Assembly: GCA_902782665.1 (NCBI GenBank)
Contig: CACZOA010000099.1
Location: forward strand, 1 to 55,322
DNA from: an uncultured Bacteroidales bacterium
GTDB lineage: Bacteria > Bacteroidota > Bacteroidia > Bacteroidales > Paludibacteraceae
Direction: 5' to 3'
Length of the DNA: 55,322 nt
This document shows positions 1 through 55,322 of the stretch, piece by piece; the stretch's first letter is position 1, and every line of letters starts with the position of its first letter. The notes beneath the pieces were generated by a model that was not told where the DNA came from, did no database searches, and saw nothing but the letters and a program-made list of their open reading frames with translations. The translations under genes and the position numbers were made by a program.

Positions 1-1
1 G

Positions 2-2521
2 GGTGTTTTTGAGGGAGCTAAGTATCAGTGGTATGATGGCTCGACACCTATTGCAGGTGCAACAGCTCCGAACTACTCTTTTGAAACAACTTCAGCTGAA
101 TATACATATAATTTACAATTGCAGGTTTCTTATGAAGGCACAGCGTTCAAATCAAACAGATTAACAATCAAAACTGAAAAATGTTGTGAAATCATAAATG
201 AAGCTGGCGATATAGTTTCTGCATCCCGCAAAATAGTTTTCAAAGATGATTTTGGTGAGTTTGACTTGTCAGACAAAACAGGAAAAACATATAAAGTATG
301 GGATTATTCGGATATCGCAAATCCAGTACAGATAACAAAAAGGACAACAACTCCATTCAGATATGAATTGGACTATGCACCTCTTGGTTGTACGTTCCAA
401 GGAGAAGGTCCAGTGTTGGACGGAGAGTATACTGTCGCTGGTGTTTTGACAGAATATGCCCCATATTATGGTCTTGAAGGTGCTCATTTGGAGTGGGCAG
501 GAGATTTGCATGGAAAGAAACGTACCAGTGGCATCCATTTCGATCATTCCGGCAAACCTGAAGGCTGTTGTTTGTTGATAAACTGCAAAGGCAATACAGC
601 AGGTCAGAATATATATGAGCGTGAAATCACAAATTTTTGTCAGAACCGTGAGTTGACATTTGAGTGTTATATTACAATCTTTTCATCAGAAGTTCCAGGA
701 TCATATAATCCTGTTGATGTGACATTGAGAGCAACAGAGATTGGGAACTCTACTAATGTTGTAGAAAAGAGTGCGACTCAAACAAGACCTGCTGATGGAG
801 GTACTGGAAATTGGGTTAAGATCTCTGGTAAGATTTACTTGGAAAAGGGAGACGGAATCAAGTTAGAGATTGTCAACAATGTTAACCCAGACCAAAATGG
901 TAACGACTTGGTGATCGATGACATTATCGTCCGTGCTTGTGCAGCTCCATCATTGCAGGCATATTTCGACAGCATTTCATCGACAAGTGCTACGACTTGC
1001 GATGGCAACGACATCTCAATTTACGCAAAACCAACAGAAATGTTGACTAACTATTTTGGTTCTACGAATACTCGTTTCTTGTATCAGTGGACTTTGACTC
1101 CAGATAATAAAAAATCATGGAAGAACATTGGCGATCCAACAGACGAATCGGAAATGAAAGCAGGTAGCTCTCCTTTCGCTGGTTTGCTAACAGACGACAA
1201 AGTTTATTTCCGTGTGATCGCAGGTAGCGACTATACACTTTCTACAACACCACCGGATTTTTATAACGTAGATGATCCATGTGCCGCATATTCTATTTCT
1301 GATATTCTAGAATGCAGAATAGAATGTCCTACATGTACAGAGCCTATCGGCCATATCAAAATCACTGCAGATTCTACAATAGGCAAAATCACCCTAAACG
1401 CATCTGTAGATAAAAATATAGAAAGTCCTATTTATCATTGGTTACTAAACGGCGACAAACCTTTGCTTCGTGGCGGTTCTGGTCCTGTCATCCTTGATTA
1501 TGATGACATAAATATAAACAAAGGTGTCGTCACTGTTTATGCCGTAGACATAAATGGATGCAAGACAGATACAGCGACATTCAAATTTGAGCTTGCCCCT
1601 TATTGTATAGATGGTGAAGGCAACAGAGAGAACAAAATATTGGTTTGGCAAGAAGACTTTGGAAAATTTGATTTTTCCGACTCAACAGGCAAGACATACA
1701 AGGTATGGGATTACTCAGATCTTACTAATCCAGTACAAGTAACTAAAAAAACTCAGACTCCATTCAGATATGAGTTGGATTATACACCTCTTGGTTGTAC
1801 ATTCCAAGGGAAAGGACCACTGGAGGACGGAAAGTATACGGTTGCTGGTGTATTGACTACTTATACCCCATATGAAGGAATGGATGGTGCCAAGTTGGAA
1901 TGGGCAGGAGACTTGCATGGAGTGAAGCTTAATTCTGGAATTCATTACGACCACTCTGGCACTCCTGAAGGATGTTGCTTATTTGTAAATTGTAAAGACC
2001 AAACTGCAGATCAGGATATTTATAAACGAGAGATATCCAATCTATGTGAGAACAAACTGTACGCATTTGAGTGTTACATATCAATATTCACATCAGAAGC
2101 AAACGGAAAATACAATCCAGTTGATGTGACATTGAGAGCAACAGAGATTGGAAATACTACTAATGTCATAGAAATGAGAGCGACTCAGACTAAACCAGCA
2201 GACGGAGGAACTGGAAATTGGGTTAAACTTTCAGGAGAGATTGTTCTGGAAAAGGGAGACGGAATCAAGTTAGAACTTATCAACAATGTCAATACAGACC
2301 AGAACGGTAATGACTTGGTTGTTGATGACATTCGTATTTTCACTTGCGGCTACTGTAATCCTACTAATATCGAAACAATTGTTGCCAACGACGACGAAAT
2401 TGTCAATGTCTACACAGTTTCAGGAGCATTGGTAAAATCTAACGTCAAGAAATCTGAAGCATTGAAAGGATTATCTAATGGATCTTACATTGTAGGCGAC
2501 CAAAAGGTGATTGTCAAGTAG
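2..2521 (+). CDS. T9SS-exported surface protein with duplicated jelly-roll-like domains (5' partial)
   Basis: The frame is open from the first bases of the window, so the N-terminus is missing; an ATG-less TTG at 119 is not needed as a start. The visible part begins with the end of an Ig-like domain (YQWYDG..., PNYSF). It then has two copies of a domain of about 230 residues (bases 242-940 and 1649-2347), each starting DFG-F, containing WDYSD, FRYELDY and GCTFQG, and ending NGNDLV-DDI. Ig/PKD-like segments lie between them. The last 50 or so residues (VYTVSGALVKS, then SNGSYIVGDQKVIVK) look like a type A T9SS sorting domain. The protein is probably secreted or attached to the cell surface. 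The repeated domain resembles a carbohydrate-binding or adhesin beta-sandwich, but no ligand can be assigned. A strong terminator follows. Confidence 0.85.
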   Translation, partial: GVFEGAKYQWYDGSTPIAGATAPNYSFETTSAEYTYNLQLQVSYEGTAFKSNRLTIKTEKCCEIINEAGDIVSASRKIVFKDDFGEFDLSDKTGKTYKVWDYSDIANPVQITKRTTTPFRYELDYAPLGCTFQGEGPVLDGEYTVAGVLTEYAPYYGLEGAHLEWAGDLHGKKRTSGIHFDHSGKPEGCCLLINCKGNTAGQNIYEREITNFCQNRELTFECYITIFSSEVPGSYNPVDVTLRATEIGNSTNVVEKSATQTRPADGGTGNWVKISGKIYLEKGDGIKLEIVNNVNPDQNGNDLVIDDIIVRACAAPSLQAYFDSISSTSATTCDGNDISIYAKPTEMLTNYFGSTNTRFLYQWTLTPDNKKSWKNIGDPTDESEMKAGSSPFAGLLTDDKVYFRVIAGSDYTLSTTPPDFYNVDDPCAAYSISDILECRIECPTCTEPIGHIKITADSTIGKITLNASVDKNIESPIYHWLLNGDKPLLRGGSGPVILDYDDININKGVVTVYAVDINGCKTDTATFKFELAPYCIDGEGNRENKILVWQEDFGKFDFSDSTGKTYKVWDYSDLTNPVQVTKKTQTPFRYELDYTPLGCTFQGKGPLEDGKYTVAGVLTTYTPYEGMDGAKLEWAGDLHGVKLNSGIHYDHSGTPEGCCLFVNCKDQTADQDIYKREISNLCENKLYAFECYISIFTSEANGKYNPVDVTLRATEIGNTTNVIEMRATQTKPADGGTGNWVKLSGEIVLEKGDGIKLELINNVNTDQNGNDLVVDDIRIFTCGYCNPTNIETIVANDDEIVNVYTVSGALVKSNVKKSEALKGLSNGSYIVGDQKVIVK
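242..940 (+). repeat. First copy of intragenic domain repeat
   Basis: Encodes the first of two closely similar domains of about 230 residues in the surface protein. Conserved blocks include KTYKVWDYSD, ELDY-PLGCTFQG and DVTLRATEIGN. The second copy lies at 1649-2347. Confidence 0.85.
1649..2347 (+). repeat. Second copy of intragenic domain repeat
   Basis: Matches 242-940 in block order and length. Differences are scattered substitutions, with no length change obvious by eye, so this looks like an older internal duplication rather than a recent one. Confidence 0.85.
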
Positions 2522-2615
2522 AGACACACGGACGTGCGTGTCATTACAAAATGAATTCACGTGCGTCTTCTCGCAAGAAGATTCTATACGTTCTTGGACG
2601 TAAGTTAAATTTACG

Positions 2616-2659
2616 ATACGGGCTATTCCACAAATGCGTGGAATGGTCCGTATTTTTTT
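2616..2659 (+). terminator. Rho-independent terminator after the T9SS surface protein
   Basis: A 16-bp stem (arms 2616-2631 and 2638-2653, two G-U pairs) with a 6-base loop runs into a T-tract. Confidence 0.9.
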
Positions 2660-2746
2660 ACATTCCTTTTAGAACAATCCCAAACAACCAATAGTCATAC
2701 AGTGCAACAAATATCTGCATATACTATGTCAAAAACAACGTAATTT

Positions 2747-2776
2747 TTGCAGTTGGATTAAAAAAACATATCTTTG
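2747..2776 (+). promoter_or_regulatory. Bacteroidetes-type promoter of the small membrane protein gene
   Basis: TTG at 2747-2749, 19-base spacer, TATCTTTG at 2769-2776. The expected start of transcription near 2783 rules out the in-frame ATG at 2774 and favours the ATG at 2801. Confidence 0.75.
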
Positions 2777-2800
2777 CGACAAAGACTATTTCACACAGAT

Positions 2801-3205
2801 ATGATCTCATACATTTGGCTTGTCATCACAATGTTTTTTGGTTTATCCAACACTTCTACAAGTGTCTGGGAAGAAGACATTGCGGTGAATAAGACGGATG
2901 AAGAAAGTGTAGTCAAATCGTGTGAAGAAGAACATGGCATATTGTTTGATGGAGAACAATTGCCATACAGTCTGTTACTAAATGCTCCAGACAACCAACG
3001 TCTAGGCAACTCCCGCCCTACCCGTCCGCACACCATGGGTGGAGGGAAAAACGGAAAATTCGTCAACTATTGGGAGCCGACAGACTCCTATTGCTTTTTA
3101 TATTTTCTTTGTTTATTCTTTCTTTGTGCTTGTATATTGGTACAAAGAAGAATTGCGTCTCCACGATTCTACTATGTCATTGCGTTGAGACGCATCCTTT
3201 GTTAG
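2801..3205 (+). CDS. Small membrane protein of unknown function
   Basis: A 134-residue protein when started at the ATG at 2801, chosen because the longer frame (ATG 2774) would begin inside the promoter. The N-terminus is hydrophobic (ISYIWLVITMFFGL), like a signal peptide or first membrane segment. The middle is acidic and then Arg/Pro/Gly-rich (NSRPTRPHTMGGGKNGKF). A second hydrophobic segment (CFLYFLCLFFLCACILV) near the C-terminus is followed by basic residues. I recognise no enzyme motif. From memory, small Bacteroidales proteins with a similar RPTR...GG segment exist, but I cannot name a family. It could be non-functional, although the well-formed promoter argues for expression. Confidence 0.5.
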   Translation: MISYIWLVITMFFGLSNTSTSVWEEDIAVNKTDEESVVKSCEEEHGILFDGEQLPYSLLLNAPDNQRLGNSRPTRPHTMGGGKNGKFVNYWEPTDSYCFLYFLCLFFLCACILVQRRIASPRFYYVIALRRILC

Positions 3206-3271
3206 GGTCTCTTTCATATTTCAGAATCTGTTCAGTTTAGTTTTTTCATAGCCTTATCCAGCTATTGAAAC

Positions 3272-3451
3272 ATGAGGATTACAAAGGACAGAACACCATT
3301 GTTCGATCTTCTTTGCGACCCCCTTAGTGTGGATTATGACAAGACAAAAGGCAATCAAACAAACATCACATTCAGCCGTACAGAAAACAGATTCTTAAAA
3401 AAGAGAATTATTATTAAACCTATCAAAGAAAATCAAAATGGCAAATATTAA
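3272..3451 (+). CDS. Possible 59-residue ORF upstream of and overlapping the next gene
   Basis: ATG at 3272 opens a short frame (MRITKDRTPLFDLLCDPL...) that ends with TAA at 3449-3451 and overlaps the start of the following gene by 14 bases. Its composition is plausible for a soluble peptide, but I see no recognisable motif and no promoter. It could equally be chance sequence in an intergenic region. Confidence 0.2.
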   Translation: MRITKDRTPLFDLLCDPLSVDYDKTKGNQTNITFSRTENRFLKKRIIIKPIKENQNGKY

Positions 3452-3836
3452 AAGTTTGCAGATGTGGGAAAACATCTGTAGTGATAATCGTATCAATGTA
3501 TGCAAGTCGTTCTTCGGCTTGTTGAGCACAGTAAAATATGCACCGACAGGAAGTGTCATAGAAGCAAAAAGGGTAAAATTAAGTATCCCGGACGGACAAC
3601 GTTTGCACCGTATTTTGCAAGCGACACATGACAATCTATCAAAGGTTGCAGAAAACTTTCGCATTAATGACACTCCTAATGGCAATTATATGCTGGAGGC
3701 CTGTGTTTCGCAGGACGCGTCGTATGCTGTAATGCATCTTTTGCAATATAAGCAATCAGATTACGAATACAAGCCCATCTCAGAAGTTATAATCTATGAG
3801 GGGGAAGACGCGAAGATCATTAAACAATTATTCTAA
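3438..3836 (+). CDS. Conserved hypothetical protein (132 aa)
   Basis: A soluble protein of 132 residues beginning MANIKSLQMWENICSD, with no signal peptide or membrane segment. The pattern (basic N-terminal part, KSFFGLLSTVKYAPTGSVIEAKR, then a helical middle and an acidic C-terminus) looks like a small Bacteroidales protein that I recall as conserved but cannot name. Its function is unknown. It is followed by an inverted repeat and, 76 bases on, by the antiporter gene, so the two may be partly co-transcribed. Confidence 0.65.
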   Translation: MANIKSLQMWENICSDNRINVCKSFFGLLSTVKYAPTGSVIEAKRVKLSIPDGQRLHRILQATHDNLSKVAENFRINDTPNGNYMLEACVSQDASYAVMHLLQYKQSDYEYKPISEVIIYEGEDAKIIKQLF

Positions 3837-3839
3837 ACA

Positions 3840-3878
3840 AACAATCCGCCGTCAGGCTATACTTGGCGGCGGACTGTT
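3840..3878 (+). terminator. GC-rich hairpin between hypothetical gene and antiporter
   Basis: Arms 3840-3851 and 3867-3878 pair around CCGCCG/CGGCGG, with one A-C mismatch. No T-run follows, so it may be an attenuator or processing site rather than a full terminator. Confidence 0.5.
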
Positions 3879-3912
3879 AATCTCGTCACTTTAATTCTAA
3901 TTTCTGTTAACT

Positions 3913-5367
3913 ATGACTTTAACACCAGAGAACATTGTTTTTATAGGAGCCATACTCGTCTTTGCAAGTATTTTTATCAGCAAATGGGGATATCGATTTG
4001 GCATTCCCACGCTCCTTCTGTTTCTTTTCACAGGCATGCTTTTCGGTGTTGACGGACTAGGATTGGAATTTGACAGTCATGAGAATGCTCAGCTAATCGG
4101 CATGCTCTCTCTCAGTGTCATCTTGTTCTCAGGAGGAATGGACACTAAGTTCCATGATATAAAACCGATATTATCACAGGGGCTTGTGCTTTCCACAATA
4201 GGAGTCATGCTGACGACGGGAATAACAGGACTGTTCATCTATCTGATGTCGGAATGGACAAGTCTTGACATAGGATTATCGTTGCCTCTTTCCCTGTTGC
4301 TGGCAGCCACAGTTTCGTCAACAGATTCAGCATCTGTTTTTAATCTTTTACGTTCGCAACGTATTGGGCTGAAACATAATCTTCGCCCAACACTTGAGTT
4401 GGAGAGTGGATCAAACGACCCGATGGCATATGTTCTCACAATTGCTTTAGTACAGGCAATCATATCTGCAGATCAGTTTTCTGGCTGGGGTCTGGCACTG
4501 GAAATCTTGATCCAACTAGTTGTAGGAGGATTATTGGGTTACATACTCGGACATGCATCGGTTTGGATTGTGAACCATATCAACCTGCCTAATTCATCAC
4601 TCTACTCCGTGTTGGTATTGAGCATGATCTTCATCATATTCACACTTACAGACCAGTTGAAAGGGAATGGGTATCTGGCAGTATACGTGGCAGGACTTGT
4701 TGCAGGGAACAACAGGTTGTTATACAAAAGAGAGATGAACGCATTCATGCAAGGAGTAACATGGCTTTTGCAGATCGTTATGTTTATCACACTTGGTCTA
4801 CTTGTCAATCCGCATGAGATGTGGAGTGTTCTGCCAGTCGCCATTGCAATCGGACTATTTATGATGTTCGTATCACGTCCAGCGGCAATCTTTCTCTGTC
4901 TTGCCTCATTCAACATACCGGCAAAAGCAAAACTGTTTTTGTCGTGGGTCGGGCTTCGTGGCGCAGTGCCGATAATCTTTGCGACCTATCCTGTGATCGC
5001 GGGAATCGAAAACGCATATTTCCTTTTCAATGTCGTTTTTGTCATCACGCTTTTATCCCTTCTACTACAAGGGACTACTATTACAGCATGTGCTCACTGG
5101 TTGGGATTATCCACCGTCGAACCTAAAGACGGGAATGATTTTGGCATTGAGCTTCCAGAAAAATTAGAGTCGCAACTCTCAGAAATGATAATGACAGATG
5201 AAGATTTCATCAATGGCAATCGTCTCTCTGACATGAAATTTCCAGAAGGTATGCTTGTGATGATGGTGAAAAGAGGCGATAGTTTCATTGTGCCAAACGG
5301 AAAATTGGAACTGAAGGTTGGAGACAAATTGTTGACCATCGCACGTCAGAAAAAAATGGTTTTATGA
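3913..5367 (+). CDS. cvrA: Potassium (or sodium)/proton antiporter, CPA1 family, CvrA/NhaP2 type
   Basis: An inner-membrane antiporter of 484 residues. About 12 hydrophobic segments fill residues 1-395, starting TPENIVFIGAILVFASIF. The motifs SSTDSASVF and LESGSNDPMAYVL lie in the ion-translocating core; the acidic SND of such motifs is typical of CPA1/CPA2 exchangers. The region after residue 400 is soluble and ends in a TrkA_C/RCK_C-like domain (MKFPEGMLVMMVKRG, then GDKLLTIARQ), which in this family can bind regulatory ligands. This combination matches NhaP2/CvrA, which uses the proton gradient to expel K+ or Na+; which ion cannot be read from sequence. It is apparently monocistronic, with a terminator downstream. 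Confidence 0.88.
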   Translation: MTLTPENIVFIGAILVFASIFISKWGYRFGIPTLLLFLFTGMLFGVDGLGLEFDSHENAQLIGMLSLSVILFSGGMDTKFHDIKPILSQGLVLSTIGVMLTTGITGLFIYLMSEWTSLDIGLSLPLSLLLAATVSSTDSASVFNLLRSQRIGLKHNLRPTLELESGSNDPMAYVLTIALVQAIISADQFSGWGLALEILIQLVVGGLLGYILGHASVWIVNHINLPNSSLYSVLVLSMIFIIFTLTDQLKGNGYLAVYVAGLVAGNNRLLYKREMNAFMQGVTWLLQIVMFITLGLLVNPHEMWSVLPVAIAIGLFMMFVSRPAAIFLCLASFNIPAKAKLFLSWVGLRGAVPIIFATYPVIAGIENAYFLFNVVFVITLLSLLLQGTTITACAHWLGLSTVEPKDGNDFGIELPEKLESQLSEMIMTDEDFINGNRLSDMKFPEGMLVMMVKRGDSFIVPNGKLELKVGDKLLTIARQKKMVL

Positions 5368-5416
5368 CATTCTGTATGTGATTCATTGGATATCATTTAT
5401 ATTTCATGTTTATTTT

Positions 5417-5460
5417 GGCACGGATTCGGCAAAATCATTTGTTTGATCCGTGTCTTTTTT
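5417..5460 (+). terminator. Terminator of the antiporter gene
   Basis: A 9-bp stem (5417-5425 with 5446-5454, one G-U pair) is followed by TTTTTT. Confidence 0.8.
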
Positions 5461-5589
5461 ATTTGTTTGATATTTTTCAATTTAGAAGGACAGGAATAAA
5501 AGAGTTTTATATTTTTTTAAACGACTGAGAAATAGCATACTTAAAGTCAATATTTTGCGACGGAATGTTTAACGACTCAATTTTATCAT

Positions 5590-5597
5590 TATATTTG
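5590..5597 (+). promoter_or_regulatory. -7 element upstream of the serpin array
   Basis: TATATTTG matches the Bacteroidetes TAnnTTTG element. There is no TTG at the expected -33 spacing, so the promoter may be weak or activator-dependent. Confidence 0.55.
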
Positions 5598-5710
5598 CAA
5601 CATCTCAGACAACCGAAGTTAGTTAGTTATAAATCATAAAACAGCAAGACATTCTTGCGTAGCGAAAAATCAAACAAGATTATCTGAGAATAGGGATAAA
5701 AATTTTTATT

Positions 5711-7279
5711 ATGAAAAAACATTTACTATCAGCAATCGGAATTTTTGCGGCATGCACAATGTCAGCGGCGCAATATATGCACATCAACCTGCCAAACGGC
5801 AAGGAGTATGATGTGAAAGTAGAGAAAACGGATCGTGTGAGCCACGTGAAAGAAGGCGACGAAGTTTTCATCAAAGTTTCCCGTACAGACAGTTCCTACT
5901 CTCTTTATCCTTTGGATGGAGCAGAAGTGACATTCGATGAAGAGATATCTCGTATGGATGGAGATGTCGCCAACTGGAACATTGTGTCAACCATGATCGA
6001 AGGTTGTGAATATGACACAGCCAGAATCCGAGAATTAAAGGAGACAGGTTATAATGAAAGGGAATTATACCAAATACTGATAGATTATGAAAGATGTGTC
6101 AGTGAAAAGAAAAAAGAAAAAAAAGTAGAATTTTCTGACAGAGAGATCGAGGCACAAAGTTCTGCAAACAAATTTGCAACAAGACTCTTTACAGATATTT
6201 CAAAAGAGAGTAAATACCAAGACAAAAACTTGATTTTCTCTCCTACCAGTTTGCAGTTTGCATTAGCCATGTTGGCAAATGGAGCCGATGATGACGAAGC
6301 ATACGCAGAGATCACAACAGCATTAGGGAAAGAGAACATGCCACTCGACGAGTTGAACGACATGTACTCAAAGCGTTTGACAAATCTAAAACTGGTAGAC
6401 CCTCAAAAAGTCAATATTGGAATAACCAATGCGGCATTCATTCAGAATGGGCTTCCTATTGGAAAAAACTTCTTGCAAAACATTGAGGAATACTATAAAG
6501 CAGTCGCAAACAATGTAGACTTCAATGAAGACTCTACCTATACAAAAATGAACGATTGGGCAGACAAGTCTACTAATGGAATGATAAAAAAATTAGGTAT
6601 AGACAAAGACCCATCATTAATTCTAGTGTTAGCAAATGCACTGAGTTTCCAGTCGGAATGGGAAGAAAAATTCGTTCCTCAATTAACACAGCCAGGCAAA
6701 TTCATCACATCAACAGGAGAAGAGAAGCAAGTGGATAAGATGAGTAGAACCTATACTGGTTGTTATGCAGAAGGAGAAAACTATCAACTCGTCACCATTC
6801 CTTTTTACGAGGATTTCCAAATGAATGTGATTCTACCAGCAGAAGGAGTTTCTCCTGAAGTTGCTCTTGCAGAAGTTGATTTCGACAATATAAAATACAA
6901 TTATGTATCAACGTATGATAATGGAATGCACCTCTACTACTCCTATCATCTTTTATTGCCGAAATTTAATATCGACACAAAGATTAAGCTGAATGAATCT
7001 TTGAAAGAAATCGGACTAGAGAAAACATTCCTCGCAAATTTCAGCAACATTGCAGATGTTGCGAAAGTAGAAAATGTAAGACAACTTGCACATTTGGAAA
7101 TCGACGAAGACGGTGCGAAAGGTGCTGCTGTGACAGTAATAGATCTATTGGGAAGTCCTTATCTAGAAGAGAAACTTGTAGAAGTTGACGTCAACCGTCC
7201 GTTTATCGTGACAATCAACAACCCTAAGACTCACGAGATGCTCTTCATTGGATTAATCAACGATCCAACACTGAATTGA
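5711..7279 (+). CDS. Secreted serpin, copy 1
   Basis: A 522-residue protein with an N-terminal signal (MKKHLLSAIGIFAAC). FAAC at 12-15 could act as a lipobox; otherwise cleavage would fall near SAAQ. Residues 21-76 form a small beta-type domain (HINLPNGKEYDV). Residues 90-140 form a helical segment with Cys99 and Cys129. A full serpin domain runs from about 150 to 520, with FSPTSLQFALAMLANGA, NALSFQSEWEEKF and the C-terminal block NRPFIVTINNP. The hinge EIDEDGAKGAA (463-473) has small residues at P15-P9, as in inhibitory serpins. Counting from Gly468 as P15 puts P1 near Ser482 (LLGS/PYLE). The protein likely inhibits an extracellular serine or cysteine protease; the target is unknown. It heads the three-serpin array. 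Confidence 0.92.
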   Translation: MKKHLLSAIGIFAACTMSAAQYMHINLPNGKEYDVKVEKTDRVSHVKEGDEVFIKVSRTDSSYSLYPLDGAEVTFDEEISRMDGDVANWNIVSTMIEGCEYDTARIRELKETGYNERELYQILIDYERCVSEKKKEKKVEFSDREIEAQSSANKFATRLFTDISKESKYQDKNLIFSPTSLQFALAMLANGADDDEAYAEITTALGKENMPLDELNDMYSKRLTNLKLVDPQKVNIGITNAAFIQNGLPIGKNFLQNIEEYYKAVANNVDFNEDSTYTKMNDWADKSTNGMIKKLGIDKDPSLILVLANALSFQSEWEEKFVPQLTQPGKFITSTGEEKQVDKMSRTYTGCYAEGENYQLVTIPFYEDFQMNVILPAEGVSPEVALAEVDFDNIKYNYVSTYDNGMHLYYSYHLLLPKFNIDTKIKLNESLKEIGLEKTFLANFSNIADVAKVENVRQLAHLEIDEDGAKGAAVTVIDLLGSPYLEEKLVEVDVNRPFIVTINNPKTHEMLFIGLINDPTLN

Positions 7280-7382
7280 CAACAGAATATTTCAAATAAA
7301 ATTCAGTCTTCAATATTGCAGACAGAGGATTTCAAATCGAAATGCAACTTGTAATTTATGTAAACAAAATAAAATCTAAAAT

Positions 7383-7856
7383 ATGAAAAAGCTATTACGT
7401 TTAGCGGGATTATTGATGGCAATGACCACAACCGCACATGTTTATGCTGAGACGACTCACGTCACAGTTGATTTGACCGACGGAACAAAGATTTCGTACC
7501 TTTTGGCTGAATCTCCCAAAATCACCTATTCAGCCGACAGCTTTATTGTAAGTGGACCAGCCAGAGCCGCTTTCGAATTAAGCACCGTCGATTCATATCA
7601 TTTTACCGACGGAACTGTAAGCGATGCACTTGTTTTAGGAAGCAATGAGGTACGCATCACCTATTCCGACAACAACCACGTCAAAGCAGAGGGTTTGAAA
7701 CCAAACTCATCAGTGGTTCTTTATTCTGTAGCTGGATCAGCCATTCAGAAAGTGAGTGCATCAGCTGAAGGTGTGGCAGAAATAAAATTGCCACAAGCCA
7801 AAGGAGTCTACATCCTAAAAACAGACTCACAAACCGTCAAACTTATAAAAGAATAA
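7383..7856 (+). CDS. Small secreted beta-domain protein with T9SS-like tail, copy 1
   Basis: 157 residues with a clear signal peptide (MKKLLRLAGLLMAM, cleavage after VYA). Residues 25-80 form a domain with the pattern THVTVDLTDGTKISYLL, also common at the start of secreted Bacteroidetes proteins. The last 75 or so residues (VVLYSVAGSAIQKV, KGVYILKTDSQTVKLIKE) look like a T9SS type A sorting domain. The mature protein is therefore almost only a beta-domain plus a sorting tail, suggesting a surface-anchored or secreted accessory. It lies 103 bases after serpin 1 and 4 bases before serpin 2, so it should be translated with the serpins. No catalytic motif is seen. Confidence 0.75.
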   Translation: MKKLLRLAGLLMAMTTTAHVYAETTHVTVDLTDGTKISYLLAESPKITYSADSFIVSGPARAAFELSTVDSYHFTDGTVSDALVLGSNEVRITYSDNNHVKAEGLKPNSSVVLYSVAGSAIQKVSASAEGVAEIKLPQAKGVYILKTDSQTVKLIKE

Positions 7857-7860
7857 GATT

Positions 7861-9423
7861 ATGAAGAAACATTTACTATCAACAATCGGATTGTTTGCAG
7901 CATGCACAATGTCCGCGACACAATATATGCACATCAATTTGCCTGATGGCAAAGAGTATGATGTGAAAGTAGAGAAGACTGATCGTGTGAGCCATGTGAA
8001 AGATGGCGAAGAAGTTTTCATCAAAGTTTCCCGTACAGACAGTTCCTATTCTCTTTATCCTTTGAATGGAGCAGAAGTGACATTCGATGAAAAGATCGCA
8101 CGCATGGATGGCGATGTCGCCAACTGGGACATTGTATCTACTATGGTAGAAGGTTGTGAATACGACTCCGCCCGAATTCGTGAATTAAAAGAGTCTGGGG
8201 CTGACGATTGGGAGATATTCAAAATACAAGAAAGTTATAGCGATTGTGTCAAAGAAAAGAGAAATGAGAAAAAAATAAACTTCTCTGACAAAGAGATTGA
8301 GACACAAAGTTCCGCAAACAAATTCGCGACAAAACTCTTTACCAACATTTCTAAAGATAAAGACTTTAAAGACAAAAACTTGATCTTCTCGCCTACCAGT
8401 TTGCAGTTTGCCTTAGCCATGTTGGCAAATGGAGCCGATGATGACGAAGCATACGCAGAAATCACAACCGCTTTAGGAAAAGAAAACATACCACTCGACG
8501 AGTTGAACGACATGTATTCAAAACGTTTGACTAATCTTAAAATGGTAAATCCTCAAAAAGTCAATATTGGAATAACAAATGCGGCTTTCATCCAAAAAGG
8601 GCTTCCTATTGGAAAAAACTTCTTGCAAAACATTGAGGGATACTACAAAGCAGCAGCCAACAACGTAGACTTCAATGAAGACTCCACATATACAAAAATG
8701 GACAATTGGGCAGAAAAGTCTACAAATGAAATGATAAAAAAATTAGGCATTGACAAAGATCCATCATTAATTCTTGTATTAGCCAATGCCCTAAGTTTCC
8801 AGTCGGAATGGGAAGAAAAATTTGACACAATGAGAACAGAGATTGGCAAATTCACCACATCGACAGGAGAAGTGAAGCAAGTAGAGAAGATGAATCATTA
8901 CTTTGTTGGCAATTATGCAGAAGGAGAAAACTACCAACTCGTCACTTTGCCATTTTACGAGGGATTCCAGATGAATGTGGTTCTACCAGCAGAAGGTGTT
9001 TCTCCAGAAGCAGTTCTTGCAGAAATCGATTTTGATAACATAAAACACAAAACCGAAGATGCGGGATCCTTCTACATTCTTTACAGCCCAAGACTTTCAT
9101 TGCCGAAATTCAACATAGACTCAAAGATTAAGTTAAATGAAATGTTGAAGAAAATCGGATTAGAAAAGACATTCATCGCTAAATTCAACAACATTGTAGA
9201 AAATGCGGAGGTGACTAATGTAAAACAATTGGCACATTTGGAAATCGATGAAGACGGTGCGAAAGGTGCGGCTATAACATTAGTGGAACTATCTGGAAGC
9301 GCATATATGGATGAGGTTGTCGATGTTGATGTCAACCGTCCGTTCATCGTGACAATCAACAATCCTAAGACTCACGAGATGCTCTTCATCGGATTGATCA
9401 ACGACCCAACTCTGAATAAATAA
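7861..9423 (+). CDS. Secreted serpin, copy 2
   Basis: 520 residues, near-identical to copy 1 through the signal peptide, N-terminal beta-domain and most of the serpin fold; FSPTSLQFALAMLANGADDD is shared exactly. The helical linker with the paired cysteines (GCEYDSA..., DCVKEK) is present but diverged. The hinge EIDEDGAKGAA is unchanged, whereas the loop after it differs (ITLVELSGSAYMDE). The predicted P1-P1' is Ser-Ala instead of Ser-Pro, which implies a different protease preference. Start is ATG 7861, 4 bases after the partner gene. The protein should be secreted or a lipoprotein, as for copy 1. Confidence 0.92.
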   Translation: MKKHLLSTIGLFAACTMSATQYMHINLPDGKEYDVKVEKTDRVSHVKDGEEVFIKVSRTDSSYSLYPLNGAEVTFDEKIARMDGDVANWDIVSTMVEGCEYDSARIRELKESGADDWEIFKIQESYSDCVKEKRNEKKINFSDKEIETQSSANKFATKLFTNISKDKDFKDKNLIFSPTSLQFALAMLANGADDDEAYAEITTALGKENIPLDELNDMYSKRLTNLKMVNPQKVNIGITNAAFIQKGLPIGKNFLQNIEGYYKAAANNVDFNEDSTYTKMDNWAEKSTNEMIKKLGIDKDPSLILVLANALSFQSEWEEKFDTMRTEIGKFTTSTGEVKQVEKMNHYFVGNYAEGENYQLVTLPFYEGFQMNVVLPAEGVSPEAVLAEIDFDNIKHKTEDAGSFYILYSPRLSLPKFNIDSKIKLNEMLKKIGLEKTFIAKFNNIVENAEVTNVKQLAHLEIDEDGAKGAAITLVELSGSAYMDEVVDVDVNRPFIVTINNPKTHEMLFIGLINDPTLNK

Positions 9424-9438
9424 CAGAATATTTCAAAA

Positions 9439-9470
9439 AAATCCCGTCTACAATATTGCAGACGGGATTT
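9439..9470 (+). terminator. Hairpin in the spacer after serpin 2
   Basis: A perfect 11-bp stem (AAATCCCGTCT at 9439-9449 with 9460-9470) with a 10-base loop. Only TTT follows, so read-through to the partner gene is likely. A degraded version lies at about 7300-7335 and a full version after serpin 3. Confidence 0.7.
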
Positions 9471-9521
9471 CCAGAATGAAATACAATTCATAAATCAAGC
9501 AAAACATATATACTCTATAAT

Positions 9522-9995
9522 ATGAAAAACCTATTACATTTATTTGGAGGATTGATAGCAATGGCATCAATAGCTCCTGTGTTCGCTGAGACGACTCACG
9601 TCACAATTGATTTGACCGACGGAACAAAGTTTTCGTACCTTTTGGCTGAATTACCCAAAATCACCTATTCTACCGACAGTTTGATTGTGAGCGGACCAGC
9701 CAGAGCTGCATTCGGATTAAACACCGTCGATTCATATTATTTCACCGACGGTACTGTAAGCGATGCTCTTGTTTTAGGAAGCAATGAAGTGCGCATCACC
9801 TATTCCGACGACAGCCACGTCAAAGCAGAGGGATTGCAACCATATTCTTCAGTGATTCTTTATTCTGTAGCAGGTTCAGCCATTCAGAAAGTGAATGCAT
9901 CAGCTGAAGGTGTGGCAGAACTGGGATTGCCACAATCCAAAGGAGTCTACATTCTAAAGACAGACTCACAAACCGTCAAACTTATAAAAGAATAA
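9522..9995 (+). CDS. Small secreted beta-domain protein with T9SS-like tail, copy 2
   Basis: 157 residues, the same length as the copy at 7383. The signal peptide is rewritten (MKNLLHLFGGLIAMAS, cleavage after VFA), while the beta-domain and sorting-like tail are highly conserved (THVTIDLTDGTKFSYLL, YSVAGSAIQKV, KGVYILKTDSQTVKLIKE). The gene sits between serpins 2 and 3, 4 bases ahead of the latter. The fixed pairing and tight spacing suggest that it works with the serpins, for example as a surface docking partner; this is inference. Function otherwise unknown. Confidence 0.75.
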   Translation: MKNLLHLFGGLIAMASIAPVFAETTHVTIDLTDGTKFSYLLAELPKITYSTDSLIVSGPARAAFGLNTVDSYYFTDGTVSDALVLGSNEVRITYSDDSHVKAEGLQPYSSVILYSVAGSAIQKVNASAEGVAELGLPQSKGVYILKTDSQTVKLIKE

Positions 9996-9999
9996 GATT

Positions 10000-11580
10000 A
10001 TGAAGAAACATTTACTATCAGCACTCGGATTGTTTGCGGCATGCACAATGTACGCCACACAATATATGCACATCAATCTGCCTGATGGCAAGGAGTATGA
10101 TGTGAAAGTAGAGAAGACAGATCGTGTTAGCCATGTGAAAAATGGCGACGAAGTTCTCATCAAAGTTTCCCGTACAGACAGTTCCTATTCTCTTTATCCT
10201 TTGAAGGGAGCAGAAGTGACATTCGACGAAGAGATAGCACGTATGGATGGTGATGTTGCCAACTGGGACATCAAAACGGCAATGGAAACCGGCTGCATCT
10301 ACGACACATCAATTGTACAAAATTTGAGAGAAAGAGGTGCAAGCGAATGGGAAATAAAAGAGGCTATATACCATGCACAAAAAGAATATAGCAATTGTGT
10401 ATATAAAGCCAAAGACAAACTAAATCTAACGATCAATGGAAATGAGGTTGACGCAATCCGTTCTGCCAACAAAATTGCGACAGACCTATTCTGGGAAATC
10501 TCCAAAGACGAAGAGCACAAAGACAAGAATCTGATTTTCTCGCCAACAAGTCTACAGTTCGCGCTAGCAATGTTGGTGAACGGAGCAGACGACGACAGTG
10601 CTTACGCAGAGATCACAAAAATGTTAGGCCAGCAAGACATGCCACTCGACTTTCTGAACAACATGTACGAAAAGCGTATGAACACTTTGATATCTGAGAA
10701 TCCAATGGAAGTTGAAATCGGAGTGGCAAACGCCGCATTCCTACAGAATGGCATTCCATTCGGCAAAAACTATTTGCAGAACATTGAAGATTACTATAAA
10801 GCGGCAGCCAACAACGTTGATTTCGCTCTTGACACAACATATAAATTAATGGATAAATGGGCGGAAGAAACAACAAACGGAATGATCCCTTCAATGCAAA
10901 TCACTAAAAATCCTGCTCTATGGATAGTATTGGCGAATGCATTGAGTTTCCAGGCTGAATGGGCTGATAAATTTGATCATGCGTATACCAAATCCGACAC
11001 ATTCACCACAGTGACAGGAGAGAAAAAAACAGTTGAGATGATGAGAAACTACTACGAAGGATGCTATGCGGAAGGAGCCAACTATCAGTTAGTCACGCTT
11101 AACTTCCACGCAGGATACGTCATGAACGTCATCCTTCCAAACGAAGGTGTTTCTCCGGAAAAGGCACTTGCAGAAATTGATCTTGACAGCATCCACTACA
11201 AACGTGGACGTACAGAAATGGGTCCGGACACAATCTACTGTCCTTCACTTTCTCTGCCAAAATTCAATCTAAACGATAAGATTGAATTGAACAAGAGTCT
11301 GAAAAAAATTGGATTGGAAAAAACATTCTCTAAAACTTTCAACAATATTGCGGATGGAGCATCTGTCTCTAATGTCAAACAGCTTACACATCTGGAAATT
11401 GACGAAGACGGTGCAAAAGGTGCTGCGATAACAACCATTACATTGGAAGGATCAGCAATGCAAGAATATAAGCATGTCAATGTTGATGTCAACCGTCCGT
11501 TTGTCGTAACAATCAACAATCCATACCATCACGAAGTATTGTTCATTGGCTTGATCAACGACCCTTCGCCAGAAAAATAA
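10000..11580 (+). CDS. Secreted serpin, copy 3 (most diverged)
   Basis: 526 residues with the same organisation: signal (MKKHLLSALGLFAAC), beta-domain, helical segment with two cysteines (GCIYD..., YSNCVYK) that is a few residues longer, then the serpin fold (FSPTSLQFALAMLVNGADDD, NALSFQAEWADKF). The hinge EIDEDGAKGAA is kept. The loop reads ITTITLEGSAMQEY, giving P1-P1' near Ser-Ala with Glu at P3 and Met at P2'. More substitutions separate it from copies 1 and 2 than separate those from each other, so the array probably grew by duplicating unit 1/2 later. A good terminator follows and no partner gene comes after. Confidence 0.92.
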   Translation: MKKHLLSALGLFAACTMYATQYMHINLPDGKEYDVKVEKTDRVSHVKNGDEVLIKVSRTDSSYSLYPLKGAEVTFDEEIARMDGDVANWDIKTAMETGCIYDTSIVQNLRERGASEWEIKEAIYHAQKEYSNCVYKAKDKLNLTINGNEVDAIRSANKIATDLFWEISKDEEHKDKNLIFSPTSLQFALAMLVNGADDDSAYAEITKMLGQQDMPLDFLNNMYEKRMNTLISENPMEVEIGVANAAFLQNGIPFGKNYLQNIEDYYKAAANNVDFALDTTYKLMDKWAEETTNGMIPSMQITKNPALWIVLANALSFQAEWADKFDHAYTKSDTFTTVTGEKKTVEMMRNYYEGCYAEGANYQLVTLNFHAGYVMNVILPNEGVSPEKALAEIDLDSIHYKRGRTEMGPDTIYCPSLSLPKFNLNDKIELNKSLKKIGLEKTFSKTFNNIADGASVSNVKQLTHLEIDEDGAKGAAITTITLEGSAMQEYKHVNVDVNRPFVVTINNPYHHEVLFIGLINDPSPEK

Positions 11581-11604
11581 CGAAATAATTTTTCAACGAG
11601 CAAG

Positions 11605-11639
11605 AAAATCCCGTCTACAAATTGTGGACGGGATTTTGT
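11605..11639 (+). terminator. Terminator of the serpin operon
   Basis: A 14-bp stem (11605-11618 with 11623-11636) around CCCGTC/GACGGG, ending in TTTT. Related to the hairpin at 9439-9470. Confidence 0.85.
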
Positions 11640-11893
11640 CATATTATTATGGCTCATCACATATCTGTAATTCACAAAATAAGAATAAAAAATTATATTG
11701 CTTTCAAATTATTGTTGTTATTCAAATTTATTTTTATTTTTGCATCGTTAGTCCTACGTCTTTAATAATTATTAGACGGCAAACACTGGGTTATCAGAAA
11801 TATGACTAAAACAATTTGACATAGATATGGCACTTTCATAGCGGAAGACATATCGTTATATTTTTGGAAACAAAACGAAATAATAACAATACC
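11640..11893. other. Intergenic region and long leader before the GH5 gene
   Basis: About 250 bases. It contains a consensus promoter at 11712-11742, so the GH5 mRNA has a leader of roughly 145 bases. A small inverted repeat (CGTCT 11757-11761 with AGACG 11774-11778) and a second TATTTTTG at 11859-11866 lie in the leader. No coding sequence is convincing. Confidence 0.55.
11712..11742 (+). promoter_or_regulatory. Promoter of the GH5 glycanase gene
   Basis: TTG at 11712-11714, 20-base spacer, TATTTTTG at 11735-11742. Confidence 0.75.
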
Positions 11894-14623
11894 ATGAAAA
11901 AGAATTACGCAAAAGCGGGATGGCTTTCAGCATTCCTTCTTTTATCTGCGTCGGTGCACAGCCAAATCAAGGTTGAAGCAGAAGACTTCACAGAGGCAAA
12001 AAGTCTTAATACTGAAATTGTCACTGAAAATGGTGGCAAGACAATCGGATATTTTGACGAAGAAGGAGAGAAACTTACTTATGAAGTAGACATTCCATCA
12101 GAAGGATTGTATCAGATCTCATTCCATTACCTTACTGGAAAAGACGGAAATGTAAAGATACAGGATGCCGATGGCAACTATTACATTTTCGACACACAAG
12201 CAAACAATGCAGAAAAGTGGTGGGAAGTGCCAATGAACAACTGGCCAGACTTTCCGAAAGACGAGAGTGCATTGTTCCCACTGAAGGCTGGAAAGCAGAA
12301 ATTCTACGTCATCTGTACTGGCAAATCTGTCAACATCGACTATTTCCAGTTTATCAAGACATCTTCAACTGATGCCAACGTCACTAAAATCACAACGTCT
12401 CCAAGCAAATTGAATCTTATGCCAAGCGAGACTGTGGATATCATAGCAAGAGGATACAATAACGCAGGCGAATTGGTCGCAGCAAACACAGAATGGTCGT
12501 CAAACGCAAAAGATGGCCGCTACAAAGCTTCTAGCAGTGAAGGTTCAGATATAATAACAATCACTATGGGAGAGACTGTCAAGGAGTTGAAAGTAAAGAT
12601 TGCAAAGCCTACAAAAAGACAGGATTTCGTTGTGACAAAAAACGGAAAGCTTAACACTAAAAACGGTGCAGTACGCAACGAAGCAGGAGAGAAAGTATGC
12701 CTAATGGGACCAAGCTGGTTCTGGAGTTGTTCAGCACCACAGTGGTGGAAGGCAGAAACAGTCGACTACTTGGTAGAGAACTGGAACATCCAGCTAATCC
12801 GTCTTCCAGTTTCAATCGCTCCAGGTGACAACACATGGGAAAATCCTAGCGCAACATGGAACACAGACAACTACCTACATAGCCCAGAATACACTAAGGC
12901 ATTGGTAGACGATATGGTACGTGCTGCAATCGAGAATGACATCTACGTCATCATCGACTTCCACGAGCACTATGCAGAGCACTGGGTAGACCTTGCAAAT
13001 GATTTCTTCACATATTTCGCAACAAAATGGGGTGAGTATCCAAACGTGATGTATGAAATCTTCAACGAGCCTAAATGTGGTGACGGCGACGTCGTAGCTT
13101 ATGCGAAAAAAGTCATCCCTACAATCAGGGCTATTGACAAAGAAAACGTTATCATCGTAGGTTCAAGCGAATACTCACGTCATCCTGATCAAGTAACAGG
13201 AGCTGGAGATGGTTATTCAAACATAGCCTACACATGGCACGGATATATTGAATGGGGACACCAGAGCGACTGGAACGGAAAATCTTCTTGGAACAATGGC
13301 GTTCCTGTAGTCGTAACAGAATGGGGTATGGATCCAGGAAACACAGGAGGTCTGCTTGACAAATATAAGCAAGCCGGTGTGATGTCAGCATTCTGGTCAA
13401 TGAGTAACAAGGGCGGAAACGACGCTAAATGGTCTGTACTAAAAGATGACTGTTTCAAGACTACTGGTTGGTCTGAATCAGAAATGACAGAAGACGGTAT
13501 CTACATGCTTAACCAATGTAAAGGATGGATCAACTACAAGCCTACTGTAACAAGCATCGTTCCAAAGGAATTGTCGATGAGCATCTGCAGTGCTAAGAAA
13601 TTCTTCTTGCCTACAGACGAGACTACACTTACAGGAGATGCTACAGGCGGAAGCGAAAGCTACAAATTCACTTGGAAGCAGGTGTCTGGACCTAATGACG
13701 CTACTATCGCAAATACAAATTCAGCGACAACAAAAGTCAGCGGTTTGACAGACGGAGAATACATCTTCCGTTTGACAGTAAGCGATGGAGAGGATGAGGT
13801 TTCAGAGACAGTAAAGGTAACTGTATTGCCAGAAGGATTCGTTGATCCAGGTTTGATCGACGACATGGAAGACAATGATGTAATCACTAAGTGGGGCGGA
13901 CGTTGGAAGAGCAAAGACGACTCAGACAAGAACGCCAACCCTCACACTCAAATCACTGCTTCTGACGATCTTGTAAAAGACGGAGTTGTAAAGGCTGACT
14001 ATACAATGGGTGCACAGTGGAACGGAGAAGGCTGGATGGGTGATCCATATTGCAGCGTCGACATGTACTTGAAGAAGAGCGAGGAAGGTGGAAGCCTTTC
14101 AAGCTGTGAGAAGATCACATACAGATTCAAGGGCCCTGCTCACGAATTCCGCGTATGTATGACTGCAGTAAAGGATGACGACTACCACACAAAGAAAGTG
14201 TCAGCATCATCAGACTGGACAGAAGTTTCTGTAACTTGGGGTAGCTTGAAGCAGGCTTCTGACTGGGGTAAGGATATGGATTTCGACGAGACTAGCATCG
14301 ACAAGTTGAGCTGGCAGATTAAAGATGGTGTTGGCAAGACTGGCACATTGATGATCGACGACGTGACTTGCGTAGGTGGTCATTCAAATGTAGAGGACGT
14401 TGCTGACGAGGCTTCATTCGTTATCGCTCCAAACCCTGCAAAGAACGGTGTTGCCTACATCTACGTCACAGAAAGATGCGATGTCACAGTATCAGACATG
14501 ACTGGCAGAATCGTAGCTCAGTTTGTTGCAGTACCTGAGCTTGACAACAAGATCAGCATCAAGAATGCAGGAATCTACGTTGTTAAGGCTGGCAACAGCA
14601 TCAAGAAATTGATCGTGAAATAA
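11894..14623 (+). CDS. Modular GH5 cellulase/beta-glycanase exported by T9SS
   Basis: 909 residues from ATG 11894, chosen over an in-frame TTG at 11864 because the ATG directly precedes a signal peptide (MKKNYAKAGW, cleavage after VHS). Domains in order: CBM6-like (about 25-155, VEAEDF), Ig-like (165-240), GH5 catalytic (245-520), PKD/Ig-like (540-645), a CBM11/CIA30-like domain opening with DDMEDND (650-825), and a T9SS sorting tail (APNPAKNG, GIYVVKAG, IKKLIVK). Catalytic residues are visible: acid/base Glu392 in FNEPK and nucleophile Glu476 in VVVTEWGM. Such enzymes cut beta-1,4-glucans or related hemicelluloses; the exact substrate is not predictable. It is a single gene with its own promoter and terminator. 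Confidence 0.9.
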   Translation: MKKNYAKAGWLSAFLLLSASVHSQIKVEAEDFTEAKSLNTEIVTENGGKTIGYFDEEGEKLTYEVDIPSEGLYQISFHYLTGKDGNVKIQDADGNYYIFDTQANNAEKWWEVPMNNWPDFPKDESALFPLKAGKQKFYVICTGKSVNIDYFQFIKTSSTDANVTKITTSPSKLNLMPSETVDIIARGYNNAGELVAANTEWSSNAKDGRYKASSSEGSDIITITMGETVKELKVKIAKPTKRQDFVVTKNGKLNTKNGAVRNEAGEKVCLMGPSWFWSCSAPQWWKAETVDYLVENWNIQLIRLPVSIAPGDNTWENPSATWNTDNYLHSPEYTKALVDDMVRAAIENDIYVIIDFHEHYAEHWVDLANDFFTYFATKWGEYPNVMYEIFNEPKCGDGDVVAYAKKVIPTIRAIDKENVIIVGSSEYSRHPDQVTGAGDGYSNIAYTWHGYIEWGHQSDWNGKSSWNNGVPVVVTEWGMDPGNTGGLLDKYKQAGVMSAFWSMSNKGGNDAKWSVLKDDCFKTTGWSESEMTEDGIYMLNQCKGWINYKPTVTSIVPKELSMSICSAKKFFLPTDETTLTGDATGGSESYKFTWKQVSGPNDATIANTNSATTKVSGLTDGEYIFRLTVSDGEDEVSETVKVTVLPEGFVDPGLIDDMEDNDVITKWGGRWKSKDDSDKNANPHTQITASDDLVKDGVVKADYTMGAQWNGEGWMGDPYCSVDMYLKKSEEGGSLSSCEKITYRFKGPAHEFRVCMTAVKDDDYHTKKVSASSDWTEVSVTWGSLKQASDWGKDMDFDETSIDKLSWQIKDGVGKTGTLMIDDVTCVGGHSNVEDVADEASFVIAPNPAKNGVAYIYVTERCDVTVSDMTGRIVAQFVAVPELDNKISIKNAGIYVVKAGNSIKKLIVK

Positions 14624-14650
14624 ATAAATATCACATCAAAATAACACAAG

Positions 14651-14684
14651 AAAAGGTCGGGCAAAAACGCTCGGCCTTTTTTTA
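14651..14684 (+). terminator. Terminator of the GH5 gene
   Basis: A 12-bp stem with two G-U pairs (14651-14662 with 14669-14680) and a T-run. Confidence 0.88.
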
Positions 14685-14751
14685 TTGAGATAAAGAGAGA
14701 GGTTCAGAACAATATTATTCAAATTCATCACGACAAAATAGTATTGTTTAT

Positions 14752-14759
14752 TATATTTG
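14752..14759 (+). promoter_or_regulatory. -7 element before the TonB-domain surface protein gene
   Basis: TATATTTG located 41 bases before the ATG. No TTG at the proper distance. Confidence 0.5.
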
Positions 14760-14800
14760 TGAGTCACTGTTATTATGAAACCTCTTAAAGACATCAGTTT

Positions 14801-16543
14801 ATGCGAAGACTCTTTTCACACATAATAGGTATAATCCTTGCTGTAATTGCAAATTCGTGCGTCGATTCAAATACCAACAGACCAGAAGAAGCACCACATA
14901 CATCGACTCCGATAAGTGGCAAAATATATGACGAGAATGGCAACGTCTTGAATGGAGCCACTGTTTTGAGTGGAGACAATCAAGCCACGACCGATTCTTC
15001 AGGACAATTCAACATCAACGTCGACACGATAATAGGCAATCGATACGTGTTGCGAATTAAGAAAGATGGCTATTTCGACCGCATCTACTCAAAAATGGTC
15101 AGCGACACGATGGGCTATCCTATCCAATTGATAAAGAAAGAACCGTCGAAATTTGTGACATTAAAAAAATTCAATGCAAATGAAGGAATCATAATTGAGG
15201 TCAACGGTGCGACGGTGACAATTCCGGAATCTAGTCTAGCAAAAAACGACGGTTCCGACTATAACGGGACAGTCGACATTTCCGTCGTCTTCTTATCTCC
15301 GACAGAATCTCCAGCCATGGAGCCACTTATGCCTGGTGCCGACCTTATGGCTATAGCAAATGACGGAGATACAGTTCCGCTAATCTCTTATGGAATGGTG
15401 AATGTGGAGATGAGCGACGAGGATGGAAATCCACTGCAGTTGAAAGACGGTTGTGAAGCATACTTGAAATATCCTGCCCCAGAAGGATTCACCGTTCACG
15501 ACACTATCCCACTCTGGTATTTCAATGAAGAAAACGGATTATGGGTGGAAGACGGATATTCTGTAAAACATGACGACGAATATGTGGGCTCTGTCAAACA
15601 CTTCACTTGGTGGAATTGCGACATCAAGCTGAGCAACGGAGCAAAGATCCGCTGTCGTCTGAAAAACTATCCATACAACAATGCAAGCATCTATGCAGCC
15701 CCAGACTCCATTCAAGCATGGGTATTCAACGAAATTCTCCGATCCAACATATTTGCAAACAGACCTTTTTCCATTGCAAGCGTACAAATGCCAGCATTAA
15801 AACCAGGAGAGATTCTCGACACTTGCATTTCATTCAACAAGATAGTGTTGCTAGATGTCGAAGGCAAGACATTGGGAAATGTCAAATTCAAAATAAACGA
15901 CGTAATATACCGTACAGATAAAAACGGTTCATTCTCCGTGCCTTTAGACATGAACAAAAACACCACAATAAAGTTTCAGAACTATGAAACAGAAACCATA
16001 ACCAAGGACAATTTTGATGCCGATGGCGTTTGCGTCGTAGTGTGTAAGCAATTAAAGACACATGATATAAAAAATAAAAACCAGAAAGCAAAAGACTCCG
16101 TTAATCCAATGTCAAAATCAAAAGAGACAGAATTCGTACCAAAGGATACAAATAACATTAAGGAAAATACAGAAAACGAATGGAGCGAAGAAAAAGTTTT
16201 TAATGCAGGAGGAATAAGTAGAACTCAACGTTTTGTATGGGAAAAACTTCCAGTTAACTATCCAGCCAAATGTATGGAGTCTGGAATTCAAGGAGTCGTC
16301 TACATCAATATAACAATTGAACCTGATGGCACTACTTCTAATCCAGAAATCGTAAAATCTATTCAGAGAAAAGGAATAAAAGGTCCAATAGTTGAGCCCA
16401 AAGACGAAGATTTTAAGCTCTTGGAAGAAGAAGCTATTCGTGCTGTAAAACTCTCTAAATTTCGTACAGGCGATGATTACGATTATTCCAATCGTCCAAG
16501 AATAGTCATGCCAATAACTTTTAAGCTTTCTAATACGCAATAA
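14801..16543 (+). CDS. Probable lipoprotein with carboxypeptidase-regulatory-like domain and C-terminal TonB domain
   Basis: 580 residues. The N-terminus is a hydrophobic signal ending IANSC, with Cys20 as possible lipid site; the lipobox is imperfect (Ala at -3). Residues 38-110 resemble a carboxypeptidase regulatory-like beta-sandwich (ISGKIYDENGNVLNGATV). Residues 115-270 have the pattern of a CILP/FAM171-type domain (VTIPESSL, ISYGMVNVEMSDEDG). A second small beta-domain (350-405) and a charged low-complexity linker follow. The last 100 residues read as a TonB C-terminal domain (YPAKCMESGIQGVVYINITIEPDG, here broken across 255 bases of frame; EEEAIRAVK; IVMPITFKL). TonB normally spans the inner membrane; an acylated N-terminus in place of a transmembrane anchor is unusual. 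Function unknown, envelope location likely. Confidence 0.7.
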   Translation: MRRLFSHIIGIILAVIANSCVDSNTNRPEEAPHTSTPISGKIYDENGNVLNGATVLSGDNQATTDSSGQFNINVDTIIGNRYVLRIKKDGYFDRIYSKMVSDTMGYPIQLIKKEPSKFVTLKKFNANEGIIIEVNGATVTIPESSLAKNDGSDYNGTVDISVVFLSPTESPAMEPLMPGADLMAIANDGDTVPLISYGMVNVEMSDEDGNPLQLKDGCEAYLKYPAPEGFTVHDTIPLWYFNEENGLWVEDGYSVKHDDEYVGSVKHFTWWNCDIKLSNGAKIRCRLKNYPYNNASIYAAPDSIQAWVFNEILRSNIFANRPFSIASVQMPALKPGEILDTCISFNKIVLLDVEGKTLGNVKFKINDVIYRTDKNGSFSVPLDMNKNTTIKFQNYETETITKDNFDADGVCVVVCKQLKTHDIKNKNQKAKDSVNPMSKSKETEFVPKDTNNIKENTENEWSEEKVFNAGGISRTQRFVWEKLPVNYPAKCMESGIQGVVYINITIEPDGTTSNPEIVKSIQRKGIKGPIVEPKDEDFKLLEEEAIRAVKLSKFRTGDDYDYSNRPRIVMPITFKLSNTQ

Positions 16544-16547
16544 AAAA

Positions 16548-16575
16548 AAGAGACGCTGCAACCGCAACGTCTCTT
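16548..16575. terminator. Bidirectional terminator between convergent genes
   Basis: 12-bp stem with one mismatch (16548-16559 with 16564-16575). The minus-strand side has a long T-run, so it chiefly ends the gmhA transcript. Confidence 0.8.
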
Positions 16576-16597
16576 CACTTTTCAATCACATTAATTC

Positions 16598-17218
16598 TTA
16601 TTTCCAGAATGTCTCTTCTAGTTTCAGGCAGAACCAGTGATAAACCGGAAGATGCAATTCCTGGATCATATAAGTCTCAGTTTGCGGCACACGCACACAA
16701 ACATCAGCGATCGCAGAAAGTTTGCTTTCATTGGCACCCGTAAGACCAATCACCTTCAAACCTTTTGCCTTGGCAACAGTAGCGGCATAAAGCACATTCT
16801 GGCTGTTTCCCGAAGTAGAGATGGCAAGCAACACGTCTCCTTCGCAGCCATACCCCTGAACTTGTTGAGCGAAACACATAAGCGGTTCACAATCGTTGAG
16901 ATATGCGGTAGTAAGAGCCACATGGCCATCCAATGCGATTGCAGGCAAAGCTTCCTGAAGTTTGTCGACAAGATTTTTTCCCATTACAGGATCAAGAGCC
17001 ATAATAGCGTCGCTCTCTTTTTTGCTTATCTTACGAGGATTTCTGAAACCCTTCATCAATTCGCCTACAATATGTTCAGCATCAGCCGCACTACCACCAT
17101 TTCCACAAATCAACAACTTATGACCTTTAGAATAGCACTCAATAAGTGTATCCAACATCGCCTGCAAATCAGCGGAGCACACCGAAAGTGCAGGATATCG
17201 ATTTATCAAATTCAACAT
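16598..17218 (-). CDS. gmhA: Phosphoheptose isomerase-like SIS-domain protein
   Basis: 206 residues, cytoplasmic. The SIS fold is shown by CGNGGSAADAEHIVGELM (38-55) and ISTSGNSQNV in the phosphosugar-binding loop. The C-terminal helix IQELHLPVYHWFC matches the active-site His region of GmhA. GmhA converts sedoheptulose 7-phosphate to D-glycero-D-manno-heptose 7-phosphate, the first step towards ADP- or GDP-heptose for LPS core or glycans. No other heptose gene (gmhB, hldE) is in the window, so the role rests on family similarity alone. The gene has its own promoter and terminator. Confidence 0.85.
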   Translation of the reverse strand: MLNLINRYPALSVCSADLQAMLDTLIECYSKGHKLLICGNGGSAADAEHIVGELMKGFRNPRKISKKESDAIMALDPVMGKNLVDKLQEALPAIALDGHVALTTAYLNDCEPLMCFAQQVQGYGCEGDVLLAISTSGNSQNVLYAATVAKAKGLKVIGLTGANESKLSAIADVCVRVPQTETYMIQELHLPVYHWFCLKLEETFWK

Positions 17219-17235
17219 AAGTTACATATTTTATA

Positions 17236-17266
17236 CAAATATAGACAAATTATTGTAGTCATACAA
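17236..17266 (-). promoter_or_regulatory. Promoter of gmhA
   Basis: On the minus strand: TTG (17266-17264), 20-base spacer, TATATTTG (17243-17236). The start of transcription would fall about 10 bases before the ATG. Confidence 0.8.
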
Positions 17267-17426
17267 ATTGTAGGATTACTTATACAACATCTATTTGCAT
17301 TTATCCCCCCAAAAAGGGATTTTTGTCGTTGGCGATTTTTACAAAAACAATGAATACGAAAATTCATTATAATCATATCGAGTCTTAGAAAATAATTTCC
17401 TTATCGTATTTTTTTCATATTTTTTG

Positions 17427-17434
17427 TATATTTG
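17427..17434 (+). promoter_or_regulatory. -7 element of galE
   Basis: TATATTTG about 30 bases upstream of the ATG at 17464. No clear TTG at -33. Confidence 0.6.
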
Positions 17435-17463
17435 CAACAATTCAGTATAATATATAGAAAATA

Positions 17464-18480
17464 ATGAATATTCTTTTAACGGGAGGTGCCGGATACATCG
17501 GTAGCCATACTATAGTTGAGTTGGACAAAGCTGGCCACTCAGTTGTTGTCGTTGACAATTTCGTGAATTCACAGCCTGAATCTTTGAAAAGAGTTGCGAA
17601 AATTATTGGCAAGGAAGTTCCTTTTATCGAGGCAGATGTCCGCGACAGAGAGGCGATGGACAAAGTATTCAGCAATAATAAGATCGACGCAGTTATCCAC
17701 TTCGCTGGTTTGAAAGCAGTCGGAGAGAGTGTAGCAAAGCCATTGGAGTATTACGAAAACAATATGAATTCAACATTCGTATTGATCGACACTATGCGTC
17801 GTCACAATGTCAAGAACATCATTTTCTCTAGTTCAGCGACTGTTTACGGAGACCCTGCTATCATCCCTATCACAGAGGAATGTCCTAAGGGTCACTGCAC
17901 AAACCCATACGGCCAGACAAAATCTATGTTGGAGGAGGTTTTGATGGATGTACAGAAGGCTGACAACGAATGGAACGTAGTGTTGCTTAGATATTTCAAC
18001 CCGATCGGAGCACATAAGAGTGGACTTATCGGTGAGAATCCAAACGGAATTCCAAACAACTTGATGCCATATATCACTCAGACAGCCATCGGAATCCGCA
18101 AAGAGCTTGGCGTATTCGGCAACGATTACGACACTCCTGATGGAACAGGTGTACGCGACTATATCCATGTCGTAGACCTTGCATGCGGACACGTTGCAGC
18201 ACTAAAAGCAATCCAGAAGAAGTGTGGTTTGGCAATCTACAACCTTGGTACAGGTCACGGATATTCAGTGTTGGACGTAGTGAAGGCATTCGAGAAAGCA
18301 AACGGTTTGAAAGTGCCTTACTCAATCAAGCCACGTCGCCCAGGAGACATCGCCACTTGCTACTGCAACCCAGCAAAGGCAAAAGCTGAACTTGGTTGGG
18401 AAGCTCAGTATGGAATCGAAGACATGTGTAGAGACAGTTGGGGATTCCAGAAGCAAAACCCTAACGGTTACGAGAAATAA
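17464..18480 (+). CDS. galE: UDP-glucose 4-epimerase
   Basis: 338 residues. The Rossmann motif TGGAGYIGSH (7-16) binds NAD. SSSATVYG supplies the catalytic Ser/Thr, and the YxxxK pair is in NPYGQTKSMLEE. RYFNPIGAHKSG and GTGVRDYIHVVDL are signature blocks of GalE. The enzyme interconverts UDP-glucose and UDP-galactose (sometimes also the N-acetyl forms) and supplies galactose units for polysaccharide. Length and motif order are complete. The gene is divergent from gmhA and ends at a strong terminator, so it is probably a single-gene unit. Confidence 0.95.
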   Translation: MNILLTGGAGYIGSHTIVELDKAGHSVVVVDNFVNSQPESLKRVAKIIGKEVPFIEADVRDREAMDKVFSNNKIDAVIHFAGLKAVGESVAKPLEYYENNMNSTFVLIDTMRRHNVKNIIFSSSATVYGDPAIIPITEECPKGHCTNPYGQTKSMLEEVLMDVQKADNEWNVVLLRYFNPIGAHKSGLIGENPNGIPNNLMPYITQTAIGIRKELGVFGNDYDTPDGTGVRDYIHVVDLACGHVAALKAIQKKCGLAIYNLGTGHGYSVLDVVKAFEKANGLKVPYSIKPRRPGDIATCYCNPAKAKAELGWEAQYGIEDMCRDSWGFQKQNPNGYEK

Positions 18481-18497
18481 TCCAGACAATTATAAGC

Positions 18498-18534
18498 AAA
18501 CAGAGAGAATTCATTAGCGTTCTCTCTGTTTTGT
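18498..18534 (+). terminator. Terminator of galE
   Basis: Perfect 12-bp stem (18498-18509 with 18520-18531) followed by T-rich sequence. Confidence 0.88.
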
Positions 18535-18563
18535 ATTAATAATCCCCCAAAAAAGAGACACTT

Positions 18564-18944
18564 ATGCCAAACCTTTTTCAAATGGAAAATGACAAAATGT
18601 CATTTGACAAAAATATTCAAGATAGAGTAATCCTAACCGACAACGGAGACAAAATAAAATTTTCCGGCTTCTATTATATCATTCAAGCAATAGGTCATTG
18701 GTCTTATAAAAGAACTTACTTCACCGTTGAATTTAATGGCAACAATGAGGTTATTATGTATGAAGATTGCGATTGTGGAGAAGGATGGATCCATGTTTGT
18801 TGGAAGAAGAATACGGATACTTTTTCAACATCTGACATACAAGACGAAGAGATGAAAGAAGAACATGAATGGCTCTATTTTAAGAACGCGTCTGAATCAG
18901 ACAAGCAGTTCATTAAAACAATAGAAAACCATTTGTATAGGTAA
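18564..18944 (+). CDS. Hypothetical protein (126 aa)
   Basis: A soluble protein without signal peptide. It may start at ATG 18564 or at the second Met (18582, MENDKMSF). It contains a beta-rich middle (GFYYIIQAIGHWSYKRTYFTVEF) and a Cys pair with acidic surroundings (YEDCDCGEGWIHVCW), then an acidic, helical end. The CDC motif recurs in the following lipoprotein (VKDCDCEDEF), hinting at related ligands or metal binding, but I recognise no family. It lies 22 bases before the lipoprotein gene and is probably co-transcribed with it. Confidence 0.55.
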   Translation: MPNLFQMENDKMSFDKNIQDRVILTDNGDKIKFSGFYYIIQAIGHWSYKRTYFTVEFNGNNEVIMYEDCDCGEGWIHVCWKKNTDTFSTSDIQDEEMKEEHEWLYFKNASESDKQFIKTIENHLYR

Positions 18945-18966
18945 AACAAATCTAAAACCTAAATCC

Positions 18967-19587
18967 ATGATTATAACGTTCAACATAAGACGGATCTATC
19001 TCTTTGGGTTCTTACTATCAATGTTTGCTTTGACGTCTTGTTCAAAAAAGGTTGCAGAAACTAACGGTGTTGCAGATGACGCTACCATAGCAGATGCAGA
19101 TAGCATAGTACATATGGATACAGTACCGACAGAAGCAAATGTAGTGGATATTGCGGAACCAGATTCTGTTGTTCTGGGAAACGTTATAGTCGTTGCAGAT
19201 TCCTTGATACATAAAAAAAGGCTGGAATTCAAAATCAGTACTCCTCCAGAAGGCTATGAATACTATAAAGAAAAGGACAGTATTATATGTTCACTCAACA
19301 ATTGGAGCTATTCACCCGACGCTGTGTATGTGGTGAACATTAGCGAGATACAAGTAGTAAAAGATTGTGATTGTGAAGATGAATTTGCTGTTGCGTACAG
19401 AAATGGAATAAAGGTTATGGAGTCATACGAATATTTTTGGGAAGACGGCAATGGCAGTCATGACATAAATTATTATAATCCTGATGGTAGTGTAGCTGAT
19501 TATGATGCACATATGATCGTATGTGACAAAAATTTTGACTCTACCGAAATAATCAAATTCAAAGATTGTATCACTGGCCCACAATAA
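18967..19587 (+). CDS. Hypothetical lipoprotein (206 aa)
   Basis: The N-terminus (IYLFGFLLSMFALTSC) is a classic lipoprotein signal with lipid site Cys25. The mature part begins with an acidic, low-complexity linker (residues 30-70, many D, A, V) and then a compact domain from about 75 to 206 with paired cysteines (KDCDCEDEF, later IVCDKN and KDCI). No enzyme motif is visible. It probably faces the periplasm or surface. The gene follows the hypothetical gene at 18564 closely and ends at a bidirectional terminator. Confidence 0.65.
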   Translation: MIITFNIRRIYLFGFLLSMFALTSCSKKVAETNGVADDATIADADSIVHMDTVPTEANVVDIAEPDSVVLGNVIVVADSLIHKKRLEFKISTPPEGYEYYKEKDSIICSLNNWSYSPDAVYVVNISEIQVVKDCDCEDEFAVAYRNGIKVMESYEYFWEDGNGSHDINYYNPDGSVADYDAHMIVCDKNFDSTEIIKFKDCITGPQ

Positions 19588-19591
19588 ACAA

Positions 19592-19624
19592 AAAAGACGA
19601 GACTGTTGAGTCTCGTCTTTTCTT
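19592..19624. terminator. Bidirectional terminator at the end of the polysaccharide cluster
   Basis: Perfect 12-bp stem (19592-19603 with 19610-19621), 6-base loop, T/A-rich on both sides. It serves the lipoprotein gene on + and the epimerase gene on -. Confidence 0.9.
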
Positions 19625-19640
19625 ATATTTCATTTATTTA

Positions 19641-20654
19641 CTATTCAAGGCATTCCCTCTTATTGTCCTCAAACCAATCAGAAAGAGCCTCAGCAAATGT
19701 ATATTTGAATTTGTAGCCGCACTCAGCAAGTTTCTTGCCACAGATATTCGTGGAGATCTGCAGTTTCTTAACACGGGCAGGACAAATTCCCATAGGGCTT
19801 CCCAACACCTTTGCCACAGCCGCAGCCGGCATGATCAGGCAATTAGGGATGTAAGGCACAAACTGTGTCAATCCCGTCGCCTTCTTCATCTCCGCTACAA
19901 TCTGCTCGATCGTGTAAGCAGGTTCGAAAGTGCAGTTGTATATTTCCGAATGGGCACTACCCTTCTCTATATTCCACAAGATGAAATTCACCAGTTCCTT
20001 AACATAGATACAAGCCTTTATCGTATCCTTTCTGCCCGGATAAGCGAAAGTATGTTTTCTTATGCTCCAGTATAGACGGGAGAAATTTCCATTCTCACCC
20101 TTGCCGAAAACGACCCCCGGTCTTACTATTGTCAGCTGACGATTCTGAATATCTCGGGCCTGCCAAGTCTTGTGGATATTCTCAGCGACAAGTTTAGAGA
20201 TTCCATAAGGAGTGTTAGGAGTCGGCAAAGTAGACTCACTCTTTAGTTCTTCCGAAGCACCGTAAGGAGCAATCGAACTAGTGAACACTATTTTCTTTAT
20301 GCCATATTTCTCTGCGAAATCACATACATTCTGAGCCCCCAACATATTAGTTTCAAAATACTCATTGTCAGGATGGCCAGGAGTGCGATGCACAGCAGCG
20401 AAGTTAAAAACTATGTCATCTGGAGTTGGTGTAAATGGCACGTCAATAGGCTTTCTCACATCACAAGCGACATAAGTAGCTGGATGAACCTCACCGTCGC
20501 ACAAAGCAGATTTATAATTCTTCACCGTTGGCAAAGGATCTCCCTGTTTGACAATATCCAAATTATATATCGCAGCATCCGGATTTTTTTCTTTCAACAA
20601 TTTGGCCAAATGAGTACCAATAAAACCAGTTCCACCGAAAATTATGTAGTTCAT
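19641..20654 (-). CDS. NAD-dependent sugar epimerase/dehydratase (extended SDR)
   Basis: 337 residues. The NAD-binding motif is GGTGFIGTH (7-15); the active-site block is TSSIAPYG with NTPYGISK as YxxxK. RPGVVFGKGENGN and the C-terminal substrate domain are typical of nucleotide-sugar epimerases and reductases found in Bacteroidetes capsule loci. The substrate cannot be told from sequence; a UDP-hexose or UDP-HexNAc is likely. It is last of a three-gene minus-strand unit (radical SAM, glycosyltransferase, this gene). Confidence 0.82.
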   Translation of the reverse strand: MNYIIFGGTGFIGTHLAKLLKEKNPDAAIYNLDIVKQGDPLPTVKNYKSALCDGEVHPATYVACDVRKPIDVPFTPTPDDIVFNFAAVHRTPGHPDNEYFETNMLGAQNVCDFAEKYGIKKIVFTSSIAPYGASEELKSESTLPTPNTPYGISKLVAENIHKTWQARDIQNRQLTIVRPGVVFGKGENGNFSRLYWSIRKHTFAYPGRKDTIKACIYVKELVNFILWNIEKGSAHSEIYNCTFEPAYTIEQIVAEMKKATGLTQFVPYIPNCLIMPAAAVAKVLGSPMGICPARVKKLQISTNICGKKLAECGYKFKYTFAEALSDWFEDNKRECLE

Positions 20655-20732
20655 GATAAAGATTTTATAAATATCTACAGGACAAGCACATATATAAAAC
20701 TGTAAGTATGTTTTTGTTTTACTTCAAAAACA

Positions 20733-21839
20733 TCACTGTTTTACACAGTTCTTATATACTTCAAACACCTGTTCCGAAATATGATCCCAATTATATTTAG
20801 TCATATCGTAACTAACACGTTGCTGGCCCATAGAGATCAACGTCTCCAAACGAGAAGCCAACATCTCCACATTACCACAAGGGAAATAACATGTCCTATC
20901 CAAACCGACCTCCAAATTAGCCGGAATATCACTCACAACCACAGGCAAACCGTAGCTCATGGCCTCCAAAAGCGATATTGGCAAACCTTCATGGCTGGAA
21001 GGAAGACAGTAACACAACGCATTGGTCAACAATGAATGCAGTTTTTCACCCTTAACAAACCCGGTCAATACAACACCAGCATCTCTTGCCTGTTGTTTCA
21101 ATCCTAAAGAATAATCATCCTCAAAGTCTGTATCACCTGCCAAAACCAATTTGACATCAGAAGGGCAAGAACCTTTTCGTTTCAACAATTGAAAAGCATC
21201 AATCAAATGGTGAAGATTTTTTTCAGGAACGAAACGACACATTCCTAAAACATATTTACCATTTTCTATTTGCAGCTCCTTAAAATATTCAGGTAATTCA
21301 CAAAAATGAGGTTTAGGGACACCATTATAAATAAGATGTACATTATCGACGCGATTGTATTTGTCATCAATAAGATGCCTTATCACATTAGAGATAACAA
21401 TCACATCGTCGGCAAACATACAACCGAATCTTTCTCCTAATTTAAGCATCAGTTTTGCCGACCTACCCCACTTGTCACGGTCATAGTCGGGTCCATGATG
21501 AGTAAAGACAACACGAAGTCCAAGCATCTTTGCAAATGGAGACAGAAGAGCTGGACCTATTGCATGGATATGTACAATATCCACACCAAATCTTTTTGCC
21601 TTCCAGATGGCCTTGAAAGTGTGGATTATAGCCTCACAACGCTTGTTCTTAGGGCAATCTATATCCAACAGATTAATACCATTCCATTCCTTTAATCCGT
21701 CGTTTACATACCTGCTGCGTCGGATAAGAGTGACATCAACACCCTTATCGACCAAACGGGGGAACAACTCTTCACAATGAGTTTCAACTCCACCCATCAC
21801 ATTGGGGACTCCTCTAGTACCTGTAACAAGAACCTTCAT
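20733..21839 (-). CDS. Family 4 glycosyltransferase
   Basis: 368 residues, GT-B fold. The N-terminus TGTRGVPNVMGGVETH carries the glycine-rich acceptor loop, and SSHEGLPISLLEAMSYGLP (about 285-303) holds the donor-binding E-x7-E motif typical of GT4. The N-terminal pattern resembles DUF1972/rhamnosyltransferase-type GT4 enzymes. It works on the cytoplasmic face, adding one sugar to the lipid-linked repeat unit; donor and linkage are unknown. 23 bases separate it from the radical SAM gene upstream. Confidence 0.88.
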   Translation of the reverse strand: MKVLVTGTRGVPNVMGGVETHCEELFPRLVDKGVDVTLIRRSRYVNDGLKEWNGINLLDIDCPKNKRCEAIIHTFKAIWKAKRFGVDIVHIHAIGPALLSPFAKMLGLRVVFTHHGPDYDRDKWGRSAKLMLKLGERFGCMFADDVIVISNVIRHLIDDKYNRVDNVHLIYNGVPKPHFCELPEYFKELQIENGKYVLGMCRFVPEKNLHHLIDAFQLLKRKGSCPSDVKLVLAGDTDFEDDYSLGLKQQARDAGVVLTGFVKGEKLHSLLTNALCYCLPSSHEGLPISLLEAMSYGLPVVVSDIPANLEVGLDRTCYFPCGNVEMLASRLETLISMGQQRVSYDMTKYNWDHISEQVFEVYKNCVKQ

Positions 21840-21862
21840 TTATGAAGAAAATCAGCAATAAA

Positions 21863-23113
21863 TTACTTTATTTCAATATCCCTATCTGTTTCAGCCTTGG
21901 TTGCCTCGTAACCTTGACCTGTGACATCAGCATTTACAATATCCTCTCCTCGTTTACCTTTCAAAGCCTCTTTGGAATCATCAGACAATCCATTGCTAAT
22001 AACAGCATTCATGTCGCAAGTTGAACATTTGTCCAAATCATCCTGTGTCACCTTTCCATCACGATAATCACAACAGATCTGGTTTTCGTACATGCTGTAC
22101 TTGACACCTAAAAGACTCTTCATTTTATGTTTGAACACCCACCATGCCGGAGTAGCGATATACTTACGCATAGCAGGAGAAACAGATCCGATCATCCAAC
22201 AATTACGGTTGCAGCAACGAACTTTTTTACGTACTTTCTCAGCCTCTGGAGAATTCCACAACTCATCCCATGTCTGAGTGTTAAGATTACCCATGACCTC
22301 CTTATCCTTGGTTCCATTGCATGGCATCACGTCGCCATAAGGATCCATAAAGAAGGTATCAAAAGACATATCACATGGAAGAAGTCTCTTTTGACCGTAT
22401 ATATAGTTGATCAAGCCATGGTTGAAATAGGCGCGGAACCATTTTTTAGGGCTATTACTACGAAGCAGTTCATTAACCAAATCCTCGAAGTTTTTAGCCA
22501 CCATCGGACGGTCCTTGATGATGTTCTTTGCCTCCACGAAATAAAATGAATTGTGGAGCGACGCAGTGGCGAACTCCATACCCATTTCATCGGATATTTT
22601 GTACAATGGCACCAAATCACGTGCGTTCCTATCCTGAACAGTCATACCGAAACCGACATCCTTCATGCCCATTTCACGAAGTTTCTTAAGAGTTGTATAA
22701 CCGCGTTGGTAACCATCGTTCAGACCTCTGATCTCATTGTTTGTCTGCTCCAGACCTTCAATTGAGATACGGATACCAACCTGAGGAAACTCCTTACATA
22801 GATCTATGATACGGTCAGTGAAAAATCCATTTGTGGAAATAACAATACGATCACTTAGTTTGTACAATTCCCTGACGATATCCTTCAAATCCGTACGGAT
22901 AAAGGGTTCTCCTCCCGTAATATTTGTGAAATACATTTTGGGAAGTTTCTTTATCGTTTCAATGGAAATTTCCTCCTCCGGTTTCGAAGGAGCTTTATAT
23001 CGATTACACATAGAGCAACGAGCGTTGCATCTATACGTCACAATGACTGTTCCGTTTAATTTCTTTTCTGCCATGCCAACCTGTTTTGTATAGTAGTCCA
23101 ATCCAATCACCAC
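21863..23113 (-). CDS. Radical SAM protein with SPASM-like C-terminal region
   Basis: 416 residues (a start at Met15, base 23071, is also possible). The cluster motif CNARCSMC (Cys29, Cys33, Cys36) binds the SAM-cleaving 4Fe-4S cluster, and NITGGEPFIR is the GGEP motif. A later block, DPYGDVMPCNG with GNLNTQTWDELW, then further Cys residues (VRCCNRNCW, ICCDYRDG, CSTCD), looks like a SPASM/twitch auxiliary-cluster region. No RiPP precursor is seen nearby. It sits first in a unit with a glycosyltransferase and an epimerase, so a role in modifying a sugar or lipid carrier is likely by context; the reaction is unknown. Confidence 0.85.
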   Translation of the reverse strand: MVIGLDYYTKQVGMAEKKLNGTVIVTYRCNARCSMCNRYKAPSKPEEEISIETIKKLPKMYFTNITGGEPFIRTDLKDIVRELYKLSDRIVISTNGFFTDRIIDLCKEFPQVGIRISIEGLEQTNNEIRGLNDGYQRGYTTLKKLREMGMKDVGFGMTVQDRNARDLVPLYKISDEMGMEFATASLHNSFYFVEAKNIIKDRPMVAKNFEDLVNELLRSNSPKKWFRAYFNHGLINYIYGQKRLLPCDMSFDTFFMDPYGDVMPCNGTKDKEVMGNLNTQTWDELWNSPEAEKVRKKVRCCNRNCWMIGSVSPAMRKYIATPAWWVFKHKMKSLLGVKYSMYENQICCDYRDGKVTQDDLDKCSTCDMNAVISNGLSDDSKEALKGKRGEDIVNADVTGQGYEATKAETDRDIEIK

Positions 23114-23179
23114 AAATCCTTATTACAGAACAATAATAGATAAATGCAACTAAACCACCATACCATCGTATATATTTTG

Positions 23180-23209
23180 CAAAAATATATAAATAAATTG
23201 AGTCCGCAA
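23180..23209 (-). promoter_or_regulatory. Promoter of the radical SAM unit, nested in a terminator
   Basis: Minus strand: TTG (23209-23207), 19-base spacer, TATTTTTG (23187-23180). The TTG lies at the loop of the terminator hairpin at 23195-23225. Confidence 0.75.
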
Positions 23210-23225
23210 AGTGCGGACTCAATTT
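23195..23225 (-). terminator. Terminator of the main polysaccharide operon
   Basis: Perfect 14-bp stem (23195-23208 with 23212-23225) and a 3-base loop, T/A-rich downstream on the minus strand. Confidence 0.88.
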
Positions 23226-23283
23226 ATAAAAGGTCAAACTAATAGTTAAAAACAGTTTTTCTTAACTGAAATTAGCCATTATG

Positions 23284-24600
23284 TTATTTAAAACGACAAT
23301 TCTTCTTTTGAAATTGTGTTACTTTGATTGCATGATCATCCTTAACTCCTGAATAACGATTATTTCTTAAATCAATATTCTCAATGCTTAATGAATTATC
23401 AAACACTCCAAGTTCGGGATCAGCAGCTTCATCCAACATCGTTCGAAATGGCATACCACTTTTTGCAGTAAACTCATTGTCATTTACGACAACATCTCGT
23501 GACGAGACTACAGATATACACGCCGCATTAGGTTTGAACAGGCATTCGAACTTGTTGTTTTTTACTTTGATATTTTTTGCATGGCGGATATCCAAAGCTC
23601 CTCTATTATTATCTCGTGGTATTCCTACAATCACATTATCCTCAACGACAACATTATGATTGATTCCATTGCTAATTTTATAAAATTCCTGAGATATTTC
23701 AAATCCTTTCTTGATGCCCTCAAAAACATTACGTTTCACTTCCATGTTCGAACATCCAACAGAAAGGAACGCACCCATCGCTGTTTTGGATACATTATCA
23801 TAAACTTTGACACTATCAACCCACATCAATAAAATACCCCAATCACCACAGCGATTAATTGTGTTATTGCGTATGATAGCATTCTTACATGGATGAACTG
23901 TCGTGTTTTTCCATCCTCCATAACGGCCTTCCACCTCTATACCTATGCATTTTGCATCGTCTATCACATTATTCTCAATAACAAAATCACTGCAGTGGGC
24001 ATGGACTAAAATTCCATCATATTTTGTATTACGAATATGATTGCCGTAAATTTTAAAGCCTCTTGGCGAATTCTCATATTTACGGTTTTCCATATTCCAA
24101 TTTGCTCGCACATGTATTCCATAGAACGTGTTCTGTCCATCTTTATCCTTTTCTGAATCAAATTTACAATCATAGATTGAAAAGCCATAGCTATTGCCTA
24201 TGATGTCAAAATAAGCAAATTTTTCGCGTGTACCCTTCAAATTCAATCCATGAAATGAGAAATTCTGACAGTCAATCAATCTTAATTGTTCACAATTAAC
24301 TTCTCCACCAGGCAAAAACTCTATTTCAAAATTACTCTTGCCTGTGATGTCCAATTTTCCCAATGATATTCTCTGGGCAGGAATCACTAATTTTTTCCCA
24401 TTCAAATCAGACACTGCACGTTGAAAGGTTGTCTGTATAGAATCCTTCTCCAAACTGCCATAACGCGACAATTCTACCATTGGATAAGAGTCTCCAGCAG
24501 AAGGTTCTGCATTTCCTAAAGTCTCCTTCAAAAAAAGTAGACCAAGCATTAGCAAAACCAACAAAATGATCTTGAATGTATTGTTAATAGCAAAGCTCAT
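23284..24600 (-). CDS. Membrane-anchored right-handed parallel beta-helix protein
   Basis: 438 residues. One hydrophobic segment (KIILLVLLMLGLLFL, 10-24) anchors or secretes it. From about 90 onward it has repeating strands with Asn-rich turns (FVIENNVIDDAKCIGIEVEG, IIRNNTINRCGDWGIL, VKVYDNV, VEDNVIVG), the hallmark of pectate-lyase-like beta-helices (PbH1 repeats). Members include polysaccharide lyases, epimerases and hydrolases. Position at the end of the operon, next to glycosyltransferases, suggests that it trims or modifies the polymer in the periplasm. Catalytic residues cannot be assigned by eye. Confidence 0.8.
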   Translation of the reverse strand: MSFAINNTFKIILLVLLMLGLLFLKETLGNAEPSAGDSYPMVELSRYGSLEKDSIQTTFQRAVSDLNGKKLVIPAQRISLGKLDITGKSNFEIEFLPGGEVNCEQLRLIDCQNFSFHGLNLKGTREKFAYFDIIGNSYGFSIYDCKFDSEKDKDGQNTFYGIHVRANWNMENRKYENSPRGFKIYGNHIRNTKYDGILVHAHCSDFVIENNVIDDAKCIGIEVEGRYGGWKNTTVHPCKNAIIRNNTINRCGDWGILLMWVDSVKVYDNVSKTAMGAFLSVGCSNMEVKRNVFEGIKKGFEISQEFYKISNGINHNVVVEDNVIVGIPRDNNRGALDIRHAKNIKVKNNKFECLFKPNAACISVVSSRDVVVNDNEFTAKSGMPFRTMLDEAADPELGVFDNSLSIENIDLRNNRYSGVKDDHAIKVTQFQKKNCRFK

Positions 24601-24606
24601 AACTTT

Positions 24607-25746
24607 TTATTTACACATTTTTTCAAAAGCCTGTTGGTAAATCTTCGCTGTGTCACTCCACGAATATTTCAATGATTTTTCATAACACTTAGTCGACAAC
24701 TCATTGTAATACTCTTCGTCACTGAGAATCTGAACTATTTTTTGTTCTACTGCTGACACATCTGTTGGAGGTACCGCGACATCAAGATCTTCAACAATTT
24801 CTGGAAAGCATGATGTATTCGGACAAATGACTGGTGTGCCACATGACATTGCCTCCAGCACAGGTAATCCGAAACCTTCAAAAAGAGACAAATAAAGCAT
24901 GATAGATGCACCAGAATAGAATTTCGGCAAATCACCATCTTTCAGATATCCAGTGAAAACAACATCTGATTTGTATTGTGAGCGGTTAACCACATCGTAA
25001 ATCACCTCAGAATTATAACCATTCTTGCCTATGACAACCAATTTTTTCCCTTCCAATTGGCCTTTTGCTTTTAGACTCAGGAACGCATCCACTACAGTCT
25101 TGATATTCTTTCCAGGGTAATCTATAGTTCCTACAAAAAGAAGGTACTCCTTGTAATGCAGACCATAATCAGACAAAACAGATTCCACCTCATTCTGAGG
25201 ATATTTGTGAAAGAATGTCTTATCTGTAGCATTAAGAGTCAACGTAATCTTTGAAGGATTTACTCCCAGATATTTCACAATATCATTATACGAAGATTGC
25301 GAAACAGTCAGGATATGGTCACTTCTCTTAGCCATCAACGGATCACAGATCATTTTTCTGTAGAACATGCGGCCTTTTGAGAACTTGTCCGGCACATTGT
25401 ATTCAATCAGATCATGAATAGTCACGATTGTCGGCACAACCTTCCATAACAACAATGTAAAGTTTGGAATATAAGCGACATCACACTTGTATTGTTTCAA
25501 CAACTTTTGGAAAGTCCATTGGTGCCAAATGATATTTTTTAAACCGGATTCTTTAGTATAGGACACATCTACAATTTCCACATTTGGCAATGGGCGAAGA
25601 GTTTCGTAATCAGAAAAATCAAAATTACGAAAAATGATATATGTCGAATCAGGATTTTGTTTTGCCAACTCCTGAACCGTACAAATCAACACACGACCTA
25701 TACCAGTCAATCGATTCCCTACATATCCACTTATTCCAACCCTCAT
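24607..25746 (-). CDS. Family 4 glycosyltransferase
   Basis: 380 residues when started at the ATG at 25746 (MRVGISGYVGN), chosen because it lies 7 bases after the upstream stop and begins right at the first beta-strand; a longer start at 25776 would overlap that gene. The GT-B fold has NRLTGIGRV near the N-terminus and SLFEGFGLPVLEAMSCGTP (E-x7-E) in the donor domain. It adds a sugar to the repeat unit; donor and linkage are unknown. Its neighbours on both sides are in the same operon. Confidence 0.88.
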   Translation of the reverse strand: MRVGISGYVGNRLTGIGRVLICTVQELAKQNPDSTYIIFRNFDFSDYETLRPLPNVEIVDVSYTKESGLKNIIWHQWTFQKLLKQYKCDVAYIPNFTLLLWKVVPTIVTIHDLIEYNVPDKFSKGRMFYRKMICDPLMAKRSDHILTVSQSSYNDIVKYLGVNPSKITLTLNATDKTFFHKYPQNEVESVLSDYGLHYKEYLLFVGTIDYPGKNIKTVVDAFLSLKAKGQLEGKKLVVIGKNGYNSEVIYDVVNRSQYKSDVVFTGYLKDGDLPKFYSGASIMLYLSLFEGFGLPVLEAMSCGTPVICPNTSCFPEIVEDLDVAVPPTDVSAVEQKIVQILSDEEYYNELSTKCYEKSLKYSWSDTAKIYQQAFEKMCK

Positions 25747-25753
25747 CTTAATA

Positions 25754-27061
25754 TTAACGTAGTTTATAATTTTCAAAATCCTTTCCCAACAAGAATGTGT
25801 TCACATCATACAAAGACAGTCTGCGGATAAACTGCAAGAACAACACATAATTCTTGTATCCAATGATTCTATAAAACAAACGTAATCCTTTATATAAATA
25901 TTTTAATTTTTTCTCAAAACCTTCATTCATTTGGCTGACATCATCAATTTTAGCATTAGAATCTGCAGCTCCAAACAAATGCTTGCTTTTCAACAAGGCG
26001 TAATAAGAATCATTCCCCGCTGTCTTGAACGGATTCTTGTCGTATCCAAAATTTGTCACAGCTCCATTATATAGTCGACGGTGCAACTTATCAATCTTTA
26101 CCCCGTTATCAAATTTTGCATAAGAATATGGAAGATCAAGGAACTGATTGAACAAGTCTCGGTTGTCATATATGAATTTCACATACTCATCGATAAGCGG
26201 ATTCATATCAGGATACTCCTTCAAATTGCTTATACGCATACGATTCTGATTATTTACCACTCCAGTCGACAACTCCTTATAATTATATCCTGCAAAATGA
26301 CAGAATACCAATTTGTCTTTTCTTTCACTAGCTCCAGTTCGACTGACGACATAATAAGTGTCGCCTTCTTTTTCTATTCTACGCTCGAAATAATTCCATG
26401 GAGCCACATTCAATCCCAAATTGTTAGAGAACAATATCTCGTCATAATTCAGGAAAGCAGGGAAGAAATCTGTCCATTTTTGATCAGTACATACCGCCCA
26501 CAGCATCTCTCCAAAACATAGAATTGACAATCTATCCTCCCACCATTTCATCAAATTCAATGTCTTTGGCGAATTTCGGAATGCTCCAAATCCAAAATTG
26601 CTGATTCCATTGAACAGAAAACTTCTATCTGGCAAATCACCTGTATAAGGATAATCTGGGATTGTTATATGAGGTGCTGTGACAACCAAAAATTTAGAAA
26701 GTTTTTCATAAACATAACTAAAATCACTGAACAGATATGTGTCAGGATCCATATAGCATACAGTCTCATATCCTTTCTTTGTGAAAAAATATTCTATGCT
26801 GAATGGTTTGATACAAGTACAGAACTCTGTCAAATTATACTTGAATGACATATTTGTCCACAATGATTCTGGAATTTCCAACACCGACTTTGCCACAATC
26901 ACGTTCTCCGCTACAGAGGGTTCCTTGCCCGTATCGAATTCATCTGCGACGACAATGTAAAAATCAACATTGTCATTATATTGTTTTACTGATTTTTCAA
27001 GTGCTAAAGCTAAACCGATATAATTTTTAGCACATATTGTGAATATACAATTCTTATTCAT
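25754..27061 (-). CDS. GT8-like nucleotide-sugar glycosyltransferase
   Basis: 435 residues. The N-terminal half has a GT-A nucleotide-binding fold with a DxD-type motif in YMDPDTYLF (Asp105, Asp107), preceded by [15 protein letters not shown], as in GT8-like and uncharacterised Bacteroidetes transferases. [10 protein letters not shown] may form the second metal-binding His region. The C-terminal 120 residues are less conserved-looking and basic. It is cytoplasmic, adding a hexose to the lipid-linked glycan by inference. Its start overlaps the end of the acyltransferase gene upstream by 8 bases. Confidence 0.75.
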
Positions 27062-27662
27062 TTTTCAAAATTTTTATCACTTTAGCAGGGACGCCACCAG
27101 CTAAAACACCAGATGGAATATCATGCGTGACAACTGCATTCGCCGCAATTATTGCGCCATCTCCAATTTTCACACCTGACATAATACATACCCTCTCTCC
27201 GATCCATACATTATTACCTATCACTACCGGTCCCTTGCAATACAGAGGTCTTTTACTTGGACAAATGTCCAATTCATCTACATTAGCAGGATTACCATGC
27301 GAATTATCAGATATATATACATAACGTCCAGTCAATACTCCATTGCCAATCTCTATGCGATTACATGCCGTGATATGGCTATTTTCTCCAATATTGCAAT
27401 TATCACCTATGACTATCGATGGTGAAAAATGTTGGTCTTCATACCTATCCCACGCAGTCAATATCACATTTTCGAGAATCTTTGTATGTTTTCCAATCGA
27501 AATATACTGACATCCAAGCAATTGATGAGGAGACTCTATCTCACCTTCCATCTTACGAAAAAGAAATCGATAGAAAAGATTCATAATCGACAGGCCTATC
27601 AACTTCAAGCATTTGACTAAGCCATGCATCAATTTGTATACAACAGTGAAAAAGCTATGCAT
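27054..27662 (-). CDS. Hexapeptide-repeat O-acetyltransferase (maltose-acetyltransferase-like)
   Basis: About 202 residues with ATG at 27662 (MHSFFTVV); an alternative ATG at 27674 adds four residues. The left-handed beta-helix is seen as isoleucine-paced hexads ([45 protein letters not shown]) and the end [12 protein letters not shown]. The catalytic His is in ISDNSHG. It likely moves an acetyl group from acetyl-CoA to a sugar hydroxyl of the repeat unit. Overlaps with both neighbours indicate translational coupling. Confidence 0.88.
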
Positions 27663-28905
27663 TTTTCTTCTCAATTACATCTTTGTAACACGCCATTAAC
27701 TGACCTCGAATATTTGCTACGTCATGACGTGTTTTTGCAACCTGCATCTCAACTCTTGAAAGCTCACTCATTCTCTTTTCGTCTGAAGACAATTGAATGA
27801 TAGCATTTGCCATTTGCCAAGGATCATTAGCAGGCACCATATATCCACATTCGCCATTTTGTAGAAGTGTCGAGATACCTCCAACATTAGTAGAAATGAC
27901 AGGCACCCCAAGACATTGCGCTTCACAAATTGAATTTGGACTATTCTCAACATACGCAGTATGGACATAAAGCGTAGATGACACTAATTCGTCCAATAGC
28001 TCCTGTGGTTGCAATGGTCCCGTAAATATAACATTATTTTCTTCAAATTTAGTCTTCTCGGTGTATTCAACCACTTTTTTTAATGTGGCAGGAAAATGTC
28101 CAGCGACAGACCACTCAAAATCAAGACCTAAATGTTTCAGAATTTTTGCTGTTTTAAGCATCATATCAGGTCCCTTCCAAAACGTCGTACAACCTGTAGT
28201 GAAAATTTTTACCTTTTCTCTCTTCTCATATTGCCACACTTTCTGTGAAGACAAGAACAAAGGTCTCAATGTTTCGTCAACATGATAATAAGATCGACCT
28301 GGATGCATGACATTCGACAACGCATGATCCCAATTAGTACGTCCCATGTAATTAGAAACATCTTGCCATATTCTGCATTCCATTTTCGCACGGTTGCGAT
28401 TGTTTATTTCAACCAATTTTGCGGCCAAGATTCTGACGGCATTGAATTTCAATGCTTTTATATAATTCCAGATATTGTATTTAGGAGGATAAAGTGCATT
28501 ATCATACGGGACTATCGCTCCCTGAATATGAATAACAACAGGAACTGAAGTATACGGAGCTACCGAACCATAAGGCCACTCACATCCGAACACATGAATA
28601 ATGTCAGGATTCACTGATTGAATCACTGCAAGAGACTTTTCCTTAACTTCACGTTCAATAGAAGACCAAGACACCTTCGACTTTATCTTATCCCATAAAG
28701 AATAAGAAAAATGCATAGGTATATAGGTGATTCCATCAACCTTTTTTACCGTATCTGAAGGATTGTTGCTCTCAAAAGCCACGCACAATTCTACTTCAGG
28801 CAATGACATCACTGCTTCTTCCAACGAATCCTGCCATCCACCCAAAACGCCAGCATTACAAGCATATCGCTTAGGTGTGGTGATTTCAAACCATAATACT
28901 TTCAC
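27655..28905 (-). CDS. Family 4 glycosyltransferase
   Basis: 416 residues, GT-B fold. [14 protein letters not shown] lies in the acceptor domain. The donor domain has [16 protein letters not shown] and [26 protein letters not shown], the E-containing donor motif of GT4. Only one base separates its start from the next upstream gene, and its end overlaps the acetyltransferase. It adds a sugar to the growing repeat unit; specificity is unknown. Confidence 0.87.
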
Positions 28906-28906
28906 C

Positions 28907-29488
28907 CTACTTTCGCTTTTCTATTTTTCTTGCAGGAACTCCAGCAATTGTTATCCCCTCTTCTAAAAAGGAAGAAACGACAACAGCTCCAGCCCCAACC
29001 TTTATTTTGTTAGCCAAATGTACATTGCCAATCACCTTCGCGCCAACCCCCAACATTATGTCGTCACCCAATACAGGACAAGCATTCAAATCTGTCCCTG
29101 AATTTCCGACACAATTATTACCATGGAAATGACAATTCTCACCAATCACAGCGTTTCCATTAACAACTATACCGGTCGGATGGTAGATAGTCAAGCCTTT
29201 ACCAATCTTTTCAGTAGAGATTTCCATATTCAGCTTTTGACAAAGTTTATTTGTCTTTCTGGCATAATAGAGATATAGAATCGAATACAAAGGATTAGAA
29301 GATATCTCTTTCTTGTATTTATAATAATCCATCTTCCTTGACGAGACAATCCAAGAATACAGAGATAGAATCTGCACATTTTTTATCCATGCACATATTC
29401 TTCCTCCTAACGAAGATGGAATCATCTTCTTATAAATATCAGATTCATAAGATAGGATTTGATTCAATTCTTCTTTCGTTTTCGCCAT
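28907..29488 (-). CDS. Serine-acetyltransferase-like hexapeptide acetyltransferase
   Basis: 193 residues from ATG 29488 (MAKTKEEL); a start at 29497 is also possible. After a helical N-terminal part (30-85), the beta-helix reads GLTIYHPTGIVVNGNAVIGENCHF and continues to IKVGAGAVVVSS and ITIAGVPARKI, as in CysE-type acetyltransferases. The residues HPTGIVV and CHFHGNN match the substrate and CoA clefts of that group. In a glycan operon it probably acetylates a sugar rather than serine. Its start overlaps the end of the Wzy gene by 44 bases, longer than usual. Confidence 0.82.
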   Translation of the reverse strand: MAKTKEELNQILSYESDIYKKMIPSSLGGRICAWIKNVQILSLYSWIVSSRKMDYYKYKKEISSNPLYSILYLYYARKTNKLCQKLNMEISTEKIGKGLTIYHPTGIVVNGNAVIGENCHFHGNNCVGNSGTDLNACPVLGDDIMLGVGAKVIGNVHLANKIKVGAGAVVVSSFLEEGITIAGVPARKIEKRK

Positions 29489-30761
29489 GGTCGACATTAT
29501 TCTTTTTTTCTTTCATTAACAATAAAAGCAAATACAATTTCAACAGTTTCAGTTTTTCTCTATTTAATATTTTCATAAGAAATACCACATACGCAAAAGG
29601 GTAAGCCTCATCCAACGTAAACATAAGTGATATCAACTTTCCAAAAGCGAAACCGATTAAAATAAAAGCCAAATTGGAGAGTCCTTTTCTATACAAAATC
29701 CAACATGAATATCCATACAAGAATAAAAAAGAAAATAAACCTACAAGGCCTCTATCAATCAATAGTCTAAACAAAATACTTTCTGCACCTAATAAACCGA
29801 CTTCCTGAGCCACCAAAAAATTTGTAAAATCTAATCCATTGCCTAATATAGGAGCATTCATCCAATAACGATAGGCAACTAAAAACTGCAGACTTCTTTG
29901 CTCAACGCTACTGCCTCCTGCCTCCTCTGGATTTACAAATGAATTCACAACCTCAGAGAAGAAGTCTCCAGTTATAGACACTGCAACAAATCCGACTAAA
30001 CTAAGAATGACAATATACTTAAAATTTATTAGTTTCTTAAGGAAACAAAATGCACCAATTGCAGTAACTGCCATTGCAGATCGAGTTCCAGAAATGAAAA
30101 CACCAATCATACAGAACACCCACGTCAAATATAAAATTGGTGTAGGCTTCAATTTTTTTTCAAAAAAAGAAAAGGCTAGAAAGATAGCTCCCAGTCCACT
30201 AGCGATTGCCATAATACTTGTCCAGACAGTCAACGATTGTGACCTGTATAGTCCATATCTAACATAATGAGCAGCCTGTTTAGGTATGTCTACTCCACAT
30301 GATCGCAAATAATCCAAAAATGGATTTTCTATTGTCACAGACTCTACCATAGCATATGCATCCAGAAACAACAAATATCCCATCATATTATAAAAGAGGA
30401 AATGATTGTTACTCTTTGTCGGTTTAAATGCCACCCAAATAGTCCATACTAAGAAGTATTGTTCCACCCATTTAGCCACACTCAATGCTATCTTATAACC
30501 AAATATTGCAGATATAAAATAGGATGCAAGACAAACTACAAATGGAATAAGAAATGGGAATGAAAGAAACGGTTTTTTCCCATATGTATAAAAAGAGTGG
30601 AATAAAAGAAGGTATATAAATAAAGTTGTTACGTTCACACCTCGGCATACTGGCAACAATACTATGGTTGGATACCATATAAACACCAGAGCCAAACACT
30701 TTGAAGGTTCTTTGACTAAGAAAAACAGTAATATAACTATAGCTAATAAAGAAAAAAGCAT
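29445..30761 (-). CDS. wzy: O-antigen/capsule polymerase, Wzy-like
   Basis: 438 residues, with 10-12 hydrophobic segments from LFSLLAIVILLFFLV to LAFILIGFAFGKLISLMF. A large loop of about 90 residues (IENPFLDYLRSCGVD... and later FSEVVNSFVNPEEAGGSS) faces the periplasm. The SGTRSAMAV motif and the RSLQFLVAYRYWMNAPILGNGLDF block are typical of the Wzy_C/O-antigen ligase superfamily. It joins lipid-linked repeat units in the periplasm. It could be a ligase (WaaL), but location among Wzx and glycosyltransferases favours polymerase. The last 15 residues overlap the next gene in another frame. Confidence 0.82.
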   Translation of the reverse strand: MLFSLLAIVILLFFLVKEPSKCLALVFIWYPTIVLLPVCRGVNVTTLFIYLLLFHSFYTYGKKPFLSFPFLIPFVVCLASYFISAIFGYKIALSVAKWVEQYFLVWTIWVAFKPTKSNNHFLFYNMMGYLLFLDAYAMVESVTIENPFLDYLRSCGVDIPKQAAHYVRYGLYRSQSLTVWTSIMAIASGLGAIFLAFSFFEKKLKPTPILYLTWVFCMIGVFISGTRSAMAVTAIGAFCFLKKLINFKYIVILSLVGFVAVSITGDFFSEVVNSFVNPEEAGGSSVEQRSLQFLVAYRYWMNAPILGNGLDFTNFLVAQEVGLLGAESILFRLLIDRGLVGLFSFLFLYGYSCWILYRKGLSNLAFILIGFAFGKLISLMFTLDEAYPFAYVVFLMKILNREKLKLLKLYLLLLLMKEKKNNVDHGENERRIESNPIL

Positions 30762-30768
30762 ACTTCTA

Positions 30769-31890
30769 CTACTGAAGTTGTGATAGTAACCAATCTATGG
30801 ATGAAGAACGTCTCGTATTAATATTTCCGTAGACAATATCGTAATCTATCATCTTTGCCTCCTGAAAATGAGCCATTTCAGTCACAAAGCGATCATCCAA
30901 ACCAAGCATATTCAAAAAGTCAACCATTCTTGAAGAATTACCATGTCCAACTAAAGGAAATGTGTAGAACTGGCGTGAGAAGATGACACTGAATGCAGTA
31001 GCGTGAAAAGATGAGGAAATTACAAAATCTGCATTTTTGATGTATTCCAGAAATTCAATGGGGCCGGCATCATTCACATTTACATCAGCATACCCCAACG
31101 GTAGAAAATCGTTGATAGAAACAATCTTTTTGTTGTATTTTTTTGCTAACATTTTAGACAAAGCCTCAACATTAGGATCATTATGTAAAAAATCATATAC
31201 CAAGATATAATCATTTCCTCGATCCTTGCGACACATACTTCTCCACTTTTCAGGCTCAATCAAAAATACAGGATCCAACACATTCACAGCCGTCAATCCC
31301 AAACGCTCAACTATAGCGACACCTGATGACTCACGAACTGAAATAGCTTTCATTTGTGAAAGCATATTCCTGACAAATTGCTCTGAGTCTTCTGGAATAT
31401 TATCAGCCCCAAAACTGGCGGCATATGAAATACGCTTTTGGTTATCAGGTTCAAAAGCACAATAAAATGATGGATCTCTTCCATTATCATAATAGACATT
31501 CCATATCTGATCGCTACCAGCCACAAATAAGTCAGCAACAGGTCTATCTGTATTCAATTCCTCAAAGCTTTCATATTTCCTTGAAGTGCATACCAAATAT
31601 TCTTTTTTGAACAGATCAAAATTGTATTTGCGTTTTCTATTCAACCACTCGTAACGATTCTGCCACAGGCCTAATATTGGCTCTAAAAAAGGCAGGAATG
31701 TAACTATTTTCCTAAATATTCCAGTAGGGGCGACCTTAAAATATTCATACCTGCGTCGCTTTTTATGAGGTAAATAATCTATAATCTCTACATTATGTCC
31801 TTGCGACTGGAGAAAATCCATAAGAGCAAAAGCCTGAAGAGATGCTCCATAATTATATACGTCGTGACAAGTAATTGTCTTTATTTTCAT
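30769..31890 (-). CDS. Polysaccharide pyruvyltransferase family protein
   Basis: 373 residues. The N-terminus TITCHDVYNYGASLQAFAL, FVAGSDQIWN (about 125-134) and the late block FVISSSFHATAFSVIF are hallmarks of the CsaB/polysaccharide pyruvyltransferase family (GT-B like). The enzyme would transfer pyruvate from PEP to form a ketal on a sugar. Only 51 bases separate it from the Fe-S protein gene, the usual neighbour in such loci. Some members act with that partner in unknown ways. Confidence 0.87.
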   Translation of the reverse strand: MKIKTITCHDVYNYGASLQAFALMDFLQSQGHNVEIIDYLPHKKRRRYEYFKVAPTGIFRKIVTFLPFLEPILGLWQNRYEWLNRKRKYNFDLFKKEYLVCTSRKYESFEELNTDRPVADLFVAGSDQIWNVYYDNGRDPSFYCAFEPDNQKRISYAASFGADNIPEDSEQFVRNMLSQMKAISVRESSGVAIVERLGLTAVNVLDPVFLIEPEKWRSMCRKDRGNDYILVYDFLHNDPNVEALSKMLAKKYNKKIVSINDFLPLGYADVNVNDAGPIEFLEYIKNADFVISSSFHATAFSVIFSRQFYTFPLVGHGNSSRMVDFLNMLGLDDRFVTEMAHFQEAKMIDYDIVYGNINTRRSSSIDWLLSQLQ

Positions 31891-31941
31891 CTTTGGATGT
31901 AATATTAATTACAAAATTGAAAAAGTCTCATTTTAACGATT

Positions 31942-33066
31942 TTACTTTTTCATATATTTTTCGATTTTATTCAATACTCGTTTACAAGTAACCACCATTT
32001 TCAAAGGGATATCCGTCTTTAAAATATTGAATATAATTTTATCCTTCAAAGTCAAAATTAATGAAGACTTCATTTGTCCTTCCGCTACAACCTCAAACGG
32101 ATGTTCTGTTCTTTCAATATCAGAATTCATAATCAGACTCTTACCTTTTTCTGTAAAAGCGACAACCGCACTCACACCTTTATCATCATCTTTGTACGTA
32201 TTTCCCCAGAAATCACCAACCCTCACATCCGCCGATGATTGGTCATATTTGAATTTGCATTTGCTATAACAAGCCTTGTTGAAACAAGAATCACAAAAAA
32301 ACATTTCATAAAATGCATTTCCTGTCGAAAACCGAGATATATTTTCTTTTTGTCGTTCTTTGATCGACTCTTGGCTCAACGATATTGCATACGAGTCATG
32401 CCATCCGAATTGTTTATTACGCCAAGCGACTCCTGACAATTCCTCAATACTGTTACTGACAGAATTAAGATATTTTTTCCACAAAATGGAAGATGGCACT
32501 CCATGACAAAAGAAATCTATTAATATGAAATTATCTTCCAAACGAAATTTTTTTACATATCTTCTAAAAGAATCCATCTGACATGGAGATCCGATCACCA
32601 GATACTTTTCATCCCTTTTCATAGACGAAAAAGCATCCAAAGTATAACTTTGAATATATTTGCTGCCTAATCCCTGATCCAAATCATTTAGATTGTCTGC
32701 AATGTAGTGCTCCGCTCTTCTTAATTGAATATTGTAACGGACCACACATATTTTGTATCCATTGTCCAGAAGATATTTTTCAAATTCATAACAAACACCT
32801 CCACTTGAACTGCGTCTACGAACATTTTCATCTTTACTCCATGCCCCAAAGGAAATAATCGGGACATTCTTTGTAGCCAACTCATCATGAGTGTACGAGC
32901 ATACCGACTCACACAAGCCGCAATCAGTACATGCTTCAGTATTTTCTATAAAGGGTGTGTAAAAACCGTCCTTATTTTCCTTAATTGATATCAAATGCTT
33001 GCCACATGCAATCGCACAGGCACCACATCCATAACAAGATTTTATTCCAGACACATTCCCCATCAC
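31942..33066 (-). CDS. Coenzyme F420 hydrogenase/dehydrogenase beta-subunit-like Fe-S protein
   Basis: 374 residues. The first 60 contain two 4Fe-4S ferredoxin motifs, CYGCGACAIAC and CTDCGLCESVC. The rest matches the F420H2-dehydrogenase beta family (RRRSSSGGVCYEFEKYLL, GSPCQMDSF, CHGVPS, then DVRVGDFWG). In polysaccharide loci such proteins occur beside pyruvyltransferase genes; their reaction is not known to me and F420 is not expected in this phylum. The ATGA overlap with the glycosyltransferase upstream shows coupling. Confidence 0.85.
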   Translation of the reverse strand: MMGNVSGIKSCYGCGACAIACGKHLISIKENKDGFYTPFIENTEACTDCGLCESVCSYTHDELATKNVPIISFGAWSKDENVRRRSSSGGVCYEFEKYLLDNGYKICVVRYNIQLRRAEHYIADNLNDLDQGLGSKYIQSYTLDAFSSMKRDEKYLVIGSPCQMDSFRRYVKKFRLEDNFILIDFFCHGVPSSILWKKYLNSVSNSIEELSGVAWRNKQFGWHDSYAISLSQESIKERQKENISRFSTGNAFYEMFFCDSCFNKACYSKCKFKYDQSSADVRVGDFWGNTYKDDDKGVSAVVAFTEKGKSLIMNSDIERTEHPFEVVAEGQMKSSLILTLKDKIIFNILKTDIPLKMVVTCKRVLNKIEKYMKK

Positions 33067-33962
33067 CTAAAATGCAATAATAGGTTCCTTAAAATCACCT
33101 TTATTTTTAATATGAATGGAACTAGGCTGAAACTTTCCGATGCCATATAAGAAACCCACTCCTTCATTTTAAAAAATGAATCTACCGACATATTCTTTTG
33201 ATAAAGACAAAGTAATGGGAAATAAGTGACACATAAAATTCCATTCCTCAAATCATCATATTCGTCTGATTCCAAAATAGTCTTTACATATCCCATATTT
33301 TCGAATACTACTTTAACCAACCGATCTATAGGCATGTTGGTCATTGCAGATCCTGTCCTATGCAGATAAAAATACTCCCCCTTTTCTGAGAATTCATAAC
33401 GTTTAACCCTCTTTAGTATTTCCAAATACAAAAGAAAATCCTCCCCTATAGAAACTGATTCATTGAAACGAGTATCAGCGATGAGGCTTCGTCTAATAAC
33501 CTTATTCCAAAGGACATTGATTCTTTCATTCACAAAGAAATCGAACAATTCATCTCTTCCTTCAATAATCCGATGAGACGAAGGGCAATAACGACTGATT
33601 ACCTTTCCATTCTCGTCTACCCGAGAATATGGACGTTCTATTATATCTGCTGAAGAGTCTGATATTTCAAAGAAATCATCAGAAACCCAATCATCAGAAT
33701 CAACAAACATTATCCACTCACCACTTGCATGTTCCAAACCAAGATTACGAGCTGAACTTACGCCGCCATTCGGTTTATGAAACACTTTCACTCGATTGTC
33801 CCGCTGTCCATAAGTATCACAAATCATACCAGAACAATCTGTCGACCCATCATCAATCAACAATAATTCAAAATCCGAGACATTACATGCCAAAATACTA
33901 TCCACGCATTTTGGCAAATAAGATTCAACATTATATATAGGGACTATGACGGAATATTTCAT
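33063..33962 (-). CDS. Family 2 glycosyltransferase
   Basis: 299 residues, GT-A fold. SVIVPIYNVESYLPKCVDSIL opens the nucleotide-binding domain, with LIDDGSTD and MFVDSDDWV (DxD, about residue 88) for metal and donor binding. It is inverting by family. The C-terminal 80 residues are less defined, with hydrophobic patches. 4-base overlaps with both neighbours place it firmly in the operon. Donor sugar unknown. Confidence 0.9.
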   Translation of the reverse strand: MKYSVIVPIYNVESYLPKCVDSILACNVSDFELLLIDDGSTDCSGMICDTYGQRDNRVKVFHKPNGGVSSARNLGLEHASGEWIMFVDSDDWVSDDFFEISDSSADIIERPYSRVDENGKVISRYCPSSHRIIEGRDELFDFFVNERINVLWNKVIRRSLIADTRFNESVSIGEDFLLYLEILKRVKRYEFSEKGEYFYLHRTGSAMTNMPIDRLVKVVFENMGYVKTILESDEYDDLRNGILCVTYFPLLCLYQKNMSVDSFFKMKEWVSYMASESFSLVPFILKIKVILRNLLLHFR

Positions 33963-34942
33963 ATTTTTTTTCCAAAATACTTGAGCAATGTCGGACTAGC
34001 GATAAAAATCAATAATCTTATGACATGCGTTACACCATTGGCATTTTTCAAGTTTCTAAACACCACCTTCTTCAACTGACGAATAAATCCGGACAAAGGA
34101 ACGTCTTCATTGAACGACATCCACTGATTATACGTAAAATCATTGAAGAAGCCACATGCAGTGACCATCATCACTCGGTCAAAAATATTTTCATCACAGT
34201 TTTTATATCGAAATTCGCTTAAATTGTCAAAGACCTTCATGTAGCTTTTCTTTCTCCTAAAGAATAGAGAATCATCTGTAGTTATGCTACCTGTAGAACG
34301 AATTCGATAACAATAAATAGGGAGATCAACATACGATGCCACTTCAGCAGACAACAATAATCTTGGACAGAAATCCATATCCTCATGATATACTCCCTTC
34401 AAAAACTTCAATTCGGTCTTATTTAGGAAATCCCTGCTTGTTATATATATTTGCGTTGGGACGTATCCTTCCACCGCCTTAAATGACAACGATAGAAGAT
34501 CTGCTCCTCGACATTCTGATATAGAAGGAATGTCTTTATATGTGGTCCTATAATAAACTTCTTCGTGATATATATCCATTTGGAACAGGAAAACCTGACT
34601 TTGTTTTTCGCCTAACACATTCAGTATTTTATCTAAACAATTATCAGGCATCCAATCATCACTATCGAAAAACCACACATATTCACCGGACGCATGACGC
34701 AAACCCGTGTTTCTGGCTTCACTCAATCCAGCATTTTCCTGATTGATAAGAAACACATTAGGGAACGTATCTATATATGATTGTATTACAGCTATCGAAT
34801 TATCCTTTGTTCCATCATTAACAATTATCAGTTCCACATTATTAAATGAATCTCCCTGATTGACAATACTTGAGATACATTTATCAATGTATTTTTCTAC
34901 ATTGTAGACTGGAATTATAATAGAAAGTGGAAAAGTGCCCAT
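33959..34942 (-). CDS. Family 2 glycosyltransferase
   Basis: 327 residues from ATG 34942 (MGTFPLSIIIPVYN), chosen because it lies 4 bases after the Wzx stop and starts at the first strand; the 12-residue extension to 34978 would overlap Wzx. GT-A motifs are LIIVNDGTKDNS and WFFDSDDWMPD, and KGVYHEDMDFCPRLL gives the catalytic-acid region (HED). It is inverting by family and adds one sugar of the repeat unit. Specificity unknown. Confidence 0.9.
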   Translation of the reverse strand: MGTFPLSIIIPVYNVEKYIDKCISSIVNQGDSFNNVELIIVNDGTKDNSIAVIQSYIDTFPNVFLINQENAGLSEARNTGLRHASGEYVWFFDSDDWMPDNCLDKILNVLGEKQSQVFLFQMDIYHEEVYYRTTYKDIPSISECRGADLLSLSFKAVEGYVPTQIYITSRDFLNKTELKFLKGVYHEDMDFCPRLLLSAEVASYVDLPIYCYRIRSTGSITTDDSLFFRRKKSYMKVFDNLSEFRYKNCDENIFDRVMMVTACGFFNDFTYNQWMSFNEDVPLSGFIRQLKKVVFRNLKNANGVTHVIRLLIFIASPTLLKYFGKKI

Positions 34943-34946
34943 ATCT

Positions 34947-36398
34947 CTACTTACCGAATAATTTATGCTTACACCCATTAATAAATATAGCCGAATACTT
35001 CAAAAACAACTCGTCTTTAATAATTCGCAATAACAAGCAATAGGTCGAAAAATACAAAATAAAAAATATCAGAATATTCAGCAAATGGAAATCTGTAGAC
35101 ACAACATAACACCATGGCAAACCGACCAAATACGCAAATACGATATATCGCGTCACATCAATCAACTGCGACACATAACTGTATTTAAGCAGATTCTTAG
35201 TTGGATACATATTTACCAAAGCAGCAAATATATTATTGAAAATCTGTCCGATCAAAAGGCCAAAGATACCATACTGGAAAGAATAAAAAATCACAATAAC
35301 AAATACAGTCTTCTTAATAACCTCTATTTTTAAGATTATATCCGTTCTATTCATCGCAGACATCAGGCTCAAACTCATTGCCCCCATCGGTCCTAATACG
35401 ACACAACAGACTATCAATTGGAACATCGGAACCGTATCCAACCATTTATCCGTCCACAAAAACAAAACAATATCCTTAGCTTCATACACAAAAAAGGCTG
35501 ATATCGGAGCAATAATCAAAACCAACAAATTCATCATTGTCTGAAATTGTTTTTTTAATAATTCGACATCATTTTGATATTGCGACAATAACGGCAGCCC
35601 TACCTTTTGTACCATTCCTATAGTAATGGAGCTTACGTGCATCGACAATGAATTTCCTTTCGAATAATATCCCAAATCAGCCTTTCCTATATATTTACCT
35701 ATCAAAAAAGAATGTATATTTCCGACAAGCTGTCCAATCAAAGAGGATAGCAATAATTTAGATCCAAAACCCCATAGATAATTAAACGACTGTTTGTCAA
35801 AACGTTCTCGTGGTCTCCATTTCACACACACCCATAACATAATTGTTCTAATGACAGAACACAAAACCGTTTGAACAGCTAAGGCATACACTCCGAACCC
35901 GTTATATGCCAAATAAATAGCAACAATTCCTGAAGGTATCTGCGAAGATAAATTTATGACAGTCAGAAGTCGGATATTCAATTGTGACGTTAATATTGCA
36001 TTTTGGACAATACACAACGAATGCAACATAACATTCAGTCCGACAATACGAATCAAATCTACCAATAATGGTTCTTCAAAAAAAACAGCGATCAGGTTTG
36101 AAAAAAGAAATAGCAAAATATATGAAATGCCACCTATAACAAAATTAAAATAGAACGCAGTTGAAAGATCCTTCTCTGTTCGATCTACTTTTCTTATAAG
36201 AGCATTTGAAAATCCTGAATCGATAAAGACATTGGAAATAACAAGAAAAATTGTTGTCAGGCCAATTACACCATAATCAGAAGGAGACAAAAGTCGTGCC
36301 AATATAACACCAATGACAAAACTCATGATTTCTGTAGACAAACGTTCTACAAAACTCCATATTGTAGCTTTTATTGGACTAGCAGATTTAGATGACAT
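34947..36398 (-). CDS. wzx: Polysaccharide flippase, Wzx/MOP family
   Basis: 483 residues with about 12-14 hydrophobic segments. The N-terminal part (ATIWSFVERLSTEIMSFVIGVILARLLSPSDYGVIGL) is the polysaccharide-synthesis MOP flippase signature. It moves lipid-linked repeat units across the inner membrane to the polymerase. Together with Wzy at 29445 it shows Wzx/Wzy-dependent assembly; no Wza, Wzc or chain-length gene is in the window. It has the normal length for the family. Confidence 0.92.
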   Translation of the reverse strand: MSSKSASPIKATIWSFVERLSTEIMSFVIGVILARLLSPSDYGVIGLTTIFLVISNVFIDSGFSNALIRKVDRTEKDLSTAFYFNFVIGGISYILLFLFSNLIAVFFEEPLLVDLIRIVGLNVMLHSLCIVQNAILTSQLNIRLLTVINLSSQIPSGIVAIYLAYNGFGVYALAVQTVLCSVIRTIMLWVCVKWRPRERFDKQSFNYLWGFGSKLLLSSLIGQLVGNIHSFLIGKYIGKADLGYYSKGNSLSMHVSSITIGMVQKVGLPLLSQYQNDVELLKKQFQTMMNLLVLIIAPISAFFVYEAKDIVLFLWTDKWLDTVPMFQLIVCCVVLGPMGAMSLSLMSAMNRTDIILKIEVIKKTVFVIVIFYSFQYGIFGLLIGQIFNNIFAALVNMYPTKNLLKYSYVSQLIDVTRYIVFAYLVGLPWCYVVSTDFHLLNILIFFILYFSTYCLLLRIIKDELFLKYSAIFINGCKHKLFGK

Positions 36399-36420
36399 AG
36401 AATTTTATTTCTGAATTAAG

Positions 36421-37488
36421 CTAATCACACACATTTTCAAGTTTAATGTCTATTTTTTCCATATTATCATCTGTACAATGATAGTCATTGTAAGTTTGAG
36501 ATGGAAATCTGTTTAATAGTTTACTTGAGATTTGCGATCCGATAAAACCAATACGTATTTTATATGGGAAACCAAATACAGCAGAAGAGAATATTGTGTA
36601 TGCCTCTTCAAAACGAATTCCATTCAACATAATCAGCTGCATAGGAATAGCTTTATCAAAACACATCACATTCGGAAAATAAGAATGATAATCAGTTGTT
36701 TCCCTCGGATGACGCTTTATCACAACATCTTCACCGCCGATAACATCAATAACCTTGGAATATACGGATATCTTTTCTTTTTCTGTCAAAAAACCATCTT
36801 CCGAAAAAGGTTGAGTTAACAACACCTTTTTTCTCTTCCTTAATTCTTCACAAACTTTCTCATCAAAATCAAATATGTGATTTATAAACGATCGTTTGTC
36901 ATCATCACACTCATCCCACAAAACTTTGAATGATTTTACCATAAGTTTTGTCGATGTATATACTTCTCCAGTATCCAAAATACCGGTCAAATAAATCTTC
37001 TTACAATTCTGTTCGTATCCAGAATAAGGGATGTCATGCAAACTCAACGGTCCTTCCCACAAAGCTAATAAACGTCGTTTTAATGGTGCTCTGCTGCGAA
37101 GTATATATGAATTATAATTCATAAGACCATCTTCTAATAAGAAAAAACTATGTTTTCTTATTATATATTTTGACCATGGAAGATGATCATGTCCCCAGTA
37201 TTGGATGTCATTTCTTAAAAGGAATGGATATTTGTATAAAAATTTTATCCAATTATACTCCTTCTTTTTTTTATCCATGTCTGCATAATGTCCCTCAAAC
37301 TTTTTCTTTATATCAGAAGATATACCTTCCCCCCAAAAGAAGAATGTATTTCGAACGACACTTTCTGAAACCAATAATAAATATTGAAGGAAAGCGTGCA
37401 TTGAATCTATGACACAGACATTTTCAATCCACCCAAATTTCACTTTATCTATTTTATTATTATCAATAAACAAATCAGTATTTGGCAA
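36421..37488 (-). CDS. Sialyltransferase-like protein (GT52-type motifs), candidate pseudaminyltransferase
   Basis: 355 residues, soluble. Three sparse motifs of bacterial sialyltransferases can be seen in order: an acidic-acidic-Gly motif in FLLEDGLMNY (Glu119-Asp120-Gly121), the His-Pro motif in VIKRHPRETT (His260-Pro261), and a Ser pair in IFSSAVFGF (301-302). LLTQPFSEDG (224-232) is also typical. In GT52 and related families these bind the CMP-sugar and provide catalysis. The adjacent operon makes CMP-pseudaminic acid, so pseudaminic acid is the likely donor substrate; this is inference. The next gene starts 23 bases downstream. Confidence 0.6.
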   Translation of the reverse strand: MPNTDLFIDNNKIDKVKFGWIENVCVIDSMHAFLQYLLLVSESVVRNTFFFWGEGISSDIKKKFEGHYADMDKKKKEYNWIKFLYKYPFLLRNDIQYWGHDHLPWSKYIIRKHSFFLLEDGLMNYNSYILRSRAPLKRRLLALWEGPLSLHDIPYSGYEQNCKKIYLTGILDTGEVYTSTKLMVKSFKVLWDECDDDKRSFINHIFDFDEKVCEELRKRKKVLLTQPFSEDGFLTEKEKISVYSKVIDVIGGEDVVIKRHPRETTDYHSYFPNVMCFDKAIPMQLIMLNGIRFEEAYTIFSSAVFGFPYKIRIGFIGSQISSKLLNRFPSQTYNDYHCTDDNMEKIDIKLENVCD

Positions 37489-37522
37489 TCAATACCAAAA
37501 CAATGTTATAGAAAGGATTTTT

Positions 37523-38815
37523 TTACAATCTTCCATCTACATCTTCTCTGTTCCAAATTCCTTTTACGTCATAAACGACACTATCTGGACTTTTTTTCAA
37601 ATTGGAGACGGAGATGTTCTTGAACTCTTCATGTGCCACTGCTAACACAATAGCGTCGAATTTTTCTGATGAGATCTCTTTTATAAGCGAAATGCCATAT
37701 TCAGACTTCACTTTGTCAACATTCGCATAAGGATCACAAACCGTTATGTTTGAAGTGTATTCTCTTAAAGTATGGTAGATGTCTGCCACCTTCGTGTTAC
37801 GTATATCCGGACAATTCTCCTTGAATGTGAATCCTAAAATAAGTACCGACGCATCCTTCACCAATACGCCTTTCTTATTCATACATTTAACAACCTGATT
37901 GGCGACATAGTCACCCATACCATCATTTAGTTTTCTCGCATCGTACATAACACGAGGCATCACTCCATACACCTGAGCTTTCTGAATCAGATAATATGGA
38001 TCGACACTTATGCAGTGTCCGCCTACAAGTCCTGGATTCAATTTAATGAAATTCCATTTGGTAGACGCTGCGTCTATCACATCATGAGTATCTATCCCCA
38101 TCGCATTACATATCTTCGCCAATTCGTTGAAAAAAGCGATGTTGACATCTCTCTGAGTGTTTTCTATTATTTTGGAAGCCTCAGCTACCTTTATGCTCGG
38201 AGCTTTATGTGTACCATTTATCAGCACCGTATTATATATCCCGTCTACTATATCAGCGACCTGTTCTGTTGAACCAGAAGTCACCTTGATAATTGTTTCG
38301 ACGGTATGCTTCCTATCTCCCGGATTGATTCTTTCAGGTGAATAACCAGCAAAGAAATCTATATTGTATTTCAATCCACTCTCCTCCTCCACAATAGGAA
38401 TGCATTCTTCCTCTGTCATACCGGGATAGACGGTAGACTCATACACCACTATGTCGTCTTTCCCTATAACACGACCAACCACTCGACTAGCATCCTGTAA
38501 TGGTTTTAAATCAGGCCGATTATTCTCATCTATTGGCGTTGGAACTGCAACGATGTAGAAATTGCAACCAACTATATCTCTTTCTTCTGTAGTGCAACGG
38601 AAACCATGTTTTATGATTGCGTCTTTGAGAAGGTTTCTGTCAACCTCTTTTGTCGAATCCTCACAATTCATAATTGCATCTACCCTTCTCTTATCGACAT
38701 CAAATCCAATTGTCTCAAATTTTGTCGAGAAAAGACGTGCAAGAGGCAAACCAACATAACCTAGTCCAATGACACAAATTTTATATTGAGTTGTGAGTTT
38801 CAAAACAACAGACAT
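37523..38815 (-). CDS. UDP-N-acetylhexosamine 6-dehydrogenase (WbpO/TviB/CapL type)
   Basis: 430 residues. The N-terminal NAD motif is CVIGLGYVGLPLA (14-26). FFAGYSPERINPGD and the catalytic Cys268 in NPGLVGGHCISVDPYYL are diagnostic. FTFKENCPDIRNTK lies in the UDP-binding C-terminal domain. It oxidises C6 of UDP-GlcNAc, UDP-GalNAc or UDP-ManNAc twice to the uronic acid. It is the first gene of the long minus-strand operon, behind a consensus promoter and a 140-base leader shared with the pse operon. With wlbA/wlbB-like genes in the window it could feed a diacetamido-uronic acid pathway. Confidence 0.9.
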   Translation of the reverse strand: MSVVLKLTTQYKICVIGLGYVGLPLARLFSTKFETIGFDVDKRRVDAIMNCEDSTKEVDRNLLKDAIIKHGFRCTTEERDIVGCNFYIVAVPTPIDENNRPDLKPLQDASRVVGRVIGKDDIVVYESTVYPGMTEEECIPIVEEESGLKYNIDFFAGYSPERINPGDRKHTVETIIKVTSGSTEQVADIVDGIYNTVLINGTHKAPSIKVAEASKIIENTQRDVNIAFFNELAKICNAMGIDTHDVIDAASTKWNFIKLNPGLVGGHCISVDPYYLIQKAQVYGVMPRVMYDARKLNDGMGDYVANQVVKCMNKKGVLVKDASVLILGFTFKENCPDIRNTKVADIYHTLREYTSNITVCDPYANVDKVKSEYGISLIKEISSEKFDAIVLAVAHEEFKNISVSNLKKSPDSVVYDVKGIWNREDVDGRL

Positions 38816-38822
38816 TATAGAT

Positions 38823-39007
38823 TATTTTAGATACATAGCCCTAGTACTCAAAACTTTATAAAAATAATGAGTTAACAATATGGCACAAAAAAACCGAAAA
38901 TATACACTTAGTTTTTTTTCAAAAAAGAAAATTTGCCTAATAAATTTGTAAATACCTTACAAAGGTAATTAAAAAACCCGTTTGAGACAAACCAAATGCG
39001 AAAAAAT
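38823..39007 (-). repeat. Promoter-leader repeat, copy A
   Basis: About 185 bases resembling 44792-44982. Shared parts at near-equal distance are TATTTTAGATRCATA, the CTAG-ACTCAAAA block, ACAAAGGTAAT, and AAATGC-AAAAAATG. Lies in front of the UDP-sugar dehydrogenase gene. Confidence 0.75.
38960..38990 (-). promoter_or_regulatory. Promoter of the main polysaccharide operon
   Basis: Minus strand: TTG (38990-38988), 20-base spacer, TACCTTTG (38967-38960). It would give an untranslated leader of about 138 bases. Confidence 0.85.
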
Positions 39008-39080
39008 GGCACTATCTAACATAGTTCATTCTCTTATAAAACGTATAATATCAGGTCATTTATAATCCCGATAATAAACG

Positions 39081-39116
39081 AAAAGACTGGACTCCCAAAC
39101 GGGTATCCAGTCTTTT
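39081..39116 (-). terminator. Terminator of the pse operon
   Basis: An 11-bp stem (39081-39091 with 39106-39116) extended by CCC/GGG above a 2-base mismatch, T-rich downstream on the minus strand. Confidence 0.85.
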
Positions 39117-39213
39117 ACTATAATGTTTATAATCTGTAAAATCAATTGTAAATTCTATATATAGAATACAAAAACATAATTACAATATAATCACATATTC
39201 AATCTGCAGTCGA

Positions 39214-40224
39214 TCAACCAACATTTTCCAAAGAGAGTCTATCTCCTTTCTTCATATTTTTAGTCACCTTTTTACCTAGGATATCATTCAGATATTTTGG
39301 ATGTAATCCAAAGCCTGGTCTTACCGATCGAACATTCTTTTCTGTTATCACATCTCCACACATCATATCTTCAGCGATATAAAGAGATCGAGAGAACTGA
39401 CGTCCTTTTATTAGAGATGGATCTGTATGATAAGAGACATCACCTATTGCTTTTTCAACATTACGTATACTTTTCACCATTGAGCTGAATTCATCAACTG
39501 TCATTGAAAACGCCGCATCTGGGCCTCCAATATTCCTATCTAGAATAAAATGTTTTTCTACCAGTTCCGCGCCAAGTGCGACTGCCGCTATAGCAACATC
39601 GGCACCCATTGTATGGTCAGAAAGGCCGATCTTAACTCCAAAACGATCTTTCATATCGAGCATTGTCCGAAGATTGACACTTTCGAGTGGCGCCGGATAT
39701 GCAGACACGCAATGAAGAAGTGTCACATCATTATTTCCAGCTTCTTTACAGGTGTTGATTGCTAATTCTATGTCTTCAATTGTCGCAATACCAGTTGAAA
39801 TAACCATAGGTTTTCCTTTGCTCGCAGCATATCGAATCAGATTAACATCAGTTATTTCAAAACTAGCGATCTTCATAATTGGATTGCCAAGACTATTGAG
39901 AAAATCAACCGCAGTGTTGTCAAAAGGAGTAGAAAAGCACATCAGGCCACATTTTTTTGCTTCATCAAATATTGCCTGATGCCATTCCCATGGAGTATAA
40001 GCCTCTTTGTATAAATCATACAACTTCGTATTATCCCAAAGAGTACCACCACCTACGACAAAATCATCTCTGTCACAGTCTAACGTAATTGTGTCAGCTG
40101 TATATGTTTGTATTTTTACCGCATCTACACCAGTCTCTGCAATTGCACGAACTGATTCTAACGCGGTCTCCAATTTATGTCCATGATTTGCTGATAGTTC
40201 AGCGACAATGAATGTTTTGCCCAT
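39214..40224 (-). CDS. pseI: Pseudaminic acid synthase
   Basis: 336 residues. It condenses 2,4-diacetamido-2,4,6-trideoxy-L-altrose with PEP to give pseudaminic acid. The TIM-barrel NeuB-type domain begins FIVAELSANHGH. GTLWDNTKLYDLYKEAYTPWEW and IASFEITDVNLIRYAASKGKP match PseI rather than NeuB or LegI. LSDHTMG and EKHFILDRN-GGPDAAFS line the active site. A SAF (antifreeze-like) domain closes the protein from about 275. Its ATG shares one base with the stop of the gene upstream. It is the last gene in the pse operon. Confidence 0.92.
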   Translation of the reverse strand: MGKTFIVAELSANHGHKLETALESVRAIAETGVDAVKIQTYTADTITLDCDRDDFVVGGGTLWDNTKLYDLYKEAYTPWEWHQAIFDEAKKCGLMCFSTPFDNTAVDFLNSLGNPIMKIASFEITDVNLIRYAASKGKPMVISTGIATIEDIELAINTCKEAGNNDVTLLHCVSAYPAPLESVNLRTMLDMKDRFGVKIGLSDHTMGADVAIAAVALGAELVEKHFILDRNIGGPDAAFSMTVDEFSSMVKSIRNVEKAIGDVSYHTDPSLIKGRQFSRSLYIAEDMMCGDVITEKNVRSVRPGFGLHPKYLNDILGKKVTKNMKKGDRLSLENVG

Positions 40225-41630
40225 TATATATATCGTTCTAAGTAATAATACTTATCATCTTCATTATAGACATTGTAACCAACCTTCAAATGATACTGAT
40301 AAGAAGCAGGATTGGTTTTCAGGACTTCTGCAAGCAATCTACGAACTCCTCTAACTTTAATGTAATTGTCCATCAAAGATTCTATAATCTTTCCATAACC
40401 CTTCTTATGGAAAATCGGATTTATATATAATCCATGTTCAGCGGATACCCCATCTTTGATATCAATAAAATCATAAGACCCAACTAGCTCATCATTCAGA
40501 AATATAGCATAATAGAGTTTCGTCTTGTTATTCACAAGAGATTTGACGAAAGACAAATGCGACTCAAAAGGGAATGGATCTGGTTGCGTCATGCATTTGC
40601 GTATTTCAGGAAGATTGCGAACCTCCCATACCCTACGACTTTCATCAAGAGTCATATCTATATAGTTGACTACACGAAGATCAAGTGCCTTAAACGCATA
40701 TATAAGATTACGACTTGCATCATGTATATTCATTTTATTTATTGGATCTATAGGGTAAGATAGACATTTATTAAAATCAGCTTCCATAAGATCACCCAAA
40801 GGAGTGATAAGTTTATTATTGGAAAGACCTTCATAAAATCCTACCTGATTGTCAACATAATAGCCAGCAAAAACATGACAGCCACATGCTAAAGCCTCGT
40901 AACAAACGGAACTAGCCGAACAAAGAACATACTCTGAACTTTTATACTGGGCGGCCATTTCATCCGCTGAAAGTGACGATAGAACTGTCACATTTCTATA
41001 TTCAGACAAAACATTCTTGTAATGATAAAGGTCTCCTACAATTGCGGTTATTTGACTCACATCAGAACGTAAAGAAAGAGCTTTCACCGCTTTTTCTGTA
41101 AAATTGTGTGGATCCGAGCCGCCAAAACAAATCACCCATTTCCCTACAGACCTCGGGACATTGGAAGTCGGAGACAAAAATGGTTTACGTAAAAGAGCAT
41201 AAGAAGGTCCTAAACAAAATCTCGTGAAAGGTTCCGCATCATAAAGATCCGGCGTTGCATTTCCATGATTTATTATAAGATCAGCATAGAAATGACGATC
41301 GTGAACATCATCGATATGTACTAACTTACACCCTTTATCCTTTATCTGCTTCTGATATTCAGAAGAAAAAAAGTAATTATCGAGAACAACAATTTCTTCT
41401 CCCGTGATATATTCAAGAAACTCATCAAATTTTTTTTCATCTGACGGCAAAATCACAACAGGACACACTTTTTCTGCCTCTCTCTGTTGATAAGTGCTAG
41501 GTGACTGAGTGAACAAAATACACTCAAAATCATCTTTAAGCATGTCAGCAAGTGCAAGAGTACGTATAAAATGGCCGTAGCCGATAGATGGGCCTGCATC
41601 TGCACGGAAGAAGATTTTACGTTTCGACAT
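40224..41630 (-). CDS. pseG: PseG-PseH fusion: UDP-sugar hydrolase plus N-acetyltransferase
   Basis: 468 residues in two parts. Residues 1-325 are PseG, which releases UDP from UDP-2,4-diacetamido-trideoxy-altrose: FFRADAGPSIGYGHFIRTLALA with likely catalytic His20, VVLDNYFF, CLGPSYALLRKPFL and FGGSDPHNFT. Residues 330-468 form a GNAT acetyltransferase like PseH (RRVWEVRNLPEIRKCM, HGLYINPIFHKKGYGKIIESLM, NPASYQYHLKVGYN), which acetylates the 4-amino group just before the PseG step. Fusing the two consecutive steps is sensible and occurs in some bacteria. It overlaps by a single base with pseF upstream and pseI downstream. Confidence 0.9.
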   Translation of the reverse strand: MSKRKIFFRADAGPSIGYGHFIRTLALADMLKDDFECILFTQSPSTYQQREAEKVCPVVILPSDEKKFDEFLEYITGEEIVVLDNYFFSSEYQKQIKDKGCKLVHIDDVHDRHFYADLIINHGNATPDLYDAEPFTRFCLGPSYALLRKPFLSPTSNVPRSVGKWVICFGGSDPHNFTEKAVKALSLRSDVSQITAIVGDLYHYKNVLSEYRNVTVLSSLSADEMAAQYKSSEYVLCSASSVCYEALACGCHVFAGYYVDNQVGFYEGLSNNKLITPLGDLMEADFNKCLSYPIDPINKMNIHDASRNLIYAFKALDLRVVNYIDMTLDESRRVWEVRNLPEIRKCMTQPDPFPFESHLSFVKSLVNNKTKLYYAIFLNDELVGSYDFIDIKDGVSAEHGLYINPIFHKKGYGKIIESLMDNYIKVRGVRRLLAEVLKTNPASYQYHLKVGYNVYNEDDKYYYLERYI

Positions 41631-42313
41631 TATCCCTTTGTGAGTTTAAATTTCATTTCTGCTAATTGCCAATCCGTCAATGTGTCAAGATCCTGTACCT
41701 CAAGTTCAGAAAGGACAATGCCAGCCGTATTTGATCCCCATAGACTATTCGTTTTTTTGAAATCATCAATCATACAAATATAAAATTGACCTGCATCATG
41801 ATATGTCTTTTCTAAATCCTGAGATCGTGATTTCAAATACTGAGGCTGAAGCATCGATATCTTACCGTCTACTATATGAAGTGCTCGCTGAATAGGATAA
41901 GAGTACTCGACACACGTAAAAACTGAGTATATATCATTTTTTATCAAAGAATATGCCTCCTTAAGCCGATCAGCACTGACAAAAGGAGCCGTACTATAAA
42001 GACATGTAAATGAATCAAACGTCTTTCCAGCCTTAGAATAACAGTCAAGAACCTCATTTATAACATCGGCTGTTGTAGCATAATCATTGGCGGTAGCCTC
42101 ACTACGTAGAAAAGGAACACTAGCTCCATATTGCTTGGCAATAGTTGCTATCTCTTCATCATCTGTAGAAACCATCACCTCTTCATACATACCAGATTTG
42201 AGAGCTGCCTCAATTGAATATGCGATGATTGGTTTGCCAAGGAAATCTTTGATGTTTTTGCGAGGAATACGCTTAGAACCACCCCTTGCTGGTATAATAC
42301 ATAAGTTTTTCAT
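41630..42313 (-). CDS. pseF: CMP-pseudaminic acid cytidylyltransferase
   Basis: 227 residues. It activates pseudaminic acid with CTP. IIPARGGSKRIPRKNIKDFLGKP is the nucleotide-binding motif of CMP-sugar synthetases, MVSTDDEEIATIAKQYGA follows, and FTCVEYSYPIQRAL with the HDAGQFY block are typical of PseF/NeuA. The neighbouring PseI-type synthase, rather than NeuB, makes PseF the better name. It sits between pseC and the pseGH fusion; the intergenic distance to pseC is one base. Confidence 0.9.
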   Translation of the reverse strand: MKNLCIIPARGGSKRIPRKNIKDFLGKPIIAYSIEAALKSGMYEEVMVSTDDEEIATIAKQYGASVPFLRSEATANDYATTADVINEVLDCYSKAGKTFDSFTCLYSTAPFVSADRLKEAYSLIKNDIYSVFTCVEYSYPIQRALHIVDGKISMLQPQYLKSRSQDLEKTYHDAGQFYICMIDDFKKTNSLWGSNTAGIVLSELEVQDLDTLTDWQLAEMKFKLTKG

Positions 42314-42314
42314 C

Positions 42315-43478
42315 TTATTTGCATATATACTCTTTAACCTTACCGATTACATACTCCTGCTGTTCCTCTGTAAGTGTCGGGAACATTGGAAGGGCAAGGC
42401 AATGCTTATAGTACTCTTCAACAACAGGCAGATCACCTTCCTTATTACCGAATTGTTTGTAATAAGGCATAAGATTAAGAGGATAATATAGAACCTGAGC
42501 AAAAATTTTATTCTCTCTAAGGAAATTGTACAATCCAAGACGATCATCTACTTGGATAATGTATAAGTGATATGCATGATAAACATCTTCCGCCTCATAA
42601 GGAGTCTTGATAGCATCAATATCCTTGAACGCTTCATTATATTTACGGACAAGTTCACGGCGAATCTCCACATTTTTTCGTGCAACCTTAAGTTGGCTTA
42701 TGCCAAGTGCCGCCTGAATATCTGTAATACGATAATTATAGCCAAGTTCCTGCATTTCATAATACCAGAGTCCATCCTGACGCTCTAGTTTATCTGCATC
42801 ACGTGTGATTCCATGAGTACGATAAAGAGCCATTTTCTCTTTATACTCGTCATTCTGAGTACAAGCGATACCACCCTCACCTGTTGTGATATGTTTGACC
42901 GGATGAAAAGAGAACACTGTAATATCGGAATACTTTCCACAACCAGCATACACCTTATCTCCTGTAGAATCGACAAAATAAGCGCCAGGTGCATGACAAG
43001 CATCCTCAAGGATCCACATGCCATACTCATCTGCGACTTTGCGATACTCTTCCATGTCATGTGGATAGCCAGCAAAATCAACAAGTACCATACCCTTATA
43101 TGTTCCCTTTGGAGACGCAGCAAGAGTTTCTTTAAGTTTATCTAAATCGAGAAGGTATGTTTTAGGATTAATATCGACAAACTTAACATTTCCGCCACAG
43201 AAACGAATACAATTGGCAGAAGATGCGAATGTCAAAGGTGTACAAATCACATTGTCTCCAGGCTTAACCCCTAGGGCCATTGCTGCAATATGAAGAGCTC
43301 CCGTCGCATTACATACTGCGACAGCATGCTTTGCATTCACATACTCACAAAAGGCATTCTCAAACTCTGCGATCTTGGGGCCACATGTCAAATAATCCGA
43401 CTTTAAAGCCTCAACCACCGCTTGAACATCTTCATCAGAGATAAACTGACGACCGTATGAAATAGGAAGTTTTAACAT
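42315..43478 (-). CDS. pseC: UDP-4-amino-4,6-dideoxy-sugar aminotransferase
   Basis: 387 residues, PLP-dependent, DegT/DnrJ/EryC1 family. The cofactor-binding Lys195 is in FSFHPVKHITTGEGG, and LEDACHAPGA supplies the Asp that pairs with the pyridine nitrogen. Further family blocks are SYGRQFI at the N-terminus and YNYRITDIQAALG. PseC transfers an amino group from glutamate to the 4-keto sugar made by PseB. Gene order directly after pseB supports this over WecE or PerA. Confidence 0.92.
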   Translation of the reverse strand: MLKLPISYGRQFISDEDVQAVVEALKSDYLTCGPKIAEFENAFCEYVNAKHAVAVCNATGALHIAAMALGVKPGDNVICTPLTFASSANCIRFCGGNVKFVDINPKTYLLDLDKLKETLAASPKGTYKGMVLVDFAGYPHDMEEYRKVADEYGMWILEDACHAPGAYFVDSTGDKVYAGCGKYSDITVFSFHPVKHITTGEGGIACTQNDEYKEKMALYRTHGITRDADKLERQDGLWYYEMQELGYNYRITDIQAALGISQLKVARKNVEIRRELVRKYNEAFKDIDAIKTPYEAEDVYHAYHLYIIQVDDRLGLYNFLRENKIFAQVLYYPLNLMPYYKQFGNKEGDLPVVEEYYKHCLALPMFPTLTEEQQEYVIGKVKEYICK

Positions 43479-43500
43479 AACTTAATGACCCTTTCTTTTT

Positions 43501-44523
43501 TTACTTGACCTCGAATTTAGGATCTACACACTCTTTAATCTTCACACGCATTGACTCAGGAGTTTCCCACATTTCGTTAATATCCGATGAATAATGGAAT
43601 CCAAACGGAACTGGCTTTGCGTTATGATGTTTAATAAAGTCTTCTTTCTGCCAACAATAAGAAACTGACGGTAGAATAGCATAATATTTACCGAGGTCTA
43701 TCGTATCAAGAGCATCCGTAACAGTAATCATTTCCTCATGAAGTTTTTCTCCAGGACGAATACCAACCTCAACCTGCTTCATATTAGGTGCAATAGCAGT
43801 AGCCACGTCGCAAATTCTGTAAGAAGGAATCTTTGGAATGAAGATTTCTCCTCCAAGGTGATTTTTGAGAGCAAACATCACAAGCTGCACACCATCCTCA
43901 AGAGATATATTGAAACGAGTCATTCGCATATCTGTTATCGGTAGATATTCAGCACCTTCATCACGTTTTCTTATGAAAAATGGAATAACAGAACCACGAG
44001 ATCCCATAACATTGCCATAACGTACTACAGAGAATCGAACATCACGAGCTCCCTTAATATTGTTGGCGGCTGTGAAAAGTTTATCTGAAGTAAGTTTTGT
44101 TGCTCCATAAAGATTGATAGGAGCACATGCCTTATCTGTAGAGAGAGCTACAATATCATGAACATTATTAGCGATAGCCGCATTAATTACATTTACAGCA
44201 CCGTCAACGTTAGTCTTGATACACTCGCGAGGATTGTATTCTGCAGTATCAACCTGCTTGATTGCTGCCGCATGGATAATAACATCAACGCCAGCACAAA
44301 TCGACATAAGTCGCTCACCATCACGGACATCACCGATAATATAACGAATCTGAGGGAACTGCTTCTCTGGCCAAATCTGCTTCATCTCATACTGCTTCAA
44401 TTCGCCACGAGAAAAGACAATAATCTTTTTTACGTTTGGATAATCACGGAGGATAACCTCTACGAACTTCTTACCAAAACTACCAGAACCACCGGTAATC
44501 AAAACCACTTTGCCGTTTAGCAT
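43501..44523 (-). CDS. pseB: UDP-N-acetylglucosamine 4,6-dehydratase (5-inverting)
   Basis: 340 residues, short-type FlaA1/PseB dehydratase. GGSGSFGKKFVE (11-22) binds NADP. LSTDKACAPINLYGATK holds the catalytic Asp-Lys and Tyr-xxx-Lys, and RYGNVMGSRGSVIPFF and GEKLHEEMIT are family blocks. It starts the pseudaminic acid route by dehydrating UDP-GlcNAc with inversion at C5. It is the first gene of the operon, behind a leader of about 400 bases. Confidence 0.93.
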   Translation of the reverse strand: MLNGKVVLITGGSGSFGKKFVEVILRDYPNVKKIIVFSRGELKQYEMKQIWPEKQFPQIRYIIGDVRDGERLMSICAGVDVIIHAAAIKQVDTAEYNPRECIKTNVDGAVNVINAAIANNVHDIVALSTDKACAPINLYGATKLTSDKLFTAANNIKGARDVRFSVVRYGNVMGSRGSVIPFFIRKRDEGAEYLPITDMRMTRFNISLEDGVQLVMFALKNHLGGEIFIPKIPSYRICDVATAIAPNMKQVEVGIRPGEKLHEEMITVTDALDTIDLGKYYAILPSVSYCWQKEDFIKHHNAKPVPFGFHYSSDINEMWETPESMRVKIKECVDPKFEVK

Positions 44524-44791
44524 AATTGAAAATTTTAAATTATATACAGATTATAATTTTTCTTACTTAAACTTGCTTACAAGGAATATCTCATAAAGAA
44601 TACCCGTAAACACACCCTTCACTCCATTTTGAAATTGGGTTTCGTCGAAAAAGACAAAAAGTCTCTATGGATTTGGTGGCAGAACGTATTCAAAAACCTG
44701 ACATCCCAACTTCTTTCTACCAATGTCTGCATGAAATATTAAGCTACGTAGTCACGATTTTTTGTCAGTTTTTACTAAACAAAACCACAAA

Positions 44792-44982
44792 TATTTTAGA
44801 TGCATATTTCTAGGACTCAAAAAATTACAAAAATTATAAGTCTGCAACATAGCATACCAAAATTTTAAGTGAAAACCATCTTTATCATGCAAAAGAAAAG
44901 AATTTTTGTCTAAGTACCAGACGAAAATTGGTACAAAGGTAATAAAAAAGCCCATTGGGGGCAAAATAAATGCAAAAAAATG
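44792..44982 (-). repeat. Promoter-leader repeat, copy B
   Basis: Related to 38823-39007, with the same promoter spacing and a nearly equal promoter-to-motif distance (141 versus 136 bases). Lies in front of pseB and ends at the start of the divergent NusG-like gene. Confidence 0.75.
44934..44964 (-). promoter_or_regulatory. Promoter of the pse operon
   Basis: Minus strand: TTG (44964-44962), 20-base spacer, TACCTTTG (44941-44934), identical in both elements to the polysaccharide operon promoter. Confidence 0.85.
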
Positions 44983-45015
44983 TATATTTTCGCACGAGCT
45001 AAATTTTTGAATAAG

Positions 45016-46290
45016 ATGACACAAATTTCAAAGGCACCACATAATTCTGATTTAAATTGGTTCAGAATAAATTTGACAAAAAGAAAAGAATTAGACGCCT
45101 TTAGAAACATAATAATAAACGAGGTAAACGAATTCAACAAAAAAGAGAATGTCGGCTGTGACGAAGACGAAGACAATGATGTTGACTGTACAAACCGTCG
45201 TTACCTATTTCCTTCGAATTCAAGCAACGTCAACGGATACTACGAATCCATCATGAGCAGTATAAAGTTCTCATGTTGGGTAAAATGCACAGAAAAGGAG
45301 CTGTTGGAAATGCTTGACAAGCTAAACGAAAAACAAATTACAGCTGACGCATCACGAAAAAGCAACAGCGGTGTCATCCGTGTGGTTAACGAAAATGACG
45401 TCAACACACTTGGTTGGATCATAAACCACGTTCCACAAAACTTGTTCAGAGCCAACATAATCCCTTCCGAAACCAAACCAGCGACGCTTTCTGTCCCAGG
45501 CGGTGTGATATTGGAAGGTGAACTCAGCAAAATGCGAGGCAACGTGAATACCGACAAATTCTTTTTCTCCGTACTTGGCACCAAACTTTTCATGGTGATA
45601 AACAAAGGTGACGCTGATGAAGCCGTCGATATTTCCCAAGAAATTGAAAACGCAAAAAGAGCCAATGATATTGACAAAGCCAACAATAGCAGACAATGGA
45701 TGGTGCTAAGAGTCTCTCGTGGCACAGAACAAGCACTTGAAAAGAAAATAGATTTCTGGAAAGGGCATAACGAATCCGACATCTATTTCGAGACTTATTT
45801 GCCAACCTACATGAAAGACATCAAAAGATGTGGCAATATCATCGGCCAAAGATGTTCTCTATTCTGTCCAGGATACCTGTTCATCCGCACCTCTATTTCC
45901 GAGCTGCTTCGTCTTGAATCCGATAAATTCTGGGACGGGTCATCCATTTCCAGATTCCTGGTCCGTCAGTCTATGAGGAAAAACAACAACGACAATCAAG
46001 CGCTTAAAATTTCAGACATAGAAATGGCCGACTTCAAGTTTGCAGTCAACTCAAACCTCACCAACATAGCCCTGGAAGCGGATGACTACGTTGACAATGA
46101 ACTTGTGAGATACTATAACCCAAACAGTCCGTTTAACCAAAAAATCGGCAGGGTCTTACATAAAAAGGATAGTCTATTCCTTTCTTTTCTTCCGCTTGGA
46201 GGCATCATGAACTTCACCAAAGCTATAAAAATCGAAAGTTCACAGATACGTAAATTATCAAGCAAAGAACTTGCGGAATTAAAAGCATAA
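45016..46290 (+). CDS. UpxY/NusG-like antiterminator with two NusG-type halves
   Basis: 424 residues from ATG 45016; an in-frame ATG at 44980 would start within the promoter region. The second half (about 216-415) reads as a NusG N-terminal domain (RQWMVLRVSRGTEQALEKKI, YLPTYMKDIKR, LFCPGYLFIRTSISELLRL) followed by a KOW-like stretch (NQKIGRVLHKKDSLFLSFL). The first half repeats this order in diverged form: NWFRINLTKRKELDAF, YLFP, IKFSCWVKCTEKELLEML, then VPGGVILEGELSKMRG. Known UpxY proteins are about 170-190 residues with one unit. They ride on RNA polymerase and prevent early termination in capsule operon leaders. Divergent placement beside the pse promoter supports such a role here. Confidence 0.72.
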   Translation: MTQISKAPHNSDLNWFRINLTKRKELDAFRNIIINEVNEFNKKENVGCDEDEDNDVDCTNRRYLFPSNSSNVNGYYESIMSSIKFSCWVKCTEKELLEMLDKLNEKQITADASRKSNSGVIRVVNENDVNTLGWIINHVPQNLFRANIIPSETKPATLSVPGGVILEGELSKMRGNVNTDKFFFSVLGTKLFMVINKGDADEAVDISQEIENAKRANDIDKANNSRQWMVLRVSRGTEQALEKKIDFWKGHNESDIYFETYLPTYMKDIKRCGNIIGQRCSLFCPGYLFIRTSISELLRLESDKFWDGSSISRFLVRQSMRKNNNDNQALKISDIEMADFKFAVNSNLTNIALEADDYVDNELVRYYNPNSPFNQKIGRVLHKKDSLFLSFLPLGGIMNFTKAIKIESSQIRKLSSKELAELKA

Positions 46291-46374
46291 CACAAATCGT
46301 ATTTTCAACAGTCTGTAATTCAAAGCAATGAGCAAAAAAAATGCGTTTTATCATAAAAAAAACGTCTAAAGCTA

Positions 46375-46404
46375 TTGCAGAACCGAGAAAAACATATACC
46401 TTTG
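46375..46404 (+). promoter_or_regulatory. Promoter of tRNA-Gly
   Basis: TTG at 46375-46377, 19-base spacer, TACCTTTG at 46397-46404, 11 bases before the tRNA. Confidence 0.85.
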
Positions 46405-46414
46405 CAGTGCAAAT

Positions 46415-46487
46415 GCGGAAGTAGCTCAGTTGATAGAGCAATAGCCTTCCAAGCTGTGGGTCGCGGGTTTGAGCCCCGTCTTCCGCT
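46415..46487 (+). tRNA. tRNA-Gly (anticodon TCC)
   Basis: A 73-base cloverleaf. Acceptor stem GCGGAAG/CTTCCGC with discriminator T, usual for bacterial tRNA-Gly; D-arm GCTC/GAGC; anticodon stem ATAGC/GCTGT with loop CTTCCAA, giving anticodon TCC; T-arm GCGGG/CCCGT. No encoded CCA. It reads GGA and probably GGG codons. Confidence 0.95.
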
Positions 46488-46491
46488 CTAC

Positions 46492-46530
46492 AAAAGAACC
46501 TCAGACTCTGTTTGAGGTTCTTTTTTGTTT
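46492..46530 (+). terminator. Terminator of tRNA-Gly
   Basis: Perfect 12-bp stem (46492-46503 with 46513-46524) followed by a T-run. The wlbB-like gene starts 35 bases later. Confidence 0.88.
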
Positions 46531-46564
46531 AGAAAAAGGATTTTTATTACTACATTATATAACT

Positions 46565-47167
46565 ATGAACCAGAACTTCTATTACCATGAAACAGCAATC
46601 CTTGACGACGGTTGCAATGTCGGCGAAGGAAGCAAGATATGGCATTTTTCTCACTTGATGGCAGGTTGCACAATCGGAAAAAATTGTAATATCGGCCAGA
46701 ATGTTTACGTCGCAGCCTCAGCTGTACTTGGCGATGGTGTGAAGGTACAAAACAATGTCTCTATCTACGACGGTGTAGTTTGCAAAGACAATGTGTTCAT
46801 AGGGCCATCCGTTGTGTTCACCAACGTCATCAACCCACGTGCTTTCATAAGCAGAAAAGACGAATACAAACAGACTGTCATAGAGGAAGGTGCAAGCATA
46901 GGAGCTAACGCGACAATAGTTTGTGGTAATAAAATTGGCAAATATGCATTTGTCGGTGCCGGCAGTGTTGTGACACACGATGTATTGGATTTCGAATTAG
47001 TCGCAGGCGTTCCAGCCGCCCACGTAGGATGGGTCAGCAAAGAGGGCTTCCGTCTTGAGTTCAATCGTTATGGTATCGCATTTTGCCACGAATCAAAAGA
47101 AACATACACTTTGAAAGGCGGTCAAGTATCTATACTGCAAAAAACAGACAATAATGATAACAAATAA
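46565..47167 (+). CDS. wlbB: UDP-2-acetamido-3-amino-2,3-dideoxy-glucuronate N-acetyltransferase-like
   Basis: 200 residues from ATG 46565; a longer frame runs back into the tRNA and is not used. The left-handed beta-helix is plain (SKIWHFSHLMAGCTIGKNCNIG, VKVQNNVSIYDGVV, GASIGANATIVCG, YAFVGAGSVVTHDV). Motifs HFSH and FTNVINPRAF match WbpD/WlbB, which acetylates the 3-amino group of a UDP-amino-uronic acid. The last 14 bases overlap the next gene, so the two are coupled. Specific substrate is by family inference. Confidence 0.85.
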   Translation: MNQNFYYHETAILDDGCNVGEGSKIWHFSHLMAGCTIGKNCNIGQNVYVAASAVLGDGVKVQNNVSIYDGVVCKDNVFIGPSVVFTNVINPRAFISRKDEYKQTVIEEGASIGANATIVCGNKIGKYAFVGAGSVVTHDVLDFELVAGVPAAHVGWVSKEGFRLEFNRYGIAFCHESKETYTLKGGQVSILQKTDNNDNK

Positions 47168-48191
47168 AGATGTGAAGTTTGCTGTTGTCGGACAAGGACA
47201 CATCGGCAAACGTCATGCTGAAATGATAAGACGTGAAGCCGGAGCATCTCTTGTCGGCATTTGCGACATCCTGCCCAAGGAAGAGCTTAACCTTCCTGTG
47301 GACGATGCCCCATTCTACTCATCATTCGATGAGATGATTTCTTCTGGCATCGACGCGGATGTCATAAACATATGCGTGCCTAACGGATTACACGCAACAT
47401 ATGCAACTAAATCACTTCTTGCCGGCTACAACGTGGTGATTGAAAAACCAATCGCGTTGACTACCGTCGAAACTAATATGATTAAAGACGCTGCTGAAAA
47501 AAGCGGCAAACGTGTTTTCTGCGTCATGCAGAACAGATATTCCCCACCTTCTGTGTGGCTGAAAGAGACTATCGAGCAAAAACGTCTTGGCAAAATATTC
47601 ATGGTGCAGCTCTGTTGCTACTGGAACCGCGACGAGAGGTATTACAAACCAGGCAACTGGCATGGCACTGCCGATCTTGATGGAGGAACTCTGTTCACTC
47701 AGTTCTCCCACTTCATCGACATCATGTACTGGCTGTTCGGCGACATCAAGAATATCAGAGGCAATTTCGCCGATTTCACACACCAAAAGCTGACAGCATT
47801 CGAAGATAGCGGTTTTGTGTCTTTTGATTTTGTCGACGGCGGTATGGGAACATTATGCTACAGCTCTGCAGTCTGGAACAAGAATCTTGAGAGCAGCATC
47901 ACCATCATTGGTGAGAAAGGCACAATCAAAGTGGCCGGACAATACATGAACGAAGTGGTGTATTGCGACATCGACGGTTACGAGATGCCTGAACTTGCAC
48001 CGTCTAACCCACCTAACGATTACGGTCCATACAAAGGTTCGGCTCAAAACCACCACTATGTAATCCGCAACGTTGTCGACACGCTCAATCATGGAGCCAA
48101 TCCAACAACAACTCTTGCAGAAGGATCAAAAGTGGTCGAGATAATCGAGAAAATATACAAGTGCCGTGACGAGCACTGGAAGAAAGCATGA
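47154..48191 (+). CDS. wlbA: UDP-N-acetylglucosamine-uronate 3-dehydrogenase-like (Gfo/Idh/MocA)
   Basis: 345 residues. The Rossmann motif is VVGQGHIGKRHAEM (11-24). EKPIALT gives the catalytic Lys, and GGGTLFTQFSHFIDIMYW-type sequence (here DGGTLFTQFSHFIDIMYW) the His motif of WlbA/WbpB. The enzyme oxidises C3 of UDP-GlcNAcA so that an aminotransferase can act. With the acetyltransferase before it, it forms two of the steps to UDP-diacetamido-glucuronic acid. The aminotransferase between them (WlbC/WbpE) is not in the window. Confidence 0.86.
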   Translation: MITNKDVKFAVVGQGHIGKRHAEMIRREAGASLVGICDILPKEELNLPVDDAPFYSSFDEMISSGIDADVINICVPNGLHATYATKSLLAGYNVVIEKPIALTTVETNMIKDAAEKSGKRVFCVMQNRYSPPSVWLKETIEQKRLGKIFMVQLCCYWNRDERYYKPGNWHGTADLDGGTLFTQFSHFIDIMYWLFGDIKNIRGNFADFTHQKLTAFEDSGFVSFDFVDGGMGTLCYSSAVWNKNLESSITIIGEKGTIKVAGQYMNEVVYCDIDGYEMPELAPSNPPNDYGPYKGSAQNHHYVIRNVVDTLNHGANPTTTLAEGSKVVEIIEKIYKCRDEHWKKA

Positions 48192-48248
48192 CGTAGGGGC
48201 AATCCCTTGTGGTTGATCACGACTCAGCGACAAAGGCAAGAAATAAAC

Positions 48249-48285
48249 AAAGCGAGAATATGCATCTGCACGTTCTCGCTTTTAT
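48249..48285. terminator. Bidirectional terminator between convergent wlbA-like and Rpn genes
   Basis: 10-bp perfect stem (48249-48258 with 48273-48282), 14-base loop, T-rich on both strands. Confidence 0.8.
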
Positions 48286-48309
48286 TTTAGTAAGATGATT
48301 TATAACCTA

Positions 48310-49152
48310 TTAAAGAGTTTCTATTTCATCCAAAGAGAGTTTGGTTAGTTTGGCAATGAGAGATGGAGCCATTCCTTCTTTTTTCATTTCTTTTGCGATT
48401 TGAATGGAATTATTTTTCCTACCTTCCTCAAGACCTCGCTCGTATCCAGCCTCCTCCATATCAACTTCATCCTCAAGGGCTTTCATACTTGCCTCATAGA
48501 TCCTGTGTTCTTTCTCGGAAAGAGCACCTATCTTTGCCTTCTCGATAAGACGAAGTAGTCCTTCATCCGCTCGCTCGTATACTGATGGGTCGATATTTTC
48601 CATACGTCCTAAATTTTTGAAGAAGTCAAACCAAATGTCCCTTTTGGTTATGTTGTTGACATCCAAAGAGAACTGTGGCAAAGATACGAAATATTTTCGA
48701 TGTCTGTCCCAAAATATTTTTCCTGTATCCAAATCACACTCTGCGGTACGTGTCACCGCCTTGTCGATATCAGCCATGTTCTTGCCCATGATGAAGATGC
48801 CGATGATTTTTGGAATGTCTTTCTTCATCTTCCTCCAAGAGAATCCTCTTTTGATTTTGCTGTCCATAAGTTTGTAGACGTAGAAGTTAGCACGTGTCTT
48901 GAAAAATTTCTGACACGAGTTCTGCATCTCAATTAAGATGGAAGCTCCTTTGTTTGTGATACAGAGAAGGTCGAATGTGACACCTCGTTTGTCTTTTTGG
49001 GAGGCTGTTTTCTCCACATTCTCAAACTTTACTCTTGTGATTGTGTCCTCGTCGCCATCCAAAATGGCATTTAGAAATGATTTCATGATGATCGGGTCTG
49101 ACATGCAATACTTAAACCCGAAATCACATCGTAGATCGATGAATTTGCCCAT
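48310..49152 (-). CDS. Rpn-family PD-(D/E)XK nuclease/transposase-like protein
   Basis: 280 residues. The core DLRCDFGFKYCMSD and VTFDLLCITNKGASILIEMQ provide the PD-(D/E)XK residues Asp61, Glu75 and Gln77. RAWFY-like blocks (FFKTRANFYVYKLMD) and VYVISLPQF-type strands are as in the PDDEXK_2/Rpn family, which includes recombination-promoting nucleases. The C-terminal tail (GLEEGRKNNSIQIAKEMKKEG... LIAKLTKLSLDEIETL) is the usual helical segment. The gene is complete and alone; a TATTTTTG element lies at 49222-49215 on its strand. No terminal inverted repeats suggesting an active insertion sequence were seen. Confidence 0.87.
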   Translation of the reverse strand: MGKFIDLRCDFGFKYCMSDPIIMKSFLNAILDGDEDTITRVKFENVEKTASQKDKRGVTFDLLCITNKGASILIEMQNSCQKFFKTRANFYVYKLMDSKIKRGFSWRKMKKDIPKIIGIFIMGKNMADIDKAVTRTAECDLDTGKIFWDRHRKYFVSLPQFSLDVNNITKRDIWFDFFKNLGRMENIDPSVYERADEGLLRLIEKAKIGALSEKEHRIYEASMKALEDEVDMEEAGYERGLEEGRKNNSIQIAKEMKKEGMAPSLIAKLTKLSLDEIETL

Positions 49153-49344
49153 TGTTTATTTGTTTTTATTTTTGTACTATGTCTAATCATGAAATGACTA
49201 AACAATTTTGAATGCAAAAATATATAAATTCATACAATGCCATACTCCAAAACATGCAAACTTTTATATTAAACATATGTTAAAATAAATCCAAATAAAC
49301 CATTCAATCCGACGTTTGTGACAATCAATCTGCAGCAAATTGAC

Positions 49345-49352
49345 TAATTTTG
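49345..49352 (+). promoter_or_regulatory. -7 element before the DUF5686 gene
   Basis: TAATTTTG, 21 bases before ATG 49373. It overlaps an in-frame TTG at 49340, which argues against that start. Confidence 0.55.
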
Positions 49353-49372
49353 CGACAATATTTTACAGATCA

Positions 49373-51934
49373 ATGACAAACAAGATTTTTTCATACATAA
49401 TTCTGGTTCTTTTTTGTTTGATTGGATTCACTTCCAACCTTACAGCTCAAAGCATATATACATACAGTGGAATCGTGACAGACTCCACAAGTGCGGAAAG
49501 CGTTCCATACGCCAGTGTGTTCGTGGCTGGCACCACAATCGGAACAACTACTGATATCGAAGGTCGCTTCACTCTGAAGAGTGAGACTCCTCTCCAGACA
49601 ATCACTTTCGCATTCATCGGATATAAAGACAAAACAATAAAGATCCGCCATGAAGGATTGGTCGGCAACATCAGATTAGTTCCTGACAACATGCTTCAAG
49701 AGGTGGTGGTGAAAAGACAGAGAGTGCACTACCGCAGAAAAAACAATCCAGCAGTCACCCTAGTCAAGAGGATTCTTGAGAAAAAAGATTCCTTAGACCC
49801 TCGCAATGCGGACTTTTTCCACAACCGCTGCTACACAAAACAGACGTTGGGAATGACTAATATCGACGATATGATCGAGCGACGCAGGGCTAGAGGCAAG
49901 GACGTGTCTGCTTTGGAATCTTCCGCCGACACTTCAGAAGCAACCGGAGCCGTATATATTCCGTTATTCCTTGAGGAACAGATCTCTGACAATACTCATA
50001 CCGGTAAAAGGAAAGTGCAGAATGACGTGATTGCAAACAAAAGCACAACCATCATTGAGGTGATTCCGGAAGAGGCTTTTTCAACTTTGATGGCAGATGC
50101 AGCACAGGAAATAAACATCTACGACAACGATTTCCGTCTGCTGTTTACTGACTTCACGTCGCCAATAGCAAAATACGGCACAGCGTACTACCACTACTAC
50201 ATCACCGACACAATCAAGAACTACAATAATGAAGGCAGAGATTATATAAAAGTGAACTTTGCCCCCGCACTGAAAGAGAATTTCGGATTCGTAGGTCATA
50301 TGCTTGTGGCGAAGGACAGCACTTATGGTGTGCGCCACATCGACATGAAACTTACAGAGAATTCGCGCATCAATTTTGTGCAAGCGATGAGAATATGGCA
50401 AGATTTTGAAGAGACCGAAAAAGGATACTGGACTTTGACGAATAGTACTCTTGCCATGGAAGGAAATCCTTTGGAAAGTGCACAAAGAATAAAAGGATTG
50501 TTCGCTAAAATTGAGCGTTACTACTCTCCTACTGAATTCACTAAACAAGAAGACATAACAACAGCGAGAGACAACGATTCAGAAAAGGATTGGGATTCAT
50601 TATTGCCTGACAACGTCCCAGAAGAGGCGATGAAAAACATTGACTCGCTCAAAGCAAAAGCTTACTCTAACAAGATGATGCGTTTTGCGAATTTTTCCGC
50701 ACGAACTATCCTTGACGGCTATATACCTGTGGGAGGCATCAAAAAACCATGGCTTCACATAGGTCCTATTTTCAGCATCATCTCGACTAACCACCTTGAA
50801 GGACCTCGCGTTCTGCTGGGTGCTCAGACAGGCACAGGTCTGTCTTCACGATGGTTTGCCGCAGGATATGCCGCTTATGGATTCCGAGACGAAAAACTCA
50901 AATACATGGGTGAGGCAGAATACTCGTTTTTAGACAAAGAGAAAAGCCGATTCGAGTTTCCACGCAGAAGCATACGCGCGAGCCACACTTTCGACTGTGA
51001 CATGCCGGGCAACCGTTTCACCAGAAGTCGTCAGGGAAACCTCTTAGGAAGTTTCAGATGGGAGAATCCGAATCAGTTCGCATATTTCCGTCGCTCGGAA
51101 ATAACGCACACCTATGAATTTGAAAACGGAATCAGCTACTCTCTTTCCGTGCGTCACAACACAGAAGAGGCTGCGGACGAGCTTGAGTACCGTCACAACA
51201 AGACATATGAACTGGTAGACAATTTCAAAACTACCGATTTCTCCGTTGAACTCTCATTCACTCCGGTGGAATATCATCAGGTTGGATTGAAGCGCTACAC
51301 GCTCACAAACCAACATCCGCATATAAGTCTAACCTTCAGCGGAGCTTCCGACAAAATATGGTCGGACTACTCGTACAACAGATTGGAATTGTGCTACGAC
51401 CAACGATTCTCATTGGCTCCGATCGGATATCTCGATGTGTATGCCAAGGGAGGCAAGGTATTCCAGAAAGTGCCATACCCACTACTCTTCATGCCAGCCA
51501 CGAATCTGTCGTATTTCGTCAGCAGCGAATCATTCTATCTGATGAGCAACATGGAATTCATCAACGACCAATACTGCAGTTTGGAGGTCAAACATTGTCT
51601 TGACGGATGGTTGTTGTCGAGAATACCGCTGATCAATAAACTGAAGTTACGTGAGTTCTGGTCATTCCGTATGCTATATGGAGGAGTGTCCGACGAGAAT
51701 AATCCACGTATCAACACAGATGACGAGACTCTGTTTGTCTTGCCAGAAAATTCAAGAATATTGTCCGACAAGAAAAAGCCATACATGGAAGCGAGCATCG
51801 GATTATACAATATACTTAAGCTTTTCCAGGTGGAGGTTGTACGACGTATCACATATCTGGATTTTGACGAGGATTATCCAAACCTCCACCCGAACAAGTG
51901 GGGCATTAGGTTTGGAACAAAAATCACGTTCTAA
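49373..51934 (+). CDS. DUF5686 outer-membrane protein with carboxypeptidase-regulatory-like domain
   Basis: 853 residues from ATG 49373. A signal peptide (IILVLFCLIGF, cleavage after LTA) precedes a carboxypeptidase D regulatory-like domain (YSGIVTDSTSAESVPYASVFV, about 25-105). It is followed by LQEVVVKRQRVHYRRKNNPAV, the start of the DUF5686 region. The C-terminal 400 residues alternate aromatic and polar residues in beta-strands and end with Phe (RFGTKITF), as in outer-membrane barrels. Function is unknown; such proteins are common in Bacteroidetes with one or few copies. Single gene; an inverted repeat follows. Confidence 0.88.
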   Translation: MTNKIFSYIILVLFCLIGFTSNLTAQSIYTYSGIVTDSTSAESVPYASVFVAGTTIGTTTDIEGRFTLKSETPLQTITFAFIGYKDKTIKIRHEGLVGNIRLVPDNMLQEVVVKRQRVHYRRKNNPAVTLVKRILEKKDSLDPRNADFFHNRCYTKQTLGMTNIDDMIERRRARGKDVSALESSADTSEATGAVYIPLFLEEQISDNTHTGKRKVQNDVIANKSTTIIEVIPEEAFSTLMADAAQEINIYDNDFRLLFTDFTSPIAKYGTAYYHYYITDTIKNYNNEGRDYIKVNFAPALKENFGFVGHMLVAKDSTYGVRHIDMKLTENSRINFVQAMRIWQDFEETEKGYWTLTNSTLAMEGNPLESAQRIKGLFAKIERYYSPTEFTKQEDITTARDNDSEKDWDSLLPDNVPEEAMKNIDSLKAKAYSNKMMRFANFSARTILDGYIPVGGIKKPWLHIGPIFSIISTNHLEGPRVLLGAQTGTGLSSRWFAAGYAAYGFRDEKLKYMGEAEYSFLDKEKSRFEFPRRSIRASHTFDCDMPGNRFTRSRQGNLLGSFRWENPNQFAYFRRSEITHTYEFENGISYSLSVRHNTEEAADELEYRHNKTYELVDNFKTTDFSVELSFTPVEYHQVGLKRYTLTNQHPHISLTFSGASDKIWSDYSYNRLELCYDQRFSLAPIGYLDVYAKGGKVFQKVPYPLLFMPATNLSYFVSSESFYLMSNMEFINDQYCSLEVKHCLDGWLLSRIPLINKLKLREFWSFRMLYGGVSDENNPRINTDDETLFVLPENSRILSDKKKPYMEASIGLYNILKLFQVEVVRRITYLDFDEDYPNLHPNKWGIRFGTKITF

Positions 51935-51956
51935 GGAAGACGGGAGGCTTACCGTC

Positions 51957-51994
51957 AGAACACAAAATAAGAGAAGCTCCTCTTTTTGTGTTCT
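51957..51994 (+). terminator. Inverted repeat after the DUF5686 gene
   Basis: 11-bp perfect stem (51957-51967 with 51984-51994) with a loop that can pair further (AGAG/CTCT). It lacks a long T-run. Confidence 0.6.
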
Positions 51995-52027
51995 TCAACA
52001 AGTCTAACTTTTTTTAACTATCATTAT

Positions 52028-52058
52028 TTGGAAATACAGCTCCGCTGCACTAAATTTG
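52028..52058 (+). promoter_or_regulatory. Promoter of the FISUMP protein gene
   Basis: TTG at 52028-52030, 20-base spacer, TAAATTTG at 52051-52058. Start of transcription about 35 bases before GTG 52100. Confidence 0.8.
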
Positions 52059-52099
52059 GAGAAAAGGATTTTCAAAGGTTTAACTATAAAATAGAGGCA

Positions 52100-52741
52100 G
52101 TGAAAAAGTATTTATCAATATTAGCAGGATTATTATTGAGCGGGTTGACATCCGTTTATGCTCAAACATTGTCCGGAAACCTCAATGGTCACGAATACAT
52201 TGACCTTGGGCTTCCTAGCGGGACAAAGTGGGCGACGATGAACGTTGGAGCTGACTCTAATAACATTTTCGGAGGATATTTTGCTTGGGGAGAAGTATCC
52301 ACAAAAGCAGAGTATGGAAAAGATGTCCAAACCTATAACAAAGACGCGTCGGCATTGTTCGCCGCCAATATCATCGACGAAGATGGACTTCTGACTTCAA
52401 ATTATGATGCCGCCACCAAAAATTGGGGTGAAGGATGGAGGACTCCAAGCAAAAAGGAGTTTGACGAGTTGATTGAGAATTGTGAATGGGAATGGGACAA
52501 GATAAGAGTTGGTTACAATGTCAAAGGCAAAAATGGGAATAGCATATTCCTACCAGCCGCAGGAAACTATTTCGGAAGTTCACAGAAAGAGGCTGGCTAC
52601 GGCAGATATTGGTGTGCGTCAGTGGATGAAAGCAATTCATTCCGTTCATGGTGTCTCTGTTTCCACTCTATTTCAAAATATATGAGCAATGGAAGCTACG
52701 GACGCTATTTTGGCAGACCGATCAGACCTGTGACCGATTAG
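52100..52741 (+). CDS. Secreted FISUMP-domain protein
   Basis: 213 residues from GTG 52100, chosen because it lies just past a consensus promoter and opens a signal peptide (KKYLSILAGLLLSGL, cleavage after VYA). The remaining 190 residues form one FISUMP-type domain, the Fibrobacter succinogenes major paralogous family related to DUF1566. Marks are HEYIDLGLPSGTKWATMNVGA, GYFAWGEVS, WGEGWRTPSKKEFDELI and the end GRPIRPVTD. Function is unknown; the fold is thought to be lectin or formylglycine-enzyme-like. A second copy of this domain is at the start of the fusion protein at 53645. Confidence 0.82.
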   Translation: MKKYLSILAGLLLSGLTSVYAQTLSGNLNGHEYIDLGLPSGTKWATMNVGADSNNIFGGYFAWGEVSTKAEYGKDVQTYNKDASALFAANIIDEDGLLTSNYDAATKNWGEGWRTPSKKEFDELIENCEWEWDKIRVGYNVKGKNGNSIFLPAAGNYFGSSQKEAGYGRYWCASVDESNSFRSWCLCFHSISKYMSNGSYGRYFGRPIRPVTD

Positions 52742-52753
52742 TTTAAATCTTAT

Positions 52754-52783
52754 AAAAGACGCGATGATTCGCGTCTTTTTTTA
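52754..52783. terminator. Bidirectional terminator between FISUMP and LRR genes
   Basis: 11-bp perfect stem (52754-52764 with 52769-52779), 4-base loop, T-run on +; T/A-rich on -. Confidence 0.88.
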
Positions 52784-52807
52784 TTTTTCTTCTGGATTGA
52801 ATGACAT

Positions 52808-53482
52808 TTACTTTAATTCCGACTTTTCCCTAAATTTAAATCTGTTGCCCCACTCTTTTTTATAACTATCAAGACTACCTACTGGAATATAAACTGTCTT
52901 GATGCTTTTTATTTTATTAAACGCTTTCCGTCCGAGACGTGGGGCTATTTTTGCTTTTGATGTGATCGTTTTCAGATTATTGATGCGAGAAAATGCATTA
53001 TCACCAATCTCCTTCAAACTCTTTGGAAGTGTGAGGTTCTCAACATACAAATCAAAATAGGAAAAGGCTTTTTCATTAATTTTTGAAATACCTTCAGTAA
53101 CAACCAAGTCTACCATTCCTTGAGCTATTCCTTTTTTATAAATAGAGCCATCACGACGAATATAAAAGCCTGAGCCATCACGACAAAATGACTTTATCAC
53201 ATTAATCGTATCCGCCTGAGGATCATATTTTTCCACATATAGCTTATAAGGGTATCCCTCTTCATAATAAAAGTTAGTGAATCCACCACAGAAGACTTCC
53301 CATTTCGCAGTATCTTTTCTGCTGATTCCTTTCCTTATCAAATAACATCGTTTATCGTCGACTTTGATTTTTTGATTCCCTACCGTCATCCATTCCCATT
53401 CTGAATTTTGAGCACAGATATTTGCGACACCCAAAAGTGTCGTGGTGACGAGAATTAATATTTTGAAGATTATGTGTTTCAT
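52808..53482 (-). CDS. Secreted protein with DUF4377-like and BspA leucine-rich repeat regions
   Basis: 224 residues. Signal peptide MKHIIFKILILVTTTLLG, cleavage after ICA. Residues 45-90 (CYLIRKGISRKDTAKWEVF, FYYEEGYPYKLYVEKYDP) resemble the DUF4377 pattern seen in META/HslJ-linked proteins. Residues 125-215 carry BspA-type LRR_5 repeats (GISKINEKAFSYF, LPKSLKEIGDNAFSRI, IAPRLGRKAF, VYIPVGSLDSYKKEW). BspA repeats often bind host or bacterial surfaces. It is convergent with the FISUMP gene and divergent from the fusion gene. Function unknown. Confidence 0.7.
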   Translation of the reverse strand: MKHIIFKILILVTTTLLGVANICAQNSEWEWMTVGNQKIKVDDKRCYLIRKGISRKDTAKWEVFCGGFTNFYYEEGYPYKLYVEKYDPQADTINVIKSFCRDGSGFYIRRDGSIYKKGIAQGMVDLVVTEGISKINEKAFSYFDLYVENLTLPKSLKEIGDNAFSRINNLKTITSKAKIAPRLGRKAFNKIKSIKTVYIPVGSLDSYKKEWGNRFKFREKSELK

Positions 53483-53535
53483 AAAATTAGTTTGATTTTG
53501 TTAAAGATTTAGAAACCGCAATTTAGTCTAAAATT

Positions 53536-53567
53536 TTGTCAAAGAGAATATTCTGCATATAAATTTG
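53536..53567 (+). promoter_or_regulatory. Promoter of the FISUMP/CdiI-like fusion gene
   Basis: TTG at 53536-53538, 21-base spacer, TAAATTTG at 53560-53567. Confidence 0.75.
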
Positions 53568-53644
53568 TATCTTAGCCATGTCGAACACAGATTTATATAA
53601 TCAAAATATTATCGGTCGTTCTTGATTAAAGACAATAACGTTTT

Positions 53645-54859
53645 ATGTTTGAAGAATATCAAAATACAAGCGGACAAGTAAGTGGACATGATTATGTGGA
53701 CCTAGGTCTTCCAAGTGGTAATTTATGGGCGACTTGCAACCTTGGTGCACACAAACTTCACGAACACGGGGATTACTTTGCATGGGGAGAGACATCTCCT
53801 AAGAAATTGTATTCTAACACAAATTACAAGTTTGGAGAAGAAGGTTCATATTCAAAATATTGTGCATATAAAAAATTTGGAGAGTTAGACTATAAAATCA
53901 TATTGGAAGAAATGGATGATACTGCAAGAGCTATTTGGGGAGACTCTTGGTATATGCCAACTCAAGAAGATATGATTGAATTGGTGGATCATTGTGAGTG
54001 GTGGCCTGTTGATGATTTTGAAGGAACTGGTGTCGCTGGCATCGTTGGTATATCTAAAGAAAACCTAAATATAATCTTTTTCCCTTTTTCTGGAGTATGT
54101 AAAGAAGATGAGGTCCCTGATTACCAGTATGCTTTTTATTGGTCTTCTTCTTTATCTACATCAGTTGAAGAACCTTCTGCTTATGGACTCGATTGTCTTG
54201 GGTGGACACCATGCGTGGAAACTAATAGTTATCAAGCGCGTTGTTATGGCTATCCGATTCGTGCCATTTCAAATCCTCACCCTAAAACATATAGTAAGAT
54301 TCTTGTTGAAATGAAGGAACGGAAAACAATGGAACAGGTGTATGGACCATGGAAAGGTGAGATTCCAACATGGACAAATGTTGGAATGAGATATTATAAT
54401 TTATATCATGTACCGGTGAAAGACTATTCTTTGTCTGATATTGCTTTTTTAATTCGTCAATCTTCTATGCAAGAATACATAATGCCAGTGGCGATAGATA
54501 TCTTAAGGGTAAAACCATTCATAATGGTTGATTATGATCCAGGGGATTTGTTAGGTCAAGTTTTGGGCTCCGTCGAAGACACGGGAAATGCTGCTTATTG
54601 GGAATCACACGATAGAGAGAAAAAAGATGTGATGAAAATATTTGAATCGTGCAAAGAAAATATGAAATCATATGGCGTCAATGAAAAGGCACATATGAAG
54701 CTATATGAGGTATTTTGTAAAGGACAAGCGGAACGAGAGGAGGAACGTGAGCGGGACGAAAAACTTCGTAACGCTAAAAATCTTATGGCGTTGGGAGTGG
54801 ATGAGAAAGCTATTTCCAAAGTGACAGGTCTCTCCAAAAAGGAAATTGAAAATCTGTAA
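53645..54859 (+). CDS. Three-part fusion: FISUMP domain, CdiI_4-like immunity domain, Rpn-type helical tail
   Basis: 404 residues, no signal peptide, so probably cytoplasmic. Residues 11-208 are a FISUMP domain (HDYVDLGLPSGNLWATCNLGA, GDYFAWGETSPKK, IWGDSWYMPTQEDM, YPIRAIS). Residues 226-335 match the pattern of contact-dependent growth inhibition immunity proteins of the CdiI_4 type (RKTMEQVYGPWKGEIP, YSLSDIAFLIRQSSMQEYIMPVAIDIL, DYDPGDLLGQVL). Residues 355-404 are charged helix and end MALGVDEKAISKVTGLSKKE, like the tail of Rpn/PDDEXK proteins. The frame is unbroken. I know of no family with this combination; role may be binding or neutralising a toxin. Own promoter; no toxin gene is visible next to it. 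Confidence 0.65.
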   Translation: MFEEYQNTSGQVSGHDYVDLGLPSGNLWATCNLGAHKLHEHGDYFAWGETSPKKLYSNTNYKFGEEGSYSKYCAYKKFGELDYKIILEEMDDTARAIWGDSWYMPTQEDMIELVDHCEWWPVDDFEGTGVAGIVGISKENLNIIFFPFSGVCKEDEVPDYQYAFYWSSSLSTSVEEPSAYGLDCLGWTPCVETNSYQARCYGYPIRAISNPHPKTYSKILVEMKERKTMEQVYGPWKGEIPTWTNVGMRYYNLYHVPVKDYSLSDIAFLIRQSSMQEYIMPVAIDILRVKPFIMVDYDPGDLLGQVLGSVEDTGNAAYWESHDREKKDVMKIFESCKENMKSYGVNEKAHMKLYEVFCKGQAEREEERERDEKLRNAKNLMALGVDEKAISKVTGLSKKEIENL

Positions 54860-55032
54860 AGTATTTCCTCAACAAGAACACGACCGACGGCTCGGACAAA
54901 ATAGAGACGACCTACTACGAGTTCGGGCCACCGCTTCGTCAAGAAGGTCTCCCAAAAGAATGTTCTCGGTTGATTATTGTTTCCACACGGTTGATCGGAT
55001 CACATTCCACAACCGTGAAACGTTTTATTTCA
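54860..55032. other. Intergenic region with possible gene remnant
   Basis: An open frame on + from about 54850 (LNKNTTDGSDKIETTYYEFG...) has protein-like composition and higher GC than its surroundings, but lacks a start codon. An 8-bp hairpin (CACGGTTG 54986-54993 with 55010-55017) may end the J-domain gene on the minus strand. Confidence 0.35.
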
Positions 55033-55322
55033 TCAACCCCTCAGCTTCTCATACGCCTCATTAATCTTCGCCATCATAGCCTCACACTCTTTTATCCTGT
55101 CTGCGTTTTTCGGCATATCTGGATGATGTTGCAACGCCAATTTATGGTAGGCACGTTTGATTTCCTCATCAGATGCGGTTTCTTCCAAACCAAGGAGTGT
55201 GAAATATGGCTTCAAGGATGAGGAGCTATTATTTCTCGACGCGGAATTATCTTCCGTCGATGTGGAGCTTTTACGCTCATAATCATAAAATTCCGTACGC
55301 AAAGAGAAGTATCTGTATCTGA
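55033..55322 (-). CDS. J-domain protein, C-terminal part (5' truncated by window edge)
   Basis: The frame stays open to the end of the window (…YRYFSLRTEFYDYER), so the TTG at 55302 need not be the start. The last 65 residues are a J domain: YFTLLGLEETASDEEIKRAYHKLALQHHPDM with the HPD tripeptide that stimulates Hsp70 (DnaK) ATPase, then INEAYEKLRG. A Ser/Asn-rich linker lies before it. A C-terminal J domain after other sequence recalls DjlA/CbpA-like co-chaperones, but the N-terminal part is missing, so the class is unknown. Confidence 0.8.
   Translation of the reverse strand, partial: RYRYFSLRTEFYDYERKSSTSTEDNSASRNNSSSSLKPYFTLLGLEETASDEEIKRAYHKLALQHHPDMPKNADRIKECEAMMAKINEAYEKLRG

Follow-up and report, generated by a model that had tools for sequence, protein, structure and literature searches.

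This locus, in a window of 55,322 nucleotides (the whole stretch of DNA analysed) from an uncultured Bacteroidales bacterium, raises the question of whether one open reading frame beside a surface-polysaccharide cluster encodes two NusG-type units in a single chain, and, if so, what such a protein might do there. To our knowledge, bacterial NusG paralogues are single NGN-KOW proteins. NusG/Spt5 is described as the one transcription factor family present in all domains of life (PMC7819879). Here, two NusG-like units apparently make up a single-chain transcription regulator, encoded as follows:

45016..46290, + strand: gene for the 424-aa two-unit NusG-type protein (open frame without internal stop; full length in seven of nine genus genomes)
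45046..45609, + strand: likely N-terminal NusG-type unit, residues about 11-198 (NGN-like 11-142, KOW-like 150-198; AF2, Foldseek, VIA, profile versus shuffles)
45610..45690, + strand: linker, residues about 199-225, the least conserved part (41% identity, G000-G005)
45691..46269, + strand: C-terminal NusG-type unit, residues about 226-418 (Pfam NusG at 227-315 above cut-off; hhalign)

Composition of the chain

Judged by its sequence, the C-terminal half is NusG-type. It scores 22.5 bits against the Pfam NusG model (PF02357; cut-off 22.2) over residues 227-315, a cut-off also passed by six orthologues; hhalign aligns it with a set of 41 UpxY/NusG sequences at P 1.2e-10, and a PHROG named transcription antiterminator matches this half in all seven orthologues. 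The preliminary description had fitted this half to UpxY/NusG, and by the NCBIfam cut-off the UpxY part did not hold: UpxY (NF033644) is the best NCBIfam model, at 23.2 bits versus a cut-off of 100, and the same genome has a separate UpxY protein of 188 aa that scores 112.2 bits on the UpxY model. The LoaP model (NF033641; 21.8 bits) does not reach its cut-off of 125, and the NCBIfam NusG model gives 12.6 bits, far under its cut-off. Two further NusG proteins occur in the genus: a housekeeping NusG adjoins ribosomal-protein genes (PF02357 search; three loci opened), and the separate UpxY-like protein, 180-209 aa long, precedes a gene for chain length or export (six loci opened; neighbours identified by eye).

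The N-terminal half is likely a second NusG-type unit, by predicted fold and by profile. The Pfam NusG model, which the C-terminal half matches, gives no row for any of the seven N-halves (PF02357, E up to 1). Their best other Pfam rows are to Inhibitor_I78 (E 0.052, under its cut-off, three of the seven), and PHROG 32551, labelled as of unknown function, touches the N-half in three of the seven (best E 0.047). AF2 prediction of residues 1-208 alone gave a model of moderate confidence; its top nine Foldseek rows belong without exception to NusG or Spt5, but the matches are weak (best E 4e-3). Foldseek and VIA match the model to Spt5 entries. Against the same 41 UpxY/NusG sequences, the N-half profile outscores all 300 shuffles. 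The missing PGY motif of the N-half was considered as a sign of lost polymerase binding; the argument was dropped because the motif pattern fits only 11 of the 41 sequences.

At the level of the whole chain, the predicted full-length model is of low confidence and its PDB comparison is filled by the C-terminal barrel, whilst a sequence search of the PDB gave a best E of 0.48, to an unrelated entry. The two halves show no detectable likeness to each other (hhalign N-half versus C-half, P 0.37), and since they do not match, a recent duplication of one half, for which this comparison offers no support, is unlikely. The proposal of two NusG-type units in one chain is supported, for the C-terminal unit by Pfam and hhalign and for the N-terminal unit by fold and profile.

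Relatives and constraint

The two-unit protein is restricted to one genus among the genomes searched. Full-length orthologues occur in seven of the nine genus genomes: besides the window's own there are five that share 83% identity with it and one that shares 60%. Scanning genome contigs gave five relatives, corresponding to G001-G004 and G008. The protein is absent from the other two genomes of the genus, G006 and G007 (genus search, nine genomes). No further full-length relative was found outside the genus in the family, either in 200 genomes at E up to 1e-3 or in 358 genomes at E up to 1. At the latter threshold 19 family genomes match the full protein, of which seven are those of the genus; six of the 12 others are matches of the C-half to frames of 185-198 aa, and the remainder are short or broken. 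Across the order (393 genomes, E up to 1e-3) the search recovered no copy but that of the window. One scan of viral contigs (113 stretches) held no relative, phages gave no match, and the single plasmid match was weak (E 0.3), to a copper gene. When the phylum was searched with the N-half, eight of 395 genomes matched at E up to 0.05, the window's own included; of eight other loci, the five opened (L116-L119 and L121) hold other proteins by eye, such as FtsA in L116.

In keeping with the preliminary description, the two-unit form shows no sign of being a common class among the UpxY-model matches listed. All six frames over 250 aa among those matches (198 order genomes) contain one NusG unit each, by eye: one is a shortened unit reading into other sequence (L074), and four are single units, of which three follow long upstream frames. 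The sixth (L075, 3323-4585, − strand), from another Bacteroidales family, extends a NusG-type unit, within the same chain, by a long C-terminal tail of unrelated sequence.

Both units are under constraint, the N-terminal one strongly. In the G000-G005 comparison the N-half is 66% and the C-half 57% identical, and in four nearer-species pairs the halves are about equal (83-87% versus 82-89%). For the N-half, six of the seven pairs give dN/dS values of 0.059-0.098, with dS above 2 (saturated) in two of the six; the seventh pair was left out as its dS was not computable. Given this strong constraint, the N-half is not a decaying remnant.

The divergent sugar operons and their leader

The gene diverges from a surface-polysaccharide cluster that runs on the − strand from 44523 to about 19641. 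The same divergent arrangement is seen in G001-G005; the G008 contig ends there. The relevant features are:

44934..44941, − strand: promoter-like box TACCTTTG, copy A (read from sequence; aligned in nine copies)
44790..44841, − strand: copy A of the 52-base leader block, preceding the pseudaminic-acid operon (67 bits with model R1, this copy being among the sequences used to build it)
39214..44523, − strand: pseudaminic-acid operon of five genes, PseB, PseC, PseF, PseG (with PseH-like tail) and PseI (all five above NCBIfam cut-off; the PseH part of the PseG gene is under its cut-off)
39081..39116, − strand: terminator-like hairpin after the pse operon (read from sequence; missing from the pattern scan, whose loop limit was 8)
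38960..38967, − strand: promoter-like box TACCTTTG, copy B (read from sequence; aligned with copy A)
38821..38872, − strand: copy B of the 52-base leader block, immediately before the nucleotide-sugar dehydrogenase gene (73.7 bits with model R1, likewise built with this copy)
37523..38815, − strand: nucleotide sugar dehydrogenase, which opens the second operon (TIGR03026, 369.7 bits, cut-off 189.8)
46415..46488, + strand: tRNA-Gly(TCC), a conserved neighbour (ARAGORN, Rfam)
46492..46524, + strand: intrinsic-terminator-like hairpin after the tRNA (pattern scan, 15 pairs)

Both operons open with the TACCTTTG box, a promoter-like sequence of the Bacteroidota −7 type, followed about 90 bases further by the 52-base block. 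Mean pairwise identity across nine copies is 0.80 in the box region and 0.79 in the block, compared with 0.54 in the leader between them, 0.50 upstream and 0.32 after the block. A covariance model from nine copies found 11 strong copies (59.8-79.2 bits) in seven of the nine genus genomes, two of them new; one weak extra match lies in G001 (E 0.19). The block is absent from G006 and G007, which also lack the protein, and under stricter filters in 200 family genomes it is confined to the seven that bear the protein (none of 193 others). As both lie in one locus, this co-occurrence could reflect linkage.

The module behind copy A varies, whilst the block is retained: pse genes follow it in the window, a different nonulosonate-like set in G003 and G004 (L082, L083; by eye), and in G002 and G005 a single leader copy was found, directly ahead of the dehydrogenase gene. 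The block also precedes the dehydrogenase gene in G003 (second copy) and G008. A decayed dehydrogenase start behind leader copy A was looked for and rejected, its score being reached by 56 of 300 shuffles in the window and by 190-281 of 300 in G001.

For the block, RNAalifold predicts a hairpin of 10 pairs. Covariation is no better than in shuffles (170/500), giving the hairpin no support, and when six copies were folded singly window copy A did not adopt it; for these two reasons the block is treated here as a leader element.

On the other side of the gene, tRNA-Gly is present in six of the seven protein-bearing genomes (the window's, G001-G004 and G008); none was found in G005, whose contig ends here. 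The tRNA and the hairpin after it directly precede an acyltransferase gene at 46565, with no promoter box visible by eye. Elsewhere in the window (5711-11580), a tandem array interleaves three genes of ~520 aa, whose products resemble serpins by eye, with two of 157 aa.

Proposed function and alternatives

We lean slightly towards the protein being a dedicated antiterminator or anti-pausing factor of UpxY/LoaP-like kind for the divergent sugar operons, in which the C unit acts on polymerase and the N unit contributes specificity or control. It would be a specialised NusG paralogue with NGN and KOW in each unit. The C unit, which retains recognisable NusG sequence, would bind RNA polymerase, and the diverged but constrained N unit may read the leader block common to the operons or, alternatively, mask the C unit until that block is reached. 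Polymerase would then be kept going past early stops, and one gene could serve both operons via their common leader. By analogy with UpxY, LoaP and RfaH, antitermination is the most likely role for a NusG paralogue encoded next to a long sugar cluster; known NusG paralogues likewise sit beside polysaccharide clusters (PMC7593976, PMC7819879).

The resemblance to each of these systems is partial. UpxY of the Bacteroides capsule loci is also a Bacteroidales NusG paralogue encoded next to a surface-polysaccharide cluster, and is the best NCBIfam match of the C-half, however far below cut-off; it has one unit rather than two and stands first in its operon, whereas the gene here diverges from its presumed targets, and no UpxZ was found here (a search run without a positive control). 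RfaH is similarly a NusG specialised for long operons of surface sugars, which carry a short cis element; it is a single unit that acts through ops. Spt5 (DSIF) has one NGN, with several KOWs in eukaryotes; like the present protein it carries NGN and KOW units in one chain, and it is Spt5 entries that the N-half model matches, but here the whole NGN-KOW appears to be repeated. LoaP of Bacillus offers a parallel in its action on a short element common to the leaders of more than one operon, the action here being presumed; its target is a tested RNA hairpin (PMC12691694), whereas a hairpin lacks support here, and its model stays well below cut-off on the C-half.

A more specific scheme, which we regard as possible but rather doubtful, is that one of two complete NusG-type units handles recruitment and the other polymerase modification, the N unit reading the shared block and the C unit riding polymerase. 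If true, a single gene would be a common switch for exchangeable nonulosonate modules.

An unlikely alternative to the antitermination reading makes the N unit a built-in inhibitor or decoy, obstructing the C unit or competing against the cell's other NusG paralogue, with an effect like that of UpxZ or of the RfaH tail. Both units look NusG-type, the housekeeping NusG and the separate UpxY of this genome would compete for one polymerase site, and RfaH autoinhibition provides a precedent (PMC6370827). Against this, no likeness between the two halves is detected, and the built-in UpxZ suggested in the preliminary description found no backing in sequence: PF06603 gives no row in either half at E up to 10, nor any match in the nine genus genomes, the latter search being without a positive control.

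We likewise think it improbable that the block serves as a second promoter, or as an operator for another factor, while the protein has its target elsewhere, such as on its own strand, where it would carry transcription past the tRNA-Gly terminator towards the genes for the acyltransferase and the oxidoreductase. The leader already has its conserved upstream box, and although the block holds TTGAGx-16-TAAAAT and a sigma-70 scan matches both window copies, sites of this type number 32 versus a shuffle mean of 26.8 (sd 5.1), which is about equal; the 15-pair hairpin between the tRNA and the 46565 gene, with no TAnnTTTG box after it by eye, speaks for action on the gene's own strand. Least probable is that the repeated leader serves chiefly as a recombination seam for swapping sugar modules, with the protein a passenger of the locus: the differing modules behind copy A would suit it, but copies A and B within one genome are 0.50-0.53 identical in the leader middle and 0.67-0.83 in the block (three genomes), a pattern more in line with selection on short segments than with recent exchange, and the protein itself is under strong constraint.

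Returning to the dedicated antiterminator that we favour, its parts are NusG-type and so of a known kind, whilst their two-unit build in one chain is new within the literature searched, where none of the titles and abstract openings among the matches listed, with subscription journals thinly covered, describes a two-unit NusG. A conserved two-unit form would reveal a new way of building specificity or control into the NusG family, and the compactness of this locus makes it testable how NusG paralogues find their few targets.
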